A stretch of DNA of 64,000 nt from Buttiauxella gaviniae (GTDB lineage: Bacteria; Pseudomonadota; Gammaproteobacteria; Enterobacterales; Enterobacteriaceae). The translations under genes and the position numbers were made by a program. How positions within the stretch are numbered: the stretch's first letter is position 1; every line of letters starts with the position of its first letter. Positions 1 through 64,000 of the stretch are shown here, one piece after another. The stretch spans positions 2,976,001 to 3,040,000 of the forward strand of contig NZ_JBFMVT010000002.1 of the NCBI RefSeq assembly GCF_040786275.1, written 5' to 3'. The notes beneath the pieces are model-generated. The model was given only the letters and a program-made list of their open reading frames with translations. It ran no database searches and was not told the origin of the DNA.

Positions 1-1
1 G

Positions 2-985
2 CGTATGCGTGAACTGGCGCGAGTCGTGCCGCCCGCTGAAGTACAGCTCTATTACCAGACGCTGCTGATTGGCCGCAAAGAACTCTCCTGGGCGCCGGAT
101 CGCCGGATGGGCATAGAAATGACGCTCTTACGGGCGCTGGCGTTCCATCCGCGCAAACCGTTACCAGAACCTGAGCAGCCGCGCAGTGCGCCGAGCATTC
201 CGGTGGTTAATCCTGTTCCTGTTCGTCAACCTGTGGCCCCGCCGCAACGGCAAGCTGAAACACCGCTACCAGACACCACAAGCCAGGTGCTGCAAGCGCG
301 AACCCAGCTCATGCGCCAGCAGGGAGCCAATAAAGCAAAAAAGAATGAGCCGGCAGCGCCAGATCTAGCGCGGCCGGCAAAGAGTACCGCTCTGGAACGT
401 TTAGCTTCGGTGACCGAACGGGTGCAGTCCCGCCCGGGTGCTGTTGCCGAAGAAAAACCGGCGGCGAAGCCAGAAGCGTATCGCTGGAAATCGCAAAACG
501 TTTCTGACGCTATCGAAGAACCTGTCGCAACGCCAAAAGCCTTAAAGCGCGCGCTGGAGCATGAAAAAACGCCTGAGCTGGCGCAGAAACTGGCGCTGGA
601 GGCCATTGAACGCGACGGCTGGGCGGCTGAAATTAGCCAGCTTGTGTTACCAAAACTTGTGCAGCAACTGGCACTTAATGCATGGAAAGAGCAGGACGGC
701 AGCCGGGTTTGTCTGCATTTACGCCCTGCACTGCGGCATTTGAATTCGCCATCGGCGCAGAAAACGCTGGCTGATGCGATGAGTTCTTTTAGCGGTGAAA
801 CAGTTGAGCTGACTATTATTGAAGATGATAATCTCGCACAACGCACCCCGCTTGAGTGGCGTCAGGCTATCTATGAAGAGAAGCTTGCCTGCGCGCGGGA
901 ATCCATGAGTACTGACAATAACATCCAAACGCTGCGCCGTTTCTTTGACGCCGAACTGGATGAAGACAGTATTCGACCTATTTGA
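2..985 (+). CDS. dnaX: DNA polymerase III subunit tau/gamma, 3' part
   Basis: Clamp-loader subunit of the replicative polymerase. The reading frame is open from the left edge, so only the last ~327 codons are present (E. coli tau is 643 residues). The first ~50 residues belong to the collar domain (VPPAEVQLYYQTLLIGRKEL). Next comes a Pro/Gln/Ala-rich linker, then the tau-only C-terminal region that in E. coli binds DnaB helicase and the alpha polymerase subunit. A programmed -1 frameshift site lies inside the linker, so this gene should also make the shorter gamma protein. ybaB follows after 87 bp, as in the E. coli dnaX-ybaB-recR operon. Identity is firm; the start is outside the window. Confidence 0.97.
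   Translation, partial: RMRELARVVPPAEVQLYYQTLLIGRKELSWAPDRRMGIEMTLLRALAFHPRKPLPEPEQPRSAPSIPVVNPVPVRQPVAPPQRQAETPLPDTTSQVLQARTQLMRQQGANKAKKNEPAAPDLARPAKSTALERLASVTERVQSRPGAVAEEKPAAKPEAYRWKSQNVSDAIEEPVATPKALKRALEHEKTPELAQKLALEAIERDGWAAEISQLVLPKLVQQLALNAWKEQDGSRVCLHLRPALRHLNSPSAQKTLADAMSSFSGETVELTIIEDDNLAQRTPLEWRQAIYEEKLACARESMSTDNNIQTLRRFFDAELDEDSIRPI
321..378 (+). promoter_or_regulatory. programmed -1 frameshift cassette of dnaX (gamma production)
   Basis: All three known E. coli elements are visible. An internal Shine-Dalgarno-like AGGGAG lies at 321-326. Ten bases later comes the slippery heptamer A AAA AAG at 337-343, in the right frame. A stem-loop follows: GCCGGC 349-354 pairs with 373-378 and GCGC 356-359 pairs with 368-371, with one A/G mismatch between the two helices and an 8-base loop. 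After slippage the next codons are GAA then TGA (346-348), so gamma would end in Lys-Lys-Glu, like the E. coli protein. Confidence 0.95.
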
Positions 986-1072
986 CAGACCGGCATATCC
1001 GGTTTGTTGTAAACCCTGATAGCCGTTAATCGTTATGTACGATTAGTCGGCCCGAGCAAAAGAGAGAAGACT

Positions 1073-1402
1073 ATGTTTGGAAAAGGCGGTCTGGGCAACA
1101 TAATGAAGCAAGCCCAGCAGATGCAGGAAAAAATGGCCCAGGTTCAGGAAGAAATCGCCCAAATGGAAGTCACTGGCGAATCTGGCGCGGGTCTGGTTAA
1201 AGTGACCATCAATGGGGCTCACAACTGCCGTCGCGTGGAAATCGATCCAAGCCTGATGGAAGACGACAAAGAGATGGTTGAAGACCTGGTTGCAGCGGCC
1301 TTCAACGATGCGGCTCGTCGTATCGGCGAAGCGCAGAAAGAGAAAATGGCTGGCGTTTCCAGCGGGATGCAGTTGCCGCCAGGCTTTAAAATGCCATTCT
1401 AA
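1073..1402 (+). CDS. ybaB: nucleoid-associated protein YbaB/EbfC
   Basis: Small DNA-binding protein of the YbaB/EbfC family, 109 residues, the same length as in E. coli. The N-terminal half is a long amphipathic helix rich in Gln, Glu and Met ([20 protein letters not shown]). A short beta region ([19 protein letters not shown]) and the C-terminal tail LPPGFKMPF typical of the family follow. The Shine-Dalgarno GAGAAG lies just before the ATG. It is presumably co-transcribed with dnaX. In E. coli recR follows directly; here an ERIC element and two extra genes intervene. The family forms dimers and binds DNA with modest sequence preference; its exact cellular role is unsettled. Confidence 0.96.
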
Positions 1403-1403
1403 T

Positions 1404-1529
1404 TATCCCGTCATACTTCGCGCTGCCAGGGTGTTGGCTGCACTCACAAACCCCAGTCACTTACTTTAGTAAGCTCCTGGGGATTTGCTCTCTTGCCGCC
1501 TACTTGCAGCACGAATTATTTAGGGATAC
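1404..1529 (+). repeat. ERIC element, copy 1
   Basis: About 126 bp, beginning directly after the ybaB stop codon. It has the ERIC core CAGTCACTTAC...GTAAGCTCCTGGGGA and complementary ends (TATCCCGTCATAC and ATTATTTAGGGATA). If transcribed with ybaB it would fold into a long hairpin in the mRNA. Confidence 0.9.
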
Positions 1530-1568
1530 AGAAGTCATGTTATTTCTTTCTCCCGTGGAGTTTAGTTC

Positions 1569-1595
1569 GTCGGGTAAGCGTAAGCGCCACCCGAC
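1569..1595. repeat. REP-like palindrome
   Basis: Imperfect palindrome GTCGGGT...ACCCGAC around a GCG-rich centre, of the common enterobacterial REP type. It lies between the ERIC element and the end of the LysR gene. Confidence 0.7.
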
Positions 1596-1611
1596 ATTTC
1601 TCTTTAACAAT

Positions 1612-2517
1612 TTACTCCTCCTCAAACGTCCCGTAACACTCCGCAAGAAAATCAATTAATGCCCTGACCGCCGGAAGCTGGCCGCGCCGCGACGGAAACA
1701 CCAGATGAATCACCTCCCGTCTCGCTCGCCATTCTGGTAACAAATTTACCAGGCTGCCGTCCGCAATCTGTTTATTCACCATCAACATCGGTAACTGAAC
1801 CATCCCCACGCCTGCCAACGCCGCTGCCCGTAGCGCGGCCATATCCGTGGTCACGAAACGTGGCTTGTGGTGCAGCGTCACTTCCTGATTATCCGGCCCG
1901 AACAGGCACCAACGATAAACCTGCTGAGGCTTGGATAGCGCCAGGCTCGGCCAATGCTGAAGATCAGCGGGAGATTCAGGCCGTGAAAAACGAGTCACCA
2001 GTATTGGGCTTGCGACCAGGCACATGCCGCGGTCGGCCAGTTTACGCATCACCAGATCGCTATCTTCCAGCGGGAGCGGGCGAACCCGTATCGCGATATC
2101 AACATTTTCATTCAGCACATCAACCTGGCGATTTGTCTCTTCAAGTTGTACGGTGACCTGCGGGTAGAGCGCCATAAACCGCGCCAGCATATCGCCAATA
2201 TGCACATGGAGTAGGGCAATCGGGCAGGTCAGGCGAATCAGCCCGCGCGGTTCGGCACGCAATGTATTAATGGCCTCCTGCGCGGCTTCGGCTTCAATAA
2301 TCATTGCTTTGCAATGGCGATAAAAAATCTGCCCGGCCTCGGTGACCGTAAAACTCCGGGTCGAACGCTGAATCAATCGTGTTTCCAGACTCTCTTCCAG
2401 CAGGGCAATTCGCCGACTCAGGCGGGATTTCGGAATGCCGATTGCCCGGCTAGCAGGAGAAAATCCCCCGTTATCCACTACTTGCACGAAATACCACAGG
2501 TCGTTGAGATCTTGCAT
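1612..2517 (-). CDS. LysR-family transcriptional regulator
   Basis: 301 residues, the standard LysR-type length. Residues 1-60 are the winged helix-turn-helix (LNDLWYFVQVVDNGGFSPAS, then RLSRRIALLEESL), followed by a linker helix and a periplasmic-binding-protein-like effector domain from about residue 90. It is divergent from the pirin-like gene with 110 bp between the starts, the usual arrangement of a LysR regulator and its target. Neither gene is found at this place in E. coli, where ybaB and recR are adjacent, so the pair looks like an insertion. The effector is unknown. The subfamily resembles the many DmlR/YafC-like regulators; no specific symbol is justified. Confidence 0.9.
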   Translation of the reverse strand: MQDLNDLWYFVQVVDNGGFSPASRAIGIPKSRLSRRIALLEESLETRLIQRSTRSFTVTEAGQIFYRHCKAMIIEAEAAQEAINTLRAEPRGLIRLTCPIALLHVHIGDMLARFMALYPQVTVQLEETNRQVDVLNENVDIAIRVRPLPLEDSDLVMRKLADRGMCLVASPILVTRFSRPESPADLQHWPSLALSKPQQVYRWCLFGPDNQEVTLHHKPRFVTTDMAALRAAALAGVGMVQLPMLMVNKQIADGSLVNLLPEWRARREVIHLVFPSRRGQLPAVRALIDFLAECYGTFEEE

Positions 2518-2536
2518 GGCTATTGTCCTGTTAATG

Positions 2537-2549
2537 GAACACTGAGTTC
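2537..2549. promoter_or_regulatory. candidate LysR operator
   Basis: The dyad GAAC-actga-GTTC lies in the 110-bp divergent promoter region, 20 bp upstream of the LysR gene start. It is the only clear short palindrome there. Assignment to the neighbouring regulator is inference from position. Confidence 0.35.
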
Positions 2550-2627
2550 ATTTTCACAGTCTACCGGGCGTTTCGTCTTATGCGTAAGCTCTATCTCAAC
2601 AGAAATCGAGACTCAATGGAGATAACG

Positions 2628-3497
2628 ATGAAATCAATTCTTGGCGTTTATTCCGCACCACAGTCACACTGGGTGGGGGATGGCTTCCCGGTTCGCTCCC
2701 TGTTTTCTTATTCCAAATTTGAAAAACAGCTCAGCCCATTCTTGCTGCTGGACTACGCAGGGCCCGCTGATTTTAAACCGAGCAACAACGGGCAACGCGG
2801 CGTTGATGTTCACCCGCACCGTGGTTTTGAAACGGTCACTATCGTCTACAAAGGGGAAGTGGCGCACCGCGACTCCACCGGCAGTGGCGGTGTGATTGGC
2901 CCGGGCGACGTGCAGTGGATGACCGCCGGGAGCGGTATTTTGCATGAAGAGTTCCACTCTCCGGCGTTTAGCGAGAAGGGCGGGACGCTGGAAATGGTTC
3001 AACTGTGGGTTAACTTGCCGGCTAAAGACAAGTCAACGCCACCTAACTATCAGTCCATCACCGATGCGGATATTCCGGTTGTGACCCTGCCGGATAACGC
3101 CGGTCAGGTACGCGTTATCGCCGGTGAAATGGCGGGTGAAAAAGGCCCGGCGCGCACCTTCTCGCCGCTGCGCGTGCTGGATATGCGTCTGAATGCGCAC
3201 AGCATCACGCAATTGACGCTGCCAGATGGCTGGAACACCGCGCTGGTGGTGCTTAAAGGCACGGTTCAGGTCAACGGTCAGGAAGTGGTTCGCGAGGCGC
3301 AACTGGTAGTGTTGGATGCCAAAGGTGAAACCGTCACGATTGAAGCCAATAATGACGCCGTTGTGCTGGTGTTGAGCGGCGAACCGCTCAATGAGCCAGT
3401 TGTCGGTTACGGACCGTTTGTGATGAACACTCGGGAAGAGATCAAAGAAGCTATCGACGACTTTAACCAGGGGCGTTTTGGTCAGACTTTAGCGTAA
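2628..3497 (+). CDS. pirin family protein (bicupin)
   Basis: Pirin-like cupin protein of 289 residues. The start at 2628 is preferred because TGGAG lies six bases upstream; an ATG 12 bases earlier has no ribosome site. The N-terminal cupin carries the family metal-site motifs: VHPHRGFETVT (two His), then GPGDVQWMTAGSGILHEE (His and Glu). The C-terminal half is a second cupin without obvious metal ligands. Bacterial pirins with an intact site have been shown to act as quercetin dioxygenases or redox-sensing regulators; which applies here cannot be told. The gene is divergent from the LysR regulator and ends at a strong terminator. Confidence 0.9.
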   Translation: MKSILGVYSAPQSHWVGDGFPVRSLFSYSKFEKQLSPFLLLDYAGPADFKPSNNGQRGVDVHPHRGFETVTIVYKGEVAHRDSTGSGGVIGPGDVQWMTAGSGILHEEFHSPAFSEKGGTLEMVQLWVNLPAKDKSTPPNYQSITDADIPVVTLPDNAGQVRVIAGEMAGEKGPARTFSPLRVLDMRLNAHSITQLTLPDGWNTALVVLKGTVQVNGQEVVREAQLVVLDAKGETVTIEANNDAVVLVLSGEPLNEPVVGYGPFVMNTREEIKEAIDDFNQGRFGQTLA

Positions 3498-3500
3498 AAA

Positions 3501-3542
3501 ATTCCCCCAGTGCGAGGCATCGCGCAGGGGGAATATCTTTTT
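3501..3542 (+). terminator. rho-independent terminator of the pirin gene
   Basis: ATTCCCCC (3501-3508) pairs with GGGGGAAT (3527-3534) and is followed by ATCTTTTTCT, starting four bases after the stop codon. It isolates the inserted pair from recR. Confidence 0.85.
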
Positions 3543-3604
3543 CTATACCCATCATGAGCGCTAATGTTAGGCTATGGCCCACTCTTTTTTCAGAAGTCTG
3601 AGCG

Positions 3605-4210
3605 ATGCAAACCAGCCCTTTACTTACTGCCCTTATGGAATCCCTACGCTGCCTGCCTGGTGTTGGCCCCAAGTCAGCCCAACGTATGGCATTTGCGCTT
3701 TTACAACGCGATCGCAGTGGCGGCATGCGCCTTGCTCAGGCGCTGACTCGCGCCATGTCTGAAATTGGTCACTGTGCGGACTGCCGTACTTTTACCGAAC
3801 AAGAAGTCTGTGCTATCTGCTCGAACCCTCGCCGCCAGGAAAATGGTCAGATTTGCGTGGTGGAAACGCCTGCGGATATTCACGCCATCGAAGCGACCGG
3901 TCAGTTTTCCGGGCGTTATTTTGTGCTGATGGGCCACCTTTCACCCCTCGACGGCATTGGACCGCAGGATATTGGACTCGACAGACTCGAACAGCGCCTT
4001 GAGAGCGAAACCATTAAAGAGCTTATTCTCGCGACAAACCCAACCGTTGAAGGTGAAGCCACCGCTAACTACATCGCTGAGCTATGCGGGCAATATGGCG
4101 TAGATGCCAGCCGTATCGCGCACGGTGTGCCGGTGGGTGGCGAGCTGGAAATGGTCGACGGCACCACACTGTCACATTCGCTCGCAGGGCGTCACAAGAT
4201 TAATTTCTAA
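3605..4210 (+). CDS. recR: recombination mediator RecR
   Basis: Acts with RecF and RecO to load RecA on SSB-coated gapped DNA. At 201 residues it matches E. coli in length. It has a helix-hairpin-helix near residues 10-40 ([20 protein letters not shown]), a zinc site of Cys57, Cys60, Cys69 and Cys72 (CADC...CAIC), and a Toprim domain from about residue 80 to 175. In E. coli it is the third gene of the dnaX-ybaB-recR operon. Here 2.2 kb with a terminator separates it from ybaB, so it must have its own promoter, probably between 3543 and 3604. I see no strong promoter match there. Confidence 0.97.
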
Positions 4211-4335
4211 TTTTCCCGTCATGCTTGAAGCTGCATCTGCGTTGGCTGTACTCACAAACCCCAGTCACTTACCTAAGTAAGCTCCTGGGGGGCACTCCCT
4301 TGCCGCCTTGATGCAACTCCAATTATTTAGGGTAA
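4211..4335 (+). repeat. ERIC element, copy 2
   Basis: Begins at the recR stop codon and ends 25 bp before the htpG heat-shock promoter. It has the same core as copy 1 (CAGTCACTTACCTAAGTAAG) and the same ends (TTCCCGTCATGC and ATTATTTAGGGTAA). Confidence 0.9.
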
Positions 4336-4360
4336 AGAAAAAGAGATATTCATTTCCCCG

Positions 4361-4389
4361 CTTGAAATCTCGCTTTCTTATCCTCATAT
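4361..4389 (+). promoter_or_regulatory. sigma-32 heat-shock promoter of htpG
   Basis: CTTGAAA (4361-4367), a 14-bp spacer, then CCTCATAT (4382-4389). This matches the sigma-32 consensus CTTGAAA-N(11-16)-CCCCATNT with a perfect -35 element. It lies about 50 bp upstream of the htpG start. Confidence 0.88.
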
Positions 4390-4439
4390 CACTCTCAACG
4401 TTTTAAACCCCTGCGTATTTTGATTTTGTTGAGGTATCA

Positions 4440-6320
4440 ATGACCATGAAAGGACAAGAGACCCGTGGCTTCCAGTCTGAAGTGAAACAACTTCTGCACC
4501 TGATGATCCACTCCCTCTACTCAAATAAAGAAATTTTCCTGCGTGAGCTGATCTCCAACGCCTCTGATGCGGCAGACAAATTGCGCTTCCGCGCCCTGTC
4601 TCAGGCTGATTTGTATGAAGGTGACGGTGAACTGCGCGTGCGCGTCTCTTTTGATAAAGAAAAACGCACCCTGACGATTGCCGATAACGGCATCGGTATG
4701 ACGCGCGACGAAGCGATTGATCACCTCGGCACCATTGCAAAATCCGGGACCAAAGCGTTCCTGGAATCTATGGGTTCTGATCAGGCGAAAGACAGCCAGC
4801 TTATCGGCCAGTTCGGCGTGGGCTTCTACTCCGCATTTATCGTGGCGGACAAAGTCACCGTGCGCACCCGTGCTGCTGGTGTGCCGGCGGATCAAGCCGT
4901 GTTCTGGGAATCCGAAGGCGCGGGCGAATATACCGTGGCGGACATTACCAAAGCCGATCGCGGTACCGAAATCACCCTGCATCTGCGCGAAGGTGAAGAC
5001 GAGTTCTTAGATGACTGGCGTGTGCGTTCCACCATCAGCAAATATTCCGATCACATTGCGCTGCCGGTTGAGATTGAAACCCGCGAAGAGAAAGATGGCG
5101 AAACCATCCTCGGCTGGGAAAAGATCAACAAAGCGCAGGCATTGTGGACGCGCAGCAAGTCTGAAATTAAAGACGAAGAGTACAACGAGTTCTACAAGCA
5201 TGTAGCGCATGACTTCACCGATCCGCTGACCTACAGCCACAACCGCGTAGAAGGGAAACAGGAGTACACCAGCCTGCTGTACATCCCGTCCCAGGCGCCG
5301 TGGGATATGTGGAACCGTGACCACAAACATGGTCTGAAACTCTACGTGCAGCGCGTATTCATCATGGACGACGCTGAGCAGTTCATGCCGAACTACATGC
5401 GCTTCGTGCGCGGTCTGATAGATTCCAACGATCTGCCGCTGAACGTCTCCCGCGAAATTCTGCAAGACAGCCGCGTAACGCAAAACCTGCGTAGCGCGCT
5501 GACCAAACGTGTATTGCAGATGCTGGACAAACTGGCGAAAGATGACAGCGAAAAATACCAGACCTTCTGGAAAAACTTCGGTCTGGTACTGAAAGAAGGC
5601 CCGGCTGAAGATTCAGCTAACCAGGAAGCTATCGCCAAACTGCTGCGCTTTGCGACCACACACATCGATTCCTCTGCGCAAACCGTGTCGCTGGAAGAGT
5701 ATGTGTCACGCATGAAAGAAGGGCAGGAGAAGATTTACTACATCACCGCAGACAGCTATGCCGCGGCGAAGAGCAGCCCGCATCTGGAATTGCTGCGTAA
5801 GAAAGGCATCGAAGTGCTGCTGCTTTCCGACCGCATCGACGAATGGATGATGAGCTACCTGACCGAGTTCGACGGTAAACAATTCCAGTCCGTAAGCAAA
5901 ACTGACGAATCGCTGGAAAAACTGGCCGACGAAGAAACCCCGGAAGCGAAAGAAGCTGAAAAAGCGCTTGAGCCGTTTGTGGACCGTGTGAAATCTCTGC
6001 TGGGCGAGCGCGTGAAAGAAGTGCGTCTGACCCACCGTCTGACAGACACACCTGCTATCGTCACCACCGACAGCAACGACATGAGTACCCAGATGGCGAA
6101 ACTGTTTGCCGCTGCGGGCCAGGCCGTGCCAGAAGTGAAATATATCTTCGAGCTGAACCCGGACCACGGGCTGGTGAAACGCGTTGCGGATACCCAGGAT
6201 GAAGCGCAGTTCGGTGAATGGGTGGAATTGCTGCTCGATCAGGCGCTGCTGGCTGAACGCGGTACGCTGGAAGATCCAAACCAGTTTATCCGTCGTATGA
6301 ATCAGTTGCTGGTGTCCTAA
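4440..6320 (+). CDS. htpG: molecular chaperone HtpG (bacterial Hsp90)
   Basis: ATP-dependent cytosolic chaperone of 626 residues, against 624 in E. coli. The N-terminal GHKL ATPase motifs are all present: [24 protein letters not shown] and [11 protein letters not shown]. The middle domain and the C-terminal dimerisation domain align end to end with E. coli HtpG, ending RRMNQLLVS. The first ATG (4440) is chosen because GAGG sits five bases upstream. The ATG two codons later, which would match the E. coli annotation, is eleven bases from it. Transcription should rise on heat shock from the sigma-32 promoter just upstream. A BIME follows the stop codon. Confidence 0.97.
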
Positions 6321-6327
6321 CCCCTCC

Positions 6328-6403
6328 GGCGGATGGCGCAATGGCTTATCCGCCCTACGATTGCTTCGGTGATAGTAGGGCGGATAAACGTCCAGCTCCA
6401 TCC
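6328..6403. repeat. BIME (two opposed REP units)
   Basis: A REP unit (GGCGGATGGCGCAATGGC...CCGCCCTACG) is followed by an inverted one (GTAGGGCGGATAAACG...CCATCCACC). It fills the htpG-adk gap. Confidence 0.8.
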
Positions 6404-6448
6404 ACCTTTCTTCCCTTTCTGACCACCTCCACCGCCTTGCTTTCTTGA

Positions 6449-7168
<720 letters not shown>

Positions 7169-7175
7169 GAAGGCG

Positions 7176-7210
7176 CCGTAGGGCGGGTCAACGAAGTGCC
7201 ATCCGCCGCG
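7176..7210. repeat. REP unit after adk
   Basis: CCGTAGGGCGGGTCAACG...GCCATCCGCC, a single REP unit between the adk stop codon and its terminator. Confidence 0.7.
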
Positions 7211-7218
7211 CTTACTAT

Positions 7219-7249
7219 AAATACCAGGACACGCTCCTGGTATTTTTTT
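7219..7249 (+). terminator. rho-independent terminator of adk
   Basis: An 11-bp stem AAATACCAGGA/TCCTGGTATTT with loop CACGC runs into seven T residues. Confidence 0.92.
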
Positions 7250-7336
7250 GCCCATTTTTTACCCTTTCACTGTAATCGGTTCTCCTGAAGCACTTTTACG
7301 TTACACTTATCAGCAATTTGTTGATAAGGAGTGGAA

Positions 7337-8299
7337 ATGAATCAGGAAAAAGTGGGCATTTTACTGGCAAACCTTGGTACACCTGATGCGCCCACTCCGG
7401 CGGCGGTGAAACGCTACCTGCGCCAGTTTCTCAGCGACAAACGTGTAGTGGATACCCCGCGTTTGCTATGGTGGCCGCTGCTGCGTGGGGTGATTTTGCC
7501 GGTGCGTTCACCGCGTGTAGCAAAACTTTACCAGTCGGTATGGATGGACGAAGGCTCGCCGTTGCTGGTTTACAGCCGCCGCCAGCAGGCCGCACTTGCC
7601 GCCCAATTACCCGATACCCCCGTTGCACTGGGTATGAGCTACGGTTCCCCCTCGCTTAAAAGCGCCATCGATGAGCTGATCACACACCACGTCGACCATA
7701 TTGTGGTGTTGCCGCTGTACCCGCAATTTTCCTGCTCAACCGTGGCCGCCGTTTGGGACGAGTTAGGGCGTATTTTCGCAAATTATCGCTCGCTGCCTTC
7801 GATCTCACTGATTCGAGATTACGCCGATGACACGTCGTACATCAACGCCCTGGCCGCGTCGGTAAAACGCTCTTTTGCTCAGCATGGCGAACCGGATGTT
7901 TTACTGCTTTCATACCACGGAATTCCGCAGCGTTATGCCAACGAAGGGGATGATTACCCGCAGCGTTGCCGTGACACTACGCGTGAGCTGCTTTCAGCCC
8001 TCGAATTGCCGCCGGAAAAAGTGATGATGACCTATCAGTCACGTTTTGGCCGCGAGCCGTGGCTGATGCCGTATACCGATGAAACGCTGAAAATGTTGGC
8101 TGAAAAAGGGGTAAAACATATTCAGGTGATGTGCCCTGGTTTCTCCGCCGATTGCCTGGAAACGCTTGAGGAGATGGCGGTGCAAAACCGTGAAGTGTTC
8201 CTGGAAGCGGGTGGCACGAAATATGAATATATTCCTGCCCTGAATGATGACCCGGCCCACATCGCGATGATGGTCAATCTGGTCGAGAAATATCGCTGA
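7337..8299 (+). CDS. hemH: ferrochelatase
   Basis: Inserts Fe2+ into protoporphyrin IX, the last step of protoheme synthesis. The 320 residues match E. coli length. The ATG at 7337 has AAGGA six bases upstream; a GTG two codons earlier is too close to it. Conserved segments include [33 protein letters not shown], the active-site region [12 protein letters not shown] with the catalytic His, and [15 protein letters not shown] with the conserved Glu. In E. coli aes lies between hemH and gsk; here gsk follows after 63 bp with no aes. Confidence 0.97.
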
Positions 8300-8362
8300 T
8301 CTCGCTTGAGGCCGTTAATGTGCTACCATTTCCGGCCTGATTAGCTACTTCCGAACAACATC

Positions 8363-9667
8363 ATGAAATTTCCCGGCAAACGAAAATCCAAACATTACTT
8401 CCCTGTTAGCGCGCGCGATCCATTGCTGCAACAGGTTCAGCCTGAAAACGAAACTGGCACTTCCTGGATAGTCGGGATCGATCAAACGCTTGTGGATATC
8501 GAAGCGAAAGTGGACGACGAATTTGTTCATCGCTACGGTTTGAGTTTCGGCCACTCGCTGGTGATCGAGGATGAAGTCGCGGAAGCGCTGTATCAGGAAC
8601 TGGTGCAAAAAGAGCTGATTACGCATCAATTCGCGGGCGGCACCATCGGTAACACCATGCACAACTATTCAGTATTAGCCGATGACCGTTCCGTGCTGTT
8701 GGGCGTAATGTGCAGCAATATCGAAATTGGTAGCTACGCCTACCGCTACCTGTGTAACACCTCCAGCCGTACCGATCTCAACTACCTGCAAGGCGTGAAT
8801 GGCCCGATTGGCCGCTGCTTTACGCTGATTGGCGAGCAGGGGGAACGTACGTTTGCTATCAGTCCTGGTCATATGAACCAGCTCCGCGCTGATAGTATTC
8901 CGGAAGAGGTGATTGCGGGTGCCTCTGCGCTGGTGCTGACTTCCTATCTGGTGCGCTGCAAAGACGGTGAACCTATGCCGGAAGCCACCATGCAAGCTAT
9001 CGCTTACGCGAAAAAGCACAACGTACCGGTGGTGCTGACGCTGGGCACAAAATACGTTATCGCAGAAAACCCGGCGTGGTGGCAGGCGTTCCTCAAAGAG
9101 CACGTTTCGATTCTGGCGATGAACGAAGAAGAAGGCCTTGCGCTTACCGGCGAAAACGATCCGTTGCTGGCGGCAGATAAGGCGCTGGATTGGGTCGATT
9201 TAGTGCTATGCACCGCAGGGCCGGTTGGCCTTTATATGGCGGGCTTTACGGAAGAATCAGCCAAACGCACTACACAACATCCGTTGTTGCCCGGCGCGAT
9301 TGCCGAATTTAACCAGTACGAGTTCAGCCGCGCAATGCGCCACAAAGATTGCCAGCAGCCGAAGCGTATTTTCTCGCATATCGCGCCATATATGGGCGGG
9401 CCTGAGAAAATCATGAATACCAATGGTGCGGGCGACGGTGCGCTGGCGGCGCTTCTGCATGATATTACGGCGAATAATTACCACCGTTCCAACGTGCCAA
9501 ACTCCAGCAAGCACCAGTTTACCTGGCTGACCTATTCGTCTTTGGCGCAAGTGTGTAAATATGCTAACCGCGTGAGTTATCAGGTGCTGAACCAGCATTC
9601 ACCGCGCCTGACGCGCGGCTTGCCTGAGCGTGAAGACAGCCTCGAAGAGTCTTACTGGGATCGTTGA
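8363..9667 (+). CDS. gsk: inosine-guanosine kinase
   Basis: Phosphorylates guanosine and inosine in purine salvage. At 434 residues it is identical in length to the E. coli enzyme. It is a PfkB/ribokinase-fold protein. The C-terminal signature TNGAGDGALAALLHDI near residues 353-368 carries the catalytic Asp and the anion hole; GTIGNTMHNYSVL is the substrate-binding region of this subfamily. It is transcribed in the same direction as hemH with a 63-bp gap and may share its transcript. It is followed by a G-rich intergenic repeat and then the convergent ybaL. Confidence 0.96.
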   Translation: MKFPGKRKSKHYFPVSARDPLLQQVQPENETGTSWIVGIDQTLVDIEAKVDDEFVHRYGLSFGHSLVIEDEVAEALYQELVQKELITHQFAGGTIGNTMHNYSVLADDRSVLLGVMCSNIEIGSYAYRYLCNTSSRTDLNYLQGVNGPIGRCFTLIGEQGERTFAISPGHMNQLRADSIPEEVIAGASALVLTSYLVRCKDGEPMPEATMQAIAYAKKHNVPVVLTLGTKYVIAENPAWWQAFLKEHVSILAMNEEEGLALTGENDPLLAADKALDWVDLVLCTAGPVGLYMAGFTEESAKRTTQHPLLPGAIAEFNQYEFSRAMRHKDCQQPKRIFSHIAPYMGGPEKIMNTNGAGDGALAALLHDITANNYHRSNVPNSSKHQFTWLTYSSLAQVCKYANRVSYQVLNQHSPRLTRGLPEREDSLEESYWDR

Positions 9668-9668
9668 T

Positions 9669-9780
9669 CTGACCCCCTCCCGACCTCCCTCTTGCCAGGT
9701 GGAGGAGTTAAAGCTCCCTCCCCTGAAAAGGGGAGGGTTGGGGTGGGGTCAGGGTTTTCTCCCTTTTCTGAGGGAGAGGC
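9669..9780. repeat. G-rich palindromic intergenic repeat
   Basis: CCCTCCC...GGGGAGGGTTGGGGTGGGGT with inverted halves, between convergent gsk and ybaL. Relatives occur in the window near 14.88/16.2, 22.5, 28.9, 43.9, 59.2 and 60.6 kb. It can fold into a hairpin on either strand and may serve as a two-way terminator. Confidence 0.7.
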
Positions 9781-9794
9781 AATCGGAACTAACG

Positions 9795-11471
9795 CTAACC
9801 CGTCACCGTTTCCTGAATCACCGGCGCATTTAACAGCCCCATCATGGTATTGGCAATTTCACGCTCGCCCATCACAACCTGATTTGCACCGCGTTCGGAG
9901 ATGTAATCCACTTCGTCGTCATAATGAGCGCGAGCAATAATCTCAATATCCGGGCATTTTGCACGGGCAGCAGCGACAATTTCCCCCGCTTCATAGCCAT
10001 TAGGAATCGTCAGCAATAACCAGCGTGCGCAATCCAAATGAGCGAGATTCATGATCTCTTCATTGGCTGCATTCCCCAGCACCGCACGAATACCGCGCTC
10101 GCGCAGTTCATCAACCCGGCTGCGCGAGGTTTCAATCACTACCAGCGGAATCCCCTGTGCCAGCAATTTCTCACCCAGCAGGCTTCCCACGCGTCCAAAA
10201 CCAACCAGCAGTGCGTGGTGACAAATATCGACCGGAATTTGTTTTTCGTCTTCGATAGCTTCTTCCAGCGTCTGCTCTTCCAGCGTTTCGGTTTTGGCGA
10301 GGTAGCGCTCAAGAATCGCGAACAAAATCGGATTGAGCATAATCGACAGAATTGCCCCCGCCAGCACCAGATTTTGCCCGTTTTGCGGCAGCAAATTCAG
10401 CGCCATACCCAGACCCGCGAGGATAAAGGCGAACTCGCCGATTTGCGCAAGGCTCGTCGCAATGGTCAAGGCAGTGCGCTGCGAGTGGCCGAACAGGCGC
10501 ACCAGGAAGAACGCGGCCAATGATTTACCGAAGACGATAATCGCCACCGTACCCAACACGGCGAGCGGCTCCTGAATCAAAATCATTGGGTCGAAAAGCA
10601 TGCCGACGGAGACAAAGAACAGCACGGCGAATGCATCGCGCAGCGGCAGCGTGTCGTGCGCCGCACGATGGCTCAGTTCAGATTCATTAAGCACCATACC
10701 GGCGAAGAACGCGCCCAGGGCAAATGAAACATCAAACAGTTCAACGGCACCAAACGCAATGCCGAGCGCCAGCGCCAATACCGCCAGCGTAAACAGCTCG
10801 CGTGAACCGGTTGCCGCGCTGCGGGCCAGAATCCACGGCACCAGGCGACGGCCAACAATCAGCATAATCGCGATAAACGCCACCACCTTGCCGATGGTCA
10901 GGCCCATATCCAGCGACAGCGAGGCCAATCCAACGTCGCCTTTTTCCAACATCTCAGCGATGGCAGGCAGCAGAACCAGCGTCAGCACCATCACCAGATC
11001 TTCAACAATCAACCAGCCAATGGCGATTTGCCCGCGCTGGCTATCAATGAGTTGCCGTTCTTCAAGCGCACGCAGCAGCACCACGGTACTGGCGGTAGAA
11101 AGACATAAACCGAATACGATGCCGGTCATGATTGACCAACCCATCAGCGATGAAAGCGCCATTCCCAGCAGCGTCGCCACAGCAATTTGGGCGATGGCTC
11201 CGGGGATGGCGATGGCCTTTACCGCCATCAAATCCTTCAAAGAGAAATGCAGACCAACGCCAAACATCAGCAGAATGACGCCCAGTTCAGCCAATTCAGG
11301 CGCCAGTTTAGTGTCTGCGACAAAACCTGGCGTAAAAGGGCCAGCTAATACCCCTGCTAATAAATAGCCCACCAAGGGTGAAATACGCAGCTTGTTGGCG
11401 AGCATACCGAGCAAAAAGGCCAGTACGAGGCCACCAACAATGGTGGTGATAAGCGGGGTGGCATGATGCAT
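9795..11471 (-). CDS. ybaL: YbaL, Kef-type cation/proton antiporter with TrkA-N domain
   Basis: Inner-membrane transporter of the CPA2 family, 558 residues as in E. coli. The start MHHATPLITT is supported by AAGGAGA upstream; the open frame continues 10 codons further without a site. About 12-13 membrane segments fill residues 1-390. The region TVVLLRALEERQLIDSQRGQ and the charged stretch following it are typical of Kef transporters. From about residue 415 a cytosolic Rossmann (RCK/TrkA-N) domain begins with LLVGFGRVGSLLGEKL and probably binds a nucleotide. The transported ion and trigger are not established, even in E. coli. It is convergent with gsk. Confidence 0.94.
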   Translation of the reverse strand: MHHATPLITTIVGGLVLAFLLGMLANKLRISPLVGYLLAGVLAGPFTPGFVADTKLAPELAELGVILLMFGVGLHFSLKDLMAVKAIAIPGAIAQIAVATLLGMALSSLMGWSIMTGIVFGLCLSTASTVVLLRALEERQLIDSQRGQIAIGWLIVEDLVMVLTLVLLPAIAEMLEKGDVGLASLSLDMGLTIGKVVAFIAIMLIVGRRLVPWILARSAATGSRELFTLAVLALALGIAFGAVELFDVSFALGAFFAGMVLNESELSHRAAHDTLPLRDAFAVLFFVSVGMLFDPMILIQEPLAVLGTVAIIVFGKSLAAFFLVRLFGHSQRTALTIATSLAQIGEFAFILAGLGMALNLLPQNGQNLVLAGAILSIMLNPILFAILERYLAKTETLEEQTLEEAIEDEKQIPVDICHHALLVGFGRVGSLLGEKLLAQGIPLVVIETSRSRVDELRERGIRAVLGNAANEEIMNLAHLDCARWLLLTIPNGYEAGEIVAAARAKCPDIEIIARAHYDDEVDYISERGANQVVMGEREIANTMMGLLNAPVIQETVTG

Positions 11472-11661
11472 TCCGTCTCCTTTCGTAAGTAATGGGTCCA
11501 ATAAACCAGACTACGTATTTTAGTTTATGACAATTTTTTCTTTAGTTGGGTGAAAAATAAGTGAATTTTTAATAAAAAGCGCATTTGGACAAATTAATTG
11601 TCCTGAGAAGGGTTTTACACAGTTAGTGAATAAGTAATGCAGCAGAATATGGGGGAGAGGA

Positions 11662-11686
11662 GAGGCCAATACAATGTATTGGCCTC
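11662..11686 (-). terminator. hairpin downstream of fsr
   Basis: A perfect 10-bp stem GAGGCCAATA/TATTGGCCTC with loop CAATG lies just beyond the fsr stop codon. The T-tract on the minus strand is weak, so termination could be partial or the hairpin could protect the 3' end. Confidence 0.6.
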
Positions 11687-11692
11687 GATAAA

Positions 11693-12901
11693 TCATGACT
11701 TATGTCGATTATCAGGAAGGAATATAGTCAGTATCCCGAGAAGTGGCAGGAAAGCGCATATTTTGTAGACTAACTCGATACTTGTATGATCGGCTACCAG
11801 GCCGAGCACCGCAGCGCCTAAGCCACCCATACCAAATGCGAAACCAAAGAACAGGCCAGATACCATCCCGATGCGCCCCGGCATCAGCTCCTGGGCATAC
11901 ACCAGAATCGCGGAAAACGCAGATGCGAGAATAAACCCGATGATCACCGTCAGAATCCCCGTCCAGTACAGCGAAACATACGGCAGGAACAGGGTGAATG
12001 GCGCAACGCCCAGAATAGAACCCCAGATCACATACTTACGACCAATTTTATCGCCAACCGGCCCGCCGATGACCGTACCTGCCGCCACAGCAAATAAGAA
12101 GGCAAACAGATGGAATTGGGCGTTCTGCACCGACAAACCAAATTTGTGCATCAGATAGAAGGTGTAGTAACTGCTGATACTCGCCATATAAAAATATTTA
12201 GAGAAAATCAGCACCAGCAAAACGGAAACCGCCTGAATCACTTTTTTACGGGGCAATGGATTGGCAATCGGGGCCGCCGTTTTGCCTTTGGTCATGCGAT
12301 GTTGCGCGGCATACCAGCGGCTGATTTGCAGCAGGACAATAATTGCCAGCAACGCCGCCAGCACAAACCAGCCAACATTCCCTTTGCCATACGGCGCGAT
12401 AATCAGCGCGGCCAGCAACGGGCCTAAAGAGCTACCGAAGTTACCGCCGACCTGGAATAGCGACTGCGCAAGGCCATGGCGACCGCCAGAAGCCATGCGT
12501 GCTACGCGAGAAGATTCCGGGTGGAACACCGAAGAACCGGTCCCGACAAGGGCGGCTGCCAGTAACACCATTGGGAAGCTACCCGCTAACGCCAGAATCA
12601 CCAGGCCGCAAAGTGTGAAGCACATACCAATCGGCAACGACCACGGCATCGGGTATTTATCGGTGTAGTATCCTACTACCGGCTGGAGTAATGAGGAGGT
12701 GACCTGGAAGGTCAGCGTAATCATCCCAATCTGTACAAAACTTAGCGAGAACTCACTTTGTAAAAGCGGGTAGAGCGCCAGAATGAGCGACTGAATCATA
12801 TCGTTGAGCAAATGGGAGAGGCTGATTGCCCCCAGAATGCCAAACGCGGTGCGAGCCTTCTGCGGCTCCTGCGATGCGAGAGTGTGTTCCGAGATTGCCA
12901 T
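11693..12901 (-). CDS. fsr: fosmidomycin resistance efflux protein Fsr (MFS)
   Basis: Major-facilitator drug exporter of the inner membrane, 402 residues, close to the E. coli protein (406). About 12 membrane segments are visible. The loop 2-3 motif appears as GYYTDKYPMPWSLPIGM, with its counterpart GGPVGDKIGRKYVIWGS in the second half. The sequence GTGSSVFHPESSRVARMASG is characteristic of Fsr. In E. coli, high copy gives fosmidomycin resistance; the normal substrate is unknown. It is divergent from ushA, with 313 bp between them that contain an ERIC element. Confidence 0.95.
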   Translation of the reverse strand: MAISEHTLASQEPQKARTAFGILGAISLSHLLNDMIQSLILALYPLLQSEFSLSFVQIGMITLTFQVTSSLLQPVVGYYTDKYPMPWSLPIGMCFTLCGLVILALAGSFPMVLLAAALVGTGSSVFHPESSRVARMASGGRHGLAQSLFQVGGNFGSSLGPLLAALIIAPYGKGNVGWFVLAALLAIIVLLQISRWYAAQHRMTKGKTAAPIANPLPRKKVIQAVSVLLVLIFSKYFYMASISSYYTFYLMHKFGLSVQNAQFHLFAFLFAVAAGTVIGGPVGDKIGRKYVIWGSILGVAPFTLFLPYVSLYWTGILTVIIGFILASAFSAILVYAQELMPGRIGMVSGLFFGFAFGMGGLGAAVLGLVADHTSIELVYKICAFLPLLGILTIFLPDNRHKS

Positions 12902-13031
12902 AAATACCTGTAATTAATGAATTGATTGTTTTTAGCCCAGTTCACTGATGGAACCGTAGGAAATCATTACCCAGCTAACATACCTGCAGGGAAGAGTTGA
13001 ATAAAGTCACAATCATGAAAAGTTATTTGTC

Positions 13032-13158
13032 TATACTCGTCATACTTCAAGCTGCAGGGGCGTTGGCTGCACTCACTTACCCGAATCACTTACCTTAGTA
13101 AGCTCATCGGGATAAGTTCCCTTGCCGCCTATCTGCAACTCGAATTATTTAGAGTATA
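13032..13158 (+). repeat. ERIC element, copy 3
   Basis: A full 127-bp copy with matching inverted ends (TATACTCGTCATACTTCAAG and CTCGAATTATTTAGAGTATA) in the fsr-ushA divergent region, ending 56 bp upstream of ushA. It must lie upstream of, or within, the ushA promoter region. Confidence 0.92.
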
Positions 13159-13214
13159 TGCGAATTGGTATCTGCTATTGGTGCGGAAGTATTTATTGAA
13201 TATGGAGATTTGCG

Positions 13215-14867
13215 ATGAAGTTCGTAGTGAAAGGGGTGACCACAGCGCTGCTGATGGCAGTCAGTCTGACCAGCGCGTCAGCACTGGCCTGGGAAAAAGA
13301 TAAAACCTATAACATCACCATTCTGCACACCAACGATCACCATGGTCACTTTTGGCGTAATGAACACGCTGAATATGGCCTGGCTGCACAAAAAACTCTG
13401 GTGGATAGCATTCGTAAAGAGGTTGCTGAAAAAGGCGGTAGCGTACTTTTACTTTCCGGGGGCGACATCAACACCGGCGTGCCTGAATCCGATTTACAGG
13501 ATGCAGAACCCGATTTTCGCGGTATGAATCTCATCGGCTACGATGCGATGGCTATCGGCAATCACGAATTCGACAAGCCGATGACGGTATTACGTCAGCA
13601 AGAGAAATGGGCCAAATTCCCACTGCTCTCCGCTAACATTTACCAGAAAAGTACCGGTGAGCGCCTGTTTAAACCCTGGGCCATCTTCAAGCCCCAGGGC
13701 ATAAAAATTGCGGTTATCGGGCTAACGACTGACGATACGGCGAAAATCGGTAATCCGGAAAACTTTACCGATATTGAATTCCGCAAACCGGCTGACGAAG
13801 CAAAACTGGTGATTCAGGAACTGCAATCGACTGAAAAACCGGACGTGCTGATCGTGGCAACGCATATGGGCCATTACGACAACGGGCAGCACGGTTCTAA
13901 TGCGCCAGGCGACGTTGAAATGGCGCGCAGCTTGCCTGCCGGGGCGTTGACGATGATCGTTGGCGGTCACTCGCAAGACCCTGTTTGTATGGCTTCGGAA
14001 AATAAAAAGCAGGTTGATTACGTGCCGGGTACCCCGTGTGCACCGGATCAGCAAAACGGCATCTGGATTGTTCAGGCGCATGAGTGGGGCAAATACGTAG
14101 GCCGCGCCGATTTTGAGTTCCGCAATGGCGAGATGAAACTGGTGCATTACCAGCTAATCCCCATCAACCTGAAAAAGAAAATTACCTACGACAACGGCGA
14201 AAGCGAGCGCGTGCTCTACACGCCACAGATCCCAGAAAACCAGCAAATGCTCTCCCTGCTGACGCCTTTCCAGAATAAGGGCCAGGCGCAGTTGAATGTG
14301 AAAGTGGGTAGCGTTAACGGCCATCTGGAAGGGGATCGGAGCAAAGTGCGTTTCGTGCAAACCAATCTGGCGCGCCTGTTGCTCGCGGCGCAAATGGACC
14401 GCACCGGGGCGGATTTTGCGGTGATGAGCGGCGGTGGGGTTCGTGATTCCATTGAAGCTGGCGACATCACTTATAAAGATGTGTTGAAGGTTCAACCGTT
14501 TGGTAACACGGTTGTTTATACCGAAATGACCGGCAAAGAAGTGACGGACTACCTGAGCGCCGTCGCGCAGAAGAAACCCGATTCCGGTGCTTACCCGCAG
14601 TTCTCGAATGTGAGTTTTGTGGCAACGGCGGCTGGCCTGCAAGATCTGAAAATCAAAGGTGAGCCGGTTGATCCTGCGAAAACTTACCGTATGGCGACGT
14701 TAAACTTTAACGCCTCCGGCGGTGATGGCTATCCGGCTATCGATAAAAAACCGGGCTATGTAAACACCGGTTTTGTTGATGCGGAAGTGCTGAAACAGTA
14801 TATCGAGAAGAACTCACCGCTGGATGTCAATGCTTACGAACCGAAAGGTGAGGTGAGCTGGCAGTAA
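13215..14867 (+). CDS. ushA: periplasmic UDP-sugar hydrolase / 5'-nucleotidase
   Basis: Hydrolyses UDP-glucose and 5'-nucleotides in the periplasm so that the nucleoside can be taken up. At 550 residues it equals E. coli UshA. The signal peptide is residues 1-25 (MKFVVKGVTT... ending ASALA), so the mature protein starts at Trp26. Dimetal-site residues are visible: Asp41 and His43 (HTNDHHGH), Asp84 (GGDINTG), Asn116-His117 (AIGNHEFD), then THMGHYD and VGGHSQDP. The C-terminal substrate domain carries FNASGGDGYPAI. The IS481-family element lies 23 bp after the stop codon and leaves the gene intact. Confidence 0.97.
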   Translation: MKFVVKGVTTALLMAVSLTSASALAWEKDKTYNITILHTNDHHGHFWRNEHAEYGLAAQKTLVDSIRKEVAEKGGSVLLLSGGDINTGVPESDLQDAEPDFRGMNLIGYDAMAIGNHEFDKPMTVLRQQEKWAKFPLLSANIYQKSTGERLFKPWAIFKPQGIKIAVIGLTTDDTAKIGNPENFTDIEFRKPADEAKLVIQELQSTEKPDVLIVATHMGHYDNGQHGSNAPGDVEMARSLPAGALTMIVGGHSQDPVCMASENKKQVDYVPGTPCAPDQQNGIWIVQAHEWGKYVGRADFEFRNGEMKLVHYQLIPINLKKKITYDNGESERVLYTPQIPENQQMLSLLTPFQNKGQAQLNVKVGSVNGHLEGDRSKVRFVQTNLARLLLAAQMDRTGADFAVMSGGGVRDSIEAGDITYKDVLKVQPFGNTVVYTEMTGKEVTDYLSAVAQKKPDSGAYPQFSNVSFVATAAGLQDLKIKGEPVDPAKTYRMATLNFNASGGDGYPAIDKKPGYVNTGFVDAEVLKQYIEKNSPLDVNAYEPKGEVSWQ

Positions 14868-14890
14868 GCGTGTCCCTGACCCTCCCCTTG

Positions 14891-16172
14891 TGTACAGTCC
14901 GGGGACATGGTAGACAGGTGTTCGGACACATGGTGAACACTTTTTAACATCCTTTACCCATCGTGATCGACCTGTTTTTCAGGTCGATCACGCCCACTCT
15001 TGTGCTGTACCACCACACTTCATATTGTCCCTCTCCTGTCTCCTTCAACCCGACATGCTCGCCGATAAACGCCTTGCCCGCCTTCAGTTGCATCCCCTTA
15101 ATACTGAGTTTTCCGCTTATATCCACCTTCCTGACCATCATCCCGGCATCATACTCTGCCGCCGCCGGACGGGCCTGATACTGCCGCGATGAGGGCTGGT
15201 AGCGTGATGCCGGCACCTGCATTCCCAGGGCCTCATGAGGCCGTTCCAGGTTGTATCTGTCCCGCCAGCTGTCGAACGTCTGCTGCAGCTGCTCACTGCT
15301 GAGGAACCAGCGCCCCTGCAGCAGTTCAGCCTTCAGGCTGCGGTGAAACCGCTCCAGCTTGCCCTGGGTCTGCGGGTGATAAGGCCGTGAGTGCCCGACG
15401 CAGATACCCTGGCGCATCAGCCACAGCTCCAGCGCTGTCCACGTTCCGGTGGTATCTCCCCAGGGCGCGCCGTTGTCCATGGTCATCCGCTCCGGCAAAC
15501 CGTAGCGTTCGAAGACCTGCCGCAACTGAGCCTGTACGGTCCCGCGGCGCTCGTCGGCACAATGGGCCAGGCACAGGGAGAAACGGGAGTGGTCATCGAG
15601 CAGGGTGAGTGGATGGCAGCGACCGGCGGCAAACGGAAAATGCCCTTTAAAATCCATCTGCCAGAGCTGGTTAGGGGCAGCATGTTCGAAACGCCCGGTG
15701 GCAGGAATGCCGGACGGGAGGCCGGGCAACAGCCCATGGCGTGCCATCAGGTTATGGACGGTGCTGAAGGCAGGCAGGGTGTGGCCCTGGCGCTCGAGTG
15801 CGACCTTTATCTTGCGGGCGCCCCATGCCGGATAGCGTGCGTGAGCCTGGCGTAACAGGTCGACAACAGCCTCAGGCGTGCAGTGGGGAGAATGACGGGG
15901 TGTTCGCGGGCGCTCAGTGAGGCCCGCGTGGCCTTCAGCCAGCCAGCGGCGCAGCCACTTGTAACCTGTGGCAGGCGCAATGTTAAAGCGACGACAGAGC
16001 GCCCGGATGTTGGCCCCGTCCTGCGAGGCAAAGTGAACGAACTCGGTACGTAATGACATGGTATCTCTCGCATCCCACGGCATAAGCGGCTCCTGAAAGA
16101 AGTACTCATGCCTTAGTTGTAAGTGTCTACCATGTCCCCGAACAAGTGTTCACGATGTCCCCGGACTGTACA
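14891..16172 (-). mobile_element. complete IS481-family insertion sequence, 1282 bp
   Basis: The ends are inverted: TGTACAGTCCGGGGACAT at 14891 reappears as its complement ending at 16172. They start with TGT, as is usual for IS481. A second internal repeat, ACATGGTAGACA, is present near each end. The flanks carry a 6-bp target duplication CCCTTG (14885-14890 and 16173-16178). A single transposase gene fills the element on the minus strand. Intact ends, intact gene and intact duplication suggest a recent insertion. The target was a copy of the G-rich intergenic repeat downstream of ushA. Confidence 0.95.
14944..16083 (-). CDS. IS481-family DDE transposase
   Basis: 379-residue transposase. 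The N-terminal helix-turn-helix region is FASQDGANIRALCRRFNIAP followed by YKWLRRWLAEG, and a second HTH_29/IS481-type segment reads YPAWGARKIKVALERQG. The rve-type catalytic core starts about residue 138. Candidate catalytic acids are Asp144 (WQMDFKG), Asp203 (TMDNGAPW) and Glu244 (GKLERFHRSLK). The C-terminal ~90 residues form the small beta domain seen in this family. No internal stop or frameshift is present, so the protein could be active. Confidence 0.95.
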   Translation of the reverse strand: MPWDARDTMSLRTEFVHFASQDGANIRALCRRFNIAPATGYKWLRRWLAEGHAGLTERPRTPRHSPHCTPEAVVDLLRQAHARYPAWGARKIKVALERQGHTLPAFSTVHNLMARHGLLPGLPSGIPATGRFEHAAPNQLWQMDFKGHFPFAAGRCHPLTLLDDHSRFSLCLAHCADERRGTVQAQLRQVFERYGLPERMTMDNGAPWGDTTGTWTALELWLMRQGICVGHSRPYHPQTQGKLERFHRSLKAELLQGRWFLSSEQLQQTFDSWRDRYNLERPHEALGMQVPASRYQPSSRQYQARPAAAEYDAGMMVRKVDISGKLSIKGMQLKAGKAFIGEHVGLKETGEGQYEVWWYSTRVGVIDLKNRSITMGKGC

Positions 16173-16232
16173 CCCTTGCCAGGGGAGGGATATTTAACTC
16201 CTCCCCCTGGCAAGGGGGAGGCTGGGAGGGGG
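16173..16232. repeat. right part of the G-rich repeat split by the IS
   Basis: CCAGGGGAGGGATATTT...CAAGGGGGAGGCTGGGAGG continues the repeat whose left part (CTGACCCTCCCCTTG) ends at 14890. Removing the IS and one CCCTTG rejoins a normal family member. Confidence 0.75.
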
Positions 16233-16328
16233 TCATAGCACTTATTTCCATGGCAACAAAATATCCGTCTGCTGTGCGTCAGGCTGAAGGTATTTTGCTC
16301 TTTCAGGAAGAAGACCGGATAAAAGCCG

Positions 16329-16808
16329 TCAATCGCGGCGAGCAATCTCGGCGAAACTCGCATTCAACAACTTTGCGAGATCGGCCGCAGCCAGTTCAAT
16401 GTCCAGCCCGCGTTTGCCACCGGAGACATAAATGGAGGCGAATGTTTGAGCCGGAGCGTCAATCACCGTCGGCAGGCGTTTTTTTTGCCCCAGCGGGCTA
16501 ATCCCCCCCACCAGATAACCCGTAATACGTTGCGCTACCATCGGGTCAGCCATATCGACTTTCTTGGCTCCCAACGCTTTAGCCACTTTTTTTAAATCCA
16601 GTTGCCCGGAAACTGGCGTCACTGCAACCGCCAACTGTTTCATATCTCCGTTGATGGCCACGAGAAGCGTTTTATACACTTGCTCCGCATTCAGGCCGAG
16701 TTTTCGCACCACCTCATCGCCAAAGTTTGTTTCACTTGGGTCGTGATCGTAAGCATGTAACTGAAACGGAACGCGGTTTTTTTCGAGAAGTTTTACTGCG
16801 GGTGTCAT
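16329..16808 (-). CDS. ybaK: Cys-tRNA(Pro)/Cys-tRNA(Cys) deacylase YbaK
   Basis: Hydrolyses cysteine mischarged on tRNA(Pro). At 159 residues it equals the E. coli protein. It is a single YbaK/EbsC-type editing domain. The essential Lys46 is present (VYKTLLVA), along with the conserved [12 protein letters not shown] and [18 protein letters not shown] segments. It is monocistronic on the minus strand. The intergenic region upstream holds the divergent small RNA gene chiX, as in E. coli. Confidence 0.95.
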
Positions 16809-16933
16809 GTCACCTTCTTAGTGCATTTGTCTGAAAAGCGCACAATTTAGTAATCTGCGTGATAAATTTTCCAAATATTATAATGTGGATTAATAGTGAT
16901 AGCGTTAATCGTCACATTGAGCGACAATTATTT

Positions 16934-17018
16934 ATCTGGCCGTTCATTCGGCCAGAATAATTACAACAATATACAAATTCCTCTTTGACGGGCCAATAGT
17001 GATATTGGCCGTTTTTTT
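16934..17018 (+). ncRNA. chiX: small RNA ChiX (MicM/RybC/SroB)
   Basis: Hfq-dependent small RNA that represses the chitoporin mRNA chiP and the chitobiose operon. It lies between ybaK and ybaP exactly as in E. coli. The 3' half is nearly identical: AAATTCCTCTTTGACGGGCC, then a terminator hairpin GGCCAAT/ATTGGCC followed by GTTTTTTT. The target-pairing segment TTCCTCTTTGACG is fully kept. The 5' hairpin differs in sequence (CTGGCCGTTCATTCGGCCAG) but keeps its position, and an A/T-rich single strand follows it. The 5' end is estimated from the 84-nt E. coli length. Confidence 0.92.
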
Positions 17019-17817
17019 ACTTATTTTTCAACAACTCAGATATATTCCCTTTGCCATAAAGATGCAATGCGCCGACAGCGACGACGTAGCGACCGGCGGG
17101 CAATTGCTGCAAGAAATGTAACCATTGCCGATTACGCTGATACATAAGAACATCGTATAGCTCGTCGCCAAATGTATTAGGCAGTAGCTCTTTTTCTCTC
17201 TTTAGCGGCGAATCCAGCCACCAGCTAATCATCGTTTGCAGTAAACGCGCATTGGTATGCCAGTGGGTCAGCGTATCGGTTAACAGCGGCATTCCGCCAT
17301 CGGGTAAACGGGTAAGGATCTCAACCTGATGCTCCGCTCCTTCCAGTTCAATGATCGGCACCGCCAGCGTTTTTGCCGCTTCCAGCAGTTGAAAATCAAT
17401 CCCGTAATCGGCTCGCAAACCCAGGCGCTGGGCCTGATGAGCTTGCAGCACCAGGGCAATTTGCCAGGCGGGTTGGTTATCAATTTGGCTAAGAGGTATG
17501 CCTAACTCCTGGATTAGCGAAACAACTTTCGCCCAGTTTTCAGCAGACAGACGCTGCTCGAGAGGGATTTCGTCGGGATTATTTGGGAAGGGCGAACCGC
17601 CTTCAGAAATATCAGCTTCGACAATCAGCGCATCGGCGTTTCTGAGTTTATCGATAAGCTTATCGGGCAGCGGCGCCATATCGCGCGTGCCCATATGAAT
17701 GCTCCCAACCAGGTGCAGCGAACGGTTGCCCGCAAGCGTGATATCAAGCGCAGGCCAGGGATATGTCGTTTTCGTTAAGCGAGAGAAAAGCGTGCTGATT
17801 CGTTGCAACAGACCCAT
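17017..17817 (-). CDS. ybaP: TraB/GumN-family protein YbaP
   Basis: 266 residues, close to the 264 of E. coli YbaP. Members of the TraB/PrgY/GumN family share two glycine-histidine motifs. Here they are LVGSIHMGT near residue 36 and VAVGALHLYGKGNISELL at the C-terminus. These resemble an erythromycin-esterase/Tiki-like metalloprotease fold, so a hydrolase role is plausible but unproven. No clear signal peptide is visible. The stop codon overlaps the end of the ChiX terminator on the opposite strand. Confidence 0.9.
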   Translation of the reverse strand: MGLLQRISTLFSRLTKTTYPWPALDITLAGNRSLHLVGSIHMGTRDMAPLPDKLIDKLRNADALIVEADISEGGSPFPNNPDEIPLEQRLSAENWAKVVSLIQELGIPLSQIDNQPAWQIALVLQAHQAQRLGLRADYGIDFQLLEAAKTLAVPIIELEGAEHQVEILTRLPDGGMPLLTDTLTHWHTNARLLQTMISWWLDSPLKREKELLPNTFGDELYDVLMYQRNRQWLHFLQQLPAGRYVVAVGALHLYGKGNISELLKNK

Positions 17818-17873
17818 ATAGCTGATTCCTGGCTAAAAAGTCATGCTACCGCTGCGATGGGTCAGGTGCAAAT

Positions 17874-17899
17874 TTCCCCACTCCGGTTGGAGTGGGGAA
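17874..17899 (-). terminator. terminator hairpin after copA
   Basis: Stem TTCCCCACTCC/GGAGTGGGGAA with a 4-base loop, starting six bases beyond the copA stop codon. A short AAATTT follows on the minus strand. Confidence 0.65.
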
Positions 17900-17904
17900 G
17901 AAGG

Positions 17905-20412
17905 TTAGTCTTTGGGTTTAAAGCGCAATAAACGGTTGGCGTTGCTGACCACGGTAATGGATGAGAGCGCCATTGCTGCACCCGCCACTACCGGGTTAAG
18001 CAGTGTGCCGGTCAGCGGGTACAAAATCCCTGCAGCAATCGGAATTCCCAACGTATTGTAGATAAACGCCCCGACCAGGTTCTGCTTCATATTGCTCAGC
18101 GTCGCTTTAGATATTGCCAGCGCATCAGCCACGCCAACCAGACTGTGGCGCATTAACGTAATTGCTGCGGTTTCGATAGCAACGTCGCTCCCGCCGCCCA
18201 TCGCAATCCCCACTTCCGCCTGGGCTAATGCTGGCGCATCGTTGATACCATCCCCGACCATCGCCACCTGACGGCCCTGTTTTTGAAGATTTTTAATCGC
18301 TTCGGCCTTACCGTCCGGTAGCACGCCAGCAATCACCTCGTCGATACCCGCTTCTTTAGCAATCGCATTAGCGGTAGTTGGGTTATCACCGGTCAGCATC
18401 ACCAGACGGTAGCCGTTACGGTGCAGGCGTTGCAGGGCGCTCACGCTATCGGCACGCAGTGGGTCACGAATAGCAAACAGGGCGACCAGTTTCCCGTCTA
18501 CCGCCAGCAGAACTGGCGTTGCTCCCCGGCTGGCCTGCGCTTCAATTTCAGCCGCCATCGGGCCGGTATCCACCTTTTGCTCATCAAGCAGCGCTTTGTT
18601 ACCGAGCAGCAACTGATGCCCTTCGGCTTCGCCACTCACACCCAGGCCACGTAAGGTGCGGAAGGCGTTAACCTGCGGCAAATCACTGCTTTCAGCTTTA
18701 TCCAGAATCGCGCGGGCGAGCGGGTGGCTTGAGCCTTGTTCCAGCGCGCCTGCTAACCGTAACGCATCCGTTTCCGAATAATCGTTATAGATGACGACCG
18801 CCACAACCTGCGGTTTGCCTTCGGTCAGCGTGCCGGTTTTATCAAACACGATCGTATCGAGCGTGCTGGCGCGTTGCAGGGCGTCGGCATCACGCACTAA
18901 AACACCAAACTCGGCGGCACGGCCCACGCCAGAAATAATCGACATCGGCGTTGCCAGGCCCAGAGCACAAGGGCAGGCGATGATCAGCACGGTCGTGGCA
19001 ATCACCAGCGTATAAACGATTTGCGGCGCAGGGCCGAAGAAATACCAGATGGCGGCACTGAACAGCGCAATCAGCACCACAACCGGCACAAATACCGCCG
19101 AGATTTTATCTGCCAGTTGGCCGATTTCAGGCTTGCTGCTTTGCGCCTGGCGCACCATGCGAATAATGCGTGACAGCGTGGTGTGGTTGCCTGTGGCGGT
19201 GGCGCGGAATAAGACGCTGCCGTCCTGCACAACAGTCCCCGCATGAATCGGTTCTTCGGTCGATTTTTGCTGCGGTACCGGCTCGCCGGTCAGCATCGCT
19301 TCATCAAACCAGGCTTCACCCTGCGTGATTTCGCCGTCGACGGGAACGCGATCCCCGGTCGTTAAACGCAAGATCATTCCGGCGGTAACTTCTGCCAGCG
19401 GTAGGGTTTTCTCACCCTCATCGGTGACGACTCGTGCGGTCGGCGGCGTTAAATCCAACAGGCGCTCCAGCGCTTTGGATGAACGCTGGCGTGCACGTTG
19501 CTCCAGCATATGCCCGAGATTGATCAGGCCGATAATCATGGCGCTGGCTTCGTAATAGAGATGGCGCGCTTCCATCGGGAAATGCTGGGGCCAAATATTC
19601 ACGGTGATGGAATAAATCCACGCGGCACCGGTTCCGAGCGCGACCAGCGTATCCATGGTGGCGGTTTTATTGAGCAAGCTGCGCCAGGCGCTGCGATAGA
19701 AATGCCCGCCAGCGAACACCATCACGCCTAACGTGACGATCCCGATCGCCAGCCACAAAGAGCGGTTATCTTCGGTGACCATCATATTGTCGCCGAACAT
19801 TCCCCATACCATCACCGGAATACCAACCGCAAGGGCTAAAATAGCCTGCCAGCGGAAGCGTTTAACGGCGGCGTTGGCGGTTTCTTGCTGACGTTCCCGG
19901 CGTTTCGCATCATCTTCGATGGCTTCCGCCCCGTATCCGACGCTTTCAACGGCTTTGACTAAAGATTCGGCGGAGGCAGTGCCCATAATCAGGGCGCTGC
20001 GCTCGGCAAGGTTTACCCGTGCCAGGCTGACTCCAGGGACGTTTTGCAACGCACTTTGTACCCGGGTCACACAACTGGCGCAGCTCATGCCGTTGATCAA
20101 CAACTGTTGGCTATCGTCGTCATCAACGGTGGCTGCCGGAAGCGAAGGGGATGCCGCTGTCAGTGCTTCCGACGGAATTGATGACTCTGCCAGCGGATCA
20201 GACTTTGGGAGGCTGGCTGCTGTCGCGTCGTATCCGGCTTGTTTCACGGTGTTGATTAATTCTTCAACGGAAGCGGTGCCGGTTACGCTGGCGTGCGTTT
20301 GTGTTACTTCGGCCTGCTCAACGTCAGCGCGTTGCTCCAGGCTTTCTTTTACGCGTTTCACGCAATGGCCGCAGGTCAGGCCATCAAGATTTAGATCAAT
20401 AATATGAGACAT
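17905..20412 (-). CDS. copA: P1B-type copper-exporting ATPase CopA
   Basis: Pumps Cu+ from cytosol to periplasm. 835 residues from the second of two adjacent ATGs, which has AGGAG seven bases upstream and gives MSHIIDL, aligned with E. coli MSQTIDL. It has two N-terminal metal-binding domains, the first with Cys14 and Cys17 (LTCGHC) and the second with MSCASC. Eight membrane segments follow, with the CPC motif in [12 protein letters not shown]. The phosphorylation site is DKTGT, the SHPLA motif binds ATP, and the hinge is GDGINDAP. It is divergent from cueR and driven from a CueR operator. A -1 frameshift site inside codons 69-70 should give a second, short product. Confidence 0.97.
20198..20209 (-). 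promoter_or_regulatory. programmed -1 frameshift site in copA (short CopA(Z) product)
   Basis: On the coding strand C CCA AAG lies at 20209-20203, decoding Pro69-Lys70. In the -1 frame it reads CCC AAA GTC TGA, so one Val is added and translation stops at 20200-20198. This would release a 71-residue protein with only the first copper-binding domain. E. coli copA has the same heptamer at the same place, with one added residue and a stop, and the product is a copper chaperone. Confidence 0.85.
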
Positions 20413-20480
20413 CATTAGACTCCTGTATGATCGTGAGGTTAAATATTGACCATCGATATTATTCCGATGGCTTGATATGA

Positions 20481-20511
20481 AGGTTAAACCTTCCATCAAG
20501 GGGAAGGTCAA
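20481..20511 (-). promoter_or_regulatory. copA promoter with CueR operator
   Basis: The CueR dyad is ACCTTCC-N7-GGAAGGT at 20488-20508. On the minus strand the -35 TTGACC (20511-20506) and -10 TAACCT (20486-20481) are spaced by 19 bp, the overlong spacing that MerR-family activators correct by twisting DNA. The operator also lies 12 bases before the cueR start codon. Confidence 0.9.
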
Positions 20512-20520
20512 GGAGGAAAT

Positions 20521-20922
20521 GTGAATATTAGTGACGTAGCGAAAAAGACCGGTTTAACCAGCAAAGCGATTCGTTTTTATGAAGAAAAAGGGCTGGTGAC
20601 GCCACCGTTTCGCAGTGATAACGGCTACCGGACGTACACGCAAAAACACCTCGATGAACTCACGCTGCTGCGCCAGGCACGCCAGGTAGGGTTTAATCTT
20701 GAAGAGTGCCGTGAACTGGTGAATTTGTTTAACGATCCGGCGCGTCATAGCGCGGATGTCAAAACCCGAACGCTGCAAAAAGTGGCGGATATTGAAAAAC
20801 ACATCAGCGAGCTACAGGCGATGCGCAAGCAATTGCTCGCGCTGGCGGAATCCTGCCCTGGTGATGACAGCGCGGATTGCCCGATTATCGATAATCTCTC
20901 GGGCTGCTGCCACCGCCAGTAA
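20521..20922 (+). CDS. cueR: MerR-family copper regulator CueR
   Basis: Cu+-responsive activator of copA (and of cueO elsewhere). 133 residues against 135 in E. coli. It starts at GTG with a very strong AAGGAGGA site. The N-terminal winged helix-turn-helix is [22 protein letters not shown]; a long dimerisation helix follows at about residues 75-110. The metal loop is [10 protein letters not shown], with the two copper ligands Cys112 and Cys120. The C-terminal CC adds further Cys residues, as in E. coli. It is divergent from copA. A TTGACC at 20446 could be part of its promoter, though the -10 is unclear. Confidence 0.96.
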
Positions 20923-20935
20923 TGCTCATGATTTT

Positions 20936-20968
20936 GTCGGTCGGATTAGCGCCGCGGCATCCGACGAA
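20936..20968. repeat. REP unit after cueR
   Basis: GTCGGTCGGATTAGCGCC...GGCATCCGACGAA, between convergent cueR and ybbJ. Confidence 0.7.
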
Positions 20969-20974
20969 ATCGCC

Positions 20975-21421
20975 TTAAAGTGCTTTGATTTTCAGCGTGA
21001 TACCTTCAACAGCCAGAACCACTACTTCGGTACCCGCCGCTAAATCGCTATCGGCCATTACCGGCCATGAACTGTCGGCAACCCGAATGTGACCGCGCCC
21101 GTTGACCAGCGCCGTTTCCAGACGCAAGCGCCGCCCGATAAGCTGGTGGCCGCGTTGGTTGAGCACTTCGCCGGGCTCCTGCTGTTTGCGTGTTGACAGC
21201 CAACGCCACCATAAAAAAGCAGCAACCAACGTGAGCGCAGCAAAGCATACGCCTTGCCACTCCCAATCCAACGGCAGAACCCAGACCAATAAACCGGTGA
21301 GTACCGCCGCCACACCGCTCCACAGCAGATAACCGCTGGCACCGAGCATTTCAGCCGCCAGCAGCAATCCGCCAAGCGTCAGCCAGAAGATATGCGCGTG
21401 GGTAAATAGCAGGGCTATCAT
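20975..21421 (-). CDS. ybbJ: NfeD-like membrane protein YbbJ
   Basis: 148 residues (E. coli 152). Two or three membrane helices fill residues 5-70, and a small beta-barrel OB-like domain follows ([29 protein letters not shown]). This is the NfeD architecture, which usually partners an SPFH protein. It overlaps the end of qmcA by four bases (ATGA) and is surely co-translated with it. NfeD proteins are thought to organise membrane microdomains with their stomatin partner; in E. coli the pair is linked to suppression of ftsH/htpX defects. Confidence 0.92.
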
Positions 21422-22332
21422 TTTTTACGCTCGGTACCGCTTTGCGCGATAAGTTCGCTGATACCGGCAATCGACCCCATCAGACTTGTAGCGTCGAGCG
21501 GCATCAGCACCACTTTGCTGTTATTGGCCGAACCAATCTGTTGCAGCGCGTCGGTGTATTTCTGGGCAACAAAGTAATTAATCGCCTGAATGTCACCTTT
21601 GGCGATAGCATCGGACACCATTTGCGTGGCGCGAGCTTCTGCCTCGGCGCTACGTTCACGCGCTTCCGCTTGCAGGAACGCAGACTGACGTTCGCCCTCT
21701 GCTTTCAGGATTTTCGACTGTTTGTCCCCTTCAGCCTTAACGATTTCCGCCTGACGGATCCCTTCGGCTTCCAGAATATAGGCGCGTTTGGTTCGCTCAG
21801 CTTTCATCTGCGCATTCATCGCATCAATCAGTTCAGCCGGTGGGCGCACATCGCGAATCTCGATACGCGTGATTTTGATCCCCCACGGATTGGTGGCTTC
21901 ATCGACGATATGCAGCAGGCGGGTGTTGATGTTGTCGCGCTGAGAAAGCATTTCGTCCAGCTCCATCGATCCGAGCACGGTACGAATGTTTGTCATGGTG
22001 AGGTTAATGATCGCCAGCTCAAGATTGCTGACTTCATATGCCGCGCGCGGGGCGTCGACAACCTGAATAAAGCACACCGCGTCGATGGCGACGTTGGCGT
22101 TGTCTTTGGAAATAACTTCTTGGGAAGGGATGTCGAGGACTTGCTCCATCATATTGATTTTGTGGCCAATGCGGTCCATAAATGGCACCACAAGGCTCAG
22201 TCCTGGCATCAAGGTTTTGGTATAACGGCCAAAGCGCTCCACGGTCCATTGGTAGCCCTGCGGCACGATTTTTACCCCGGCACCGACGATAATTAGCGCA
22301 ACGAGGATCAGTACGGGAATGACGATTAACAT
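21418..22332 (-). CDS. qmcA: SPFH/stomatin-family protein QmcA
   Basis: 304 residues (E. coli 305). One N-terminal membrane helix ([20 protein letters not shown]) leads into the band-7/SPFH domain ([20 protein letters not shown]). A long charged helical region rich in Ala, Glu and Lys follows at about residues 170-250 ([20 protein letters not shown]). AGGAGG precedes the ATG. It is the first gene of the qmcA-ybbJ operon. E. coli carries fetAB between qmcA and ybbN; those genes are missing here and only repeats fill the 256-bp gap. Confidence 0.95.
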
Positions 22333-22433
22333 TAAAAAAACCTCCTGGTTGTTTTAATGTAAGTCTAACCTTTAACGCAGAAACATTCAGTGACTTCCCG
22401 GTCCTGAATCGTTCATTTATTCACTTCAAACCC

Positions 22434-22573
22434 GGTGGATGGCGCTATCGCTTATCCACCCTACAAGAACCGGCGTGTGGGGAGGTGTTAAAGCTCCCTC
22501 CCCTGGAAAGGGGAGGGTTGGGGTGGGGTCAACAGCGCGTAGGTCGGGTAAGCCGTAAGCCGCCACCCGACGC
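22434..22573. repeat. REP unit, G-rich repeat, REP unit
   Basis: Fills the qmcA-cnoX gap. GGTGGATGGCGCTATCGC...CCACCCTAC is at 22434-22464. The G-rich palindrome CTCCCTCCCCTGG...GGGGTGGGGT is at 22478-22531. A second REP unit GTAGGTCGGGTAAGCC...CCACCCGACG ends at 22573. I see nothing else in this gap. Confidence 0.75.
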
Positions 22574-22588
22574 TCTCCAAACAACGGA

Positions 22589-23443
22589 TCAATACAGTAG
22601 CGAATACATCTGGCGACGGTATTTTGAAGCTAACGCATCACCGGTACCTAAAGCCGCGAGGATCTCCATCAGCATCTTGCGCACCTGCCCATCGGCCGCG
22701 CCCAGGTCTTTTTTCAGATGGGTAAACAGCAGTTCCAGCGCTTCTTCGTTACGCCCAACCTGATGCAGTTGCAACGCAAGCTGGCAGGCGAGCTGTGCGT
22801 TTTGAGGATCCAGTTCAACCTGCTGTTGCAGCAGTTGAATTTCTGGCGTGTCGGCGGCTTGTTTAAGCAGATCGATTTTCGCCACCAGCCCCTGATAACG
22901 GGTGTCTTGATCCTGCAACGGAATGGTTTTCAGCACCGCTTCGGCATCTTCGCTCCGATTCAGCGCAATTTGCACTTCCGCCAGCAGCAGGCCGATTTCG
23001 CTGTTCTGATTTGAGAGCTGCCACGCATCTTTCAGCAGCGGCAGGGCTTCCGCATGTTTGCCTTCCTGCATCAGCATCATGGCTTCTTGCGCTTTCAACT
23101 CTTCTTCACGCGGCAGCACTTTTTCCAGCAACGCGCGAATCGCTTCTTCCGGCTGCGGGCCCTGGAAGCCGTCAACCGGCTGGCCATTCTGGAACAGGTA
23201 AACCGTAGGAATGCTACGCAAACCAAACTGCGAGGCGACCATTTGTTCGGCATCGCAATCCACTTTGGCAAGAATAAACTGGCCCTGATACTGCGCGGCA
23301 AGTTTATCCAGAACTGGCGTTAACTGTTCGCAGTGTTGGCTGCGTGCCGACCAGAAGTAAAACAGAATCGGGGTGGTAACGGACTGTTCCAGCGTCTGGT
23401 GCAGGTTCGCTTCGGTAATGTCGATATTATAGTGAGCAGACAT
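22589..23443 (-). CDS. cnoX: chaperedoxin CnoX (YbbN)
   Basis: Holdase that transfers hypochlorite-damaged proteins to GroEL and DnaK and protects cysteines. 284 residues as in E. coli. The N-terminal thioredoxin fold (1-110) has SQHC at residues 35-38 in place of the usual CGPC. Only one Cys of the redox pair is left, which is the known CnoX state. The helical C-terminal half has tetratricopeptide-like repeats ([44 protein letters not shown]). ybbO follows upstream on the same strand. Confidence 0.95.
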
Positions 23444-23499
23444 AAATCAATTCCTTATAACGATTTGCTTTTACATGGGGGCAAGCAGAGGCGCTTCAA

Positions 23500-24309
23500 C
23501 TAACCACGTAAAATTTTATCCAGCATGCGGCCCGGTAACAGGCGGCGCAACCAGCTTAACGCGTGGGCGACCAGCGTCACCGGATAGCGTAATTTTGGCT
23601 TTGGGCTCTCAAAAGCATGGCGCACTTTTTCCACTACCGCTTCCGGGCCGAGCGTAAAGCGTGCGGCAATCCCAGGATTTTCTACCGGATGGTCCGCTTG
23701 CGTCTGATTCACGTTTTGCGTGAACTGGGTACGAATTGGGCCTGGTTCAATTAAACTCACTTTAATGCCGCTGTGGTGCAGCTCCATGCGCAGCGCATCG
23801 GACCAGGCTTCCAGCGCGTATTTGCTGGCGGCGTAAGCCCCGCGCCCCGGCGTTGCCACCAGCCCCATGACAGAACTGGTCATCACAATGCGCCCTTCAC
23901 GATGCGGCAGCATGGCGGGGAGCAGCAGCATAGTGAGCTGATGTGCGCCGAATAGGTTAGTGGAAAATTGTTGTTCCAACTGTGTGCGGGAAAGCGTCTG
24001 GAGTGGGCCATAAACGCCAAATCCGCCATTATTAAACAGGCCATACAGGCGGTTTCCGGTCAGGTGTATGACCTGTTCCGCCGCCGCTTGCACGCTTTCC
24101 GGGGAGTCGAGATCGAGCAACACGCCGGTAAATCCGCTTTGATTCATTCGTTCGACATCTTCAGGCTTGCGACACGCGGCCAGCACGCGATAACCCTGTT
24201 GTTTTAAATCTTGTGCGCAGGCAAGACCTATTCCGCTGGAACAACCTGTAATTAAGACGGATTTTTGCATAACTTTACCCGAGAGGTACCCCGATTGTTC
24301 ATGAGTCAT
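23500..24309 (-). CDS. ybbO: short-chain dehydrogenase/reductase YbbO
   Basis: 269 residues as in E. coli. The Rossmann nucleotide site is LITGCSSGIG near residues 19-28 and the catalytic YAASK motif is in GRGAYAASKYALEAW. NNGGFGVYG takes the place of the NNAGFG motif. The start at 24309 is kept because the leader MTHEQSGYLSGKV aligns with the E. coli MTHKATEILTGKV, and it overlaps tesA by 11 bases. A start 13 codons in (MQKSVLITG) is possible. The E. coli enzyme reduces aldehydes in an NADP(H)-dependent way; the physiological substrate is unclear. Confidence 0.92.
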   Translation of the reverse strand: MTHEQSGYLSGKVMQKSVLITGCSSGIGLACAQDLKQQGYRVLAACRKPEDVERMNQSGFTGVLLDLDSPESVQAAAEQVIHLTGNRLYGLFNNGGFGVYGPLQTLSRTQLEQQFSTNLFGAHQLTMLLLPAMLPHREGRIVMTSSVMGLVATPGRGAYAASKYALEAWSDALRMELHHSGIKVSLIEPGPIRTQFTQNVNQTQADHPVENPGIAARFTLGPEAVVEKVRHAFESPKPKLRYPVTLVAHALSWLRRLLPGRMLDKILRG

Positions 24310-24928
24310 GTTTTACTAAAGGTGCCAGACGGGAAGACATCCAGTCGGCGATAAACGGTTGAGCATCGCTGTTCGGATGGATACCGTCATCCTGCATCCA
24401 TTGCGGTTTCAAATAGACCTCCTCCATAAAAAAGGGCAGCAGAGGAATAGAAAACTCTTTGGCAAGTTGCGGATAAATAGCGCTAAACGACTCATTATAA
24501 CGACGCCCGTAGTTTGCAGGCAGACGTATTTGCATAAGTAATGGTTGCGCGTTTGCCGCTTTCACGTCGTTGATTATCTGGCGCAAACTTTTTTCGATGG
24601 CCTGCGGCTGGAAACCGCGCAGACCATCGTTACCGCCAAGTTCAATTAATACCCAGCGAGGCTGATGCTGTTTCAGCAGCCCCGGTAAACGTGCCAGCCC
24701 TTGCGGCGCGGTGTCGCCACTGATACTGGCGTTCACGACTTTCGTTTTTTGTTGGTGCCATTTCGCATCCAGCAAGGCAGGCCAGGCCACTGTTGCCGAC
24801 ATCCGGTAACCGGCGCTCAGGCTATCGCCCAAAATCAACAACGTGTCCGCCCAGGCGGCGCGACAGGTCAATAAAGCCAGAAACAGGAAGGGCAAATGCC
24901 AGCGGAAAACATTGTTGAAGTTCATCAT
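24299..24928 (-). CDS. tesA: thioesterase I / lysophospholipase L1 TesA
   Basis: Periplasmic SGNH-hydrolase with thioesterase, lysophospholipase and arylesterase activity. 209 residues from MMNFNNVFRW, the same start as E. coli. The signal peptide ends near CRAAWA, with A-W-A as a possible cleavage site, next to the mature DTLLILGDSLSAGYR. Block I Ser is in GDSLS, block III is GGNDGLRG with the oxyanion Asn, and block V DDGIHPN holds the catalytic Asp and His. It is divergent from ybbA, and the two coding regions overlap by 33 bases at their 5' ends. Confidence 0.96.
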   Translation of the reverse strand: MMNFNNVFRWHLPFLFLALLTCRAAWADTLLILGDSLSAGYRMSATVAWPALLDAKWHQQKTKVVNASISGDTAPQGLARLPGLLKQHQPRWVLIELGGNDGLRGFQPQAIEKSLRQIINDVKAANAQPLLMQIRLPANYGRRYNESFSAIYPQLAKEFSIPLLPFFMEEVYLKPQWMQDDGIHPNSDAQPFIADWMSSRLAPLVKHDS

Positions 24929-25582
24929 CTTAGTAAGTCCGTAGGAACTGGGGAGCATCAGCTCTCCATCCTTACCGGAGTTGAGCTGGTTGTCAAACCG
25001 GCGCAGACCATTGCGTTAATCGGTGAGTCAGGTTCCGGAAAGTCTACACTACTGGCGATTCTGGCAGGGCTTGATGATGGCAGCGACGGGGAAGTTCACC
25101 TCTGCGGCCAGCCGTTACACAGCATGGATGAAGAAGCGCGGGCGGCGCTGCGGGCGAAAAATGTCGGCTTTGTATTCCAGTCGTTTATGTTAGTCCCCAC
25201 GCTCAACGCGCTGGAAAACGTTGAACTTCCGGCGCTGCTGCGCGGTGAAAACGATTCATCCAGCCGTGCGCAGGCCAAAGCATTGCTTGAGCAGCTTGGT
25301 TTAGGTCAACGCCTCGATCACCTTCCGGCGCAGCTTTCGGGTGGCGAACAGCAGCGTGTGGCTTTGGCTCGCGCCTTTAATGGCCGCCCTGGCGTTTTAT
25401 TTGCCGATGAACCTACCGGCAACCTCGACCGCCAGACCGGCGATCGCATCGCGGATCTCCTCTTCTCCTTGAATCGTGATTTTGCCACTACGCTCATCCT
25501 CGTCACGCACGATGAACAACTCGCCGCCCGCTGCGACCGTCGCCTGCGCCTGCGTGAAGGTAAATTGTGGGAGGAAGCATGA
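24896..25582 (+). CDS. ybbA: ABC exporter ATP-binding protein YbbA
   Basis: ATPase subunit of a MacB/LolD-type exporter, 228 residues as in E. coli. Walker A is GESGSGKST, the signature motif LSGGEQQRVALARA, Walker B VLFADEPTGNLD, and the switch His is in LVTHDEQLA. It starts inside the 5' end of divergent tesA, as in E. coli, and its stop overlaps ybbP by four bases (ATGA). With YbbP it forms a mechanotransmitter-like ABC system. E. coli YbbAP and periplasmic TesA have been proposed to work together on hydrophobic compounds. Confidence 0.95.
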   Translation: MPAENIVEVHHLSKSVGTGEHQLSILTGVELVVKPAQTIALIGESGSGKSTLLAILAGLDDGSDGEVHLCGQPLHSMDEEARAALRAKNVGFVFQSFMLVPTLNALENVELPALLRGENDSSSRAQAKALLEQLGLGQRLDHLPAQLSGGEQQRVALARAFNGRPGVLFADEPTGNLDRQTGDRIADLLFSLNRDFATTLILVTHDEQLAARCDRRLRLREGKLWEEA

Positions 25583-27993
25583 TTGCCCGCTGGTTCTGGC
25601 GTGAATGGCGCTCGCCATCGTTATTGATTGTCTGGCTGGCGTTGAGCCTGGCGGTGGCGTGCGTGCTGGCGCTGGGAAATATCAGCGACCGCATGGAACA
25701 AGGGCTCAACCAGCAAAGCCGCGACTTTATGGCGGGCGACCGCGCGTTGCGCAGCGCGCGCGAAGTGCCGCAAGAGTGGCTGGATCAGGCGAAAAAAGAG
25801 GGCCTGAAAGTCGGTAAACAACTGACCTTCGCCACCATGACGTTTGCCGGAGATACGCCGCAACTGGCATCGGTAAAAGCGGTCGATGGCGTTTACCCGA
25901 TGTACGGCGAGCTGGAAACGAGTCCACCGGGGCTAAAGCCTGAGCCGGGAAGCGTTCTGCTCGCCCCGCGTTTAATGGCGCTGCTCAATCTTAACGTCGG
26001 CGACACGCTTGATGTGGGCGACACCACATTACGCATTGCGGGCGAAGTGATTCAGGAACCGGACTCAGGGTTTAACCCGTTCCAGATGGCCCCGCGTTTA
26101 ATGATGAACCTGGCGGATGTGGAAAAAACCGGTGCAGTCCAGCCGGGGAGTCGCATCACCTGGCGCTATAAATTTGGCGGCACGCCGCAGCAGCTTGATA
26201 AGTATGAAAACTATCTTCTGCCTAAGCTAAAACCTGAACAGCGCTGGTACGGAATGGAGCAAGATGACGGCGCGCTGGGGAAATCTCTCGAACGCTCGCA
26301 ACAATTCCTTCTGCTTTCCGCACTGCTGACGCTGCTCCTGGCCGTTGCGGCGGTCGCGGTGGCGATGAACCACTACTGCCGCAGCCGCTACGATCTCGTC
26401 GCTATCCTGAAAACGCTGGGGGCAGGGCGAGCCGCGCTGCGCAAGCTGATTATCGGCCAGTGGCTGATGGTCCTGGCCCTTGCGGCAATTACAGGTGGAG
26501 CCGCCGGGCTGGTGTTTGAAGCGGTGCTGATGCGCCTGCTAAAACCGGTTCTGCCCGCGGCACTTCCACCCGCAAGCCTGTGGCCGTGGGTGTGGGCTGT
26601 CGGTTCGATGGTGGTGATTTCCCTGCTGGTGGGTTTACGCCCTTATCGTTTATTACTGGCAACGCAGCCGCTGCGCGTGTTGCGCCGGGATGCGGTGGCA
26701 AACGTCTGGCCGCTGAAAATCTACCTGCCGATTATCGCGATAGTGGTGGTGGCGCTGTTAGCCCTGCTAATGGGCGGAAGCACGCTCTTGTGGGCTGTGC
26801 TGGCTGGCACGGTGGTGCTGGCTGCGCTGTGTGGCGTTGTCGGTTGGGGCGTGCTGAAGCTGCTGAAAAAGTTGACGCTAAAAAACCTCGCGCTGCGCCT
26901 GGCGGTAAACCGACTGCTGCGCCAGCCCTGGTCAACGTTAAGCCAGCTTGCGGCGTTCTCGCTTTCCTTTATGTTGCTGGCGTTATTGCTGGTGCTGCGC
27001 GGCGATTTACTTGACCGCTGGCAGCAGCAACTTCCGCCGGAAAGCCCGAACTATTTCCTGCTGAACATCGCTACTGAACAAGTTCAGCCTGTGAAAGAGT
27101 TTTTGGCGGAACACCAGATTATCCCGGAATCCTTCTACCCGATTGTGCGCGTGCGCATGACGGCGATAAACGGTAAATCTACCGAAGGGAATCCAGACGA
27201 AGCGCTCAACCGCGAACTGAACCTGACATGGCAAAGCCAGAAGCCAACGCATAACCCAATCCTTGCAGGCACCTGGCCGCCAAAAGCGGGCGAAGTGTCG
27301 ATGGATGAAGGCGTGGCGAAACGCCTGAAGATTAAACTGGGCGATACCGTCACGTTTATGGGCGATACCCAGGATTTCTCGGCGAAAGTATCCAGCCTGC
27401 GCAAAGTCGACTGGGAAAGCCTGCGCCCGAACTTCTATTTCATCTTCCCGCCGGGCGCGCTGGATAATCAGCCGCAAAGCTGGCTGACCAGTTTCCATCT
27501 TGATGGAAAGAATGGCGTACTCACCCAGCTTAACCGCGAATTTCCAACTGTGAGTTTGCTGGATATTGGCGCGATTCTGCGGCAGGTCGGGCAGGTGCTG
27601 GAGCAGGTGAGCCGGGCGCTGGAAGTGATGGTCGTGTTGGTTACCGCTTGCGGAGTTTTGTTGCTGCTGGCGCAGGTTCAGGTCGGTATGCGGCAACGGC
27701 ATCAAGAACTGGTGGTCTACCGCACGCTGGGCGCAGGGAAACGCCTGCTGCGCACCACGCTATGGTGTGAGTTTGCGGTACTGGGGTTTGTATCCGGCCT
27801 GGTGGCGGCGATTGGCGCTGAAACGGCGCTTGGCCTGCTGCAAACCCGCGTGTTTGATTTCCCGTGGGAACCTGACTGGCGCTTATGGGTGATTCTGCCG
27901 CTCACGGGCGCGGTGCTGCTTTCGGTGTGCGGCGGGTGGCTGGGCGTACGCTTGCTAAAAGGTAAGGCGCTGTTCCGCCAGTTTGTGGCCTGA
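25579..27993 (+). CDS. ybbP: ABC exporter permease YbbP (FtsX/MacB type)
   Basis: Inner-membrane permease of 804 residues, equal to E. coli. The ATG at 25579 is chosen because of GGGAGG upstream and the ATGA overlap with ybbA. The first membrane helix (LLIVWLALSLAVACVLALG) is followed by a ~210-residue periplasmic domain, then three helices around residues 245-345. More helices near 385-480 give the doubled FtsX arrangement. A second periplasmic domain and a last FtsX-like helix set (from MVVLVTACGVLLLLAQ) end the protein. Its substrate is unknown. A REP and an ERIC follow. Confidence 0.95.
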   Translation: MIARWFWREWRSPSLLIVWLALSLAVACVLALGNISDRMEQGLNQQSRDFMAGDRALRSAREVPQEWLDQAKKEGLKVGKQLTFATMTFAGDTPQLASVKAVDGVYPMYGELETSPPGLKPEPGSVLLAPRLMALLNLNVGDTLDVGDTTLRIAGEVIQEPDSGFNPFQMAPRLMMNLADVEKTGAVQPGSRITWRYKFGGTPQQLDKYENYLLPKLKPEQRWYGMEQDDGALGKSLERSQQFLLLSALLTLLLAVAAVAVAMNHYCRSRYDLVAILKTLGAGRAALRKLIIGQWLMVLALAAITGGAAGLVFEAVLMRLLKPVLPAALPPASLWPWVWAVGSMVVISLLVGLRPYRLLLATQPLRVLRRDAVANVWPLKIYLPIIAIVVVALLALLMGGSTLLWAVLAGTVVLAALCGVVGWGVLKLLKKLTLKNLALRLAVNRLLRQPWSTLSQLAAFSLSFMLLALLLVLRGDLLDRWQQQLPPESPNYFLLNIATEQVQPVKEFLAEHQIIPESFYPIVRVRMTAINGKSTEGNPDEALNRELNLTWQSQKPTHNPILAGTWPPKAGEVSMDEGVAKRLKIKLGDTVTFMGDTQDFSAKVSSLRKVDWESLRPNFYFIFPPGALDNQPQSWLTSFHLDGKNGVLTQLNREFPTVSLLDIGAILRQVGQVLEQVSRALEVMVVLVTACGVLLLLAQVQVGMRQRHQELVVYRTLGAGKRLLRTTLWCEFAVLGFVSGLVAAIGAETALGLLQTRVFDFPWEPDWRLWVILPLTGAVLLSVCGGWLGVRLLKGKALFRQFVA

Positions 27994-28018
27994 TTGAATT
28001 AAAATTTCTCATCGTGTG

Positions 28019-28050
28019 ATGGCGGGTGGCGCAAGCTTACCCGCCCTACG
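28019..28050. repeat. REP unit after ybbP
   Basis: GATGGCGGGTGGCGCAAGCTT...CCCGCCCTACG, 26 bp after the ybbP stop codon. Confidence 0.75.
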
Positions 28051-28184
28051 AACTGCAACTTCGCAAAGTTTTTCATCACTCCTGCGAGCCGCCTCGAAGT
28101 CTGTAATCCTGCCTGGAATTGCACCGATTTTACTGTTGACTTATCCAGTGCCAATAGCGTAATTAGTAGGCATTCAGTTCAGTA

Positions 28185-28297
28185 TATACCCTAAATAATT
28201 CGAGTTGTGGGTAGGCGGCATGGGAGCTTACTCCAGTAAGTGACTGGGGTAAGTGAGTGCAGCCAACACCCCCACAGCTTGAAGTATGATGGGTATA
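28185..28297 (-). repeat. ERIC element, copy 4 (short form)
   Basis: Inverted relative to copies 1-3. The ends TATACCCTAAATAATTCGAG and TTGAAGTATGATGGGTATA are intact. It is only 113 bp because about 14 bp near the core are missing. It marks the left edge of the accessory block. Confidence 0.88.
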
Positions 28298-28314
28298 AGG
28301 CTTGAAAAAGAAAC

Positions 28315-28380
28315 GCCCCCGAAAGGTGCGCTAACACCTTACGAGGGCTAACCACAAACGTTATCTGTCTAGGAGTAACG
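28315..28380 (+). ncRNA. structured 5' leader, possible C4/phage immunity-type RNA
   Basis: A two-part stem-loop is followed by a ribosome-site hairpin. GCCC...GGGC forms the outer helix and AAGGTG/CACCTT (loop CGCTAA) the inner one, at about 28315-28348. Then CGTTA (28359-28363) can pair with TAACG (28376-28380), with the Shine-Dalgarno AGGAG in the loop. From memory the GGTG-CGCTAA-CACC hairpin resembles the C4 antisense RNAs of P1-like prophages; I could not check this. It lies directly upstream of the next gene. Confidence 0.4.
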
Positions 28381-28382
28381 CT

Positions 28383-28913
28383 ATGGCTAACGCCGATAGT
28401 AACACACACGCTCGCCCTGAAATCACCCCTCAACAGCCCGCATTTGCGGACAGCCTCGCAACCCTGCTAAAAAAACCACAGGGTGCAGCCCTGGATCTGT
28501 TCCAGACCCTCGATATTTGCCAGCAGTACGCAGATGGTTTGATCGGCAACGATAACCACATTGAATGTATGGCTCTATGCGGCCGCCTGCTTGCCGGGCT
28601 GGAAATATTGAAAAGCGTGCTGAAAGCGCCACTGCCAGATCACTTGATCGAGCAGCTAACGCTGAACGATCCCGCCGTTGATGAATACCGCAGCCCGCTT
28701 TCAATCGAATCCGAAACCCTGCGCGAATATTGCGTGGCATTAACCATTACGCTGCTAAACCACCAGGATCAGCCGGAGCAAAGAGAGCATATGATCGGGA
28801 TTCTGTATGAGATGATTTTTGTGCTGTCCGAAGATTTAAAAGCACCGAGATTTGTCCGAGGTTCGGGTGGGTTGAAGATGATCGGCGGCGAGGCTTTGCC
28901 AGGGATTCATTGA
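28383..28913 (+). CDS. unknown protein, 176 residues, with structured leader
   Basis: I do not recognise the family. The start is clear: AGGAG precedes the ATG by seven bases. The N-terminal 40 residues are polar and likely disordered (ANADSNTHARPEITPQQP). The rest is predicted mostly helical, with regions ALDLFQTLDICQQYADGLIG, ECMALCGRLLAGLEILKSVL and EHMIGILYEMIFVLSEDL. No signal peptide or membrane segment is visible. The acidic, helical make-up and the phage-like leader suggest a small regulatory or phage-derived protein, but this is inference. It is the first gene of the accessory block after ybbP and stands alone on its strand. Confidence 0.75.
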   Translation: MANADSNTHARPEITPQQPAFADSLATLLKKPQGAALDLFQTLDICQQYADGLIGNDNHIECMALCGRLLAGLEILKSVLKAPLPDHLIEQLTLNDPAVDEYRSPLSIESETLREYCVALTITLLNHQDQPEQREHMIGILYEMIFVLSEDLKAPRFVRGSGGLKMIGGEALPGIH

Positions 28914-29193
28914 GTTAGAGCATAGTTTGAAAGCCCCTTTTCCTGGGTATGGGGAGGGGGCTGGGATTTGGTTTGGCTGGGGAAAGGTAGGGCAATTGTG
29001 GGCTGTTTTGAGGGAGGAGCGGACATGGTATTCATAGTAGTATCCGCATCGGTCATAGCTCAATGGTTTTGAAAACATCAAAACATTCTTACAGTGCTAT
29101 CTAGCCACGCAGGATGATTATCTCTGTACCAGTTGAGATAGAATTGAAAATCACTTTTCGGCGGATGTGCGTGACATACCGGTTCATCCTGGT
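28914..29193. other. intergenic, G-rich repeat only
   Basis: It contains one member of the G-rich palindromic family (AAGCCCCTTTTCCTGGG...GGGGAGGGGGCTGGG, about 28931-28966). I see no gene or clear promoter in the remainder. Confidence 0.6.
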
Positions 29194-29664
29194 TTAGTAG
29201 CCCACCGTGGTCACATGTAGGGGGACTTCTTTGAAATCCAGCACCGGAATATACCCGTTCCTGTCCATTTCACCTGATACCGGCTTGGGTAACGCCGTTC
29301 GGTTGGTGGCGTCCTTAAGAGCCTGGCAATAAGCAGGATCACCTCCTGCAGAAATATTGAGAAGAGTGCCATCTGGTTTAAAGCGCAGACGCATGCTGCA
29401 TACCTTCCCCTGATACTGTTCCGCTTCTGGCAATTCCGCCCGGATGGCTTTTCCCACGGAAACTCCAAATAAATAGGCTGGAACAGAAGGCGCGGGTTTT
29501 AAGGGAATGTGTCCAACCTCGCCATTTGATTTAGGGGGTTTCGTAAAATCCATGGGATCAGCTTTATACGGGGGGTACGAGCGTGAATGTGATCTATGAC
29601 ATCCTGATAATATGAACACAGATAATAAGGATACGGAAAGGAGTATAACTTTGTGATTTTTCAC
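29194..29664 (-). CDS. lipoprotein with a TolA C-terminal-like domain
   Basis: 156 residues. The N-terminus is a lipoprotein signal (ILLSVSLLSVFILSGC) with lipobox LSGC and acceptor Cys22. A Pro-rich linker follows (residues 28-62). Residues 66-150 align with domain III of TolA: QYQGKVCSMRLRFKPDGTLL against E. coli SYAGKTCTLRIKLAPDGMLL, then GGDPAYCQAL against GGDPALCQAA. The two Cys (89 and 113) match the TolA disulfide. The TolA inner-membrane anchor and long helical domain are absent. Real TolA-III binds TolB, group A colicins and the g3p of filamentous phage. A lipid-anchored copy might compete for these or modulate Tol; that is inference. Confidence 0.85.
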   Translation of the reverse strand: MKNHKVILLSVSLLSVFILSGCHRSHSRSYPPYKADPMDFTKPPKSNGEVGHIPLKPAPSVPAYLFGVSVGKAIRAELPEAEQYQGKVCSMRLRFKPDGTLLNISAGGDPAYCQALKDATNRTALPKPVSGEMDRNGYIPVLDFKEVPLHVTTVGY

Positions 29665-29670
29665 CGCTGA

Positions 29671-29814
29671 CTGACCTTTTGTGATTTCGGACGGTTCAGC
29701 ATCTGCCAGAACTTATGGAACTGCATTGACAGCGATCATGACAATCACGGCATTCAGGTCATCCGGCTGCGAAAGAAACTCAACAAAGAACCATGCCAGC
29801 CGGAAGGGAAATGA
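29671..29814 (+). pseudogene. possible 3' remnant of an unidentified gene
   Basis: A 47-codon open stretch without a start codon context reads FGRFSICQNLWNCIDSDHDN then HGIQVIRLRKKLNKEPCQPE and stops at 29812-29814. Composition is protein-like, unlike random sequence. It begins within seven bases of the lipoprotein start on the other strand, as if the 5' part had been cut off. I cannot name the parent family. Confidence 0.3.
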
Positions 29815-30131
29815 CGCGCCATCCTTCGTGTTGATTGTGTATTTGCATTCACTTGACTACCTGTTTGCAAATTACTTGATCATTACCAACTAAACCCAAG
29901 CCCTTCCAAACCACTATGACAGGCAGTTATGAGCGATCTGCGGACATTGCTAACAGCCTTCTGAGTGAATCAACGGGGAGCTGGTCACTGCCGCGATGAA
30001 GGCTGCTCAAGCAACCTTAGCTTTTCTAGGAGCACTCTGCTTATCCTCAAGTGAGCCTTCCGGACAAGATCTATGAACATGACATCCCGCCGGCGACCTT
30101 TAGCCAAGCGGGAATCTTATAGTAGGTTTAG
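29815..30131. other. intergenic, no supported gene
   Basis: No open frame here has both a ribosome site and protein-like sequence. Short broken frames are seen on both strands, consistent with decayed accessory DNA. Confidence 0.5.
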
Positions 30132-30473
30132 CTAAGCATTCTCTGTTTCTAAAATTCCGCCAAACATGCGCATATTGTTAAGTTTCTCGATGCTATAAGC
30201 CTTAGAAACCCATTGTTTATCGAACTCCTCTACACCAAACCTTTCGTGGTTTATCCCGTTAATTGCTATGACACAACCATTTGGGAGTTCAACCTGATAG
30301 TTAGGCCTAACACCAGTGCCTGACATCCCGATACGGATGAAAATATTTTTATCATTCGCTTTTACATCAGAAGGGCTTATTTTCACCTCAGCTAGCGTCC
30401 GGGCTTTTGACTTCATTTTTTCGAAGTGCTCCAACGGGATATCTCGGAAATTACCGTCCCATGACTTATCCAT
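30132..30473 (-). CDS. unknown protein, 113 residues
   Basis: Not recognised. The start at 30473 (MDKSWDGNF) is chosen for the GGAGG just upstream; the longer frame would need a TTG start. The sequence is soluble and mixed alpha/beta, with no signal peptide. The central strand-rich part is KNIFIRIGMSGTGVRPNYQV followed by ELPNGCVIAINGINHERFG. It is AT-rich compared with the housekeeping genes, which suggests transfer. It lies 52 bp downstream of the 178-residue gene on the same strand, so the two are probably one transcript and may act together. Confidence 0.65.
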   Translation of the reverse strand: MDKSWDGNFRDIPLEHFEKMKSKARTLAEVKISPSDVKANDKNIFIRIGMSGTGVRPNYQVELPNGCVIAINGINHERFGVEEFDKQWVSKAYSIEKLNNMRMFGGILETENA

Positions 30474-30525
30474 ATAGCCTCCAATCAATTTAAAAGATGT
30501 TCCCAAGCCAAAAGGAAAGTTGTGA

Positions 30526-31062
30526 TTACGCCCGAATAATTATCTCTATACTTTCTTCAGAAACCTCATACTTTTTAGATAAAAGTATCTTAGCTTGCTG
30601 AATGGAGATTCCATCTGGATAAGATTCTTCTTTCTGTTCTATTTTTGGACTCTTGACATCAACATCAGGCATTTCATTGAAATTTAAATCATTTTCATCA
30701 ATACCTAAATCAGTTAATGATGAATAAGCAACAGGGTTTCTTGCTCCATCCCACATGTTTGGGTATGCAACCTTTGCATACTCACTAACTTTAATCAGCC
30801 ACCTGGTAGGACGCGAACCATCCCATTCGGGGGAAACGACCACATCGGAGATTTTGCCGATAAAAAATGCGTTTTTATGAGAGGCAGAAACACTTCCCCA
30901 GTCATCATTATGATTATCTGCAGGATCTCTGTTCTGTACACAGACTACATACTTGCAGCGAGAGGCGCGCTTCTCGCTTAGAACCCATGAGCCAGAACCT
31001 CCATCACTTAACAAACGGTCAAAACCACGTGCGGTAAAAACCACTACAGCCGAATCGTTCAT
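30526..31062 (-). CDS. unknown protein, 178 residues, possible PUA/EVE-like fold
   Basis: The start MNDSAVVVF at 31062 is preferred because AAGGAG lies six bases before it; the open frame upstream has no site and is hydrophobic AT-rich noise. Residues 1-95 contain GSGSWVLSEKRASRCKYVVC followed by AFFIGKISDVVVSPEWDG. This resembles EVE/ASCH-type small-ligand domains, as a guess from pattern. Then come RWLIKVSEYAKVAYPNMWDG and ARNPVAYSSLTDLGIDENDL, which I believe recur in a widespread uncharacterised family. The C-terminal ISIQQAKILLSKKYEVSEES-IEIIIRA looks like a separate small domain. It is AT-rich and probably acquired. Confidence 0.7.
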   Translation of the reverse strand: MNDSAVVVFTARGFDRLLSDGGSGSWVLSEKRASRCKYVVCVQNRDPADNHNDDWGSVSASHKNAFFIGKISDVVVSPEWDGSRPTRWLIKVSEYAKVAYPNMWDGARNPVAYSSLTDLGIDENDLNFNEMPDVDVKSPKIEQKEESYPDGISIQQAKILLSKKYEVSEESIEIIIRA

Positions 31063-31207
31063 GTGCATCTCCTTTGAAAGTATGAAGCACACTATATAGA
31101 CATAAAATACAAAGTCAATATAAGTATTAAAAAGTATGTGAAAGTATTTTAAAGAGTGGAACTGCAACTCTCTTAGCGAAATTGAATACTGTTATCATTT
31201 AACATAA

Positions 31208-31286
31208 GGGTTCTTGCCCGCCCCTCCCCTGAGATCCCCTCAGCACGATTTTAAGGTGGGCGGGCTCATGCTCTGGCAAGAATCCC
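31208..31286. repeat. long imperfect inverted repeat
   Basis: GGGTTCTTGCC (31208 on) pairs with GGCAAGAATCCC (31275-31286), and internal CCCGCC with GGCGGG. It separates the two AT-rich genes from nuc. The remaining sequence to 31480 shows no supported gene; a short frame from 31337 runs antisense into nuc. Confidence 0.6.
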
Positions 31287-31480
31287 AAAAACGTCCTTTA
31301 TATTTCCGATGCGTCTGCATGGCTATGCAGTGAGATTTGTTCTCAAAGAAGCAGACCATGCAGATGTTGGATACGTCCGCTTCTGGCACAAAGCAGCCTG
31401 TATTAATGCGCTATAGCAATTCAATAAACGCGCAGGAAGCAAAGATTAAAGAAGCACTTATCCCATCCCATCTCTCTATT

Positions 31481-32017
31481 TTAAGCAAGGTCGCCTTTTT
31501 GATAGGGCACACCGTACTCCCAGCGGGTTTCGAAGTGTTCCTGATAAAGTTTGATTACGCGCGGTACATGCCTGAGAACCAGAATATTTTCGCTATTGGC
31601 TCTCTCTGCGGTTGGGGTGTAGTTGAATGAACCTGTTTCGAGGATGCGGCCATCAACAATCATCACCTTGTCATGCTGAATGTGGTAATGGCTATCCACA
31701 CGAATGGCTACGCCGTGGCTTGTTGCATCCGTGACAGCGGCAAGTGAAAGTTTGTTGGCCTTGTTTGCCCGATGATCGATAACGACCGAAACTTTCACGC
31801 CACGCTCAGCCGCTTTATCAAGCGCTGCGGCAATGTCCGGGGCTTTAAACTCATAGGCCATCATTTCAATTGATTTATGAGCGCCATTAATCAGGTGTAA
31901 CACCATGGTTTGGGCTGAATGACCGTCTTTGCCGGATGAGAATCCAACTTCTACAGAAGGGGCGGCAGAAGCCGCGCCAGACAGGCAAATCAGCAACCCA
32001 CATAACAATTTACGCAT
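31481..32017 (-). CDS. nuc: periplasmic endonuclease of the phospholipase D family (Nuc type)
   Basis: 178 residues, with a signal peptide ending GAASA (about residue 18). It has one HKD motif, His115-x-Lys117-x4-Asp122 in HIQHDKVMIVDG, followed by ETGSFNYT. A single motif per chain is typical of Nuc, which works as a dimer. The start MRKLLCGLLICLSGAASAAPSVEVGFS closely follows Nuc of plasmid pKM101. Such nucleases sit in plasmid transfer regions and degrade single- and double-stranded DNA without sequence preference. Finding one beside selU suggests the block includes plasmid-derived DNA. It ends about 90 bp from the selU stop codon. Confidence 0.92.
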   Translation of the reverse strand: MRKLLCGLLICLSGAASAAPSVEVGFSSGKDGHSAQTMVLHLINGAHKSIEMMAYEFKAPDIAAALDKAAERGVKVSVVIDHRANKANKLSLAAVTDATSHGVAIRVDSHYHIQHDKVMIVDGRILETGSFNYTPTAERANSENILVLRHVPRVIKLYQEHFETRWEYGVPYQKGDLA

Positions 32018-32108
32018 GAGAAAATCTCTGGGAAAGCCACATGAAGAGAAAAATGACAGCCAGGATACTCTCGCGCAGAAGCGTTAATATTGTCTGAAAT
32101 CAAGCAGG

Positions 32109-33224
32109 CTATTTTGCCTGGTTAAATTTGGTATTGCTTCGCAGCCAAGCTTCCACCTGCTGGTAATCGCCGCGAAACACAATGTTGTCTGCTTTTTTGC
32201 TTAACTGATAGCGGTACATCGGGTCGTAATACTCTTCGAGCAGCGGCGCGAGCCAGGCGAGGTGCCCGTCAACGGAACCGGTTTTACGCTGCAATGCCAG
32301 CGCTTCATCCAGACGCGCGGTGAACTGCGCAAAACGTTCCATTCCCAGACGGCGGCGAATGGCGAACAGGCCGTGATGGAGATATTCACCGTAGTTTTGC
32401 CACGCCGTTTCTTCATCGTGCACCGATAAAAATGCGGCGCTCATCTGCTCAAAATATTCAGTTTTAAGGCGCTCTAAACGCTGGTCGAACGGATCGTCAA
32501 TTACCACAATCGGTGAGCGTAACATCTGTTCCCGGAAGCATTCCGGAATATGGCGCGAGCCAATCATCCTGCCTTCATCTTCAATAACCCAGGTCACTTC
32601 TTCGCCTTCACTTTTCTTTAAAAGCGTTACGGCCAGGTTATTTTCAAAGTTAGTTTGCGAGGGCTGTTCCACAATGGTGCGGCCAAATGATGAACCGCGA
32701 TGGTGCGCCAGCCCTTCAAGGTCAACACCGGTTGGCAGCGAGCGAATCAAAATGGTTTTGCCCCCGCCGGTGTTGCCGCTGACGAGGATCATCGGCCAGC
32801 GCGAGCGGGATTCAATCACGTCCATCGCGTAGTGGCGCAGCGCTTTATAGCCGCCTTCGACCAGCGGGTAGTCAACGCCTGCTTCGCGCAGCCATTCCTG
32901 AACGAGGTGCGAACGCATGCCGCCCCGAGCACAACAAAGGTATCCGTGAGGATTCTGGCGACATTGTTCAAGCCACTTCTGCAAACGGGCTTCGCGGATT
33001 TCGCCATTGACCAGGCTATGGCCCAATGCCACCGCCGCCTGTTGCCCACGCTGTTTGTAGCAAGTCCCCACGGCGGCACGCTCGTCATCAGACATCAGCG
33101 GTAAATTCAGCGCGGCAGGCATCGCCCCCTGGCTAAATTCAACCGGAGCACGCACGTCGATAAGCGGGATATCGGCGCGCAGCAGATGTTCATAATTTTG
33201 AGTATCAGGGCGAGCGTTTTGCAT
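32109..33224 (-). CDS. selU: tRNA 2-selenouridine/geranyl-2-thiouridine synthase
   Basis: Replaces sulfur by selenium in the wobble 2-thiouridine of some tRNAs, through a geranylated intermediate (also named MnmH/YbbB). 371 residues. The N-terminal rhodanese domain (1-130) has the active-site region [12 protein letters not shown], with Cys97-Cys98. A P-loop domain follows with SGNTGGGKT at 149-157. [21 protein letters not shown] near the C-terminus is almost identical to E. coli. In E. coli this gene also borders a variable region next to ybbP (rhsD), so the junction is a known insertion spot. Confidence 0.95.
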
Positions 33225-33339
33225 AGATAAACCTTAGAGCGAGTGAGGCCGAAACGCTGTGGATTGTGCGCCTTGCAACGAAGAAAAGAAAGTTATGCGG
33301 GGAATGAGTTGTCGGGCGGGCCTGCGTAAACGCCCGTTC

Positions 33340-33372
33340 GTAGGGCGGGTAAGCGTCGCGCCACCCGCCGCA
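33340..33372. repeat. REP unit between purK and selU
   Basis: GTAGGGCGGGTAAGCGTCGCG...CCACCCGCCG, directly downstream of purK. Confidence 0.75.
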
Positions 33373-33378
33373 AACGGG

Positions 33379-34449
33379 CTACTTCTGAAGTTTACTCTGT
33401 GCCCAGGCGATGCCGCTGGCGTAATCCGCTGGCAACAACGGCACGATGGCCTCAAGCGTGGCGCACAGTCTGCCAGTATCGCTGTCGTTCAGGTTGAGAT
33501 GGCCCACTTTACGCCCGGCACGTACTTCTTTGTCGTACCAGTGTAAATGCACTAACGGCAGTTTGAGCCAGTCGTAATTCAGATCGGTACCGATCAGGTT
33601 GATCATCACCGAAGCGGAATTAACCACAGGCTGCGGCAACGGCAGATCGACAATCGCCCGCAGATGCAATTCAAATTGGCTGATGGATGCCCCGTTTTGC
33701 GTCCAGTGCCCGCTGTTGTGCACGCGTGGCGCGAGTTCGTTAATCAGCAAACCGTCTGGTGTGATAAAGCACTCCATCGCCATCACACCGACATAATTTA
33801 ACTCATGCATGATGGCTGAAAGCATCGCTTCAGCTTGCTGCTGTTGCTCAATGTCTGCGTGGGGGAAAACCACGCTGGTGCGTAGAATGCCGTCCTGATG
33901 CAGGTTATGCGTGAGCGGGTAAAACACCGTTGTGCCGTCGTGAGCGCGGGCGCCGACAAGAGAAACTTCCCCAGAGAAATTAATGCCTTGCTCAACGATA
34001 CATTCGCCGTAGCACTCATCTGGCAACTGGTGGGTATCTGCGCTGCGTAAACGCCACTGCCCGCGGCCGTCATAGCCGCCGACGCGGCGTTTAACAATCG
34101 CCAGTTCGCCCAGATTCTGGAACACATCAGCCCATTCGTCGCGGCTTGAAAGCAACTGCCACGGCGCGGTCGCCAGGTCGAGTTTATCGAACAGTTGTTT
34201 TTGCGTCAGACGGTCAGCGATGATCGGGAATACATCACGGTTTACAAAGGCATTATGACGAGCCAGTTCGCGGGTGAGGGCGGTTTCAGGCCAGCGCTCA
34301 ATTTCAGCGGTGATAACGCTTTGTGCGAAGGGGACCGCTTCGGGCTCGGCATCAAGGCCAACCGGATAAACGGCGATGCCCAGCGGTTCACCTGCCTGGC
34401 GCAGCATTCTGCCTAGCTGGCCATTACCCAGCACGCAAACACGTTTCAT
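33379..34449 (-). CDS. purK: N5-carboxyaminoimidazole ribonucleotide synthase
   Basis: Joins AIR, bicarbonate and ATP to give N5-CAIR in purine synthesis. 356 residues (E. coli 355). It has an ATP-grasp fold. It opens with the nucleotide-like [20 protein letters not shown], then [18 protein letters not shown] (ATP site), then the catalytic segment [20 protein letters not shown] with the metal-binding Glu and Asn. It overlaps purE by four bases (ATGA), which couples their translation. Both are driven from the PurR-controlled promoter. Confidence 0.97.
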
Positions 34450-34955
34450 GCGTCACCCCGTGGGTCCGGGTTGTCCAGCACTTCATCAGTCTGGCTTTGA
34501 CGCCAGTTTTCCAGGCGGTGGTTGAGTTCTTTATCATGCAACGCCAGAATTTGTGCGGCGAGCAAAGCGGCATTCGCCGCGCCCGCTTTGCCGATGGCGA
34601 GCGTGCCGACCGGAATACCACGCGGCATTTGAACGATAGAGTAGAGACTGTCCACACCGCTTAATGCGGCGCTCTGAACGGGCACGCCCAAAACGGGAAC
34701 CAGTGTTTTCGCCGCGATCATACCCGGTAAATGTGCCGCGCCGCCTGCGCCCGCAATAATCACCTGATAACCGTTGTCCGCCGCCTGCTCGGCAAAGCTG
34801 AAAAGTTTATCGGGAGTGCGGTGTGCGGAAACCACTTCAACGTGGTGAGGAACATCAAGGGTGGTGAGGATTTCTGCGGCAAACTGCATGGTAGCCCAGT
34901 CACTTTTGGAACCCATGACAATGGCGATACGCGCTGGGGTTTGGTTGGAGGACAT
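34446..34955 (-). CDS. purE: N5-CAIR mutase
   Basis: Converts N5-CAIR to CAIR. 169 residues from the ATG at 34955, as in E. coli; an in-frame TTG three codons earlier sits too close to AGGAG. Class I PurE signatures are [22 protein letters not shown] and the nucleotide-phosphate loop [12 protein letters not shown]. The highly conserved [20 protein letters not shown] stretch is intact. It is the first gene of the purEK operon, with a PurR box about 90 bp upstream. Confidence 0.97.
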
Positions 34956-35022
34956 GCGTCTCAAAACTCCTGTGGGTATGCAAACATCACCGAACGTCGC
35001 TCGGTCGGTCAGAAGGGCTCAG

Positions 35023-35060
35023 AGAATAGCATGAACATAGAGCAAGGAAAACGGTTGCGT
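35023..35060 (-). promoter_or_regulatory. purEK promoter with PurR box
   Basis: On the minus strand ACGCAACCGTTTTCCT (35060-35045) matches the PurR consensus ACGCAAACGTTTTCNT at 15 of 16 positions. It overlaps a -35 TTTTCC, which is 17 bp from the -10 TATTCT (35028-35023). The arrangement matches the known E. coli purEK control region. Confidence 0.9.
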
Positions 35061-35099
35061 GGTTAATCTGGTAGCGAAAACAGCCATTTTTATACGCTA

Positions 35100-35225
35100 T
35101 TAACTCTAAATAATTTGAGTTGCAGGTAGGCGGCAAGGGAGCAAATTCCCAGGAGCTTACTTGAGTAAGTGACTGGGGTTTGTGAGTGCAGCCAACACCC
35201 CTGCGGCTCGAAGTATGACGAGTTA
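35100..35225 (-). repeat. ERIC element, copy 5
   Basis: TTAACTCTAAATAATTTGAG...TATGACGAGTTAA. The right end overlaps the lpxH stop codon (35223-35225), so the element ends inside the gene. Confidence 0.9.
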
Positions 35226-35945
35226 AAACTCAAAAGGAATAAGTTCGACGTCTTCGGCGGTCACTTTAATCATCGACCCCTGCGTATGCCATGCGCCAAG
35301 CACGCAGCGAAACGCGGGTTTGCCGTTAGCGGAAAGGGAGTGAATTTCTGGGCGATGGGTATGACCGTGGATCATCCACTGCACCTGGTGGCGTTCCAGC
35401 GCGTCAACAACGGCGTGGGAGTTCACATCCATAATCGCCATCGATTTACTGCTGTTTGAGGCTTTGCTATTGGCGCGCATTTTGGCGGCCACGCGTTTGC
35501 GGATAAACAGCGGCAGGGCGAGGAATAAACATTGCAGCCAGGGCTGGTGGACTTTCTGGCGGAAGGCCTGATACCCGTGGTCATCGGTACAAAGCGTGTC
35601 GCCATGCAGTGCCAGGATTTTGCGCCCGTAAAGATCGAGTACGTGTTCTTCCGGCAGTAACGTCATCCCGCTTAAACGCGCAAAACGTTTTCCGAGCAGG
35701 AAATCGCGGTTGCCGTGAATAAAGAAGCAGGGCACATCGGAATCCACCAGGTCTTTGATAGCTAAAGCGATTTGTCGGTGCAGCGGCTCGGGGTCGTCGT
35801 CACCAATCCAGGCTTCAAACAGATCGCCAAGAATATAGAGTGCATCGGCCTCGCGCGCGGTGCCCGCCAGAAAACGCAGAAAACCGGCGGTAATCGCCGG
35901 TTCTTCTGAACACAGATGCAAATCTGCGATAAAAAGCGTCGCCAT
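35223..35945 (-). CDS. lpxH: UDP-2,3-diacylglucosamine hydrolase
   Basis: Forms lipid X in lipid A synthesis, at the inner face of the inner membrane. 240 residues, as in E. coli. It is a calcineurin-like metallophosphoesterase: motifs [40 protein letters not shown] and [14 protein letters not shown] supply the two-metal site. A basic, hydrophobic cap region ([18 protein letters not shown]) contacts the acyl chains. It starts nine bases after the ppiB stop codon and is probably in its operon. Its stop codon lies within an ERIC element. Confidence 0.96.
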
Positions 35946-35954
35946 GGGGGCGAA

Positions 35955-36449
35955 TTATTCGCTTACGGTTACGCTTGTGATAACCACGTCTTCTTTAGGA
36001 ACGTCCTGGTGCATACCGCTGCGGCCAGTAGACACGCCTTTGATTTTCTCAACGACGTCCATGCCTTCTACCACTTCTGCAAATACGCAGTAACCCCAAC
36101 CTTGCATGCTTTCGCTGCTGAAGTTCAGGAAATCGTTGTCAGCTACGTTAATGAAGAACTGAGCTGTTGCAGAGTGTGGTGCCTGAGTACGCGCCATTGC
36201 CAGCGTACCACGGGTGTTTTTCAGACCGTTGTTCGCTTCGTTTTGAATGGTGTCTTTGGTCTCTTTCTGCTTCATACCCGGTTCAAAACCGCCGCCCTGG
36301 ATCATAAAGCCGTTGATCACACGGTGGAAAATGGTGTTGTCGTAGAAACCTTCGCGGCAGTAGTCGAGGAAGTTTTTAACAGTTGCCGGCGCTTTATCAT
36401 CAAAAGTTTTGATTACGATATCGCCGTGATTAGTATGAAAAGTAACCAT
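35955..36449 (-). CDS. ppiB: cytoplasmic peptidyl-prolyl isomerase B
   Basis: Cyclophilin, 164 residues from [10 protein letters not shown], as in E. coli; the open frame extends 18 codons upstream without a ribosome site. Active-site residues are within [15 protein letters not shown] (Arg, Phe, Met, Gln), then [19 protein letters not shown] and [15 protein letters not shown]. No signal peptide, unlike PpiA. It is divergent from cysS, with 189 bp between the starts, and lies just ahead of lpxH. Confidence 0.97.
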
Positions 36450-36638
36450 GCTGTGCATCCTATATTGAGTCAGACAGTGTTCCGGCAGACGGTGCCGCGA
36501 CACAAGGTGGTTGTTATAGCATAACTGCGTCCGTTACGTCAGTAAGCGATAACCTCGCAAAGCACACTGCCTCTGGGTAAAATTATGGTTTAATATAGCC
36601 AATTGCACCGTTTCGACACACTTACATGGAATCCCCTG

Positions 36639-38027
36639 ATGTTAAAAATCTTCAATACAATGAGTCGCCAAAAAGAGGAATTCAAACCTATTCATGCCGG
36701 AGAGGTTGGCATGTACGTGTGTGGTATCACCGTTTACGATTTGTGTCATATCGGTCATGGCCGTACTTTTGTCGCCTTCGATGTTGTTGCGCGTTACCTG
36801 CGTTATCTCGGTTATAACCTGAAATATGTGCGCAATATTACCGATATCGACGATAAAATTATCAAACGTGCCAATGAAAATGGCGAAGATTTTGTTGCAC
36901 TCGTTGACCGTATGGTCGCCGAAATGCATAACGATTTTGATGCGCTGAATATTTTACGCCCGGATAACGAACCCCGTGCGACCAAACATATTCCGGACAT
37001 CATCGAAATTGTTGAACAGCTTATTGCGCGCAACCACGCGTATGTTGCCAGCAATGGTGACGTAATGTTCTCTGTGGAAACCGACGCTGATTACGGCAAA
37101 CTTTCCCGCCAGGATCTGGAGCAATTGCAAGCCGGTGCGCGTGTAGAAGTGGCGGCTGACGTTAAGCGTAATCCAATGGACTTCGTGCTGTGGAAAATGT
37201 CCAAGCCGGGCGAGCCGAGCTGGGCTTCACCGTGGGGCGAAGGCCGTCCAGGCTGGCATATCGAATGTTCTGCCATGAACTGCAAACAACTCGGCAACCA
37301 TTTTGATATTCACGGCGGCGGTTCAGACTTAATGTTCCCGCACCATGAAAACGAAATTGCGCAGTCTACCTGTGCACACGGCGGGGAGTACGTTAACACC
37401 TGGATGCATTCCGGGATGGTGATGGTCGATCGCGAGAAAATGTCCAAATCATTGGGCAACTTTTTCACCGTGCGTGACGTGCTGAAGTATTACGATGCGG
37501 AAACCATTCGCTACTTCCTGATGTCCGGTCACTATCGCAGCCAACTGAACTACAGTGAAGAGAACCTGAAACAGGCGCGTACTTCGCTTGAGCGTTTGTA
37601 CACCGCTCTGCGTGGCACCGATGCAAGCGCTCAGCCAGCAGGTGGCGAAGCCTTTGAAGCGCGTTTCCGCGAAGCAATGGACGACGATTTCAACACGCCG
37701 GAAGCCTACTCCGTGCTGTTTGATATGGCGCGTGAAGTTAACCGCCTGAAAACAGAAGATTTAGCGGCAGCAAATGGCCTGGCAGCGGCGTTACGTCAGC
37801 TCTCAGCGGTATTGGGCCTGCTGGAGCAAGAGCCAGAAGCGTTCCTACAAAGCAGCGTACAAGCAGATGATGGCGAAGTTGCTGAAATCGAAGCGCTGAT
37901 CAAACAGCGTAACGATGCCCGTCAGTCAAAAGATTGGGCGCTGGCAGACCAGGCACGCGATCGCCTTAATGAGATGGGGATTGTGCTGGAAGATGGCCCG
38001 CAGGGCACAACCTGGCGTAGAAAATAA
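36639..38027 (+). CDS. cysS: cysteinyl-tRNA synthetase
   Basis: Class I synthetase charging tRNA(Cys). 462 residues from [11 protein letters not shown] (E. coli 461); an earlier in-frame ATG would add 12 unmatched residues. Cys28 (YVCGITVYD) begins the zinc site that selects cysteine. The HIGH motif is LCHIGHGRT and the KMSKS motif is [22 protein letters not shown] and [10 protein letters not shown] supply the other zinc ligands. The C-terminal anticodon domain ends TTWRRK, identical to E. coli. The ribosome site is weak (GGAA). It ends at a clear terminator. Confidence 0.98.
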
Positions 38028-38050
38028 TCTTTATTCAGTCAGTGAGTTAG

Positions 38051-38074
38051 AAAGCGGCGCAAGCCGCTTTTTTT
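38051..38074 (+). terminator. rho-independent terminator of cysS
   Basis: AAAGCGGC (38051-38058) and GCCGCTTT (38063-38070) with loop GCAA, then a run of T residues. Confidence 0.93.
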
Positions 38075-38117
38075 ATCAGCTATTATATTGGTGACAAGAA
38101 TTAAACAAGGTTAATTC

Positions 38118-38780
38118 ATGGCTACCGTAAATAATGAAAATGCTGATGCTTCGTTTCCCTCCCCGTATCCCCCAAGACCCGCCGCTGAAATAGCGAATTT
38201 GCAGCAGGCACTTTCCACGCTTGGTACGGAGCGCTCTTTTCATCCTCAGGATGAAATTTACGCGGTACAAGAAAGCGGCAAATTCATTTACCTGTTCACC
38301 GAAGGGCATTTCTCTTTTATTCGTGCCAGCGATGGCTTAGTGCTTTCATCCGTGAGAGGGGCAATAATTTACGGCATCGCAGAGAATCTGCGGCCCAGGG
38401 GCGGTTTTTATTTGAAAGCCGAAGAATCCTGTAAAGCGCTGGTCGTTCCGGCAGAAGAGGCCTTTGCACTTTTTACGCGCGAGCATTTATGGGAATCGGT
38501 CGCCAGTTTGTTGGCCTGGTTTTTACAGATTTACTCGTTACGAGAAGAGCATCTGGTTGGCGTGACGGCTTACGTGATGATCCGTAATAAATTGATTGAG
38601 CTGTACTCTCAACCCGCTGATTTACGCGGCGAGATTAATGTGGCGGATTATATTCAGGAACGCACACAACTGGCGCGCAGCACGATTATGGCGATTCTGG
38701 GAGAATTACGGCGCGGAGATTACATCGAGATTAAGCGAGGAAAGTTATTGGATATTAAGCATTTGCCAAAAGATTATTAA
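38118..38780 (+). CDS. IprA/YaiV-like winged-helix regulator
   Basis: 220 residues. The N-terminal part is a degenerate cyclic-nucleotide-binding fold (FIYLFTEGHFSFIRASDGLV...GIAENLRPRGGFYLKAEES). The C-terminal winged helix reads VADYIQERTQLARSTIMAIL then RRGDYIEIKRGKLLDIKHLP. This follows E. coli IprA (YaiV: YIHQRTRVSRSVVAEVLAAL...GNYIEMNKGKLISI), an inhibitor of hydrogen-peroxide resistance. The whole protein is clearly in that family but diverged enough that a paralogue is as likely as the orthologue. It is convergent with ahpF, so a peroxide link is tempting but unproven. Confidence 0.85.
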   Translation: MATVNNENADASFPSPYPPRPAAEIANLQQALSTLGTERSFHPQDEIYAVQESGKFIYLFTEGHFSFIRASDGLVLSSVRGAIIYGIAENLRPRGGFYLKAEESCKALVVPAEEAFALFTREHLWESVASLLAWFLQIYSLREEHLVGVTAYVMIRNKLIELYSQPADLRGEINVADYIQERTQLARSTIMAILGELRRGDYIEIKRGKLLDIKHLPKDY

Positions 38781-38830
38781 TAACCGTTCACTTCAAACCG
38801 GTGGATGGCGCTCGATTAACTGCAATGTGA

Positions 38831-38855
38831 AATGGCCCATCAAATATGGGCCATT
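38831..38855. terminator. hairpin between the IprA-like gene and ahpF
   Basis: A perfect 10-bp stem AATGGCCCAT/ATGGGCCATT with loop CAAAT. A partial REP (GGTGGATGGCGCTCGATTA, from about 38800) precedes it. It probably serves both convergent genes. Confidence 0.65.
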
Positions 38856-38859
38856 CTGT

Positions 38860-38894
38860 ATTACGAATTACGAATTACGAATTACGAATTACGA
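38860..38894. repeat. five tandem copies of a 7-bp unit
   Basis: ATTACGA repeated five times without error. The ahpF stop codon (38882-38884) lies inside the array, so the last codons of ahpF are made of repeat sequence. Confidence 0.95.
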
Positions 38895-40441
38895 ATCAAA
38901 TAATCAAACGCACTCAATGAGGCTTTGGCACCTTCGCCGGTGGCGATAATAATTTGTTTGTACGGCACGGTGGTGCAATCGCCCGCGGCAAACACGCCTT
39001 TCACGGTCGTTTCGCACTTCGCATCAATGATAATTTCCCCCATGCGGTTGCGCTCAACGCTGCCTTCCAGCCAGTTGGTGTTTGGCAGCAGGCCAATCTG
39101 GACGAAAATCCCCGCCAGCGCGATGTCATGCACCGCTTCGGTTACGCGGTCTTTATACTGCAAACCGGTCACTTTACTGCCGTCTCCTTTCACTTCCAGC
39201 GTTTGCGCATTCAGAATAATGTCGACGTTTTTCAGGCTGCGCAGTTTGTTTTGCAGAACCTGGTCGGCCTTCATCTCTGGAGCGAATTCCAGCAGCGTCA
39301 CATGCTCAACCAGGCCCGCTAAATCAATAGCCGCTTCCACGCCGGAGTTACCGCCGCCGATCACCGCCACGCGTTTGCCTTTAAACAGCGGGCCGTCGCA
39401 GTGTGGGCAGTAGGTCACGCCTTTGGTGCGGTACTGCTCTTCGCCCGGTACGTTCATGTTGCGCCATTTTGCACCGGTGGCAATGATGATGCTCCGTGCG
39501 CTCAGCGTTGCCCCTGAAGCCGTTTTAATCTGGTGCAGGCCGCCTTCGGTCTGGGCTGGAATCAATTTTCTGGCGCTTTGGGTATCAATCACATCCACAT
39601 CGTAATCATCAACGTGGGCTTTCAGCGCACCCGCCAGCTTCTGGCCTTCGGTTTTCGGCACGGAAATGTAGTTTTCGATATCAACGGTATCTAATACCTG
39701 GCCGCCAAAACGTTCGCCCATCAGGCCAGTACGGATGCCTTTACGCGCGGAATAAACCGCCGCCGCCGCACCCGCCGGGCCGCTGCCGACGATCAGCACG
39801 TCGTAAGCGTCGCGTTTGTTGAGCGCTTGTGCAGCACGTTTTTCTGCGCCGGTATCAATTTTGCCGACGATTTCAGCGAGCGTCATGCGCCCCTGGCCGA
39901 ACTCTTTGCCGTTCAGGAATACCGCAGGCACGCCCATCACATTGCGTTCCTGAATCTCATTCTGGTAAACGCCGCCGTCGATTGCCGTGTGGCTGATGCG
40001 CGGGTTCAACACGCTCATCAGGTTGAGCGCCTGCACCACGTCCGGGCAGTTGTGGCAGGAGAGTGAGTAATAGGTTTCAAAATGGAAATCACCGTCGATT
40101 TCACGAATCTGCTCAAGCAGATCCTGGGACTCTTTCGACGGATGTCCTCCGGTTTGCAGCAATGCCAGCACCAGAGAAGTAAATTCGTGACCGAGTGGAG
40201 AGCCAGCAAAACGCGGGCCTTTATCGGAACCTGGGTTAGTAATCAGAAACGACGGTTTGCGCACCGGCAAATCGTTATCAATGCTGAAAGAAACTTTGTC
40301 AGATAATTCAGCGATTTCTGCCAGCAGTTCCTTAATCTCAGATGACTTTGCGCTGTCATCTAAAGTGGCAATCAACTCAACAGGTTTAGTGAGTCTCTCA
40401 AGGTAGGCCTTGAGTTGGGTTTTCATGTTGTTGTCGAGCAT
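38882..40441 (-). CDS. ahpF: alkyl hydroperoxide reductase subunit F
   Basis: Flavoprotein that passes electrons from NADH to AhpC. 519 residues (E. coli 521). The N-terminal double-thioredoxin domain has the Cys pair SCHNC at 129/132; the thioredoxin-reductase-like part has FAD motif [14 protein letters not shown], redox pair CPHC near 345/348 and the NADH motif [12 protein letters not shown]. The sequence tracks E. coli to LSAFDYLIR. The ending differs: Asn-Ser then stop instead of Thr-Lys-Thr-Ala, because a 7-bp tandem repeat has replaced the last bases. It lies downstream of ahpC in the same operon. Confidence 0.97.
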
Positions 40442-40527
40442 TATTATTCTCCCACTTAAAAAACATCATCATGCAAGCTGCCTTCTTTGGGCTGCCTGGA
40501 TGCAACTTGAATCATGGTGTTTGTCAT

Positions 40528-40550
40528 AAAACGGGTGCTAAAAGCACCCG
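40528..40550 (-). terminator. hairpin between ahpC and ahpF
   Basis: CGGGTGCT/AGCACCCG with a three-base loop, followed on the minus strand by TTTTATG. It probably lets only part of the ahpC transcript continue into ahpF. The flanking 160 bp also hold imperfect inverted sequence (AAACATCATCATGCAAG and CTTGAATCATGGTGTTT) resembling decayed ERIC ends. Confidence 0.6.
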
Positions 40551-40602
40551 CATTTGCACTTAAATTTCCAACGTACCTGCAACTTGAAAGACGACGGGTA
40601 GG

Positions 40603-41166
40603 TTAGATTTTACCGACCAGGTCCAGAGACGGAGCCAGAGTCGCGTCGCCTTCTTTCCATTTAGCCGGGCAAACTTCACCTGGGTGAGAAGCCACGTACT
40701 GAGCCGCTTTCACTTTACGCAGCAGGTCAGATGCGTCACGGCCAATGCCTTCCGCAGTCACTTCGATAGCCTGGATGATGCCCTGTGGATCAACGATAAA
40801 GGTACCGCGGTCTGCCAGACCCTGGTCTTCACGCATGTTTTCGAAGTTACGGGTCAGGGCGCCAGTTGGGTCGCCGATCATCGCGTATTTGATTTTCGCG
40901 ATGGTTTCAGAGCTGCTGTGCCACGCTTTGTGGGTGAAATGGGTGTCGGTGGAAACAGAGTAGATATCCACGCCCAGTTTCTGGAATTCTTCGTAGTGGT
41001 CAGCCACATCGCCCAGTTCAGTTGGGCATACAAAAGTGAAGTCAGCCGGGTAGAAGAAGAAAACGCTCCAGCGACCTTCTACGTCCTGCTCAGTAACTTC
41101 AATGAACTCACCGTTTTTAAAAGCGCTGTTTTTGAATGGTTTGATTTTTGTATTAATTAAAGACAT
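40603..41166 (-). CDS. ahpC: alkyl hydroperoxide reductase subunit C
   Basis: 2-Cys peroxiredoxin that destroys hydrogen peroxide and organic peroxides. 187 residues as in E. coli. Peroxidatic Cys47 is in [10 protein letters not shown], resolving Cys166 in GEVCPAKW. The tail DLVGKI is the usual end. AGGAGG lies upstream of the ATG. An OxyR-like set of quarter sites about 10 bp apart (ATAG at 41215, ATGG at 41225, and weaker ones at 41235 and 41246) lies about 50-80 bp upstream, as expected for a gene of the OxyR regulon; the match is only moderate. Confidence 0.97.
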
Positions 41167-41280
41167 TTGTACTTCCTCCGTTTTGCGATGGGAGAAAGGT
41201 ACCGAATATTATTGATAGTCTCTAATGGGTAAGATGTATTGAATTGATAAGCGTTTCCTTACAACCGAAACGGCAGACAT

Positions 41281-41307
41281 AAAAAAAGCCACCCGTTGCG
41301 GGGTGGC
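41281..41307 (-). terminator. orphan rho-independent terminator upstream of ahpC
   Basis: On the minus strand GCCACCC/GGGTGGC forms a stem followed by seven T residues. It is about 115 bp upstream of ahpC and points toward it, yet no gene precedes it on that strand. The 41167-41579 gap otherwise holds the ahpC and opgB promoter regions and a palindrome GCGTTTAAACGC. A seven-codon frame MDYQNHR (41431-41408, minus) lies upstream of the hairpin. It could end a short RNA or attenuate an upstream start. Confidence 0.75.
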
Positions 41308-41579
41308 CTCTGTTTGTTGCGCGTTACAATTCCACTTTAAAAAATCATAACAGCGGCGGGATTAAATCACCGATGCGCCGCACGGGTCAATCTGCGCAAT
41401 CGTTGTATTAACGATGGTTCTGATAGTCCATAACTATTAATGACTCTCTACTAATGCGTTTAAACGCGTACAATTCCGAAATGCTGCACACTTTCATGTC
41501 AGAGAAATTGCAGGAATGTGACAACAACGTTAGATTTATCCCTCAGAAATTCCTGAGCACTTATTTCGAGGGTTAGGCG

Positions 41580-43868
41580 TTGTCGGAAATGCTTTCAATT
41601 GTGTTGTTTGTCGCAGCCATTGCCGTTTACGCCGTTAAAGCAGGCCGTAATATTTGGTGGTTTAGCGCCATCCTGCTTATTTTAGGTCTGTACATTGTTC
41701 TGAACGTGACGTTTGTTGCCAGTAACTATTTTACCGGCGAAGGGATCAACGACGCGGTGCTTTACACCCTCACCAGCAGCCTGACAGGCGCCGGAATTGG
41801 AAAGTACATTTTGCCGGGTGTTGGCGTGGCTGTTGCGCTGGTGGCGGTTTTCGGTGGCCTGACCTGGGTTTTACGCCGCCGTAAAGGGTATCCACACCAT
41901 TTCGGTTACAGCCTGCTTGCGTTGGTTTTGGCGCTGGCCTCTGTTGATGCGTCTCCCGCTTTTCGCCAGGTCACGGAACTGGTGAAATCGCAAACTCGAT
42001 CCGGTGATTCTGATTTCGATGTTTATTACAAAGTCCCGCAGGGCACTATAAAAAATCCAAAACTAAACCTCGTTTATATTTATGGCGAAAGCCTTGAGCG
42101 TACTTATTTACAGCCCGAATTGTTTGCTGATTTAGCGCCAGAATTAACCGGCCTTAAAAATGAAGGCCTTGATTTTAGCCATACGGTGCAATTACCCGGC
42201 ACCGATTACACCATTGCCGGAATGGTAGCCTCGCAATGTGGTATTCCTTTATTCGCGCCATTTGAAGGTAATTCATCGGCTTCGATGTCGAGCTTCTTCC
42301 CGAAAAATATCTGCCTCGGGGATATATTAAAAGCCTCGGGATATGAAAACTATTTTATGCAGGGCGCGGATTTGCGCTTTGCGGGAAAAGACATCTTTTT
42401 ACAGTCGCACGGCTTTGAACATATGTACGGGGCGCAAGAGCTGAAAAGCATGGTTGCCGATCCGCAATACCGTAATAACTGGGGTTTTTACGACGACACG
42501 GTTCTGGATGAAGTGTTTGAAAAATATATGGAACTGTCGAAATCCAATAAACGCTTCTCACTCTTTACCTTGACCGTTGATACGCATCACCCCGATGGGT
42601 TTATATCGAAAACCTGTAAGCGTCGCAGCTATAAATTCGATGGAAAAGAGAACCAATCATTTAGCGCCGTGGCCTGTAGCCAGGAGCATATCGCTGCGCT
42701 TATCGAGAAAATAAAAGCCTCACCGTATTTTAAAAATACCGTAATTGTCGTGAGTTCCGATCACCTGGCGATGAACAATACGGCTTATAAATATCTCAAT
42801 CAGCACGAAAGAAATAACCTGTTCTTTATTATTCGCGGTGATAAACCGCAGACGGATTTGGTTCCGGTAAAACGTAGCACCCTGGATAACGGAGCAACGG
42901 TGTTAGATGTGCTGGGCGGCGATAATTACCTTGGCTTAGGGCGCAGCAGTTTATCCGGGCAGTCGATTGCAGCGGTATTCCTTAACGTCAAAGAAAAGGT
43001 CATGGAATGGAAACCGGATGTTATCGATCTCTGGAATTTCCCGAAAACCATTACTCAATATGAGATTGACCAGCAGAAAAATACCTTCAGCTATTCGGGG
43101 GCGCATTTCAAACTGCCGCTGCTGTTGCGTATTCTGGATAAAAAAATCGAGCCGTTACCTGAAAGCGAATATTCCGCACCGCTGCGCTATCAACTGGCTG
43201 ATTTTAAAGAGAGTGATAAATTCATCTGGGCCGATCGCTGCTTTAAAATGGCGCGTTTATGGGAGCCGAAACTGACACTTTCTACCGGGCTTTGTGTGGC
43301 GCAAGGGCAAGTTGGCGGGCAACCGTCAGTACGCTTAATTGAGCATCAGCAGGAACAACATGCGGTGCAATTCACCCAGCAAAACACCGATAAGGCGCGG
43401 TATAAAAAGAATGTCGCCTTATTGAAGGTGGACGAAAACGCTATTCGCTACCAGGCCGATAGTTTTATCTTCAACGTGCCGGGAGCGCCGCAAAACGTCA
43501 AAGCGTTCGCGGGGATTTCGCGCCCGGAAAACTGGGGGCGCTGGTCAAATGCCAACCTGGCTCCTGAGGTGAAAATTGAATATGCCGAGCCGCTGCCGGA
43601 GAAATTTGATCTGGTGATCACCGCCAAAGCCTTCGGGCCGAATATCGGCCAGCCAGTGCCGGTTAAAGTGGGCAACCAGCAACAGACGTTAACCCTTGGC
43701 GAAGAATTGAGTACCACGACGCTGCATTTTGATAATCCGGAGCGCAGTAATCTGCTGGAAATTATTCCGCCGCAGCCGCAGCTTTCCAACGAAGGCAATA
43801 TTCTCGGCCATGAACCGCGCAAGCTGGGGATTGGGATGGAGGATATTAAAGTGGTGCCAGGGGTTTAA
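41580..43868 (+). CDS. opgB: phosphoglycerol transferase I (OpgB/MdoB)
   Basis: Transfers phosphoglycerol from phosphatidylglycerol to periplasmic glucans. 762 residues (E. coli 763). It starts at TTG with GAGGG seven bases upstream; the resulting [10 protein letters not shown] aligns with E. coli MSELLSFALF. Four membrane helices fill residues 1-115. The sulfatase/LTA-synthase-like catalytic domain carries [14 protein letters not shown], with the catalytic nucleophile region, then DTHHPDGF and SSDHLAMNN (metal site). The C-terminus YKV-type ending is replaced by EDIKVVPGV. In E. coli opgB lies elsewhere (near dnaT), so this is a relocated gene or an extra copy. Confidence 0.93.
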
Positions 43869-43874
43869 CTATGA

Positions 43875-43958
43875 GTCGGATGGCGCTAACGCTTATCCGA
43901 CCTACAGTTTATGGGCTGCTCCCTCCCCTGGAAAGGGGAGGGCTGGGGTGGGGTCCAA
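43875..43958. repeat. REP unit plus G-rich repeat
   Basis: GTCGGATGGCGCTAACGC...ATCCGACCTAC (43875-43906), then CTCCCTCCCCTGG...GGGGTGGGGT to 43958. It sits between convergent opgB and ybdL. Confidence 0.75.
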
Positions 43959-43965
43959 CCTGAAC

Positions 43966-45126
43966 TCAAACCTTACACAAACGCTCAGCCGCCGCGTCAA
44001 GCGTCGCTTCCTGCTTGGCGAAGCAAAGCCGAATCAATTTATGCGGGAACGGATCCGCGCAGAACACAGAAAGCGGAATCGCCGCCACGCCCACTTCTTT
44101 TGTCAGCCACTGGCAGAAACGCACATCGTCCAGGTCGGAAATCGCGCTGTAATCGGCGAGCAGGAAATAGGTCCCTTCGCACGGGAGAATTTCGAAACGG
44201 CTATCGGCCAGCGCCTGAACAAATCTGTCGCGCCGTGCGCGATAAAATTCCGGCAGCTCGCGATAATGCTCGGGCTTCGCACGTAGCATATCGGCAATCG
44301 CAAGCTGCGCCGGGGTATTGACCGCAAAAGTCAGATACTGGTGCACTTTACGCAGCTCGGCACTGATGGCGGCGGGAGCCACACAGTAGCCGACTTTCCA
44401 GCCCGTCATATGGAATGTTTTGCCAAACGAAGATGCGGCTACCGCGCGTTCACGTAGCTGCGGGTGGGTGAGCACGCTGGCATGACCCGCCTCATCGAAG
44501 CAAATATGTTCGTAAACTTCGTCGCTCAGAACATAAATTTCCTGCTCTTTAATTGCCTGCCATAGCGCGGCGAAGTCACTCTTACGCCACACGGTAGCGG
44601 AAGGGTTGTGCGGAGTATTCAGAATCACCAGGCGCGTACGCGGGCTTAGCAAGGCGGCAAATTCGTCCCAGTTGACGCGGAAATGAGGCGGCTGGAGAGC
44701 AATGCGTTTGAGCACGCCACCGGAAAGCGTCACGGCTGGTGCGTAGCTGTCATAGCTGGGATCAAAGCAGATCACTTCATCGCCGGGGCGCACCAGGGCG
44801 GTGATTGCCGCATACAAGGCCTCTGTCGCCCCGGCGGTGACGGTAATATCGCTCTTTGCATCAGGTTTATGCCCGTACAACTCGGCGGTTTTATCCGCGA
44901 TCGCTTCGCGCAATGACTGCGCACCGGTCATGGGGGCGTACTGGTTTGCCCCGTTCGCCACGTGAAACGCAAGGCGCTCCTGCAAATAAAGTGGCCCGTC
45001 AAAATCGGGAAATCCCTGAGAAAGATTTATAGCCTGATGCTGCTGCGCAAGCTGGCTCATTTGCGTGAAAATAGTGGTGCCCAGAGCGGGGAGTTTGCTC
45101 TCGGGAATCAACGGTTTTTGAGTCAT
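43966..45126 (-). CDS. ybdL: PLP-dependent methionine aminotransferase YbdL
   Basis: Class I aminotransferase preferring methionine, His and Phe in E. coli. 386 residues from MTQKPLIPESK, equal to E. coli; 25 extra codons upstream have no match. It is fold-type I: the PLP Lys is in SSFGKTFHMTGWKVGY (SxxK), with the cofactor contacts TAGATEALY, NTPHNPSATVW, and LSDEVYEHICF. FPHKLIRLCFAK holds the carboxylate-binding Arg. Tandem MetJ boxes lie about 80 bp upstream, so methionine should repress it, in line with a role in methionine or methylthio-ketobutyrate metabolism. Confidence 0.95.
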   Translation of the reverse strand: MTQKPLIPESKLPALGTTIFTQMSQLAQQHQAINLSQGFPDFDGPLYLQERLAFHVANGANQYAPMTGAQSLREAIADKTAELYGHKPDAKSDITVTAGATEALYAAITALVRPGDEVICFDPSYDSYAPAVTLSGGVLKRIALQPPHFRVNWDEFAALLSPRTRLVILNTPHNPSATVWRKSDFAALWQAIKEQEIYVLSDEVYEHICFDEAGHASVLTHPQLRERAVAASSFGKTFHMTGWKVGYCVAPAAISAELRKVHQYLTFAVNTPAQLAIADMLRAKPEHYRELPEFYRARRDRFVQALADSRFEILPCEGTYFLLADYSAISDLDDVRFCQWLTKEVGVAAIPLSVFCADPFPHKLIRLCFAKQEATLDAAAERLCKV

Positions 45127-45204
45127 GATGGGGCGACCTTTGATGTGAGGCGCGTAATTCTTGTGTTGCTGGACTATAACGTTGATGTTAATTTTTGGCA
45201 ATTA

Positions 45205-45220
45205 AGACGCTTAGACGTCT
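45205..45220 (-). promoter_or_regulatory. tandem MetJ boxes of ybdL
   Basis: AGACGCTT directly followed by AGACGTCT. The second is a perfect met box, the first matches 6 of 8. Two adjacent 8-mers are the minimum MetJ binding unit. Confidence 0.85.
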
Positions 45221-45265
45221 AAATCATAACGTTATAGCGGCAGGTCATTGCAAAGTATTCAAAGG

Positions 45266-45294
45266 ATGCCGGGTCGCGTTGCGCCACCCGACAT
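45266..45294. repeat. REP unit after gdhA
   Basis: GATGCCGGGTCGCGTTGCGCCACCC GAC-type palindrome, 18 bp beyond the gdhA stop codon. Confidence 0.65.
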
Positions 45295-45311
45295 CGCCTG
45301 TTTCTCCGCGC

Positions 45312-46655
45312 TTACAGAACGCCCTGGCCTAACATCGCATCGGCCACTTTTACGAACCCCGCAATATTTGCCCCGCGAACATAGTGCGTTTGTTTCTCTT
45401 CGCCGCCGTAATTGACGCAGGCTTCGTGAATATCCAGCATGATGTGATGCAGGCGAATATCCACTTTCTCAGCCTTCCATCCCAGACGAGCCGCGTTCTG
45501 CGCCATCTCAAGGCCGGATGTTGCTACGCCGCCCGCGTTAGCCGCTTTGCCCGGCGCGAACAGTACCCCCGCATCAAGGAACAAATTAGTGGCCTCGATG
45601 GTGGTCGGCATATTTGCGCCTTCCGCCACCGCTTTCACACCGTTGGCAATCAGCGTGCGTGCGGCGTCAATATCCAGCTCATTTTGCGTTGCGCACGGAA
45701 GGGCGATATCAACCGGCACGCACCATGGCTGCTGGCCTTCGAGGTATTTCAGGCCAAATTCTTTCGCGTAATCGGCTACGCGTCCGTCGCGGCTGGCTTT
45801 AATTTCGCTTAAACGTGCCAGTTTCTCAACGGTGAAACCGGCTTCATCCACGACGGTGCCGTTGGAGTCAGACGCCGTAATGACGCGAGCGCCAAGCGCC
45901 AGCGCTTTTTCAATGGCGTACTGCGCCACATTCCCGGAACCGGAAACGGCCACGCGCATGCCTTCAAAACCTAAACCGTGGCGGCTTAGCATCGCATCCG
46001 TGAAGTAGATGAGGCCGTAACCGGTGGCTTCCGGGCGAATCAGGCTCCCGCCGAACGACAGCCCTTTGCCGGTGAAAACGCAGGCCGTATTGTTGGAGAG
46101 CTTTTTCATCATCCCCGCCATAAAGCCAACTTCTCGCCCGCCAACGCCGATATCACCCGCAGGAACGTCGGTATCGGGCCCCAAATGGCGGTAAAGTTCC
46201 AGCATCAACGCCTGGCAAAAACGCATGATCTCGCCTTCGCTTTTGCCTTTCGGGTTAAAGTCGCTGCCGCCTTTGCCGCCGCCCATCGGGAGCGTGGTCA
46301 GCGCATTTTTGAAGGTTTGCTCGAAGCCTAAGAATTTTAGAATCGACAAATTAACCGAGGGGTGAAAACGCATCCCGCCTTTAAATGGCCCGATTGCCGA
46401 ACTGAATTGCACCCGCCATGCACGGTTAACCTGCACCTGATTATGATCGTCAACCCAGGTTACGCGGAACTGAATGACACGCTCGGGCTCCACCAGGCGT
46501 TCTAAAAGTGCTGAACGGCGGTACTGCGGATTTTGCTCCAGGAACGGCCACAGGGTCGTCATCACTTCCCGGACGGCCTGAGCAAATTCTGGCTGATGGG
46601 GGTCGCGCTGCTGTACAGAGGCGAGGAATGATTCAAGGGAGAGCGAGTTTTCCAT
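45312..46655 (-). CDS. gdhA: NADP-specific glutamate dehydrogenase
   Basis: Makes glutamate from 2-oxoglutarate and ammonia. 447 residues from MENSLSLESF, the same length as E. coli; a longer in-frame stretch upstream is AT-rich and unmatched. The catalytic Lys is in LPMGGGKGGSDFNPKG, with substrate contacts in KGGMRFHPSVNLSILKFLG. The nucleotide site is VSGSGNVAQYAIEKAL. The C-terminus ADAMLGQGVL tracks E. coli closely. It lies between the ybdL region and entD and has its own AT-rich promoter region. Confidence 0.97.
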   Translation of the reverse strand: MENSLSLESFLASVQQRDPHQPEFAQAVREVMTTLWPFLEQNPQYRRSALLERLVEPERVIQFRVTWVDDHNQVQVNRAWRVQFSSAIGPFKGGMRFHPSVNLSILKFLGFEQTFKNALTTLPMGGGKGGSDFNPKGKSEGEIMRFCQALMLELYRHLGPDTDVPAGDIGVGGREVGFMAGMMKKLSNNTACVFTGKGLSFGGSLIRPEATGYGLIYFTDAMLSRHGLGFEGMRVAVSGSGNVAQYAIEKALALGARVITASDSNGTVVDEAGFTVEKLARLSEIKASRDGRVADYAKEFGLKYLEGQQPWCVPVDIALPCATQNELDIDAARTLIANGVKAVAEGANMPTTIEATNLFLDAGVLFAPGKAANAGGVATSGLEMAQNAARLGWKAEKVDIRLHHIMLDIHEACVNYGGEEKQTHYVRGANIAGFVKVADAMLGQGVL

Positions 46656-46753
46656 AGATCTATAATTCCTTGTTATAAATAATGTTATATATGTGTTGTG
46701 TTGCTTCGAATATAACATTTGCTTATAACGTAGCCGCAAGCGATTTCTATTAA

Positions 46754-47434
46754 TTATCCCCCGAGCTGGATTAGCGTAATTAATTGCCGGGCGTCACCTT
46801 TCCATAACGCTGTGAATGTCTCGCCTTTTTGAAAGGGCCCTAATGATTCATTGAGCGTCAGGCTTAGCTGTTGGCTATCTATTTCAGTGAGCGACACGGC
46901 TGAAAAATCGAAGTAACGCCCAACGTGGCGAAATAAGGCTTTGAATAAACTCTCTTTGGCGGAAAACACCAGCGTTAATGCGTAATGAAAAGGGAAGGGG
47001 GCAGCCTGGATACGTTCTTTCTCAGCGCTTTCAATAATGCCGCCGTAAATTTCCTGGGCAATTTCTGGGGTAATAATTGTTTCATAGTCGATACCCATAC
47101 CTGACCGCTGTGTGGGGTCGTCAATTATTACCGCGGCCAGGGCCACATTACCGCTGTGAGTGATACTGCCGGTGAAACCTGGTGGCCAGCAGGGCTCGCG
47201 GTGTAAACCGATGCCGGGAACAAAATCCTCTATTCCGTGAAAACTCAGCGCTTCGCAAGCGGCGATTCGCCCGGCCAGATGTTCGGCTTTACGCTTATTC
47301 ACGGCTTTGGATAAACGATGATGATGAGGAAGCCAAAACAGGTCTTCTGGCTTAAAGGTGGCGGCGTCAAAATCCACGCGCACCACGGGTTGCACGGTGT
47401 TGGGGAAGATGAAGTGTGCGAGATGCGTTTGCAT
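46754..47434 (-). CDS. entD: enterobactin phosphopantetheinyl transferase EntD
   Basis: Attaches phosphopantetheine to EntF and EntB. 226 residues counted from MQTHLAHFIF; the upstream frame runs into a REP. It belongs to the EntD/Sfp-like family. The metal-site motif is GMGIDYETI (Asp and Glu) and the second is FSAKESLFKALF. HSGNVALAAVI supplies the conserved His. Sequence identity with E. coli EntD (206-209 residues) is only moderate, as usual for this fast-evolving protein. It is on the same strand as fepA, 107 bp downstream of it, and probably read from the fepA promoter. Confidence 0.92.
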   Translation of the reverse strand: MQTHLAHFIFPNTVQPVVRVDFDAATFKPEDLFWLPHHHRLSKAVNKRKAEHLAGRIAACEALSFHGIEDFVPGIGLHREPCWPPGFTGSITHSGNVALAAVIIDDPTQRSGMGIDYETIITPEIAQEIYGGIIESAEKERIQAAPFPFHYALTLVFSAKESLFKALFRHVGRYFDFSAVSLTEIDSQQLSLTLNESLGPFQKGETFTALWKGDARQLITLIQLGG

Positions 47435-47459
47435 GGCGTAAGGCCGTAGTCTTAAAGAA

Positions 47460-47528
47460 AACGGCGGGTGGCTCATGCGCTTACCCGCCGTACAAAAGTA
47501 GGGTGAATAAGCGAAGCGCCATCCACCG
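47460..47528. repeat. BIME between fepA and entD
   Basis: CGGGTGGCTCATGCGCTTACC...and the opposed AGGGTGAATAAGCGAAGCGCC, two REP units around the entD start. It may lower downstream entD expression. Confidence 0.75.
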
Positions 47529-47541
47529 CTATATCAACTTC

Positions 47542-49815
47542 TTAGAAGTGTGTATTCACACTCACATAGTAAGTACGACCCGACTCGTTATAGGTTGCGG
47601 CACCCGCGCCGTACATATAACCGGTATCGCCGCCGGTGGTCTGGGCATTACCTGCGCGCCAGTGGCGTTCGTCGAAGAGATTATCGATACCCGCCGTCAG
47701 GCTGACGTTTTTCGTTGCATCCCAGGTTCCGCTCATGCCAACGATACTGTAAGGGCTAACTTCGTTGGTTTCTGAACCAGTCGCCGGTTGACCTTTGTAG
47801 TTGTATTTCTTCGGCTGTTGTTTGCCGTACCATGTAAAGGTCGATTGCAAGGAAATATCCTGACGAACCTGCCAGCTCAGCGTGGAGTTCAACGTATATT
47901 CCGGGATAACCGACAGACGTTCCCCGGTCTCCTTGTTCTTACTTTGCAGCATATAAGTGACGTTGTTAGTCCAGTTTACCGTTGTGGAAACGGGCACATT
48001 TAACGTCCCTTCCAGCCCTTCAACCACGGCCTTAGGAATATTTTCCCACTGGTAAATATCGGTTTTAACTTTGCCAGAAGCGGTCTGGCCGATAGGCGCA
48101 TAACCCGCTTCGATTTTGTCGCGATAGTCGTTGCGGAACCAGGTCGCACCTGCCAGCCAGCCGTCACGTTTGAACTCAAGGCCGATCTCTTTGTTGATGC
48201 TGGTTTCGGCTTTAAGGTCGTCATTACCCATCATGTAGCAGCCGACACCGGAACCGCTGGCGTAGCAGCCCTGGCCTTTGCTGTACAGAATGTAGTTCGG
48301 GTTTGTCTGATACAGGCTTGGCGCTTTGTACGCCCGCGCAATCCCCATTTTCAGAGTGAAGTCATCGCCCAAACCTTGAGACAGGTTGAGTGACGGGCTC
48401 CAGTTGTTACCAACGATGCTGTGGTGATCAAAACGCACGCCCGGCGTCAGCATGGTGCTGTCCGTCAGCTCCATGTTGTCTTCGGCAAACAGGGAGAAAA
48501 TTTCTGCCTGGGAGTATGGGCTACGGTCGGTGCTGGTGGAGCCAGGAATCGGGCCGCCCATAAAGGTCTGACCGTTCGAAGAGAGATCTTTCATCTTCTG
48601 CTGGTTCCATTCGGTACCGAGCGTCAGGTTCTGATTGAAGACAAAATCAATCGGGATATTCACTTCGCTGTGCAGCAGCACATCGCTCAGGTCAATATCG
48701 CTGAACTTATCGCTCGCGAAGATCCCTTCGGTACCACCGGCCAGGCCTTCCTTCATACGCGAGTTGCGCGTGTGTTCGTACTGCACGTAGTTGCTGGTAG
48801 TCAGGCCGTTATCCCACCCGCCGTTCCAGGTCAGGGAATAGTTCTGGCGATAGAGGCGGTTTGTCTCGTTGCCGTAGTTATCCTGAACGATTTTGTTGGT
48901 ATTGGTGTTCTGCGTGTCGCCGGAATAGAGGTTGCCCTGGCGGCTATAGCCCGCTTCCAGTTCCAGCGATTGCATTGAGGCAAAGTCCCAGCGCACTACG
49001 CCGTTGACGTCTTTATTGATGACGCCTTCGCGACCCGCAGGCAGCGTGTTGGAATAAATCCCGGTACGTTGAGACTGATGGCCCTGGTTAATATCCCACG
49101 CATCGGCCTGGGTTTTATCAAGGTTACCGTACAGACGGAAGCTGAAATCCCCGCCCAGCGGGCCGTTCAGGCTAAAGTTGGTGCGCTTGGTTGACCCTTC
49201 ATCTTTGTGCTCAGGGGCATTCAGATAGGTGTTCCAGGTTCCGTGCCATTCGCCGGTGCCTTTTTTGGTGATGATATTCACCACGCCACCTGCGGCACCG
49301 TTACCGTAGCGAGCCGCAGCCGGGCCACGGATAACCTCGATGCGCTCGATCATTTCAGGCGGAACCCAACTGGCATCGCCACGCGTATCACGCTCGCCGC
49401 GCCAGCCCAGACGCACTGAGTTACGGCTGGTCACCGGTTTACCGTCGATAAGAATCAGGGTGTTTTCCGGGCCCATGCCTCGAATATCAATCTGACGACC
49501 ATTCCCGCGCTGGCCGCTGGTGGAGTTACCCGTCAGGTTAACGCCCGGCATGGTACGCACGATTTCGGAAATATCACGCGCCGGTGGGCGCTTTTTCAGC
49601 TCTTCAGCGGTGATGGTTGAAACGCCCGGCGCCTGCAGGTTTTGCACGGCGGCGGTAACGACCAGGGTATCTTCTTCTGCTGTGTTGTCGTTGTTAGCAG
49701 CAGCGGTCTGCGCCGTTGCTGATGCCGTCTGCTCTGCTGCAAAGGCAGGGACAGCGGCACCGTAGATTCCCAAATTGATCAACATCGCGAGGGAATAGTT
49801 AATTTTTTTATTCAT
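47542..49815 (-). CDS. fepA: ferric enterobactin outer-membrane receptor FepA
   Basis: TonB-dependent 22-strand barrel that imports ferric enterobactin. 757 residues (E. coli 746). The signal peptide ends near AVPAFAAE, and an Ala/Thr-rich stretch follows. The TonB box is EEDTLVVTAA at about residue 46. The plug domain holds DISEIVRTMPGVNLTGNSTS, RGMGPENTLILIDGKPV and IERIEVIRGPAAARYGNGAA. The C-terminus SGRTYYVSVNTHF ends with the Phe needed for barrel assembly. It is divergent from fes across a Fur-controlled region. Confidence 0.97.
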   Translation of the reverse strand: MNKKINYSLAMLINLGIYGAAVPAFAAEQTASATAQTAAANNDNTAEEDTLVVTAAVQNLQAPGVSTITAEELKKRPPARDISEIVRTMPGVNLTGNSTSGQRGNGRQIDIRGMGPENTLILIDGKPVTSRNSVRLGWRGERDTRGDASWVPPEMIERIEVIRGPAAARYGNGAAGGVVNIITKKGTGEWHGTWNTYLNAPEHKDEGSTKRTNFSLNGPLGGDFSFRLYGNLDKTQADAWDINQGHQSQRTGIYSNTLPAGREGVINKDVNGVVRWDFASMQSLELEAGYSRQGNLYSGDTQNTNTNKIVQDNYGNETNRLYRQNYSLTWNGGWDNGLTTSNYVQYEHTRNSRMKEGLAGGTEGIFASDKFSDIDLSDVLLHSEVNIPIDFVFNQNLTLGTEWNQQKMKDLSSNGQTFMGGPIPGSTSTDRSPYSQAEIFSLFAEDNMELTDSTMLTPGVRFDHHSIVGNNWSPSLNLSQGLGDDFTLKMGIARAYKAPSLYQTNPNYILYSKGQGCYASGSGVGCYMMGNDDLKAETSINKEIGLEFKRDGWLAGATWFRNDYRDKIEAGYAPIGQTASGKVKTDIYQWENIPKAVVEGLEGTLNVPVSTTVNWTNNVTYMLQSKNKETGERLSVIPEYTLNSTLSWQVRQDISLQSTFTWYGKQQPKKYNYKGQPATGSETNEVSPYSIVGMSGTWDATKNVSLTAGIDNLFDERHWRAGNAQTTGGDTGYMYGAGAATYNESGRTYYVSVNTHF

Positions 49816-50009
49816 TATGGCGGCCTGCTTGAACGCTGAGCCCGGTTTGATTCCATTCCCAAAGGGATCGGGGTCAGCATTGATGTCACGTGGTCATACC
49901 GAAATCTGCCCAACAATCCCCCGAAATAAGGCAACTGTGCGTTCAAATTCGGCAATTAATTGTTTTTGCACTATGGAACCCGGTAGGTCCGAGCGCGGAA
50001 ATACGCTAT

Positions 50010-50042
50010 TGCAAATGCAAATAATTATCAATAGTATTATCA
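50010..50042. promoter_or_regulatory. Fur boxes between fepA and fes
   Basis: TGCAAATAATTATCAATAG followed by TATTATCA, an overlapping set of Fur hexamers (consensus GATAAT repeats) in the 280-bp divergent promoter region. It controls fepA-entD on one side and fes-ybdZ-entF on the other. Confidence 0.85.
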
Positions 50043-50095
50043 ATATATTTCAGGGTTGTTGATCGTTATCAGTAAATTCATAGGGTTTGGTTCGA

Positions 50096-51313
50096 GTGAC
50101 AAATTTTCTGACAGGAAGTGAAAGCTGGTGGCAGGAAGCACAGGCTCAGGGAATCCCCGCCGTTACCGTTGAAAATAACGGCCAGTGCGCAGTGACTTTT
50201 TTGTGGCGCGACCCGCAGGGCTGCGAGCAAACCTCTCCGGTGAAACGGGTATGGATTTACGTTACGGGCGTGACCGACCATCACCAGCGCTCGCGTCCGC
50301 AAAGCCTGGTACGCGTGCCGGGAACGGATGTCTGGCAATGGCAAACGCATCTTAACGCCACCTGGCGCGGCAGTTATTGCCTGATCCCCTCGACCAATGA
50401 AGACGATTTCCCTGCCGAAGCTTTTGAGGGCATTGAGCCCGATCGAATGGCGCTGCGTGAAGGCTGGCGGAAATTATTGCCATGCGCGATTGCCGATCCG
50501 TTGAATCCAGAAAGTTGGTCAGGTGGGCGAGGGCACCCGATGTCCGGGCTTCATCTTCCCGATGCGCCAGAGCAGCCCGGCTGGGATAAACCCAAAACGC
50601 CTTATGCGCCGCCTCAGTGCATCACCTGGCACAGCCAACACCTTAAAAATCAACGCAATGCCTGGATTTTTGCGACGGGAGATAAACACCCGGAACAGCG
50701 CCCCTTAGCAATTTTGCTTGATGGGCAATTTTGGGCCGAAGGGATGCCGGCATGGCCTGCGCTACAGGCGCAAACGGATGCGGGCGTGTTACCCGCTGCG
50801 GTTTATGTCCTGATTGATGTTATCGACAACAATACCCGCAGCGAAGAACTGCCCTGTAACGCCCAGTTCTGGCTCGCGGTGCAGGAAGAGCTATTACCGC
50901 AGTTACGCACCCTTACCCAATGGAATGAAAACCCGGAAACCACCGTGGTGGCCGGGCAGAGTTTTGGCGGGCTTTCTTCGCTCTATGCCGCTCTTCACTG
51001 GCCGGAACAATTTGGCTGTGTGCTGAGCCAGTCTGGTTCCTACTGGTGGCCACGCCGCGAAATCAATCAGCAGGGCGGGCTGCTTATCAAGCAGATTGAA
51101 GAGGGGCTGACGAGCGCCAAACCGCTACGCATCTATCTTGAAGCAGGGGTCAGAGAACCGCTCATCCATCAAGTCAATCAACGTTTATATCCCTTACTAC
51201 AACAAACACAGCGCGCTGTTTTCTACCGTCAGGTTGACGGTGGGCACGATGCGCTTTGCTGGCGTGGCGGGCTGATTTCTGGCTTGTCATGGCTTTGGAA
51301 AGCGTCTCTTTGA
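50096..51313 (+). CDS. fes: enterobactin esterase Fes
   Basis: Cytosolic esterase that cleaves ferric enterobactin to release iron. 405 residues from GTG at 50096, which gives MTNFLTGSESWWQ, aligned with E. coli MTALKVGSESWWQ. The N-terminal immunoglobulin-like domain is about 1-150. The alpha/beta-hydrolase part has nucleophile Ser in VVAGQSFGGLSSLY, and acid and His in the VDGGHDALCWRGGL end. It starts about 50 bp after the Fur boxes and precedes ybdZ by 12 bp. Confidence 0.95.
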   Translation: MTNFLTGSESWWQEAQAQGIPAVTVENNGQCAVTFLWRDPQGCEQTSPVKRVWIYVTGVTDHHQRSRPQSLVRVPGTDVWQWQTHLNATWRGSYCLIPSTNEDDFPAEAFEGIEPDRMALREGWRKLLPCAIADPLNPESWSGGRGHPMSGLHLPDAPEQPGWDKPKTPYAPPQCITWHSQHLKNQRNAWIFATGDKHPEQRPLAILLDGQFWAEGMPAWPALQAQTDAGVLPAAVYVLIDVIDNNTRSEELPCNAQFWLAVQEELLPQLRTLTQWNENPETTVVAGQSFGGLSSLYAALHWPEQFGCVLSQSGSYWWPRREINQQGGLLIKQIEEGLTSAKPLRIYLEAGVREPLIHQVNQRLYPLLQQTQRAVFYRQVDGGHDALCWRGGLISGLSWLWKASL

Positions 51314-51325
51314 CAGGAGTGGAGT

Positions 51326-51547
51326 ATGGAATTCAGTAACCCTTTTGATTCGCCGCAGGGCCGTTTTTTCATCCTTGAGAATGCGGCCAGGCAGTTCAGC
51401 TTATGGCCCGAACATTGTGTGTTACCCGCTGGCTGGACGGTGATTTGCCAACCCGCATCAAGTGAAGAGTGCCACCGCTGGCTTCTCGACAACTGGACTG
51501 AGCTGCAACCCGTATCCTTTGCAAAACAAGAGGTAAACGGTGAGTGA
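51326..51547 (+). CDS. ybdZ: MbtH-like protein YbdZ
   Basis: Small NRPS helper of 73 residues (E. coli 72). MbtH family marks are NPFDSPQGRFFILENAARQFSLWP (start), PAGWTVICQPAS and CHRWLLDNWTELQP (three conserved Trp). It binds and activates the adenylation domain of EntF. It overlaps the entF start by eight bases, so the two are coupled. The ribosome site GGAG precedes it. Confidence 0.95.
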   Translation: MEFSNPFDSPQGRFFILENAARQFSLWPEHCVLPAGWTVICQPASSEECHRWLLDNWTELQPVSFAKQEVNGE

Positions 51548-54500
51548 ATTAACCATGGCACCTGCACAAAAATTACAGATTGAATCCTTACCGCTCGTTG
51601 CGGCACAGCCCGGTATCTGGATGGCGGATCAACTTTCGCCTCAGGCAAATGCCTGGAGCGTGGCGCATTACGTTGAATTAAACGGTGACGTTAACGAGCC
51701 GCTACTTTGCCGGGCGATAGTCGCGGGAATGCAGGAGGCCGATACCCTGCGCATGCGTTTTGGCGAAGTAGACGGCGAGGCCCGCCAGTGGATTGATCCC
51801 GAAGCCGCATTTACTCAACCGCTTTGCCGCGACCTGCGTAACGAAGCTGACCCCCAGGCGTGGGCGCTGGCAATCATGCGCGACGATCTCGAGCAGGATT
51901 TACGCATCACCAGCGGGAAACCTCTTTATCACCATGCGTTACTACGCGTCAGCGAAACACGCTGGTTCTGGTATCAGCGTTTTCATCACTTAGTGGTTGA
52001 TGGCTTCAGTTTCACTGCAATTACCCGCAGAATCGCCAATATTTATAGCGCGTATTGCCAGAATCAACAGCCTGAACCCAGCCCGTTTACGCCGTTTAGC
52101 GATGTTGTTGCGGAATACGATTATTACCGCAAAGCGGACGCCTGGCAGCGCGATCGCGCATATTGGGCAAACAAAGCCAAACAATTACCGCCGCCTGCGA
52201 CGCTTTCAGCTAAACCGCTGACCGGCCTGGGCTCCACCACCAAATTGATTCGCCAGTCTCTGAGTTTTGAAAATACCGATTTCCACGCGCTGGTGGACGG
52301 CGCCCGCCAGCACAAGCTGACCGCCGCAGATATGGCGTTAGGCCTGGTGGCGCTGTGGCTTGGGCGTTTGAGCGGGCGGGCTGATTATTCCGCTGGTTTC
52401 ATTTTTATGCGCCGCATGGGCTCTGCCGCGTTGTGTGCCACCGGGCCGGTGTTGAACGTGCTGCCCGTTGGCGTGCGCATCGACCCCGATTTTACCCTCG
52501 CCGAATTTGCCGCAAACCTTGCGAAAGAGCTAAAAAGCATGCGCCGTTACCAGCGCTACGATGCCGAACAAATCCAGCGTGACCTGGGGCAAGTTTCCAG
52601 CGGTGAACCGCTTTATGGCCCGGTACTGAACCTGAAAATGTTCGATTACCGCCTGGATTTCAACGGCATCGAAGGCATCACGCACCAGTTGGCATCCGGC
52701 CCGGTGCGAGACCTGGAAATTGCGCTCTATATCAGCGAACAGGGTGAGTTCTCCCTGGAAATTCTGGCTAATGCCGAGCGTTATGATGCGCAGACTTTGC
52801 AGCAACATATTGCTCGCCTCCCGCTTCTACTGCGCCAGTTTGCAGCTGAGCCCGCACTGCGCTGTGTAGATGCTCATTTGTTGCATGAGTCCGAAACCGC
52901 ACTGATTGAAAATGTAAATGCAACGCATACGCCGGTTCCCGCGACCACATTAAGCCAGTTGATTGCAGAGCAGGCGAACCGCACGCCGGATGCGCCCGCG
53001 CTGGCTGATGAAAACTATCAGTTCAGCTACCGCGAAATGCGTGGCCAGGTACAGGCTCTGGCACTTCAGCTCATTTCTCGCGGCGTAAAACCCGGAGATG
53101 TGGTGGCCGTGGCGCTGCCTCGCTCGGTGTTTTTATCTCTGGCACTGCAGGCTATTGTTGAGGTCGGTGCGGCCTGGTTGCCGCTGGATACCGGTTATCC
53201 CGACGACCGTTTAACCATGATGTTGGAAGACGCTGCCCCGCGTTTGCTGGTGACTTCAGACGATCAACGGCCACGCTTTAGCGCGGTGAACGGCCTGCAA
53301 ATCTTCTGCTATCAAAACCTGCTGGCAACGGAAAATTTGCCGCAGTTGCCAGCACGTTCTACGCCGGAACAGACTGCTTATGTGATTTTCACCTCAGGTT
53401 CTACCGGTCGCCCGAAAGGGGTGATGGTCGGGCAGCAGGCGATCGTTAACCGCCTGTTGTGGATGCAAAATCACTACCCGCTAAACGGCGAAGATGTGGT
53501 ATTGCAGAAAACGCCGTGTAGTTTTGATGTGTCGGTCTGGGAATTTTTCTGGCCGTATCTCGTTGGTGCGAAGCTGGTGATGGCTCCGCCTGAGGCGCAC
53601 CGTGACCCGGAAGCATTGCAGCAGCTATTTGCTCGTTTTGGCGTGACGACGACGCACTTCGTGCCGTCAATGTTAGCGGCGTTTGTTGCGGCATTAACTG
53701 ACGATAACGCGATAGCGAAATGCGCCTCTTTGCGCCGGGTTTTCTGTAGCGGCGAAGCGCTGCCGACAGAATTGTGCCGCCAGTGGGAGCAACTGACTCA
53801 CGCACCGCTGCACAATCTTTACGGCCCGACAGAGGCCGCCGTCGATGTGAGCTGGTATCCGGCATTTGGCGAAGCATTAGCGCGGGTTTCTGGCAGTAGC
53901 GTGCCGATTGGCTGGCCGGTGTGGAATACCGGTCTGCGTATTCTGGACTCAGCCATGCGCGCAGTTCCGGTGGGGATCGCAGGCGATCTTTATCTCACCG
54001 GCATCCAACTGGCGCAGGGGTATTTATCCCGCCCGGATCTCACCGCCAGCCGCTTTATTGCCGATCCTTTTGACGCGGGCGAGCGTATGTACCGCACCGG
54101 CGATGTGGCGCGTTGGTTTGAAGACGGAGCCGTTGAATATCTGGGGCGCAGCGACGATCAGCTAAAAATTCGCGGTCAGCGTATTGAACTAGGTGACATC
54201 GACCGCGCGTTGCAGGCGCTACCGGATGTCGCTCAGGCCGTCACTAACGCATGCGTATTAAACCAGGGCGCGGCGGCAGGCGGGGGTGATGCCCGCCAGC
54301 TTGTGGGTTATCTGGTATCGGCTTCGGGCCAGGTATTGCCTGTCGAAACAATGCGCGAACACCTTTGCGCCGTTTTACCTGCGCATATGGTGCCGGTTGC
54401 TTTAGTGCAACTGAATGATTTCCCGTTGAGCGCCAATGGCAAACTGGACAGAAAAGCGCTGCCGTTGCCAGAACTGGCGCAGCGGGGCTCTGGACGCGCA

Positions 54501-55472
54501 CCTAAATCAGCGCTTGAAAAAACCATCGCGGCCTCTTTTGCTCAGCTTTTAGGGTGTGAAATAGCGTCGGTGGATGACGATTTCTTTGCCCTCGGCGGGC
54601 ATTCGCTTTTAGCGATGCGCCTGGCGGCAGAGTTGCGCAGAACGCTTGCAAGGCCGGTCACGGTCGGGCAGGTGATGGTGGCCTCAACCGTTGGGCAGCT
54701 TGCAGAAACATTGATGCAAGAGCAAAGCGAAGAAGAGGCCAATCGCGCAGGTTTTGATGCGGTGCTCCCGCTGCGTAAAAGTAGCGGCCCCACGCTGTAT
54801 TGCTTCCATCCGGCGTCGGGTTTTGCCTGGCAATTTAGCGTCTTGCAGCGCTACCTCGACCCGCGCTGGTCGATAACTGGCATTCAGTCTCCGCGCCCAA
54901 CCGGCCCGATGCAGCAAGCCGAAAACCTGGCGCAGGTATGCGAGACGCATCTGCAAACCTTGCGTGAATTACAGCCCCACGGGCCGTATTACCTGATGGG
55001 CTACTCATTGGGCGGCACGCTGGCGCAGGGTATTGCTGCCCGTCTTGAAGCCGCAGGCGAAGAAGTCGCGTTCTTAGGCTTGTTGGATACCTGGCCGCCA
55101 GAAACGCAAAACTGGGCAGAAAAGGGGGCAAACGAGCTTGATACCGCAGTTCTTGACGAGATTAACCGTGAACGCGAGGCTTTTGTTGCCGCACAGCAAG
55201 GGCTGGCATCTGATGCCTTATTCCAGGCCATTGAAGGCAATTACGGGGATGCAGTCCGGTTGCTGACTACCGCGCAAAGCACGAGCTTTGGTGGCAAAGC
55301 GACACTGTTTGTAGCGGAGCGAACGTTACCGGAAGGGATGGACCCGCAAAAAACCTGGGCGCCGTGGATTGGTGAGCTTGAAGTGTTCCGGCTCGACTGC
55401 GCACATGTCGATATTATTTCTCCAAAGGCGTTTGAAGAAATAGGCCCGGTGTTACAGCGAGTATTAGCGTAA
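51540..55472 (+). CDS. entF: enterobactin synthase component F (NRPS)
   Basis: Activates serine, joins it to dihydroxybenzoate and cyclises the trimer. 1310 residues (E. coli 1293). Domain order: condensation (about 20-450; motif FHHLVVDGFS), adenylation (about 470-980; FTSGSTGRPKGVMVG, NLYGPTEAAVD, YRTGDVARW, LSANGKLDRKALP), peptidyl carrier (about 1000-1065; FFALGGHSLLAMRL with the phosphopantetheine Ser), thioesterase (about 1080-1310; GYSLGGTLAQG Ser, C-terminal CAHVDII His). It starts at GTG with AAGAGG six bases upstream; a nearby ATG five codons in is the alternative. It carries 17 extra N-terminal residues relative to E. coli. Confidence 0.97.
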   Translation: MSELTMAPAQKLQIESLPLVAAQPGIWMADQLSPQANAWSVAHYVELNGDVNEPLLCRAIVAGMQEADTLRMRFGEVDGEARQWIDPEAAFTQPLCRDLRNEADPQAWALAIMRDDLEQDLRITSGKPLYHHALLRVSETRWFWYQRFHHLVVDGFSFTAITRRIANIYSAYCQNQQPEPSPFTPFSDVVAEYDYYRKADAWQRDRAYWANKAKQLPPPATLSAKPLTGLGSTTKLIRQSLSFENTDFHALVDGARQHKLTAADMALGLVALWLGRLSGRADYSAGFIFMRRMGSAALCATGPVLNVLPVGVRIDPDFTLAEFAANLAKELKSMRRYQRYDAEQIQRDLGQVSSGEPLYGPVLNLKMFDYRLDFNGIEGITHQLASGPVRDLEIALYISEQGEFSLEILANAERYDAQTLQQHIARLPLLLRQFAAEPALRCVDAHLLHESETALIENVNATHTPVPATTLSQLIAEQANRTPDAPALADENYQFSYREMRGQVQALALQLISRGVKPGDVVAVALPRSVFLSLALQAIVEVGAAWLPLDTGYPDDRLTMMLEDAAPRLLVTSDDQRPRFSAVNGLQIFCYQNLLATENLPQLPARSTPEQTAYVIFTSGSTGRPKGVMVGQQAIVNRLLWMQNHYPLNGEDVVLQKTPCSFDVSVWEFFWPYLVGAKLVMAPPEAHRDPEALQQLFARFGVTTTHFVPSMLAAFVAALTDDNAIAKCASLRRVFCSGEALPTELCRQWEQLTHAPLHNLYGPTEAAVDVSWYPAFGEALARVSGSSVPIGWPVWNTGLRILDSAMRAVPVGIAGDLYLTGIQLAQGYLSRPDLTASRFIADPFDAGERMYRTGDVARWFEDGAVEYLGRSDDQLKIRGQRIELGDIDRALQALPDVAQAVTNACVLNQGAAAGGGDARQLVGYLVSASGQVLPVETMREHLCAVLPAHMVPVALVQLNDFPLSANGKLDRKALPLPELAQRGSGRAPKSALEKTIAASFAQLLGCEIASVDDDFFALGGHSLLAMRLAAELRRTLARPVTVGQVMVASTVGQLAETLMQEQSEEEANRAGFDAVLPLRKSSGPTLYCFHPASGFAWQFSVLQRYLDPRWSITGIQSPRPTGPMQQAENLAQVCETHLQTLRELQPHGPYYLMGYSLGGTLAQGIAARLEAAGEEVAFLGLLDTWPPETQNWAEKGANELDTAVLDEINREREAFVAAQQGLASDALFQAIEGNYGDAVRLLTTAQSTSFGGKATLFVAERTLPEGMDPQKTWAPWIGELEVFRLDCAHVDIISPKAFEEIGPVLQRVLA

Positions 55473-55547
55473 GTGTCGGATGGCGCTGCGCTTATCCCAC
55501 CTACGAATCATTATTTGTAGGGTGGATGAGCGCAAGCGCAATCCACC
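55473..55547. repeat. BIME after entF
   Basis: GTCGGATGGCGCTGCGC...CCACCTACG then the opposed GTAGGGTGGATGAGCGC...CAATCCACCG. It separates convergent entF and higA. Confidence 0.85.
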
Positions 55548-55562
55548 GTTTCTCCTATGCGG

Positions 55563-55892
55563 TTATGCCGCTTGCGTCTTACGCTTCAGCATCTCGCTGA
55601 GAGTGATGATGCGGCTGATCTCTTCCTGCGTACGCGGGTCATTCTGGATTTCCCAGATATCCACGTTGGTTTGCAGATTTAGCCAAAATTCCACGGAGGT
55701 ATCGAACACCTTCGCCAATCTAAAAGCCATGTCAGTCGTTAATTTGCTGTTGTTATTTAATAGCTTACTCACCGTATTGCGGTGCACCTGAAGCATATCG
55801 GCCAGATCGTTGATTCGCAGACCTGTTGGCTCGAGATACTCATAAAGAAGCACGTCACCGACAGCGGTGGGTTTACGTTGTGCCTGGACCAT
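55563..55892 (-). CDS. higA: HigA-family antitoxin
   Basis: 109 residues. A XRE helix-turn-helix occupies about residues 26-70: LRINDLADMLQVHRNTVSKL, LTTDMAFRLAKVFDTSVEFW. This is the VapI/HigA pattern, with the conserved WLNLQ following. The C-terminal helices probably contact the toxin. It lies 32 bp downstream of higB, in the toxin-first order typical of higBA. It should bind its own promoter upstream of higB. It lies between entF and fepC, the place of fepE in E. coli. Confidence 0.92.
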   Translation of the reverse strand: MVQAQRKPTAVGDVLLYEYLEPTGLRINDLADMLQVHRNTVSKLLNNNSKLTTDMAFRLAKVFDTSVEFWLNLQTNVDIWEIQNDPRTQEEISRIITLSEMLKRKTQAA

Positions 55893-55924
55893 AATTCATC
55901 CTTAATTTGCTGTTACCGGGCGAA

Positions 55925-56239
55925 TCACTTGTGCCATTTGTAGCCGTGATCATCGAGGTAAATATTGTTCGCTTTACCGTTTTGCCAGATGAAGATAAGC
56001 CTGTACTGGCTGTTGACCCTTATTGAAGAGTAACCCTCCAGTGGAGCGCTTAGCTCTTCGTAACGATTAGCGGGCGGCGAGCGCAAATCTTTATAGGTCA
56101 CGGCTGCGTTAATTAAATCTAATTTGCGTGCCAGAGTGCTGACGATATGGGGCGGAATTCTACGGTGGAGCCTGGTAAATAAGAAGAAATCCTCGAGCCA
56201 TGCATCTCTAAAACTGCTTATCGTACGCATCTTCTCCAT
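55925..56239 (-). CDS. higB: HigB-family mRNA interferase toxin
   Basis: 104 residues, RelE superfamily. Typical features are LARKLDLINAAVTYKDLRSP (helix pair and basic loop), then EGYSSIRVNSQYRLIFIW and NIYLDDHGYKWHK (beta sheet with Arg, Tyr and His). Family members cleave mRNA on the ribosome. The start at 56239 is tentative; an ATG three codons in (MRTISSFRDAW) is a possible alternative. Both genes are intact, so the pair could be active. Confidence 0.9.
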   Translation of the reverse strand: MEKMRTISSFRDAWLEDFFLFTRLHRRIPPHIVSTLARKLDLINAAVTYKDLRSPPANRYEELSAPLEGYSSIRVNSQYRLIFIWQNGKANNIYLDDHGYKWHK

Positions 56240-56352
56240 GATGCCGGTTCCATCTAAGTGAGCGGATCGGCATTAGAACATAGGATGCACTCTTGCACTG
56301 TGTAAGTGTGCGCCTTTGCGAGGTGTTACGCAAACATTTTAATTATTGAGAT

Positions 56353-57150
56353 TTATCGCCCCAGCGGCACCACCAGCGGCGTATGCGCCACTGGATCCTC
56401 AATTATCATGCAGCGCAGGCCGTAAATGGCTTCGATAAGTTCCGGCGTGACAATTTCTGTCGGTGCGCCCTGGGCAACAATTTTCCCATCCCGCAGCGCG
56501 ATTAAATGTGTTGCGTACCGGCAGGCCTGATTCAAATCGTGCAGTACCGCAGCCAGCGTATATCCCTGCGTCTGGTTGAGTTCGCGCAGCAGTTCAAGCA
56601 AATCAATTTGATGGCTGATATCAAGCCAGGTTGTCGGCTCGTCGAGCAGCAGAATAGAGGTTTCCTGCGCCAGCACCATGGCAATCCACGCGCGCTGCCG
56701 CTGCCCGCCGGAAAGGGTATCGACGGGCTGATCGGCGAGATCTTCAATGTTTGTTGCTTTTAATGCGCGCTCTACCGCCAGGCTGTCTTCTTCGCGCCAG
56801 CGTGAAAACATCGGCTGGTGCGGGTAACGCCCACGCGCCACCAGCTCCGACACGCTAATATCGCCCGGCGCACTGGAGTTTTGCGCCAGCAAACCCACGC
56901 GTCGCGCTACCTCTTTGGTCGCAAAGCGGTGGATTTCATTTCCGTCGAGCCACACCTGGCCGTGCATCGGTTTCATCAGGCGGCTTAATGTGCGCAGTAG
57001 TGTCGATTTCCCGCAGCCGTTGGGGCCGATAATTGCGGTAAATTCTCCGTCAGGAATGGCAACGGTCAGGCCGTCGGCCACCACATGATTGCCATATCCC
57101 AACGTGAGCTTTTCGCCGTGCAGGCGCGATGGAGAAGAGATTTGGCTCAT
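56353..57150 (-). CDS. fepC: ferric enterobactin ABC transporter ATPase FepC
   Basis: ATPase of the inner-membrane importer, 265 residues (E. coli 271). Walker A is GPNGCGKST, the signature LSGGQRQRAWIAMVLAQ, Walker B ILLLDEPTTWLD, and the switch His is in VLHDLNQACRYA. It overlaps fepG by four bases; order fepD-fepG-fepC on the minus strand. The gap to higB (113 bp) has no obvious terminator. Confidence 0.97.
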   Translation of the reverse strand: MSQISSPSRLHGEKLTLGYGNHVVADGLTVAIPDGEFTAIIGPNGCGKSTLLRTLSRLMKPMHGQVWLDGNEIHRFATKEVARRVGLLAQNSSAPGDISVSELVARGRYPHQPMFSRWREEDSLAVERALKATNIEDLADQPVDTLSGGQRQRAWIAMVLAQETSILLLDEPTTWLDISHQIDLLELLRELNQTQGYTLAAVLHDLNQACRYATHLIALRDGKIVAQGAPTEIVTPELIEAIYGLRCMIIEDPVAHTPLVVPLGR

Positions 57151-58139
57151 TTCTTACGGGACTCCTGAATCAACAACGCAATAAGGTAAATGCCGCCGAG
57201 GCTGACCGTGACCACGCCTACCGGCAACTGATACGGCATGAAAAGATGTTGGGCGCACAGGTCAGCGGCTAATAGCAACGTTCCGCCGCACAGAGCCGAT
57301 TGCAGCAGGCCCCAGCGAGAAGTGCCGCTCAAACGGCGTGCGATATGCGGTGCCACCAGAGCGATAAACGAAATTGGCCCGGCCAACGCGGTGGCTGCGG
57401 CGGTGAGAATGACCGCCGTTAGCATCAGCAGCAGGCGAGAACGTTCTACGGAAACGCCAAGGGCGCAGGCGCTGTCATCCCCCATCTCCAGCAGCCGCAT
57501 ACGGCGTACCAGCAGGGCGGAAGCAAACAATGCCAGCAGCATTAACGGTGCTGCGGGAAGGAGTTTTCCCCAGGTTAAACCGTTCAACGAACCGGCATTC
57601 CACAGCCCTGCGGAAATGGCGGTTTCAAGCGACGCGTGGAGCAAAAGCCAGGTGTTGAACGCCACCAGCATGGCACGCACGCCAATGCCGATAATAATTA
57701 AGCGGAACGTTTCGATGCCATTGCGCCAGGCAAGCATCCAGACAACCAGCGCGGTGAGAATCCCGCCAATCATGGCGGAGGTGGCAATTGCGGTTTGATG
57801 CTGACCAAACAACACCATCGCCACCAGCACGCCGCTCCACGCTCCGGTGTTAAAGCCCATGACGTCCGGGCTGCCGAGCGGGTTGCGCATCAGCGACTGG
57901 AAAATAGCGCCGCTCACGCCCAATGCTGCACCAATCAGCAGCGCCATGACCACGCGCGGCAAACGCCACTCGACCACCACCAGCGAAATATTACGCGGTG
58001 CGGAACCGATAAGCGCGTCAATAACCTGGCCGACGGCAAGCGGCAGAGCGCCACTTCCCAGGCTCCATATTCCCAGTGAAATGCCCAGCAACAGCAAAAG
58101 CAGGCTGGTGATGATTAAACGCGGAGAAAGACGATTCAT
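57147..58139 (-). CDS. fepG: ferric enterobactin permease FepG
   Basis: 330 residues from MNRLSPRLII, with AAGGAG eight bases upstream; the longer open frame upstream lies over fepD and is a shadow. About ten membrane helices of the BtuC/FecCD type. Conserved pieces are WRLPRVVMALLIGAALGVSG, AIFQSLMRNPLGSPDVMGFN and ALAGPISFIALVAPHIARRL. It overlaps fepD by four bases (ATGA), so FepD, FepG and FepC are coupled. FepG and FepD form the membrane heterodimer. Confidence 0.96.
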   Translation of the reverse strand: MNRLSPRLIITSLLLLLLGISLGIWSLGSGALPLAVGQVIDALIGSAPRNISLVVVEWRLPRVVMALLIGAALGVSGAIFQSLMRNPLGSPDVMGFNTGAWSGVLVAMVLFGQHQTAIATSAMIGGILTALVVWMLAWRNGIETFRLIIIGIGVRAMLVAFNTWLLLHASLETAISAGLWNAGSLNGLTWGKLLPAAPLMLLALFASALLVRRMRLLEMGDDSACALGVSVERSRLLLMLTAVILTAAATALAGPISFIALVAPHIARRLSGTSRWGLLQSALCGGTLLLAADLCAQHLFMPYQLPVGVVTVSLGGIYLIALLIQESRKK

Positions 58140-59143
58140 AGCCCGGCTCCTTTGCGTTGGCGGCGCACCAGATAAATCAGCATTGGCGCGCCGATAAACG
58201 CGCTCACCACTGAAACGCGCAGTTCGCCTGGCACCAGCATACGGCCAATAATATCGGCAAACAGCAGCAAGGTTGGGGTGGCGATTAAGGTCACGGGAAG
58301 TGACCAGCGATGATCGGAGCCCACCAGCCAGCGCGCCAGATGGGGTAGCATCAGGCCGATAAACGCAATCGGCCCTACGGCGGCGGTGGCACTTCCGCAA
58401 AGTAAGGTAATGGCAATCAGACCCAGCACCTGCGTGCGTGCGACTTTGCTACCTAGCGCGGTGGCGGTATCAATGCCCATGCTCAGGCTATTAAGTGAAC
58501 GGCTGATAAACAGCGCGATCGTGCAGCCAGCCAGCACCGGCAGCACAATAACTTTTAACGTTTCAAGGGTGCGAATATCCAGCGATCCGGCCTGCCAGAA
58601 ACGTAACTGGTCGTATACCGTTGGGTTCAGCAGGGCGATGCCGTTGCTTAACCCTTCGAGCACCGCGCCGAGCGCCACACCGGCCAGGGTTAAACGCACC
58701 GGGCTAAGCTGCCCGCCGCCCTGGCTTCCGGTAAACGCCACAAGCAATGCGGCGAACAACGCGCCGGAAAAGGCCAGGCCGAGCAGCGCGATGGGGGATG
58801 TGAGGCTCCAGACAGCGGCTCCGACAACAATGGCAAAACTGGCTCCGGCATTGACGCCAAGCAGGCCAGGGTCGGCGAGGGGATTACGGGTGAGCGTTTG
58901 CATCAGCGCCCCGGCAAGGCCGAGTGCGCCTCCGGCGAGGATTCCCGCAAGCGTTCGCGGCAGGCGCGCATCCAGCACAATTGTGCAGTCGGCACTTTGA
59001 CACTGGCCGCTGAGCGCATCCATAACGACGTCGGCAGGCAGTGATTTTGCACCCAATAGCAGGCTGAGCGCCGCCATCAATAACAGCAAGAAAAACAGGA
59101 TAAGCAAGACCGCAGAGCGCCTTGATAACCACGAGACTGACAT
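58136..59143 (-). CDS. fepD: ferric enterobactin permease FepD
   Basis: 335 residues (E. coli 334), the first gene of fepDGC. A FecCD-type membrane protein with about ten helices; family segments LDARLPRTLAGILAGGALGL, AGALMQTLTRNPLADPGLLG and AAVGPIAFIGLMLPHLARWL. It is divergent from entS across a 204-bp Fur-controlled region. Confidence 0.96.
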   Translation of the reverse strand: MSVSWLSRRSAVLLILFFLLLLMAALSLLLGAKSLPADVVMDALSGQCQSADCTIVLDARLPRTLAGILAGGALGLAGALMQTLTRNPLADPGLLGVNAGASFAIVVGAAVWSLTSPIALLGLAFSGALFAALLVAFTGSQGGGQLSPVRLTLAGVALGAVLEGLSNGIALLNPTVYDQLRFWQAGSLDIRTLETLKVIVLPVLAGCTIALFISRSLNSLSMGIDTATALGSKVARTQVLGLIAITLLCGSATAAVGPIAFIGLMLPHLARWLVGSDHRWSLPVTLIATPTLLLFADIIGRMLVPGELRVSVVSAFIGAPMLIYLVRRQRKGAGL

Positions 59144-59170
59144 AACGTTCTTTCCCTGAAAAAAATGCCC

Positions 59171-59238
59171 TCATCCCAACCTTCTCCCCCGGGAGAAGGA
59201 GAAAACCGTACCGTCCCCTCTCATTTGGGAGAGGCTGA
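59171..59238. repeat. intergenic inverted-repeat sequence
   Basis: CCTCATCCCAACCTTCTCCC...GGGAGAAGGAG and then CCCTCTCATTTGGGAGAGG, two short palindromes between fepD and its Fur box. Confidence 0.5.
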
Positions 59239-59258
59239 GAGTGATGTGTAAATTAAAT

Positions 59259-59277
59259 GATAGTTATTATCATTATC
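59259..59277. promoter_or_regulatory. Fur box between fepD and entS
   Basis: GATAGTTATTATCATTATC, a 19-bp Fur box matching most positions of GATAATGATAATCATTATC. It should control both fepDGC and entS. Confidence 0.9.
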
Positions 59278-59347
59278 ACTCTTATTTGTTTATGTTAGCA
59301 TGAGCCGCCTCGCACCCGGAAAGAAAAATTCGCTTTAAGGCCATGTA

Positions 59348-60589
59348 ATGAACCGCAATTCTTTGTTGCTCAATCTCAGTTTACTCAAGACTCACCCTGC
59401 TTTTCGCGCCGTCTTCCTCGCCCGTTTTATCTCCATTGTTTCACTGGGGCTGCTGGGCGTTGCGGTGCCGGTACAAATTCAAATGCTGACGGGCTCGTCG
59501 TTACAAGTGGGCCTGGCTGTAACTCTCACGGGCAGCGCCATGTTTATCGGCCTGATGATGGGCGGGGTTTTGGCTGACCGACATGAACGTCGCCGCCTGA
59601 TTTTGCTGGCGCGTTCTACCTGCGGCGTCGGCTTTATTGGCCTGACGATTAACGCCGCTTTACCTGAACCGTCGCTTGCGGCGATTTATCTGCTCGGCGT
59701 ATGGGACGGGTTCTTTGGCGCGCTGGGCGTGACGGCGCTCTTAGCCGCAACGCCTGCTCTGGTCGGGCGTGAGAATTTAATGCAGGCGAGCGCGATTACC
59801 ATGCTCACCGTGCGCCTTGGGTCGGTCATTTCTCCGATGATTGGCGGGCTGTTGCTGGCATCCGGCGGCGTGGTATGGAACTACGCCCTGGCTTCCGTCG
59901 GGACCTTTATCACTTTGCTGCCACTGCTGAGTTTGCCGAACCTGGCTCCCCCGCCGCAGGCACGTGAAAACCCACTGCTTTCATTGTGGAACGGGTTACG
60001 TTTTCTGGTAGGGCATCCGATTATTGGCGGGATTGCGTTAGTCGGGGCGCTGCTGACGATGGCCAGCGCGGTGCGCGTGTTGTATCCGGCGCTCGCAGGG
60101 CACTGGCAAATGAGCGCGGCGCAAATTGGCCTGATGTACGCCGCCGTTCCATTAGGCGCGGCGATTGGGGCGTTAACCAGCGGGCGCATCGCTCACCACG
60201 CGCGTCCGGGCATGATCATGCTGGCGACCGGCATTGTGGCGTTTATCGCTATTGGGATTTTTAGCCTGATGCCGATGTGGGGGCTGGGGCTGGTTTTCCT
60301 TGCGCTGTTTGGTTACCTCAGCGCGATCAGCTCTTTGCTGCAATACACGTTAATTCAAACGCTTACGCCAGACGGAATGTTAGGGCGAATAAATGGTTTG
60401 TGGACCGCACAGAACGTAACGGGCGATGCGATTGGCGCGGCGATTCTCGGCGGGCTGACCGTGGCGATGACGCCCGTTGCGGCGGCAAGTTCCGGCGGCC
60501 TTGCTCTGACATTGTGCGGGGTTGTGCTGGCGATTGTTCTGGTGCAGTTACGGCGTTATGACCAAGGTGCTGCGGCGGAGGCCGTATAG
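59348..60589 (+). CDS. entS: enterobactin exporter EntS (MFS)
   Basis: Exports enterobactin from cytosol to periplasm. 413 residues (E. coli 416), about 12 membrane helices. The A-loop motif is [20 protein letters not shown]; the starting [20 protein letters not shown] is characteristic. It is divergent from fepD and convergent with fepB. Confidence 0.96.
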
Positions 60590-60590
60590 T

Positions 60591-60673
60591 TGACCCCACC
60601 CCAACCCACCCCTTTCCTGGGGAGGGAGCAGTTCACTCCTCCACCTGGCAAGGGGAAGGTTGGGAGGGGGGCA
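60591..60673. repeat. G-rich palindromic repeat between entS and fepB
   Basis: GACCCCACCCCAACCC...GGGGAGGGAGC then CAAGGGGAAGGTTGGGAGGG. It fills the convergent gap and may end both transcripts. Confidence 0.7.
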
Positions 60674-60677
60674 TAAA

Positions 60678-61649
60678 TTACTTACTGGCAAATAACTTGC
60701 TCATACGCTCAAGGATCTGCGTGGCACTGTAATAATCCAGACGGAACGTTTCGGTGCCCAGCGCGTAAACCTGTTTTTTCTGCACCGCGGGCAGGTGCGC
60801 GAGCAGCGGGTTAGTTTCCAGCGCAACGCTGTCTTTCTCATCGCTGGCAAACAGGAACAAGCTCTCGCCATTCAAACCTGCGGCCAGGTTTTCACCCCCT
60901 AACTGCACGATGTCGTGGCGCTTGCCCATGCTCTGGCTGGTATGAATCGCTGGAGGCAGAGTGGATAGCGTGAAACCTAGCTGCTGAAACAATTTCCCCT
61001 GCGCGGATTCTGTCGTCCAGAGATTCGCGGAACGAGAGGCCGCCGTGTAAACCAGCGCGGTGACCGGCTGCGGCGGCAGCGTCATATGCTGTTTGGCTTC
61101 GCTCAACTGCTTATCAAAACGGGCAATTCGTTCGGCGGCCTGTTTTTCGTGACCGGTAATTTGCCCGAGCTGCGTCAGCAACTGCTGCCAGCTTTTATCG
61201 TCGTAATTGATGATAAGCGTTGGGGCGATGGCGGAAAGTTGATCATAAAGGGCGAGGGCGGAATCGCCGCCGGTGGCGCTAATCAGAATCAGGTCGGGCA
61301 TTTGCGCGGCGACGGCTTCGGCGCTGGCTTCGCCAATATATAAGCGCTGTACGTTACGGGCTTTCGCCACCTCTCCCCACTGACGCAGGAAGCCTTGTGA
61401 GTCCGCCATACGGTTTCCTGGCGACGTTGCGCCGCTGGCGATAACGGGCGCATCGATGGCGAGCAGCGAGCCGGTTAACGTCACGCTGGTGGAAACAATG
61501 CGCTGCGGAGCCTGCTCAAGCGTGTGCGTCCCACGGCTATCGGCCACCGTCCGGGGCCAGTCTGCGGCGTGGGCAAGGCTGCCAAGAGCCAGCAATCCCA
61601 GCGCGGGAATTGTTAAAAAAAATTTTACCTGTGTTGACAGCATGTACAT
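60678..61649 (-). CDS. fepB: ferric enterobactin periplasmic binding protein FepB
   Basis: Carries ferric enterobactin from FepA to FepDG. 323 residues (E. coli 318). The signal peptide ends LGSLAHA before ADWPRTV. The binding-protein fold includes [60 protein letters not shown] and [20 protein letters not shown] second Met (third codon) is an equally possible start. It is divergent from entC across a Fur box and convergent with entS. Confidence 0.96.
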
Positions 61650-61675
61650 TTCTCTTTAGGTTACGACTCCGAAAA

Positions 61676-61699
61676 GCAAATGATAATCATTATTACTAT
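61676..61699. promoter_or_regulatory. Fur boxes between fepB and entC
   Basis: GCAAATGATAATCATTATT (61676-61694), then TTACTAT. The inner GATAATCATTAT is a perfect core match. It should control fepB on one side and entCEBA on the other. Confidence 0.92.
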
Positions 61700-61726
61700 C
61701 TTTTGTCATGTTTTAACGGAGGACGC

Positions 61727-62908
61727 ATGGAAACGTTACTGGCGCCACAGTCACAAGAGAAATCGCTAACCCATCATGCAGATAGCTTTTTCTTTATGTC
61801 GCCTTACCGCAGTTTTACGACGAGCGGCTGTTTTACTCGCCTCGATAGCCCGGCGCAGGACGGTGCAAACCCCGCTGGTCGCCTGCAAACCCAACTGCGA
61901 GAAGCCTTCGAAAATGCCAAAAAACACGGCATTGAAAATCCAGTCGTGGTGGGTGCAATTCCGTTCGATCCCAGCCAACCCTCCGCGCTGTTTATCCCTC
62001 AACGCTGCCAGACGTTTTCTCGCGCCCAATGCCAGGATGACGCCCGCCAATTTGTGGCCGGAAAGGCGATGAATATAGCCGCACGCCAGGCGATTCCTGA
62101 GCAGGAAAAATTTATGGAAATGGTGGCGCATGCCGCCGCCGCTACCTCTAAACCGGATATCGATAAAGTGGTGCTTTCGCGCCTGATTGATATCGAAACG
62201 GATGCACCAGTCGATCTTGATGCGCTGCTCAACCGCCTGATTAGCCAGAATCCAACCAGCTATAACTTCCATGTTCCCCTGCCGGACGGCGGCGCGTTAG
62301 TCGGCGCCAGCCCGGAATTACTGCTACGCAAATCGGGCAAGAACTTTAGTTCTTTACCGCTGGCAGGCTCGGCGCGACGCGACAAAGACAACATCCAGCG
62401 TGACAGTGAAATCGGTGCACAACTCCTGCGCTCAACTAAAGATCGCCATGAACACGGCCTGGTGACGCAGGCGATGCAAACCGTATTGCAGCCGCACAGC
62501 CAGTCTTTAGTGCTTTCTGATACGCCAGAACTGATCACCACCCCGACGCTATGGCATCTCGCCACGCCAATCTATGGGCAGATTAAAGACCCGCAGGAGA
62601 ATGCGCTTTCGCTTGCCTGCTTGTTGCATCCAACCCCTGCGCTGAGCGGCTTCCCGCATGATGTAGCACGAAAACTCATTGCTGAACTGGAGCCATTTGA
62701 CCGCGAACTGTTTGGCGGCATTGTCGGCTGGTGTGACGCGGAAGGTAACGGCGAGTGGGTGGTGACGATTCGCTGCGCCCGCGTTGGCGGAAAGCACGTT
62801 CGCCTGTTCGCCGGAGCGGGCATCGTGCCGGCCTCATCACCGGAATCAGAGTGGCGCGAAACTGGGGTAAAACTCTCTACCATGCTTAACGTATTGGGAC
62901 TTAATTAA
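61727..62908 (+). CDS. entC: isochorismate synthase EntC
   Basis: Converts chorismate to isochorismate, the first step of dihydroxybenzoate synthesis. 393 residues (E. coli 391) from the ATG at 61727, which has CGGAGG just upstream; the longer open frame crosses the Fur box and is not used. Family motifs are [40 protein letters not shown]-type [26 protein letters not shown] and the metal-site end [20 protein letters not shown]. It overlaps entE by one base (TAATG). Confidence 0.97.
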
Positions 62909-64000
62909 TGGCGATTCAATTCACCCGTTGGCCGGAGAGCCTGGCCGCACGCTATCGCGAAAAAGGTTACTGGGCAGATTTGCCGCTGACCGACATTCTT
63001 ACGCGCCATGCCCATAACGACTCGCTTGCGCTGATAGAAGGCGAGCGGCATTACAGCTACCGCGAGCTGGAAATGGCCTCGACGCGCCTGGCCTGCGCAT
63101 TACAGCGCCGTGGCCTGCGTAATGGCGAAACCGCGCTGGTGCAGTTGGGTAACGTTGCGGAGCTGTATATCACGCTGTTTGCGCTGCTGAAAATTGGCGT
63201 TGCGCCGGTTAATGCGCTATTCAGCCATCAGCGCACCGAAATGGAAGCCTACGCAAAACAGATAGAACCGGTGGTTCTCATCGCCGATCGCAAACACAAT
63301 TTGTTCGCCCATGATGACTTCCTTGATGCGCTGTGCCAGCAAAATCCCTCCCTGCGCATGGCGGTATTGCTTAACGAAAGCGACCGCGAGCGTTCGCTGA
63401 GCGCCATGATCAACGAGCCGGAAGATAATTTTGTCGCCACCCCGAGTGCTGCCGATGAAGTCGCGTTCTTCCAGCTTTCCGGGGGCAGCACCGGCACGCC
63501 AAAACTCATTCCGCGCACCCATAACGACTACTACTACAGCATTCGCCGCAGCGTCGAAATCTGCCGCTTTGATACCCATACGCGTTTTCTGTGCGCTATC
63601 CCTGCGGCGCACAACTACGCCCTGAGTTCGCCGGGTTCGCTGGGGGTATTTTACGGCGGTGGCCGTGTAGTGCTGGCGAACGACCCGAGCGCCACGCTCT
63701 ATTTCCCACTTATCGAACGCCACCAGATTAACGTCACCGCGCTGGTGCCGCCTGCCGTCAGCCTGTGGCTACAGGCGATTGGCGAGTGGGGCAGCAATCA
63801 CTCCCTTGAATCGCTGGAACTGTTGCAAGTCGGCGGCGCGCGCCTGAGCGAAGCCCTGGCGGCACGCATTCCGGCCGAAATTGGCTGCCAGCTCCAGCAG
63901 GTTTTTGGCATGGCGGAAGGGCTGGTGAACTACACACGTCTTGACGACGACAACGAACACATCTTCAAAACCCAGGGCAAACCGATGTGCCCGGACGACG
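62908..64000 (+). CDS. entE: 2,3-dihydroxybenzoate-AMP ligase EntE, 5' part
   Basis: Activates dihydroxybenzoate and loads it on EntB. The frame starts [20 protein letters not shown] and is open to the right edge, about 364 codons of the usual 536. The AMP-binding loop is [20 protein letters not shown], with later core segments [17 protein letters not shown] and [19 protein letters not shown], then [14 protein letters not shown], which holds the aryl-acid site. It is translationally coupled to entC; entB and entA are expected beyond the edge. Confidence 0.97.

What the first reader, a model, noticed from the sequence alone, without database searches (positions are those of the whole stretch)
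29194..29664. Stand-alone lipoprotein carrying a TolA domain III
TolA domain III is the docking site for group A colicins and filamentous phage. Here that fold, including its Cys pair, is attached to a lipobox and a Pro-rich linker rather than to TolA's membrane anchor. It lies in an accessory block. A decoy that blocks colicin or phage entry, or a Tol modulator, is a reasonable idea that I have not seen established for this gene.
Basis: inference. Interest (0 to 1): 0.7.

Follow-up and report, generated by a model that had tools for sequence, protein, structure and literature searches.

The report
Free-standing TolA-tip lipoprotein on mobile DNA
The gene makes a small lipid-anchored copy of the tip of TolA, the handle that many bacteriocins and filamentous phages grab to enter cells; relatives of the same build sit on prophages and plasmids of gut bacteria, where they may serve as decoys, but this has not been tested.

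Summary
Window 29194-29664 (-) encodes a 156-aa protein with signal peptide, lipobox (LSGC, then His), a linker and a TolA domain III with both cysteines (Pfam E 7.9e-12). The predicted fold's five matches with E <= 0.001 are all TolA-III, among them the colicin A and g3p complexes. It lies in a 4.1-kb accessory block between ybbP and selU, which are next to each other in 6 of 11 sibling genomes.
It is not unique: it is a divergent member of a family of TolA-III lipoproteins that annotation calls "TolA" or leaves without function. A lipobox is found in 64 of 68 distinct short frames (41 after thinning at 90%), none with Asp at +2. Two types occur in 882 and 1266 of 5426 E. coli genomes; copies lie on prophages near the lysis genes and on plasmids.
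Best reading: a motorless, membrane-anchored TolA-III that binds TolA-directed bacteriocins and filamentous phage and blocks uptake. Main rival: it competes for TolB and tunes Tol-Pal. Binding, location and protection are inferred. My literature searches listed no paper on such a gene. New variant of a known kind.

The parts
29194..29664 (-). CDS of the TolA-III lipoprotein, 156 aa, GTG start
29602..29664 (-). signal peptide, residues 1-21, ending in lipobox LSG
   Evidence: sequence; same build in 64 of 68 distinct short frames
29599..29601 (-). lipobox Cys22; next residue His, not Asp
   Evidence: that Asp at +2 means inner-membrane retention is recalled
29482..29598 (-). linker, residues 23-61, mostly without predicted structure
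   Evidence: pLDDT < 50 up to residue 58
29230..29481 (-). TolA domain III, residues 62-145
29398..29400 (-). Cys89, first cysteine of the TolA-III pair
29326..29328 (-). Cys113, second cysteine of the pair
29230..29241 (-). strand 3, L142-D-F-K145, aligned with TolA D418-K420 (TolB, colicin N and g3p site)
   Evidence: for the match; PMC4339652 passages for the site
29197..29229 (-). C-terminal tail, residues 146-156, not present in the 12 other members of alignment A1
24896..27993 (+). ybbA and ybbP homologues, left border of the accessory block
   Evidence: (ybbP: FtsX); gene names recalled
28383..28913 (+). block gene, 176 aa, no Pfam, NCBIfam, PHROG or PADLOC hit
30132..30473 (-). block gene, unknown (only a weak PHROG match, E 0.04)
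30526..31167 (-). block gene, PHROG 37247 (E 2.6e-34), no known function
31481..32017 (-). PLD-type nuclease with a signal-peptide-like start, 49% identical to plasmid Nuc
   Evidence: relic of its C-terminal end in sibling L198
32109..33224 (-). selU (ybbB), right border of the block
   Evidence: (rhodanese); gene name recalled

Best explanation
The gene makes a small lipoprotein that puts a TolA domain III in the periplasm on a lipid anchor, probably at the outer membrane. It has neither TolA's inner-membrane segment (TolQR coupling) nor its periplasm-spanning helix, so it cannot pass on force. TolA-directed ligands, that is group A bacteriocins and the g3p of filamentous phage, bind it at the same strands as TolA, are not pulled in, and uptake falls. 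The family is carried by prophages and plasmids as a cargo gene that protects the carrier cell. Shown here: domain, lipobox, cysteine pair, kept binding strand, presence on mobile DNA, purifying selection in the phage types. Inferred: outer-membrane location, ligand binding, protection.
For: TolA-III by sequence and predicted fold. Lipobox in 64 of 68 distinct short frames, +2 residue never Asp (41 of 41 after thinning). Positions aligned with TolA D418 and K420, where proline abolishes binding of g3p-N1, colicin N and TolB (PMC4339652 passages), hold no proline in 47 stand-alone rows (3 and 7 of them gaps there) and are D and K in the window copy; both cysteines are kept in 46 of 47, the exception being the TonB part of a fusion that was aligned in place of its TolA part. 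Annotated phage copies lie between an antiterminator and the lysis genes or just upstream of lysis genes; of 40 viral loci with type A, 37 hold an antiterminator-type match and 34 a lysozyme or holin match. 882 and 1266 of 5426 E. coli genomes match types A and B; 325 of 72,556 plasmids match the Klebsiella form, 289 over at least 80%. dN/dS is 0.25-0.72 for A (14 of 15 pairs; one pair identical) and 0.10-0.23 for B (10 of 10). A sibling-species lipoprotein joins TonB_C (2.8e-10) and TolA-III (6e-29). Precedent: periplasmic pIII-N1 is thought to sequester TolA and gives colicin A resistance and a 4-log drop in phage uptake (PMC10424213 passages); the T5 lipoprotein Llp blocks infection by binding FhuA from the periplasm (PMC9586334 abstract).
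Against: No binding or sensitivity data. No gene annotated as bacteriocin or its immunity around the copies examined (many neighbours are 'hypothetical'). PADLOC: no hit for the window protein, P0002, P0007 or P0005. Among 50,697 phage records only one, mEp460_ev081, matched the window protein or type B, so carriage is mainly known from prophages and plasmids. The site by the lysis genes also fits a late, lysis-linked role. A 10-of-12 promoter match upstream of the mEp460 copy recurs in 2 of 10 upstream regions, both of that same type, so expression in lysogens is not shown. The window copy has no close relative, no promoter-like site just upstream (5 in the block, 5.9 expected) and no visible helix before strand 3.
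Confidence: 0.45

Rival explanations
1. Tol-Pal modulator: the domain binds TolB (or CpoB) and competes with TolA, which loosens the outer membrane, raises vesiculation or helps cell lysis late in the phage cycle; any colicin tolerance is a by-product.
For: TolB, g3p and colicin N share strand 3 (PMC4339652 passages; PMC7391070 passages), and that strand is kept. Annotated prophage copies lie upstream of lysis genes. The C-terminal helix that TolB displaces in P. aeruginosa TolA-III (PMC7391070 passages) is not seen in the model of the window copy, so its TolB site may be always open.
Against: TolA-III binds TolB weakly, Kd about 40-200 uM (PMC7391070 passages). Two chromosomal copies among genes that I read by eye as housekeeping (L086, L091) and plasmid copies do not fit a lysis role. 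A B-type copy lies next to what I read by eye as gtr- and umuC-like genes, with no lysis gene recognised in the stretch (L164).
Confidence: 0.3
2. The window copy is a drifting orphan: real family, but this gene no longer works.
For: No close homologue in 11 sibling genomes; one of the long end branches of the tree (1.9 changes per column); Y and F of the helix before strand 3 are D and G (37 of 47 rows keep both); decay in the block's surroundings: PLD relic in sibling L198.
Against: Open frame intact; lipobox, cysteines, Gly-Asp and strand 3 kept; a plausible ribosome site read by eye.
Confidence: 0.15
3. Helper of the mobile element itself, for example anchoring a conjugation or phage-exit machine to Tol-Pal.
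For: Of 325 plasmids that match the Klebsiella form 245 are typed conjugative; Tol-Pal spans the envelope.
Against: Annotated neighbours on the plasmids examined are IS elements, a DUF1778-GNAT pair and, in some, a thioredoxin-fold gene, not transfer genes; chromosomal copies exist.
Confidence: 0.07

Closest known systems
TolA, domain III (PF06519; PDB 3QDP, 3QDR, 2X9A, 1TOL)
   Same: Domain sequence, fold, cysteine pair, strand 3 LDFK
   Different: No inner-membrane TolA-I, no long helical TolA-II; lipid anchor instead; the helix signature before strand 3 is missing in the window copy
PHROG 5772 (unknown function; top matches are type B lipoproteins)
   Same: E 2e-15 over the domain of the window protein; lipobox + linker + TolA-III in type B
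   Different: Type B has an N-terminal Cys-containing motif (CHKTTATGSC in P0007) that the window copy lacks
Type A lipoprotein of phage mEp460_ev081 (VUF53968.1, annotated TolA protein) and E. coli prophage 'tolA'
   Same: Same three-part build
   Different: 26-30% identity to the window copy over the alignment; phage setting
T5 Llp superinfection-exclusion lipoprotein
   Same: Small phage lipoprotein in the periplasm that blocks an entry route (PMC9586334 abstract)
   Different: Llp jams the receptor FhuA; the proposed protein would mimic TolA. Works alike at most, no shared family claimed
Phage TonB_C protein of 108 aa (L138 16544-16867)
   Same: Small phage-coded tip of an energy transducer
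   Different: TonB_C, another Pfam family (the two folds are related); not tested for a lipobox

Membership tests
TolA C-terminal domain (PF06519) | Score above Pfam gathering cut-off | tested here: met
   45.7 bits, cut-off 25
TolA C-terminal domain (PF06519) | TolA-III fold | tested here: met
   Foldseek E 5.5e-07 to 3qdp; all five hits with E <= 0.001 are TolA-III; the helix before strand 3 is absent in the model and that part is of low confidence
TolA C-terminal domain (PF06519) | Cysteine pair | tested here: met
   Cys89 and Cys113 align with the TolA pair
Full TolA (TIGR02794, NF007065) | Equivalog cut-off and three-domain build | tested here: not met
   37.4 against 59.45 bits and 48.2 against 213 bits; 156 aa with lipobox
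Bacterial lipoprotein | Signal peptide with lipobox | tested here: met
   LSGC at residues 19-22, read from sequence; pattern scan; no lipoprotein predictor was used
Bacterial lipoprotein | Lipidation and outer-membrane sorting | not testable with these tools
   needs lipid labelling and fractionation
Stand-alone TolA-III lipoprotein family (this report) | Short ORF, lipobox, linker, TolA-III | tested here: met
Stand-alone TolA-III lipoprotein family (this report) | Common descent of stand-alone copies apart from TolA | tested here: inconclusive
   3 label changes against 25.7 in shuffles; one clade of stand-alone rows not rejected (p-AU 0.65), nor the window copy with its host's TolA subgroup (p-AU 0.644)
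Superinfection-exclusion lipoprotein | Blocks phage or colicin entry | not testable with these tools
   bench test needed
Anti-phage defence gene (PADLOC) | Match to a known model | tested here: not met
   0 families for the window protein

The most novel reading that the evidence does not exclude
Mobile elements of Enterobacterales carry a general class of lipid-anchored or free, motorless tips of the Tol and Ton machines (TolA-III alone, TonB-C alone, and one TonB-C plus TolA-III fusion) that capture bacteriocins and phages which use those machines: decoy immunity at the level of the energy transducer instead of the receptor or the toxin. The window copy, in whose model the helix that TolB must displace is absent, could be a form with a permanently open binding strand.
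Probability: 0.3. Interest if true: 0.85.

Novelty: new variant of a known kind. Interest (0 to 1): 0.62.

Why it matters
About one complete E. coli genome in six (type A, 882 of 5426) to nearly one in four (type B, 1266 of 5426) holds such a gene (the collection is weighted to much-sequenced strains), in many records labelled 'tolA', so strains are listed with extra tolA genes whose products lack TolA's motor contact. If they are decoys, they would explain part of strain-to-strain tolerance to group A colicins and filamentous phage, give PHROG 5772 a function, and offer a simple test: move one gene into E. coli K-12 and measure colicin and phage sensitivity.

Tried and rejected
Close relatives of the window copy: none confirmed in genome contigs (70 pattern matches, 0 confirmed) or viral contigs (9 and 0); these scans find close relatives only. 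The 11 sibling genomes hold full TolA; three also hold other short TolA-III frames elsewhere (G006, G008, G004), none close to the window's.

Defence or colicin neighbourhood: in the block PADLOC gave hits only for the PLD nuclease (best DrmC, 2.2e-14); as it has a signal-peptide-like start and is 49% identical to plasmid Nuc, I read it as Nuc-like, not DISARM.

Many independent captures of TolA tips: the tree needs only 3 label changes, so this is not supported; the origin of the window copy is open.

Own promoter for all phage copies: not supported, 2 of 10 upstream regions.

Thioredoxin-fold partner on Klebsiella plasmids: adjacent in L036 and L217, absent in L215 and L216, so not obligate. 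H5 (L218) has a match without an annotated gene; not pursued.

TonB-C plus TolA-III fusion elsewhere: 295 genomes searched (G008 itself not among the rows shown); listed rows that covered both parts were TolA-length frames (428 and 445 aa); the list was cut, so rarity is not proven.

Host naming: one plasmid search gave matches of about 79-80% to Enterobacteriaceae; genus left unnamed.

Rows dropped before counts: one search set aside 41 frames over 260 aa and one contig-edge row (L018); of the 4 without lipobox, L012 and L081 look like TolA fragments, L183 is short, L096 is a different secreted build. The 64 are distinct as stop-to-stop frames; 61 differ from the lipobox on and 41 remain after thinning at 90%. 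Searches left out L012, L018, L042, L081 and L183 and thinned near-identical rows from 101 to 81 (47 stand-alone, 33 TolA, 1 other); one search left out five further long rows. The row without the cysteine pair is L052, where the TonB part of the fusion was aligned. In one search, L124 and L138 are identical, so type A values repeat.

Full report
1. The gene. Window 29194-29664 (-) is an open frame of 156 codons with a GTG start. Residues 1-22 form a signal peptide ending in LSGC; His follows the cysteine. Residues 23-61 are a linker, largely without predicted structure, and residues 62-145 a TolA domain III (PF06519, 45.7 bits, cut-off 25; PDB TolA-III chains from 1.3e-11). The AlphaFold2 model, made from 13 sequences, has mean pLDDT 61; block means in the domain are 76 to 92 up to residue 130, then 56 and 59 for residues 131-150. 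Foldseek's five hits with E <= 0.001 are 3qdp, 3qdr (colicin A complex), 2x9a and 1tol (with g3p) and 1s62. The full-TolA equivalog models are not met. The host has a normal TolA elsewhere.

2. The place. The gene lies in a 4.1-kb block between ybbP (ends 27993) and selU (32109-33224). In 11 sibling genomes, six have the two genes within about 210 bp of each other (L200, L201, L202, L205, L207, L208), two carry other cargo (L198, L203), and in three ybbP is not within the 13 kb read (L199, L204, L206). L198 keeps a relic of the C-terminal end of the block's PLD nuclease. The other block genes are a Nuc-like PLD nuclease (49% to plasmid Nuc), a PHROG 37247 protein and two unknowns. No sibling has a close relative of this gene, but three of the 11 carry other short TolA-III frames at other places: G006 (L091, lipoprotein), G008 (L097, TonB-TolA fusion lipoprotein) and G004 (L096, secreted, no lipobox).

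3. The family. Searches from the window protein reached lipoproteins of the same three-part build on phage mEp460_ev081 (the only match among 50,697 phage records), in prophage-like DNA of a Salmonella plasmid record, and on Klebsiella plasmids. A profile search of 392 genomes of the family gave 297 with a match, TolA itself included; its 17 best-scoring rows all have frames of 131-187 aa. Among the loci held, 64 of 68 distinct short frames carry a lipobox; the +2 residue is Thr 33, Ala 13, Ser 6, Val 6, Gln 2, His 1, Asn 1, Gly 1, Leu 1, never Asp. Thinned at 90% identity 41 remain, again none with Asp. By the Lol rule (recalled) this predicts outer-membrane sorting.

4. Two phage types. mEp460_ev081 carries two such genes in a row: type A (40533-40961, annotated TolA protein) and type B (41112-41507, 'hypothetical'), between the Q antiterminator and the lysozyme. 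By DNA, type A is in 882 of 5426 complete E. coli genomes (944 of 946 places on chromosomes; 877 genomes with at least 80% of the query) and type B in 1266 of 5426 (1260 with at least 80%; 822 chromosomal and 536 plasmid places). The plasmid hits listed include 92-94-kb plasmids of O157:H7 strains, which I did not fetch. Of 40 viral loci with type A, 37 hold an antiterminator-type match (a DUF1133 protein counted as one, from recall), 34 a lysozyme or holin match (many contigs end early) and 26 a type B gene. In E. coli FDAARGOS_1283 the type A gene follows an OmpC-type porin and two tRNA genes, and a TonB_C protein of 108 aa follows the lysis genes. A type B copy in L164 stands near genes that I read by eye as gtr- and umuC-like at a prophage end, so the lysis-gene site is not the only one.

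5. Plasmids. The Klebsiella form matches 325 of 72,556 plasmid records, 289 over at least 80% of the query. Neighbours in the stretches examined are IS elements, a DUF1778-GNAT pair (three of four) and, in two of four, a thioredoxin-fold gene. In L036 a HEPN-nuclease gene, an AAA-ATPase gene and an McrC-family gene lie within about 8 kb. The IncL/M copy (L034) lies beside a TonB-dependent receptor gene. I do not build on single contexts.

6. Selection. Nei-Gojobori dN/dS is 0.25-0.72 for type A (14 of 15 pairs; one pair is identical, so values repeat; the 0.72 pair differs at few sites) and 0.10-0.23 for type B (10 pairs; several dS values exceed 1 and are rough). These genes are kept as proteins. 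The test could not be made for the window copy, which has no close relative.

7. Binding surface. In E. coli TolA, proline at D418 or K420 in strand 3 abolishes binding of g3p-N1, colicin N and TolB; colicin A binds another strand (PMC4339652, passages; PMC7391070, passages). In 47 stand-alone rows the D418 position is D 32, N 5, E 5, T 1, S 1, gap 3, and the K420 position is K 16, R 16, Q 3, H 2, D 1, M 1, V 1, gap 7: no proline at either (one row, L052, is the TonB part of the fusion). The window copy keeps D, F and K. Of the 47 rows 37 keep both Y and F of the helix before strand 3; the window copy has D and G, and L095 also lacks both. The window model shows no helix there. In P. [quoted passage not shown] a copy without it might hold the strand open. 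That is inference from a low-confidence stretch (pLDDT 56).

8. Mechanism. A lipid-anchored TolA-III has no TolQR contact and cannot pass force. Ligands that must be pulled by TolA would be held. Precedents: periplasmic pIII-N1, the mirror image of this set-up, is thought to sequester TolA and gives resistance to colicin A and a 4-log fall in phage uptake (PMC10424213 passages; a changed deoxycholate response is reported with it); and T5 Llp is a small periplasmic lipoprotein that blocks infection by binding the entry protein (PMC9586334 abstract). [quoted passage not shown] The rival, that the protein competes for TolB and tunes the envelope, uses the same strand and cannot be told apart by sequence. 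The two may also act together.

9. Fusion. In a sibling species (G008, L097 7789-8499) a lipoprotein of 237 aa carries TonB_C (40.9 bits, cut-off 24.6) followed by TolA-III (100.5 bits). A protein with the two tips that group B and group A colicins use is the strongest hint of a decoy role. One example only.

10. Descent. Stand-alone and TolA rows are well separated (3 label changes against 25.7 in shuffles), but 93 columns do not settle it: one clade of stand-alone rows is not rejected (p-AU 0.65), nor is the window copy with its own host's TolA subgroup (p-AU 0.644).

11. Literature. Nine of the ten searches bore on this gene or on TolA-III (one search was on Llp and Cor). None of the titles or abstract starts listed is about a stand-alone TolA-III lipoprotein. 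The library holds open-licence papers only, and most listed papers were not opened. Seen: passages of PMC7391070, PMC4339652, PMC10424213, PMC8928145 and PMC10666116, the outline with abstract of PMC9586334, and a term search of PMC7066135 without a hit. No whole paper was read.

Noticed in passing
L097 7789-8499 (G008, same genus): Lipoprotein with TonB_C and TolA-III in tandem, in a region with other small lipoprotein-like ORFs
   Followed up: partly
L138 16544-16867: Phage-coded TonB_C protein of 108 aa just after the lysis genes of an E. coli prophage
   Followed up: partly
window 31481-32017: PLD nuclease, 49% to plasmid Nuc; a relic of its end is left in sibling L198 11804-11986
   Followed up: partly
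window 30526-31167: PHROG 37247 protein; its only matches (E <= 1e-5) among 50,697 phage records are two large Brevundimonas phages at 29% identity
   Followed up: no
L096 8594-9241 (G004, same genus): 216-aa secreted protein with an unknown Cys-containing front part and a C-terminal TolA-III, no lipobox: a second stand-alone build
   Followed up: no
L036 7223-7771 and L217 3406-3954: Thioredoxin-fold gene directly upstream of the Klebsiella plasmid TolA-III lipoprotein; missing in L215 and L216
   Followed up: partly
L036 2319-2819 and 12414-15874: HEPN-nuclease, AAA-ATPase and McrC-family genes within about 8 kb of the plasmid TolA-III lipoprotein
   Followed up: no
L034 5842-8318: TolA-III lipoprotein next to a TonB-dependent receptor gene between two IS26 copies on an IncL/M plasmid
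   Followed up: no
records listed: Automatic annotation names these short lipoproteins 'tolA: cell envelope integrity protein TolA', which inflates tolA copy numbers
   Followed up: yes
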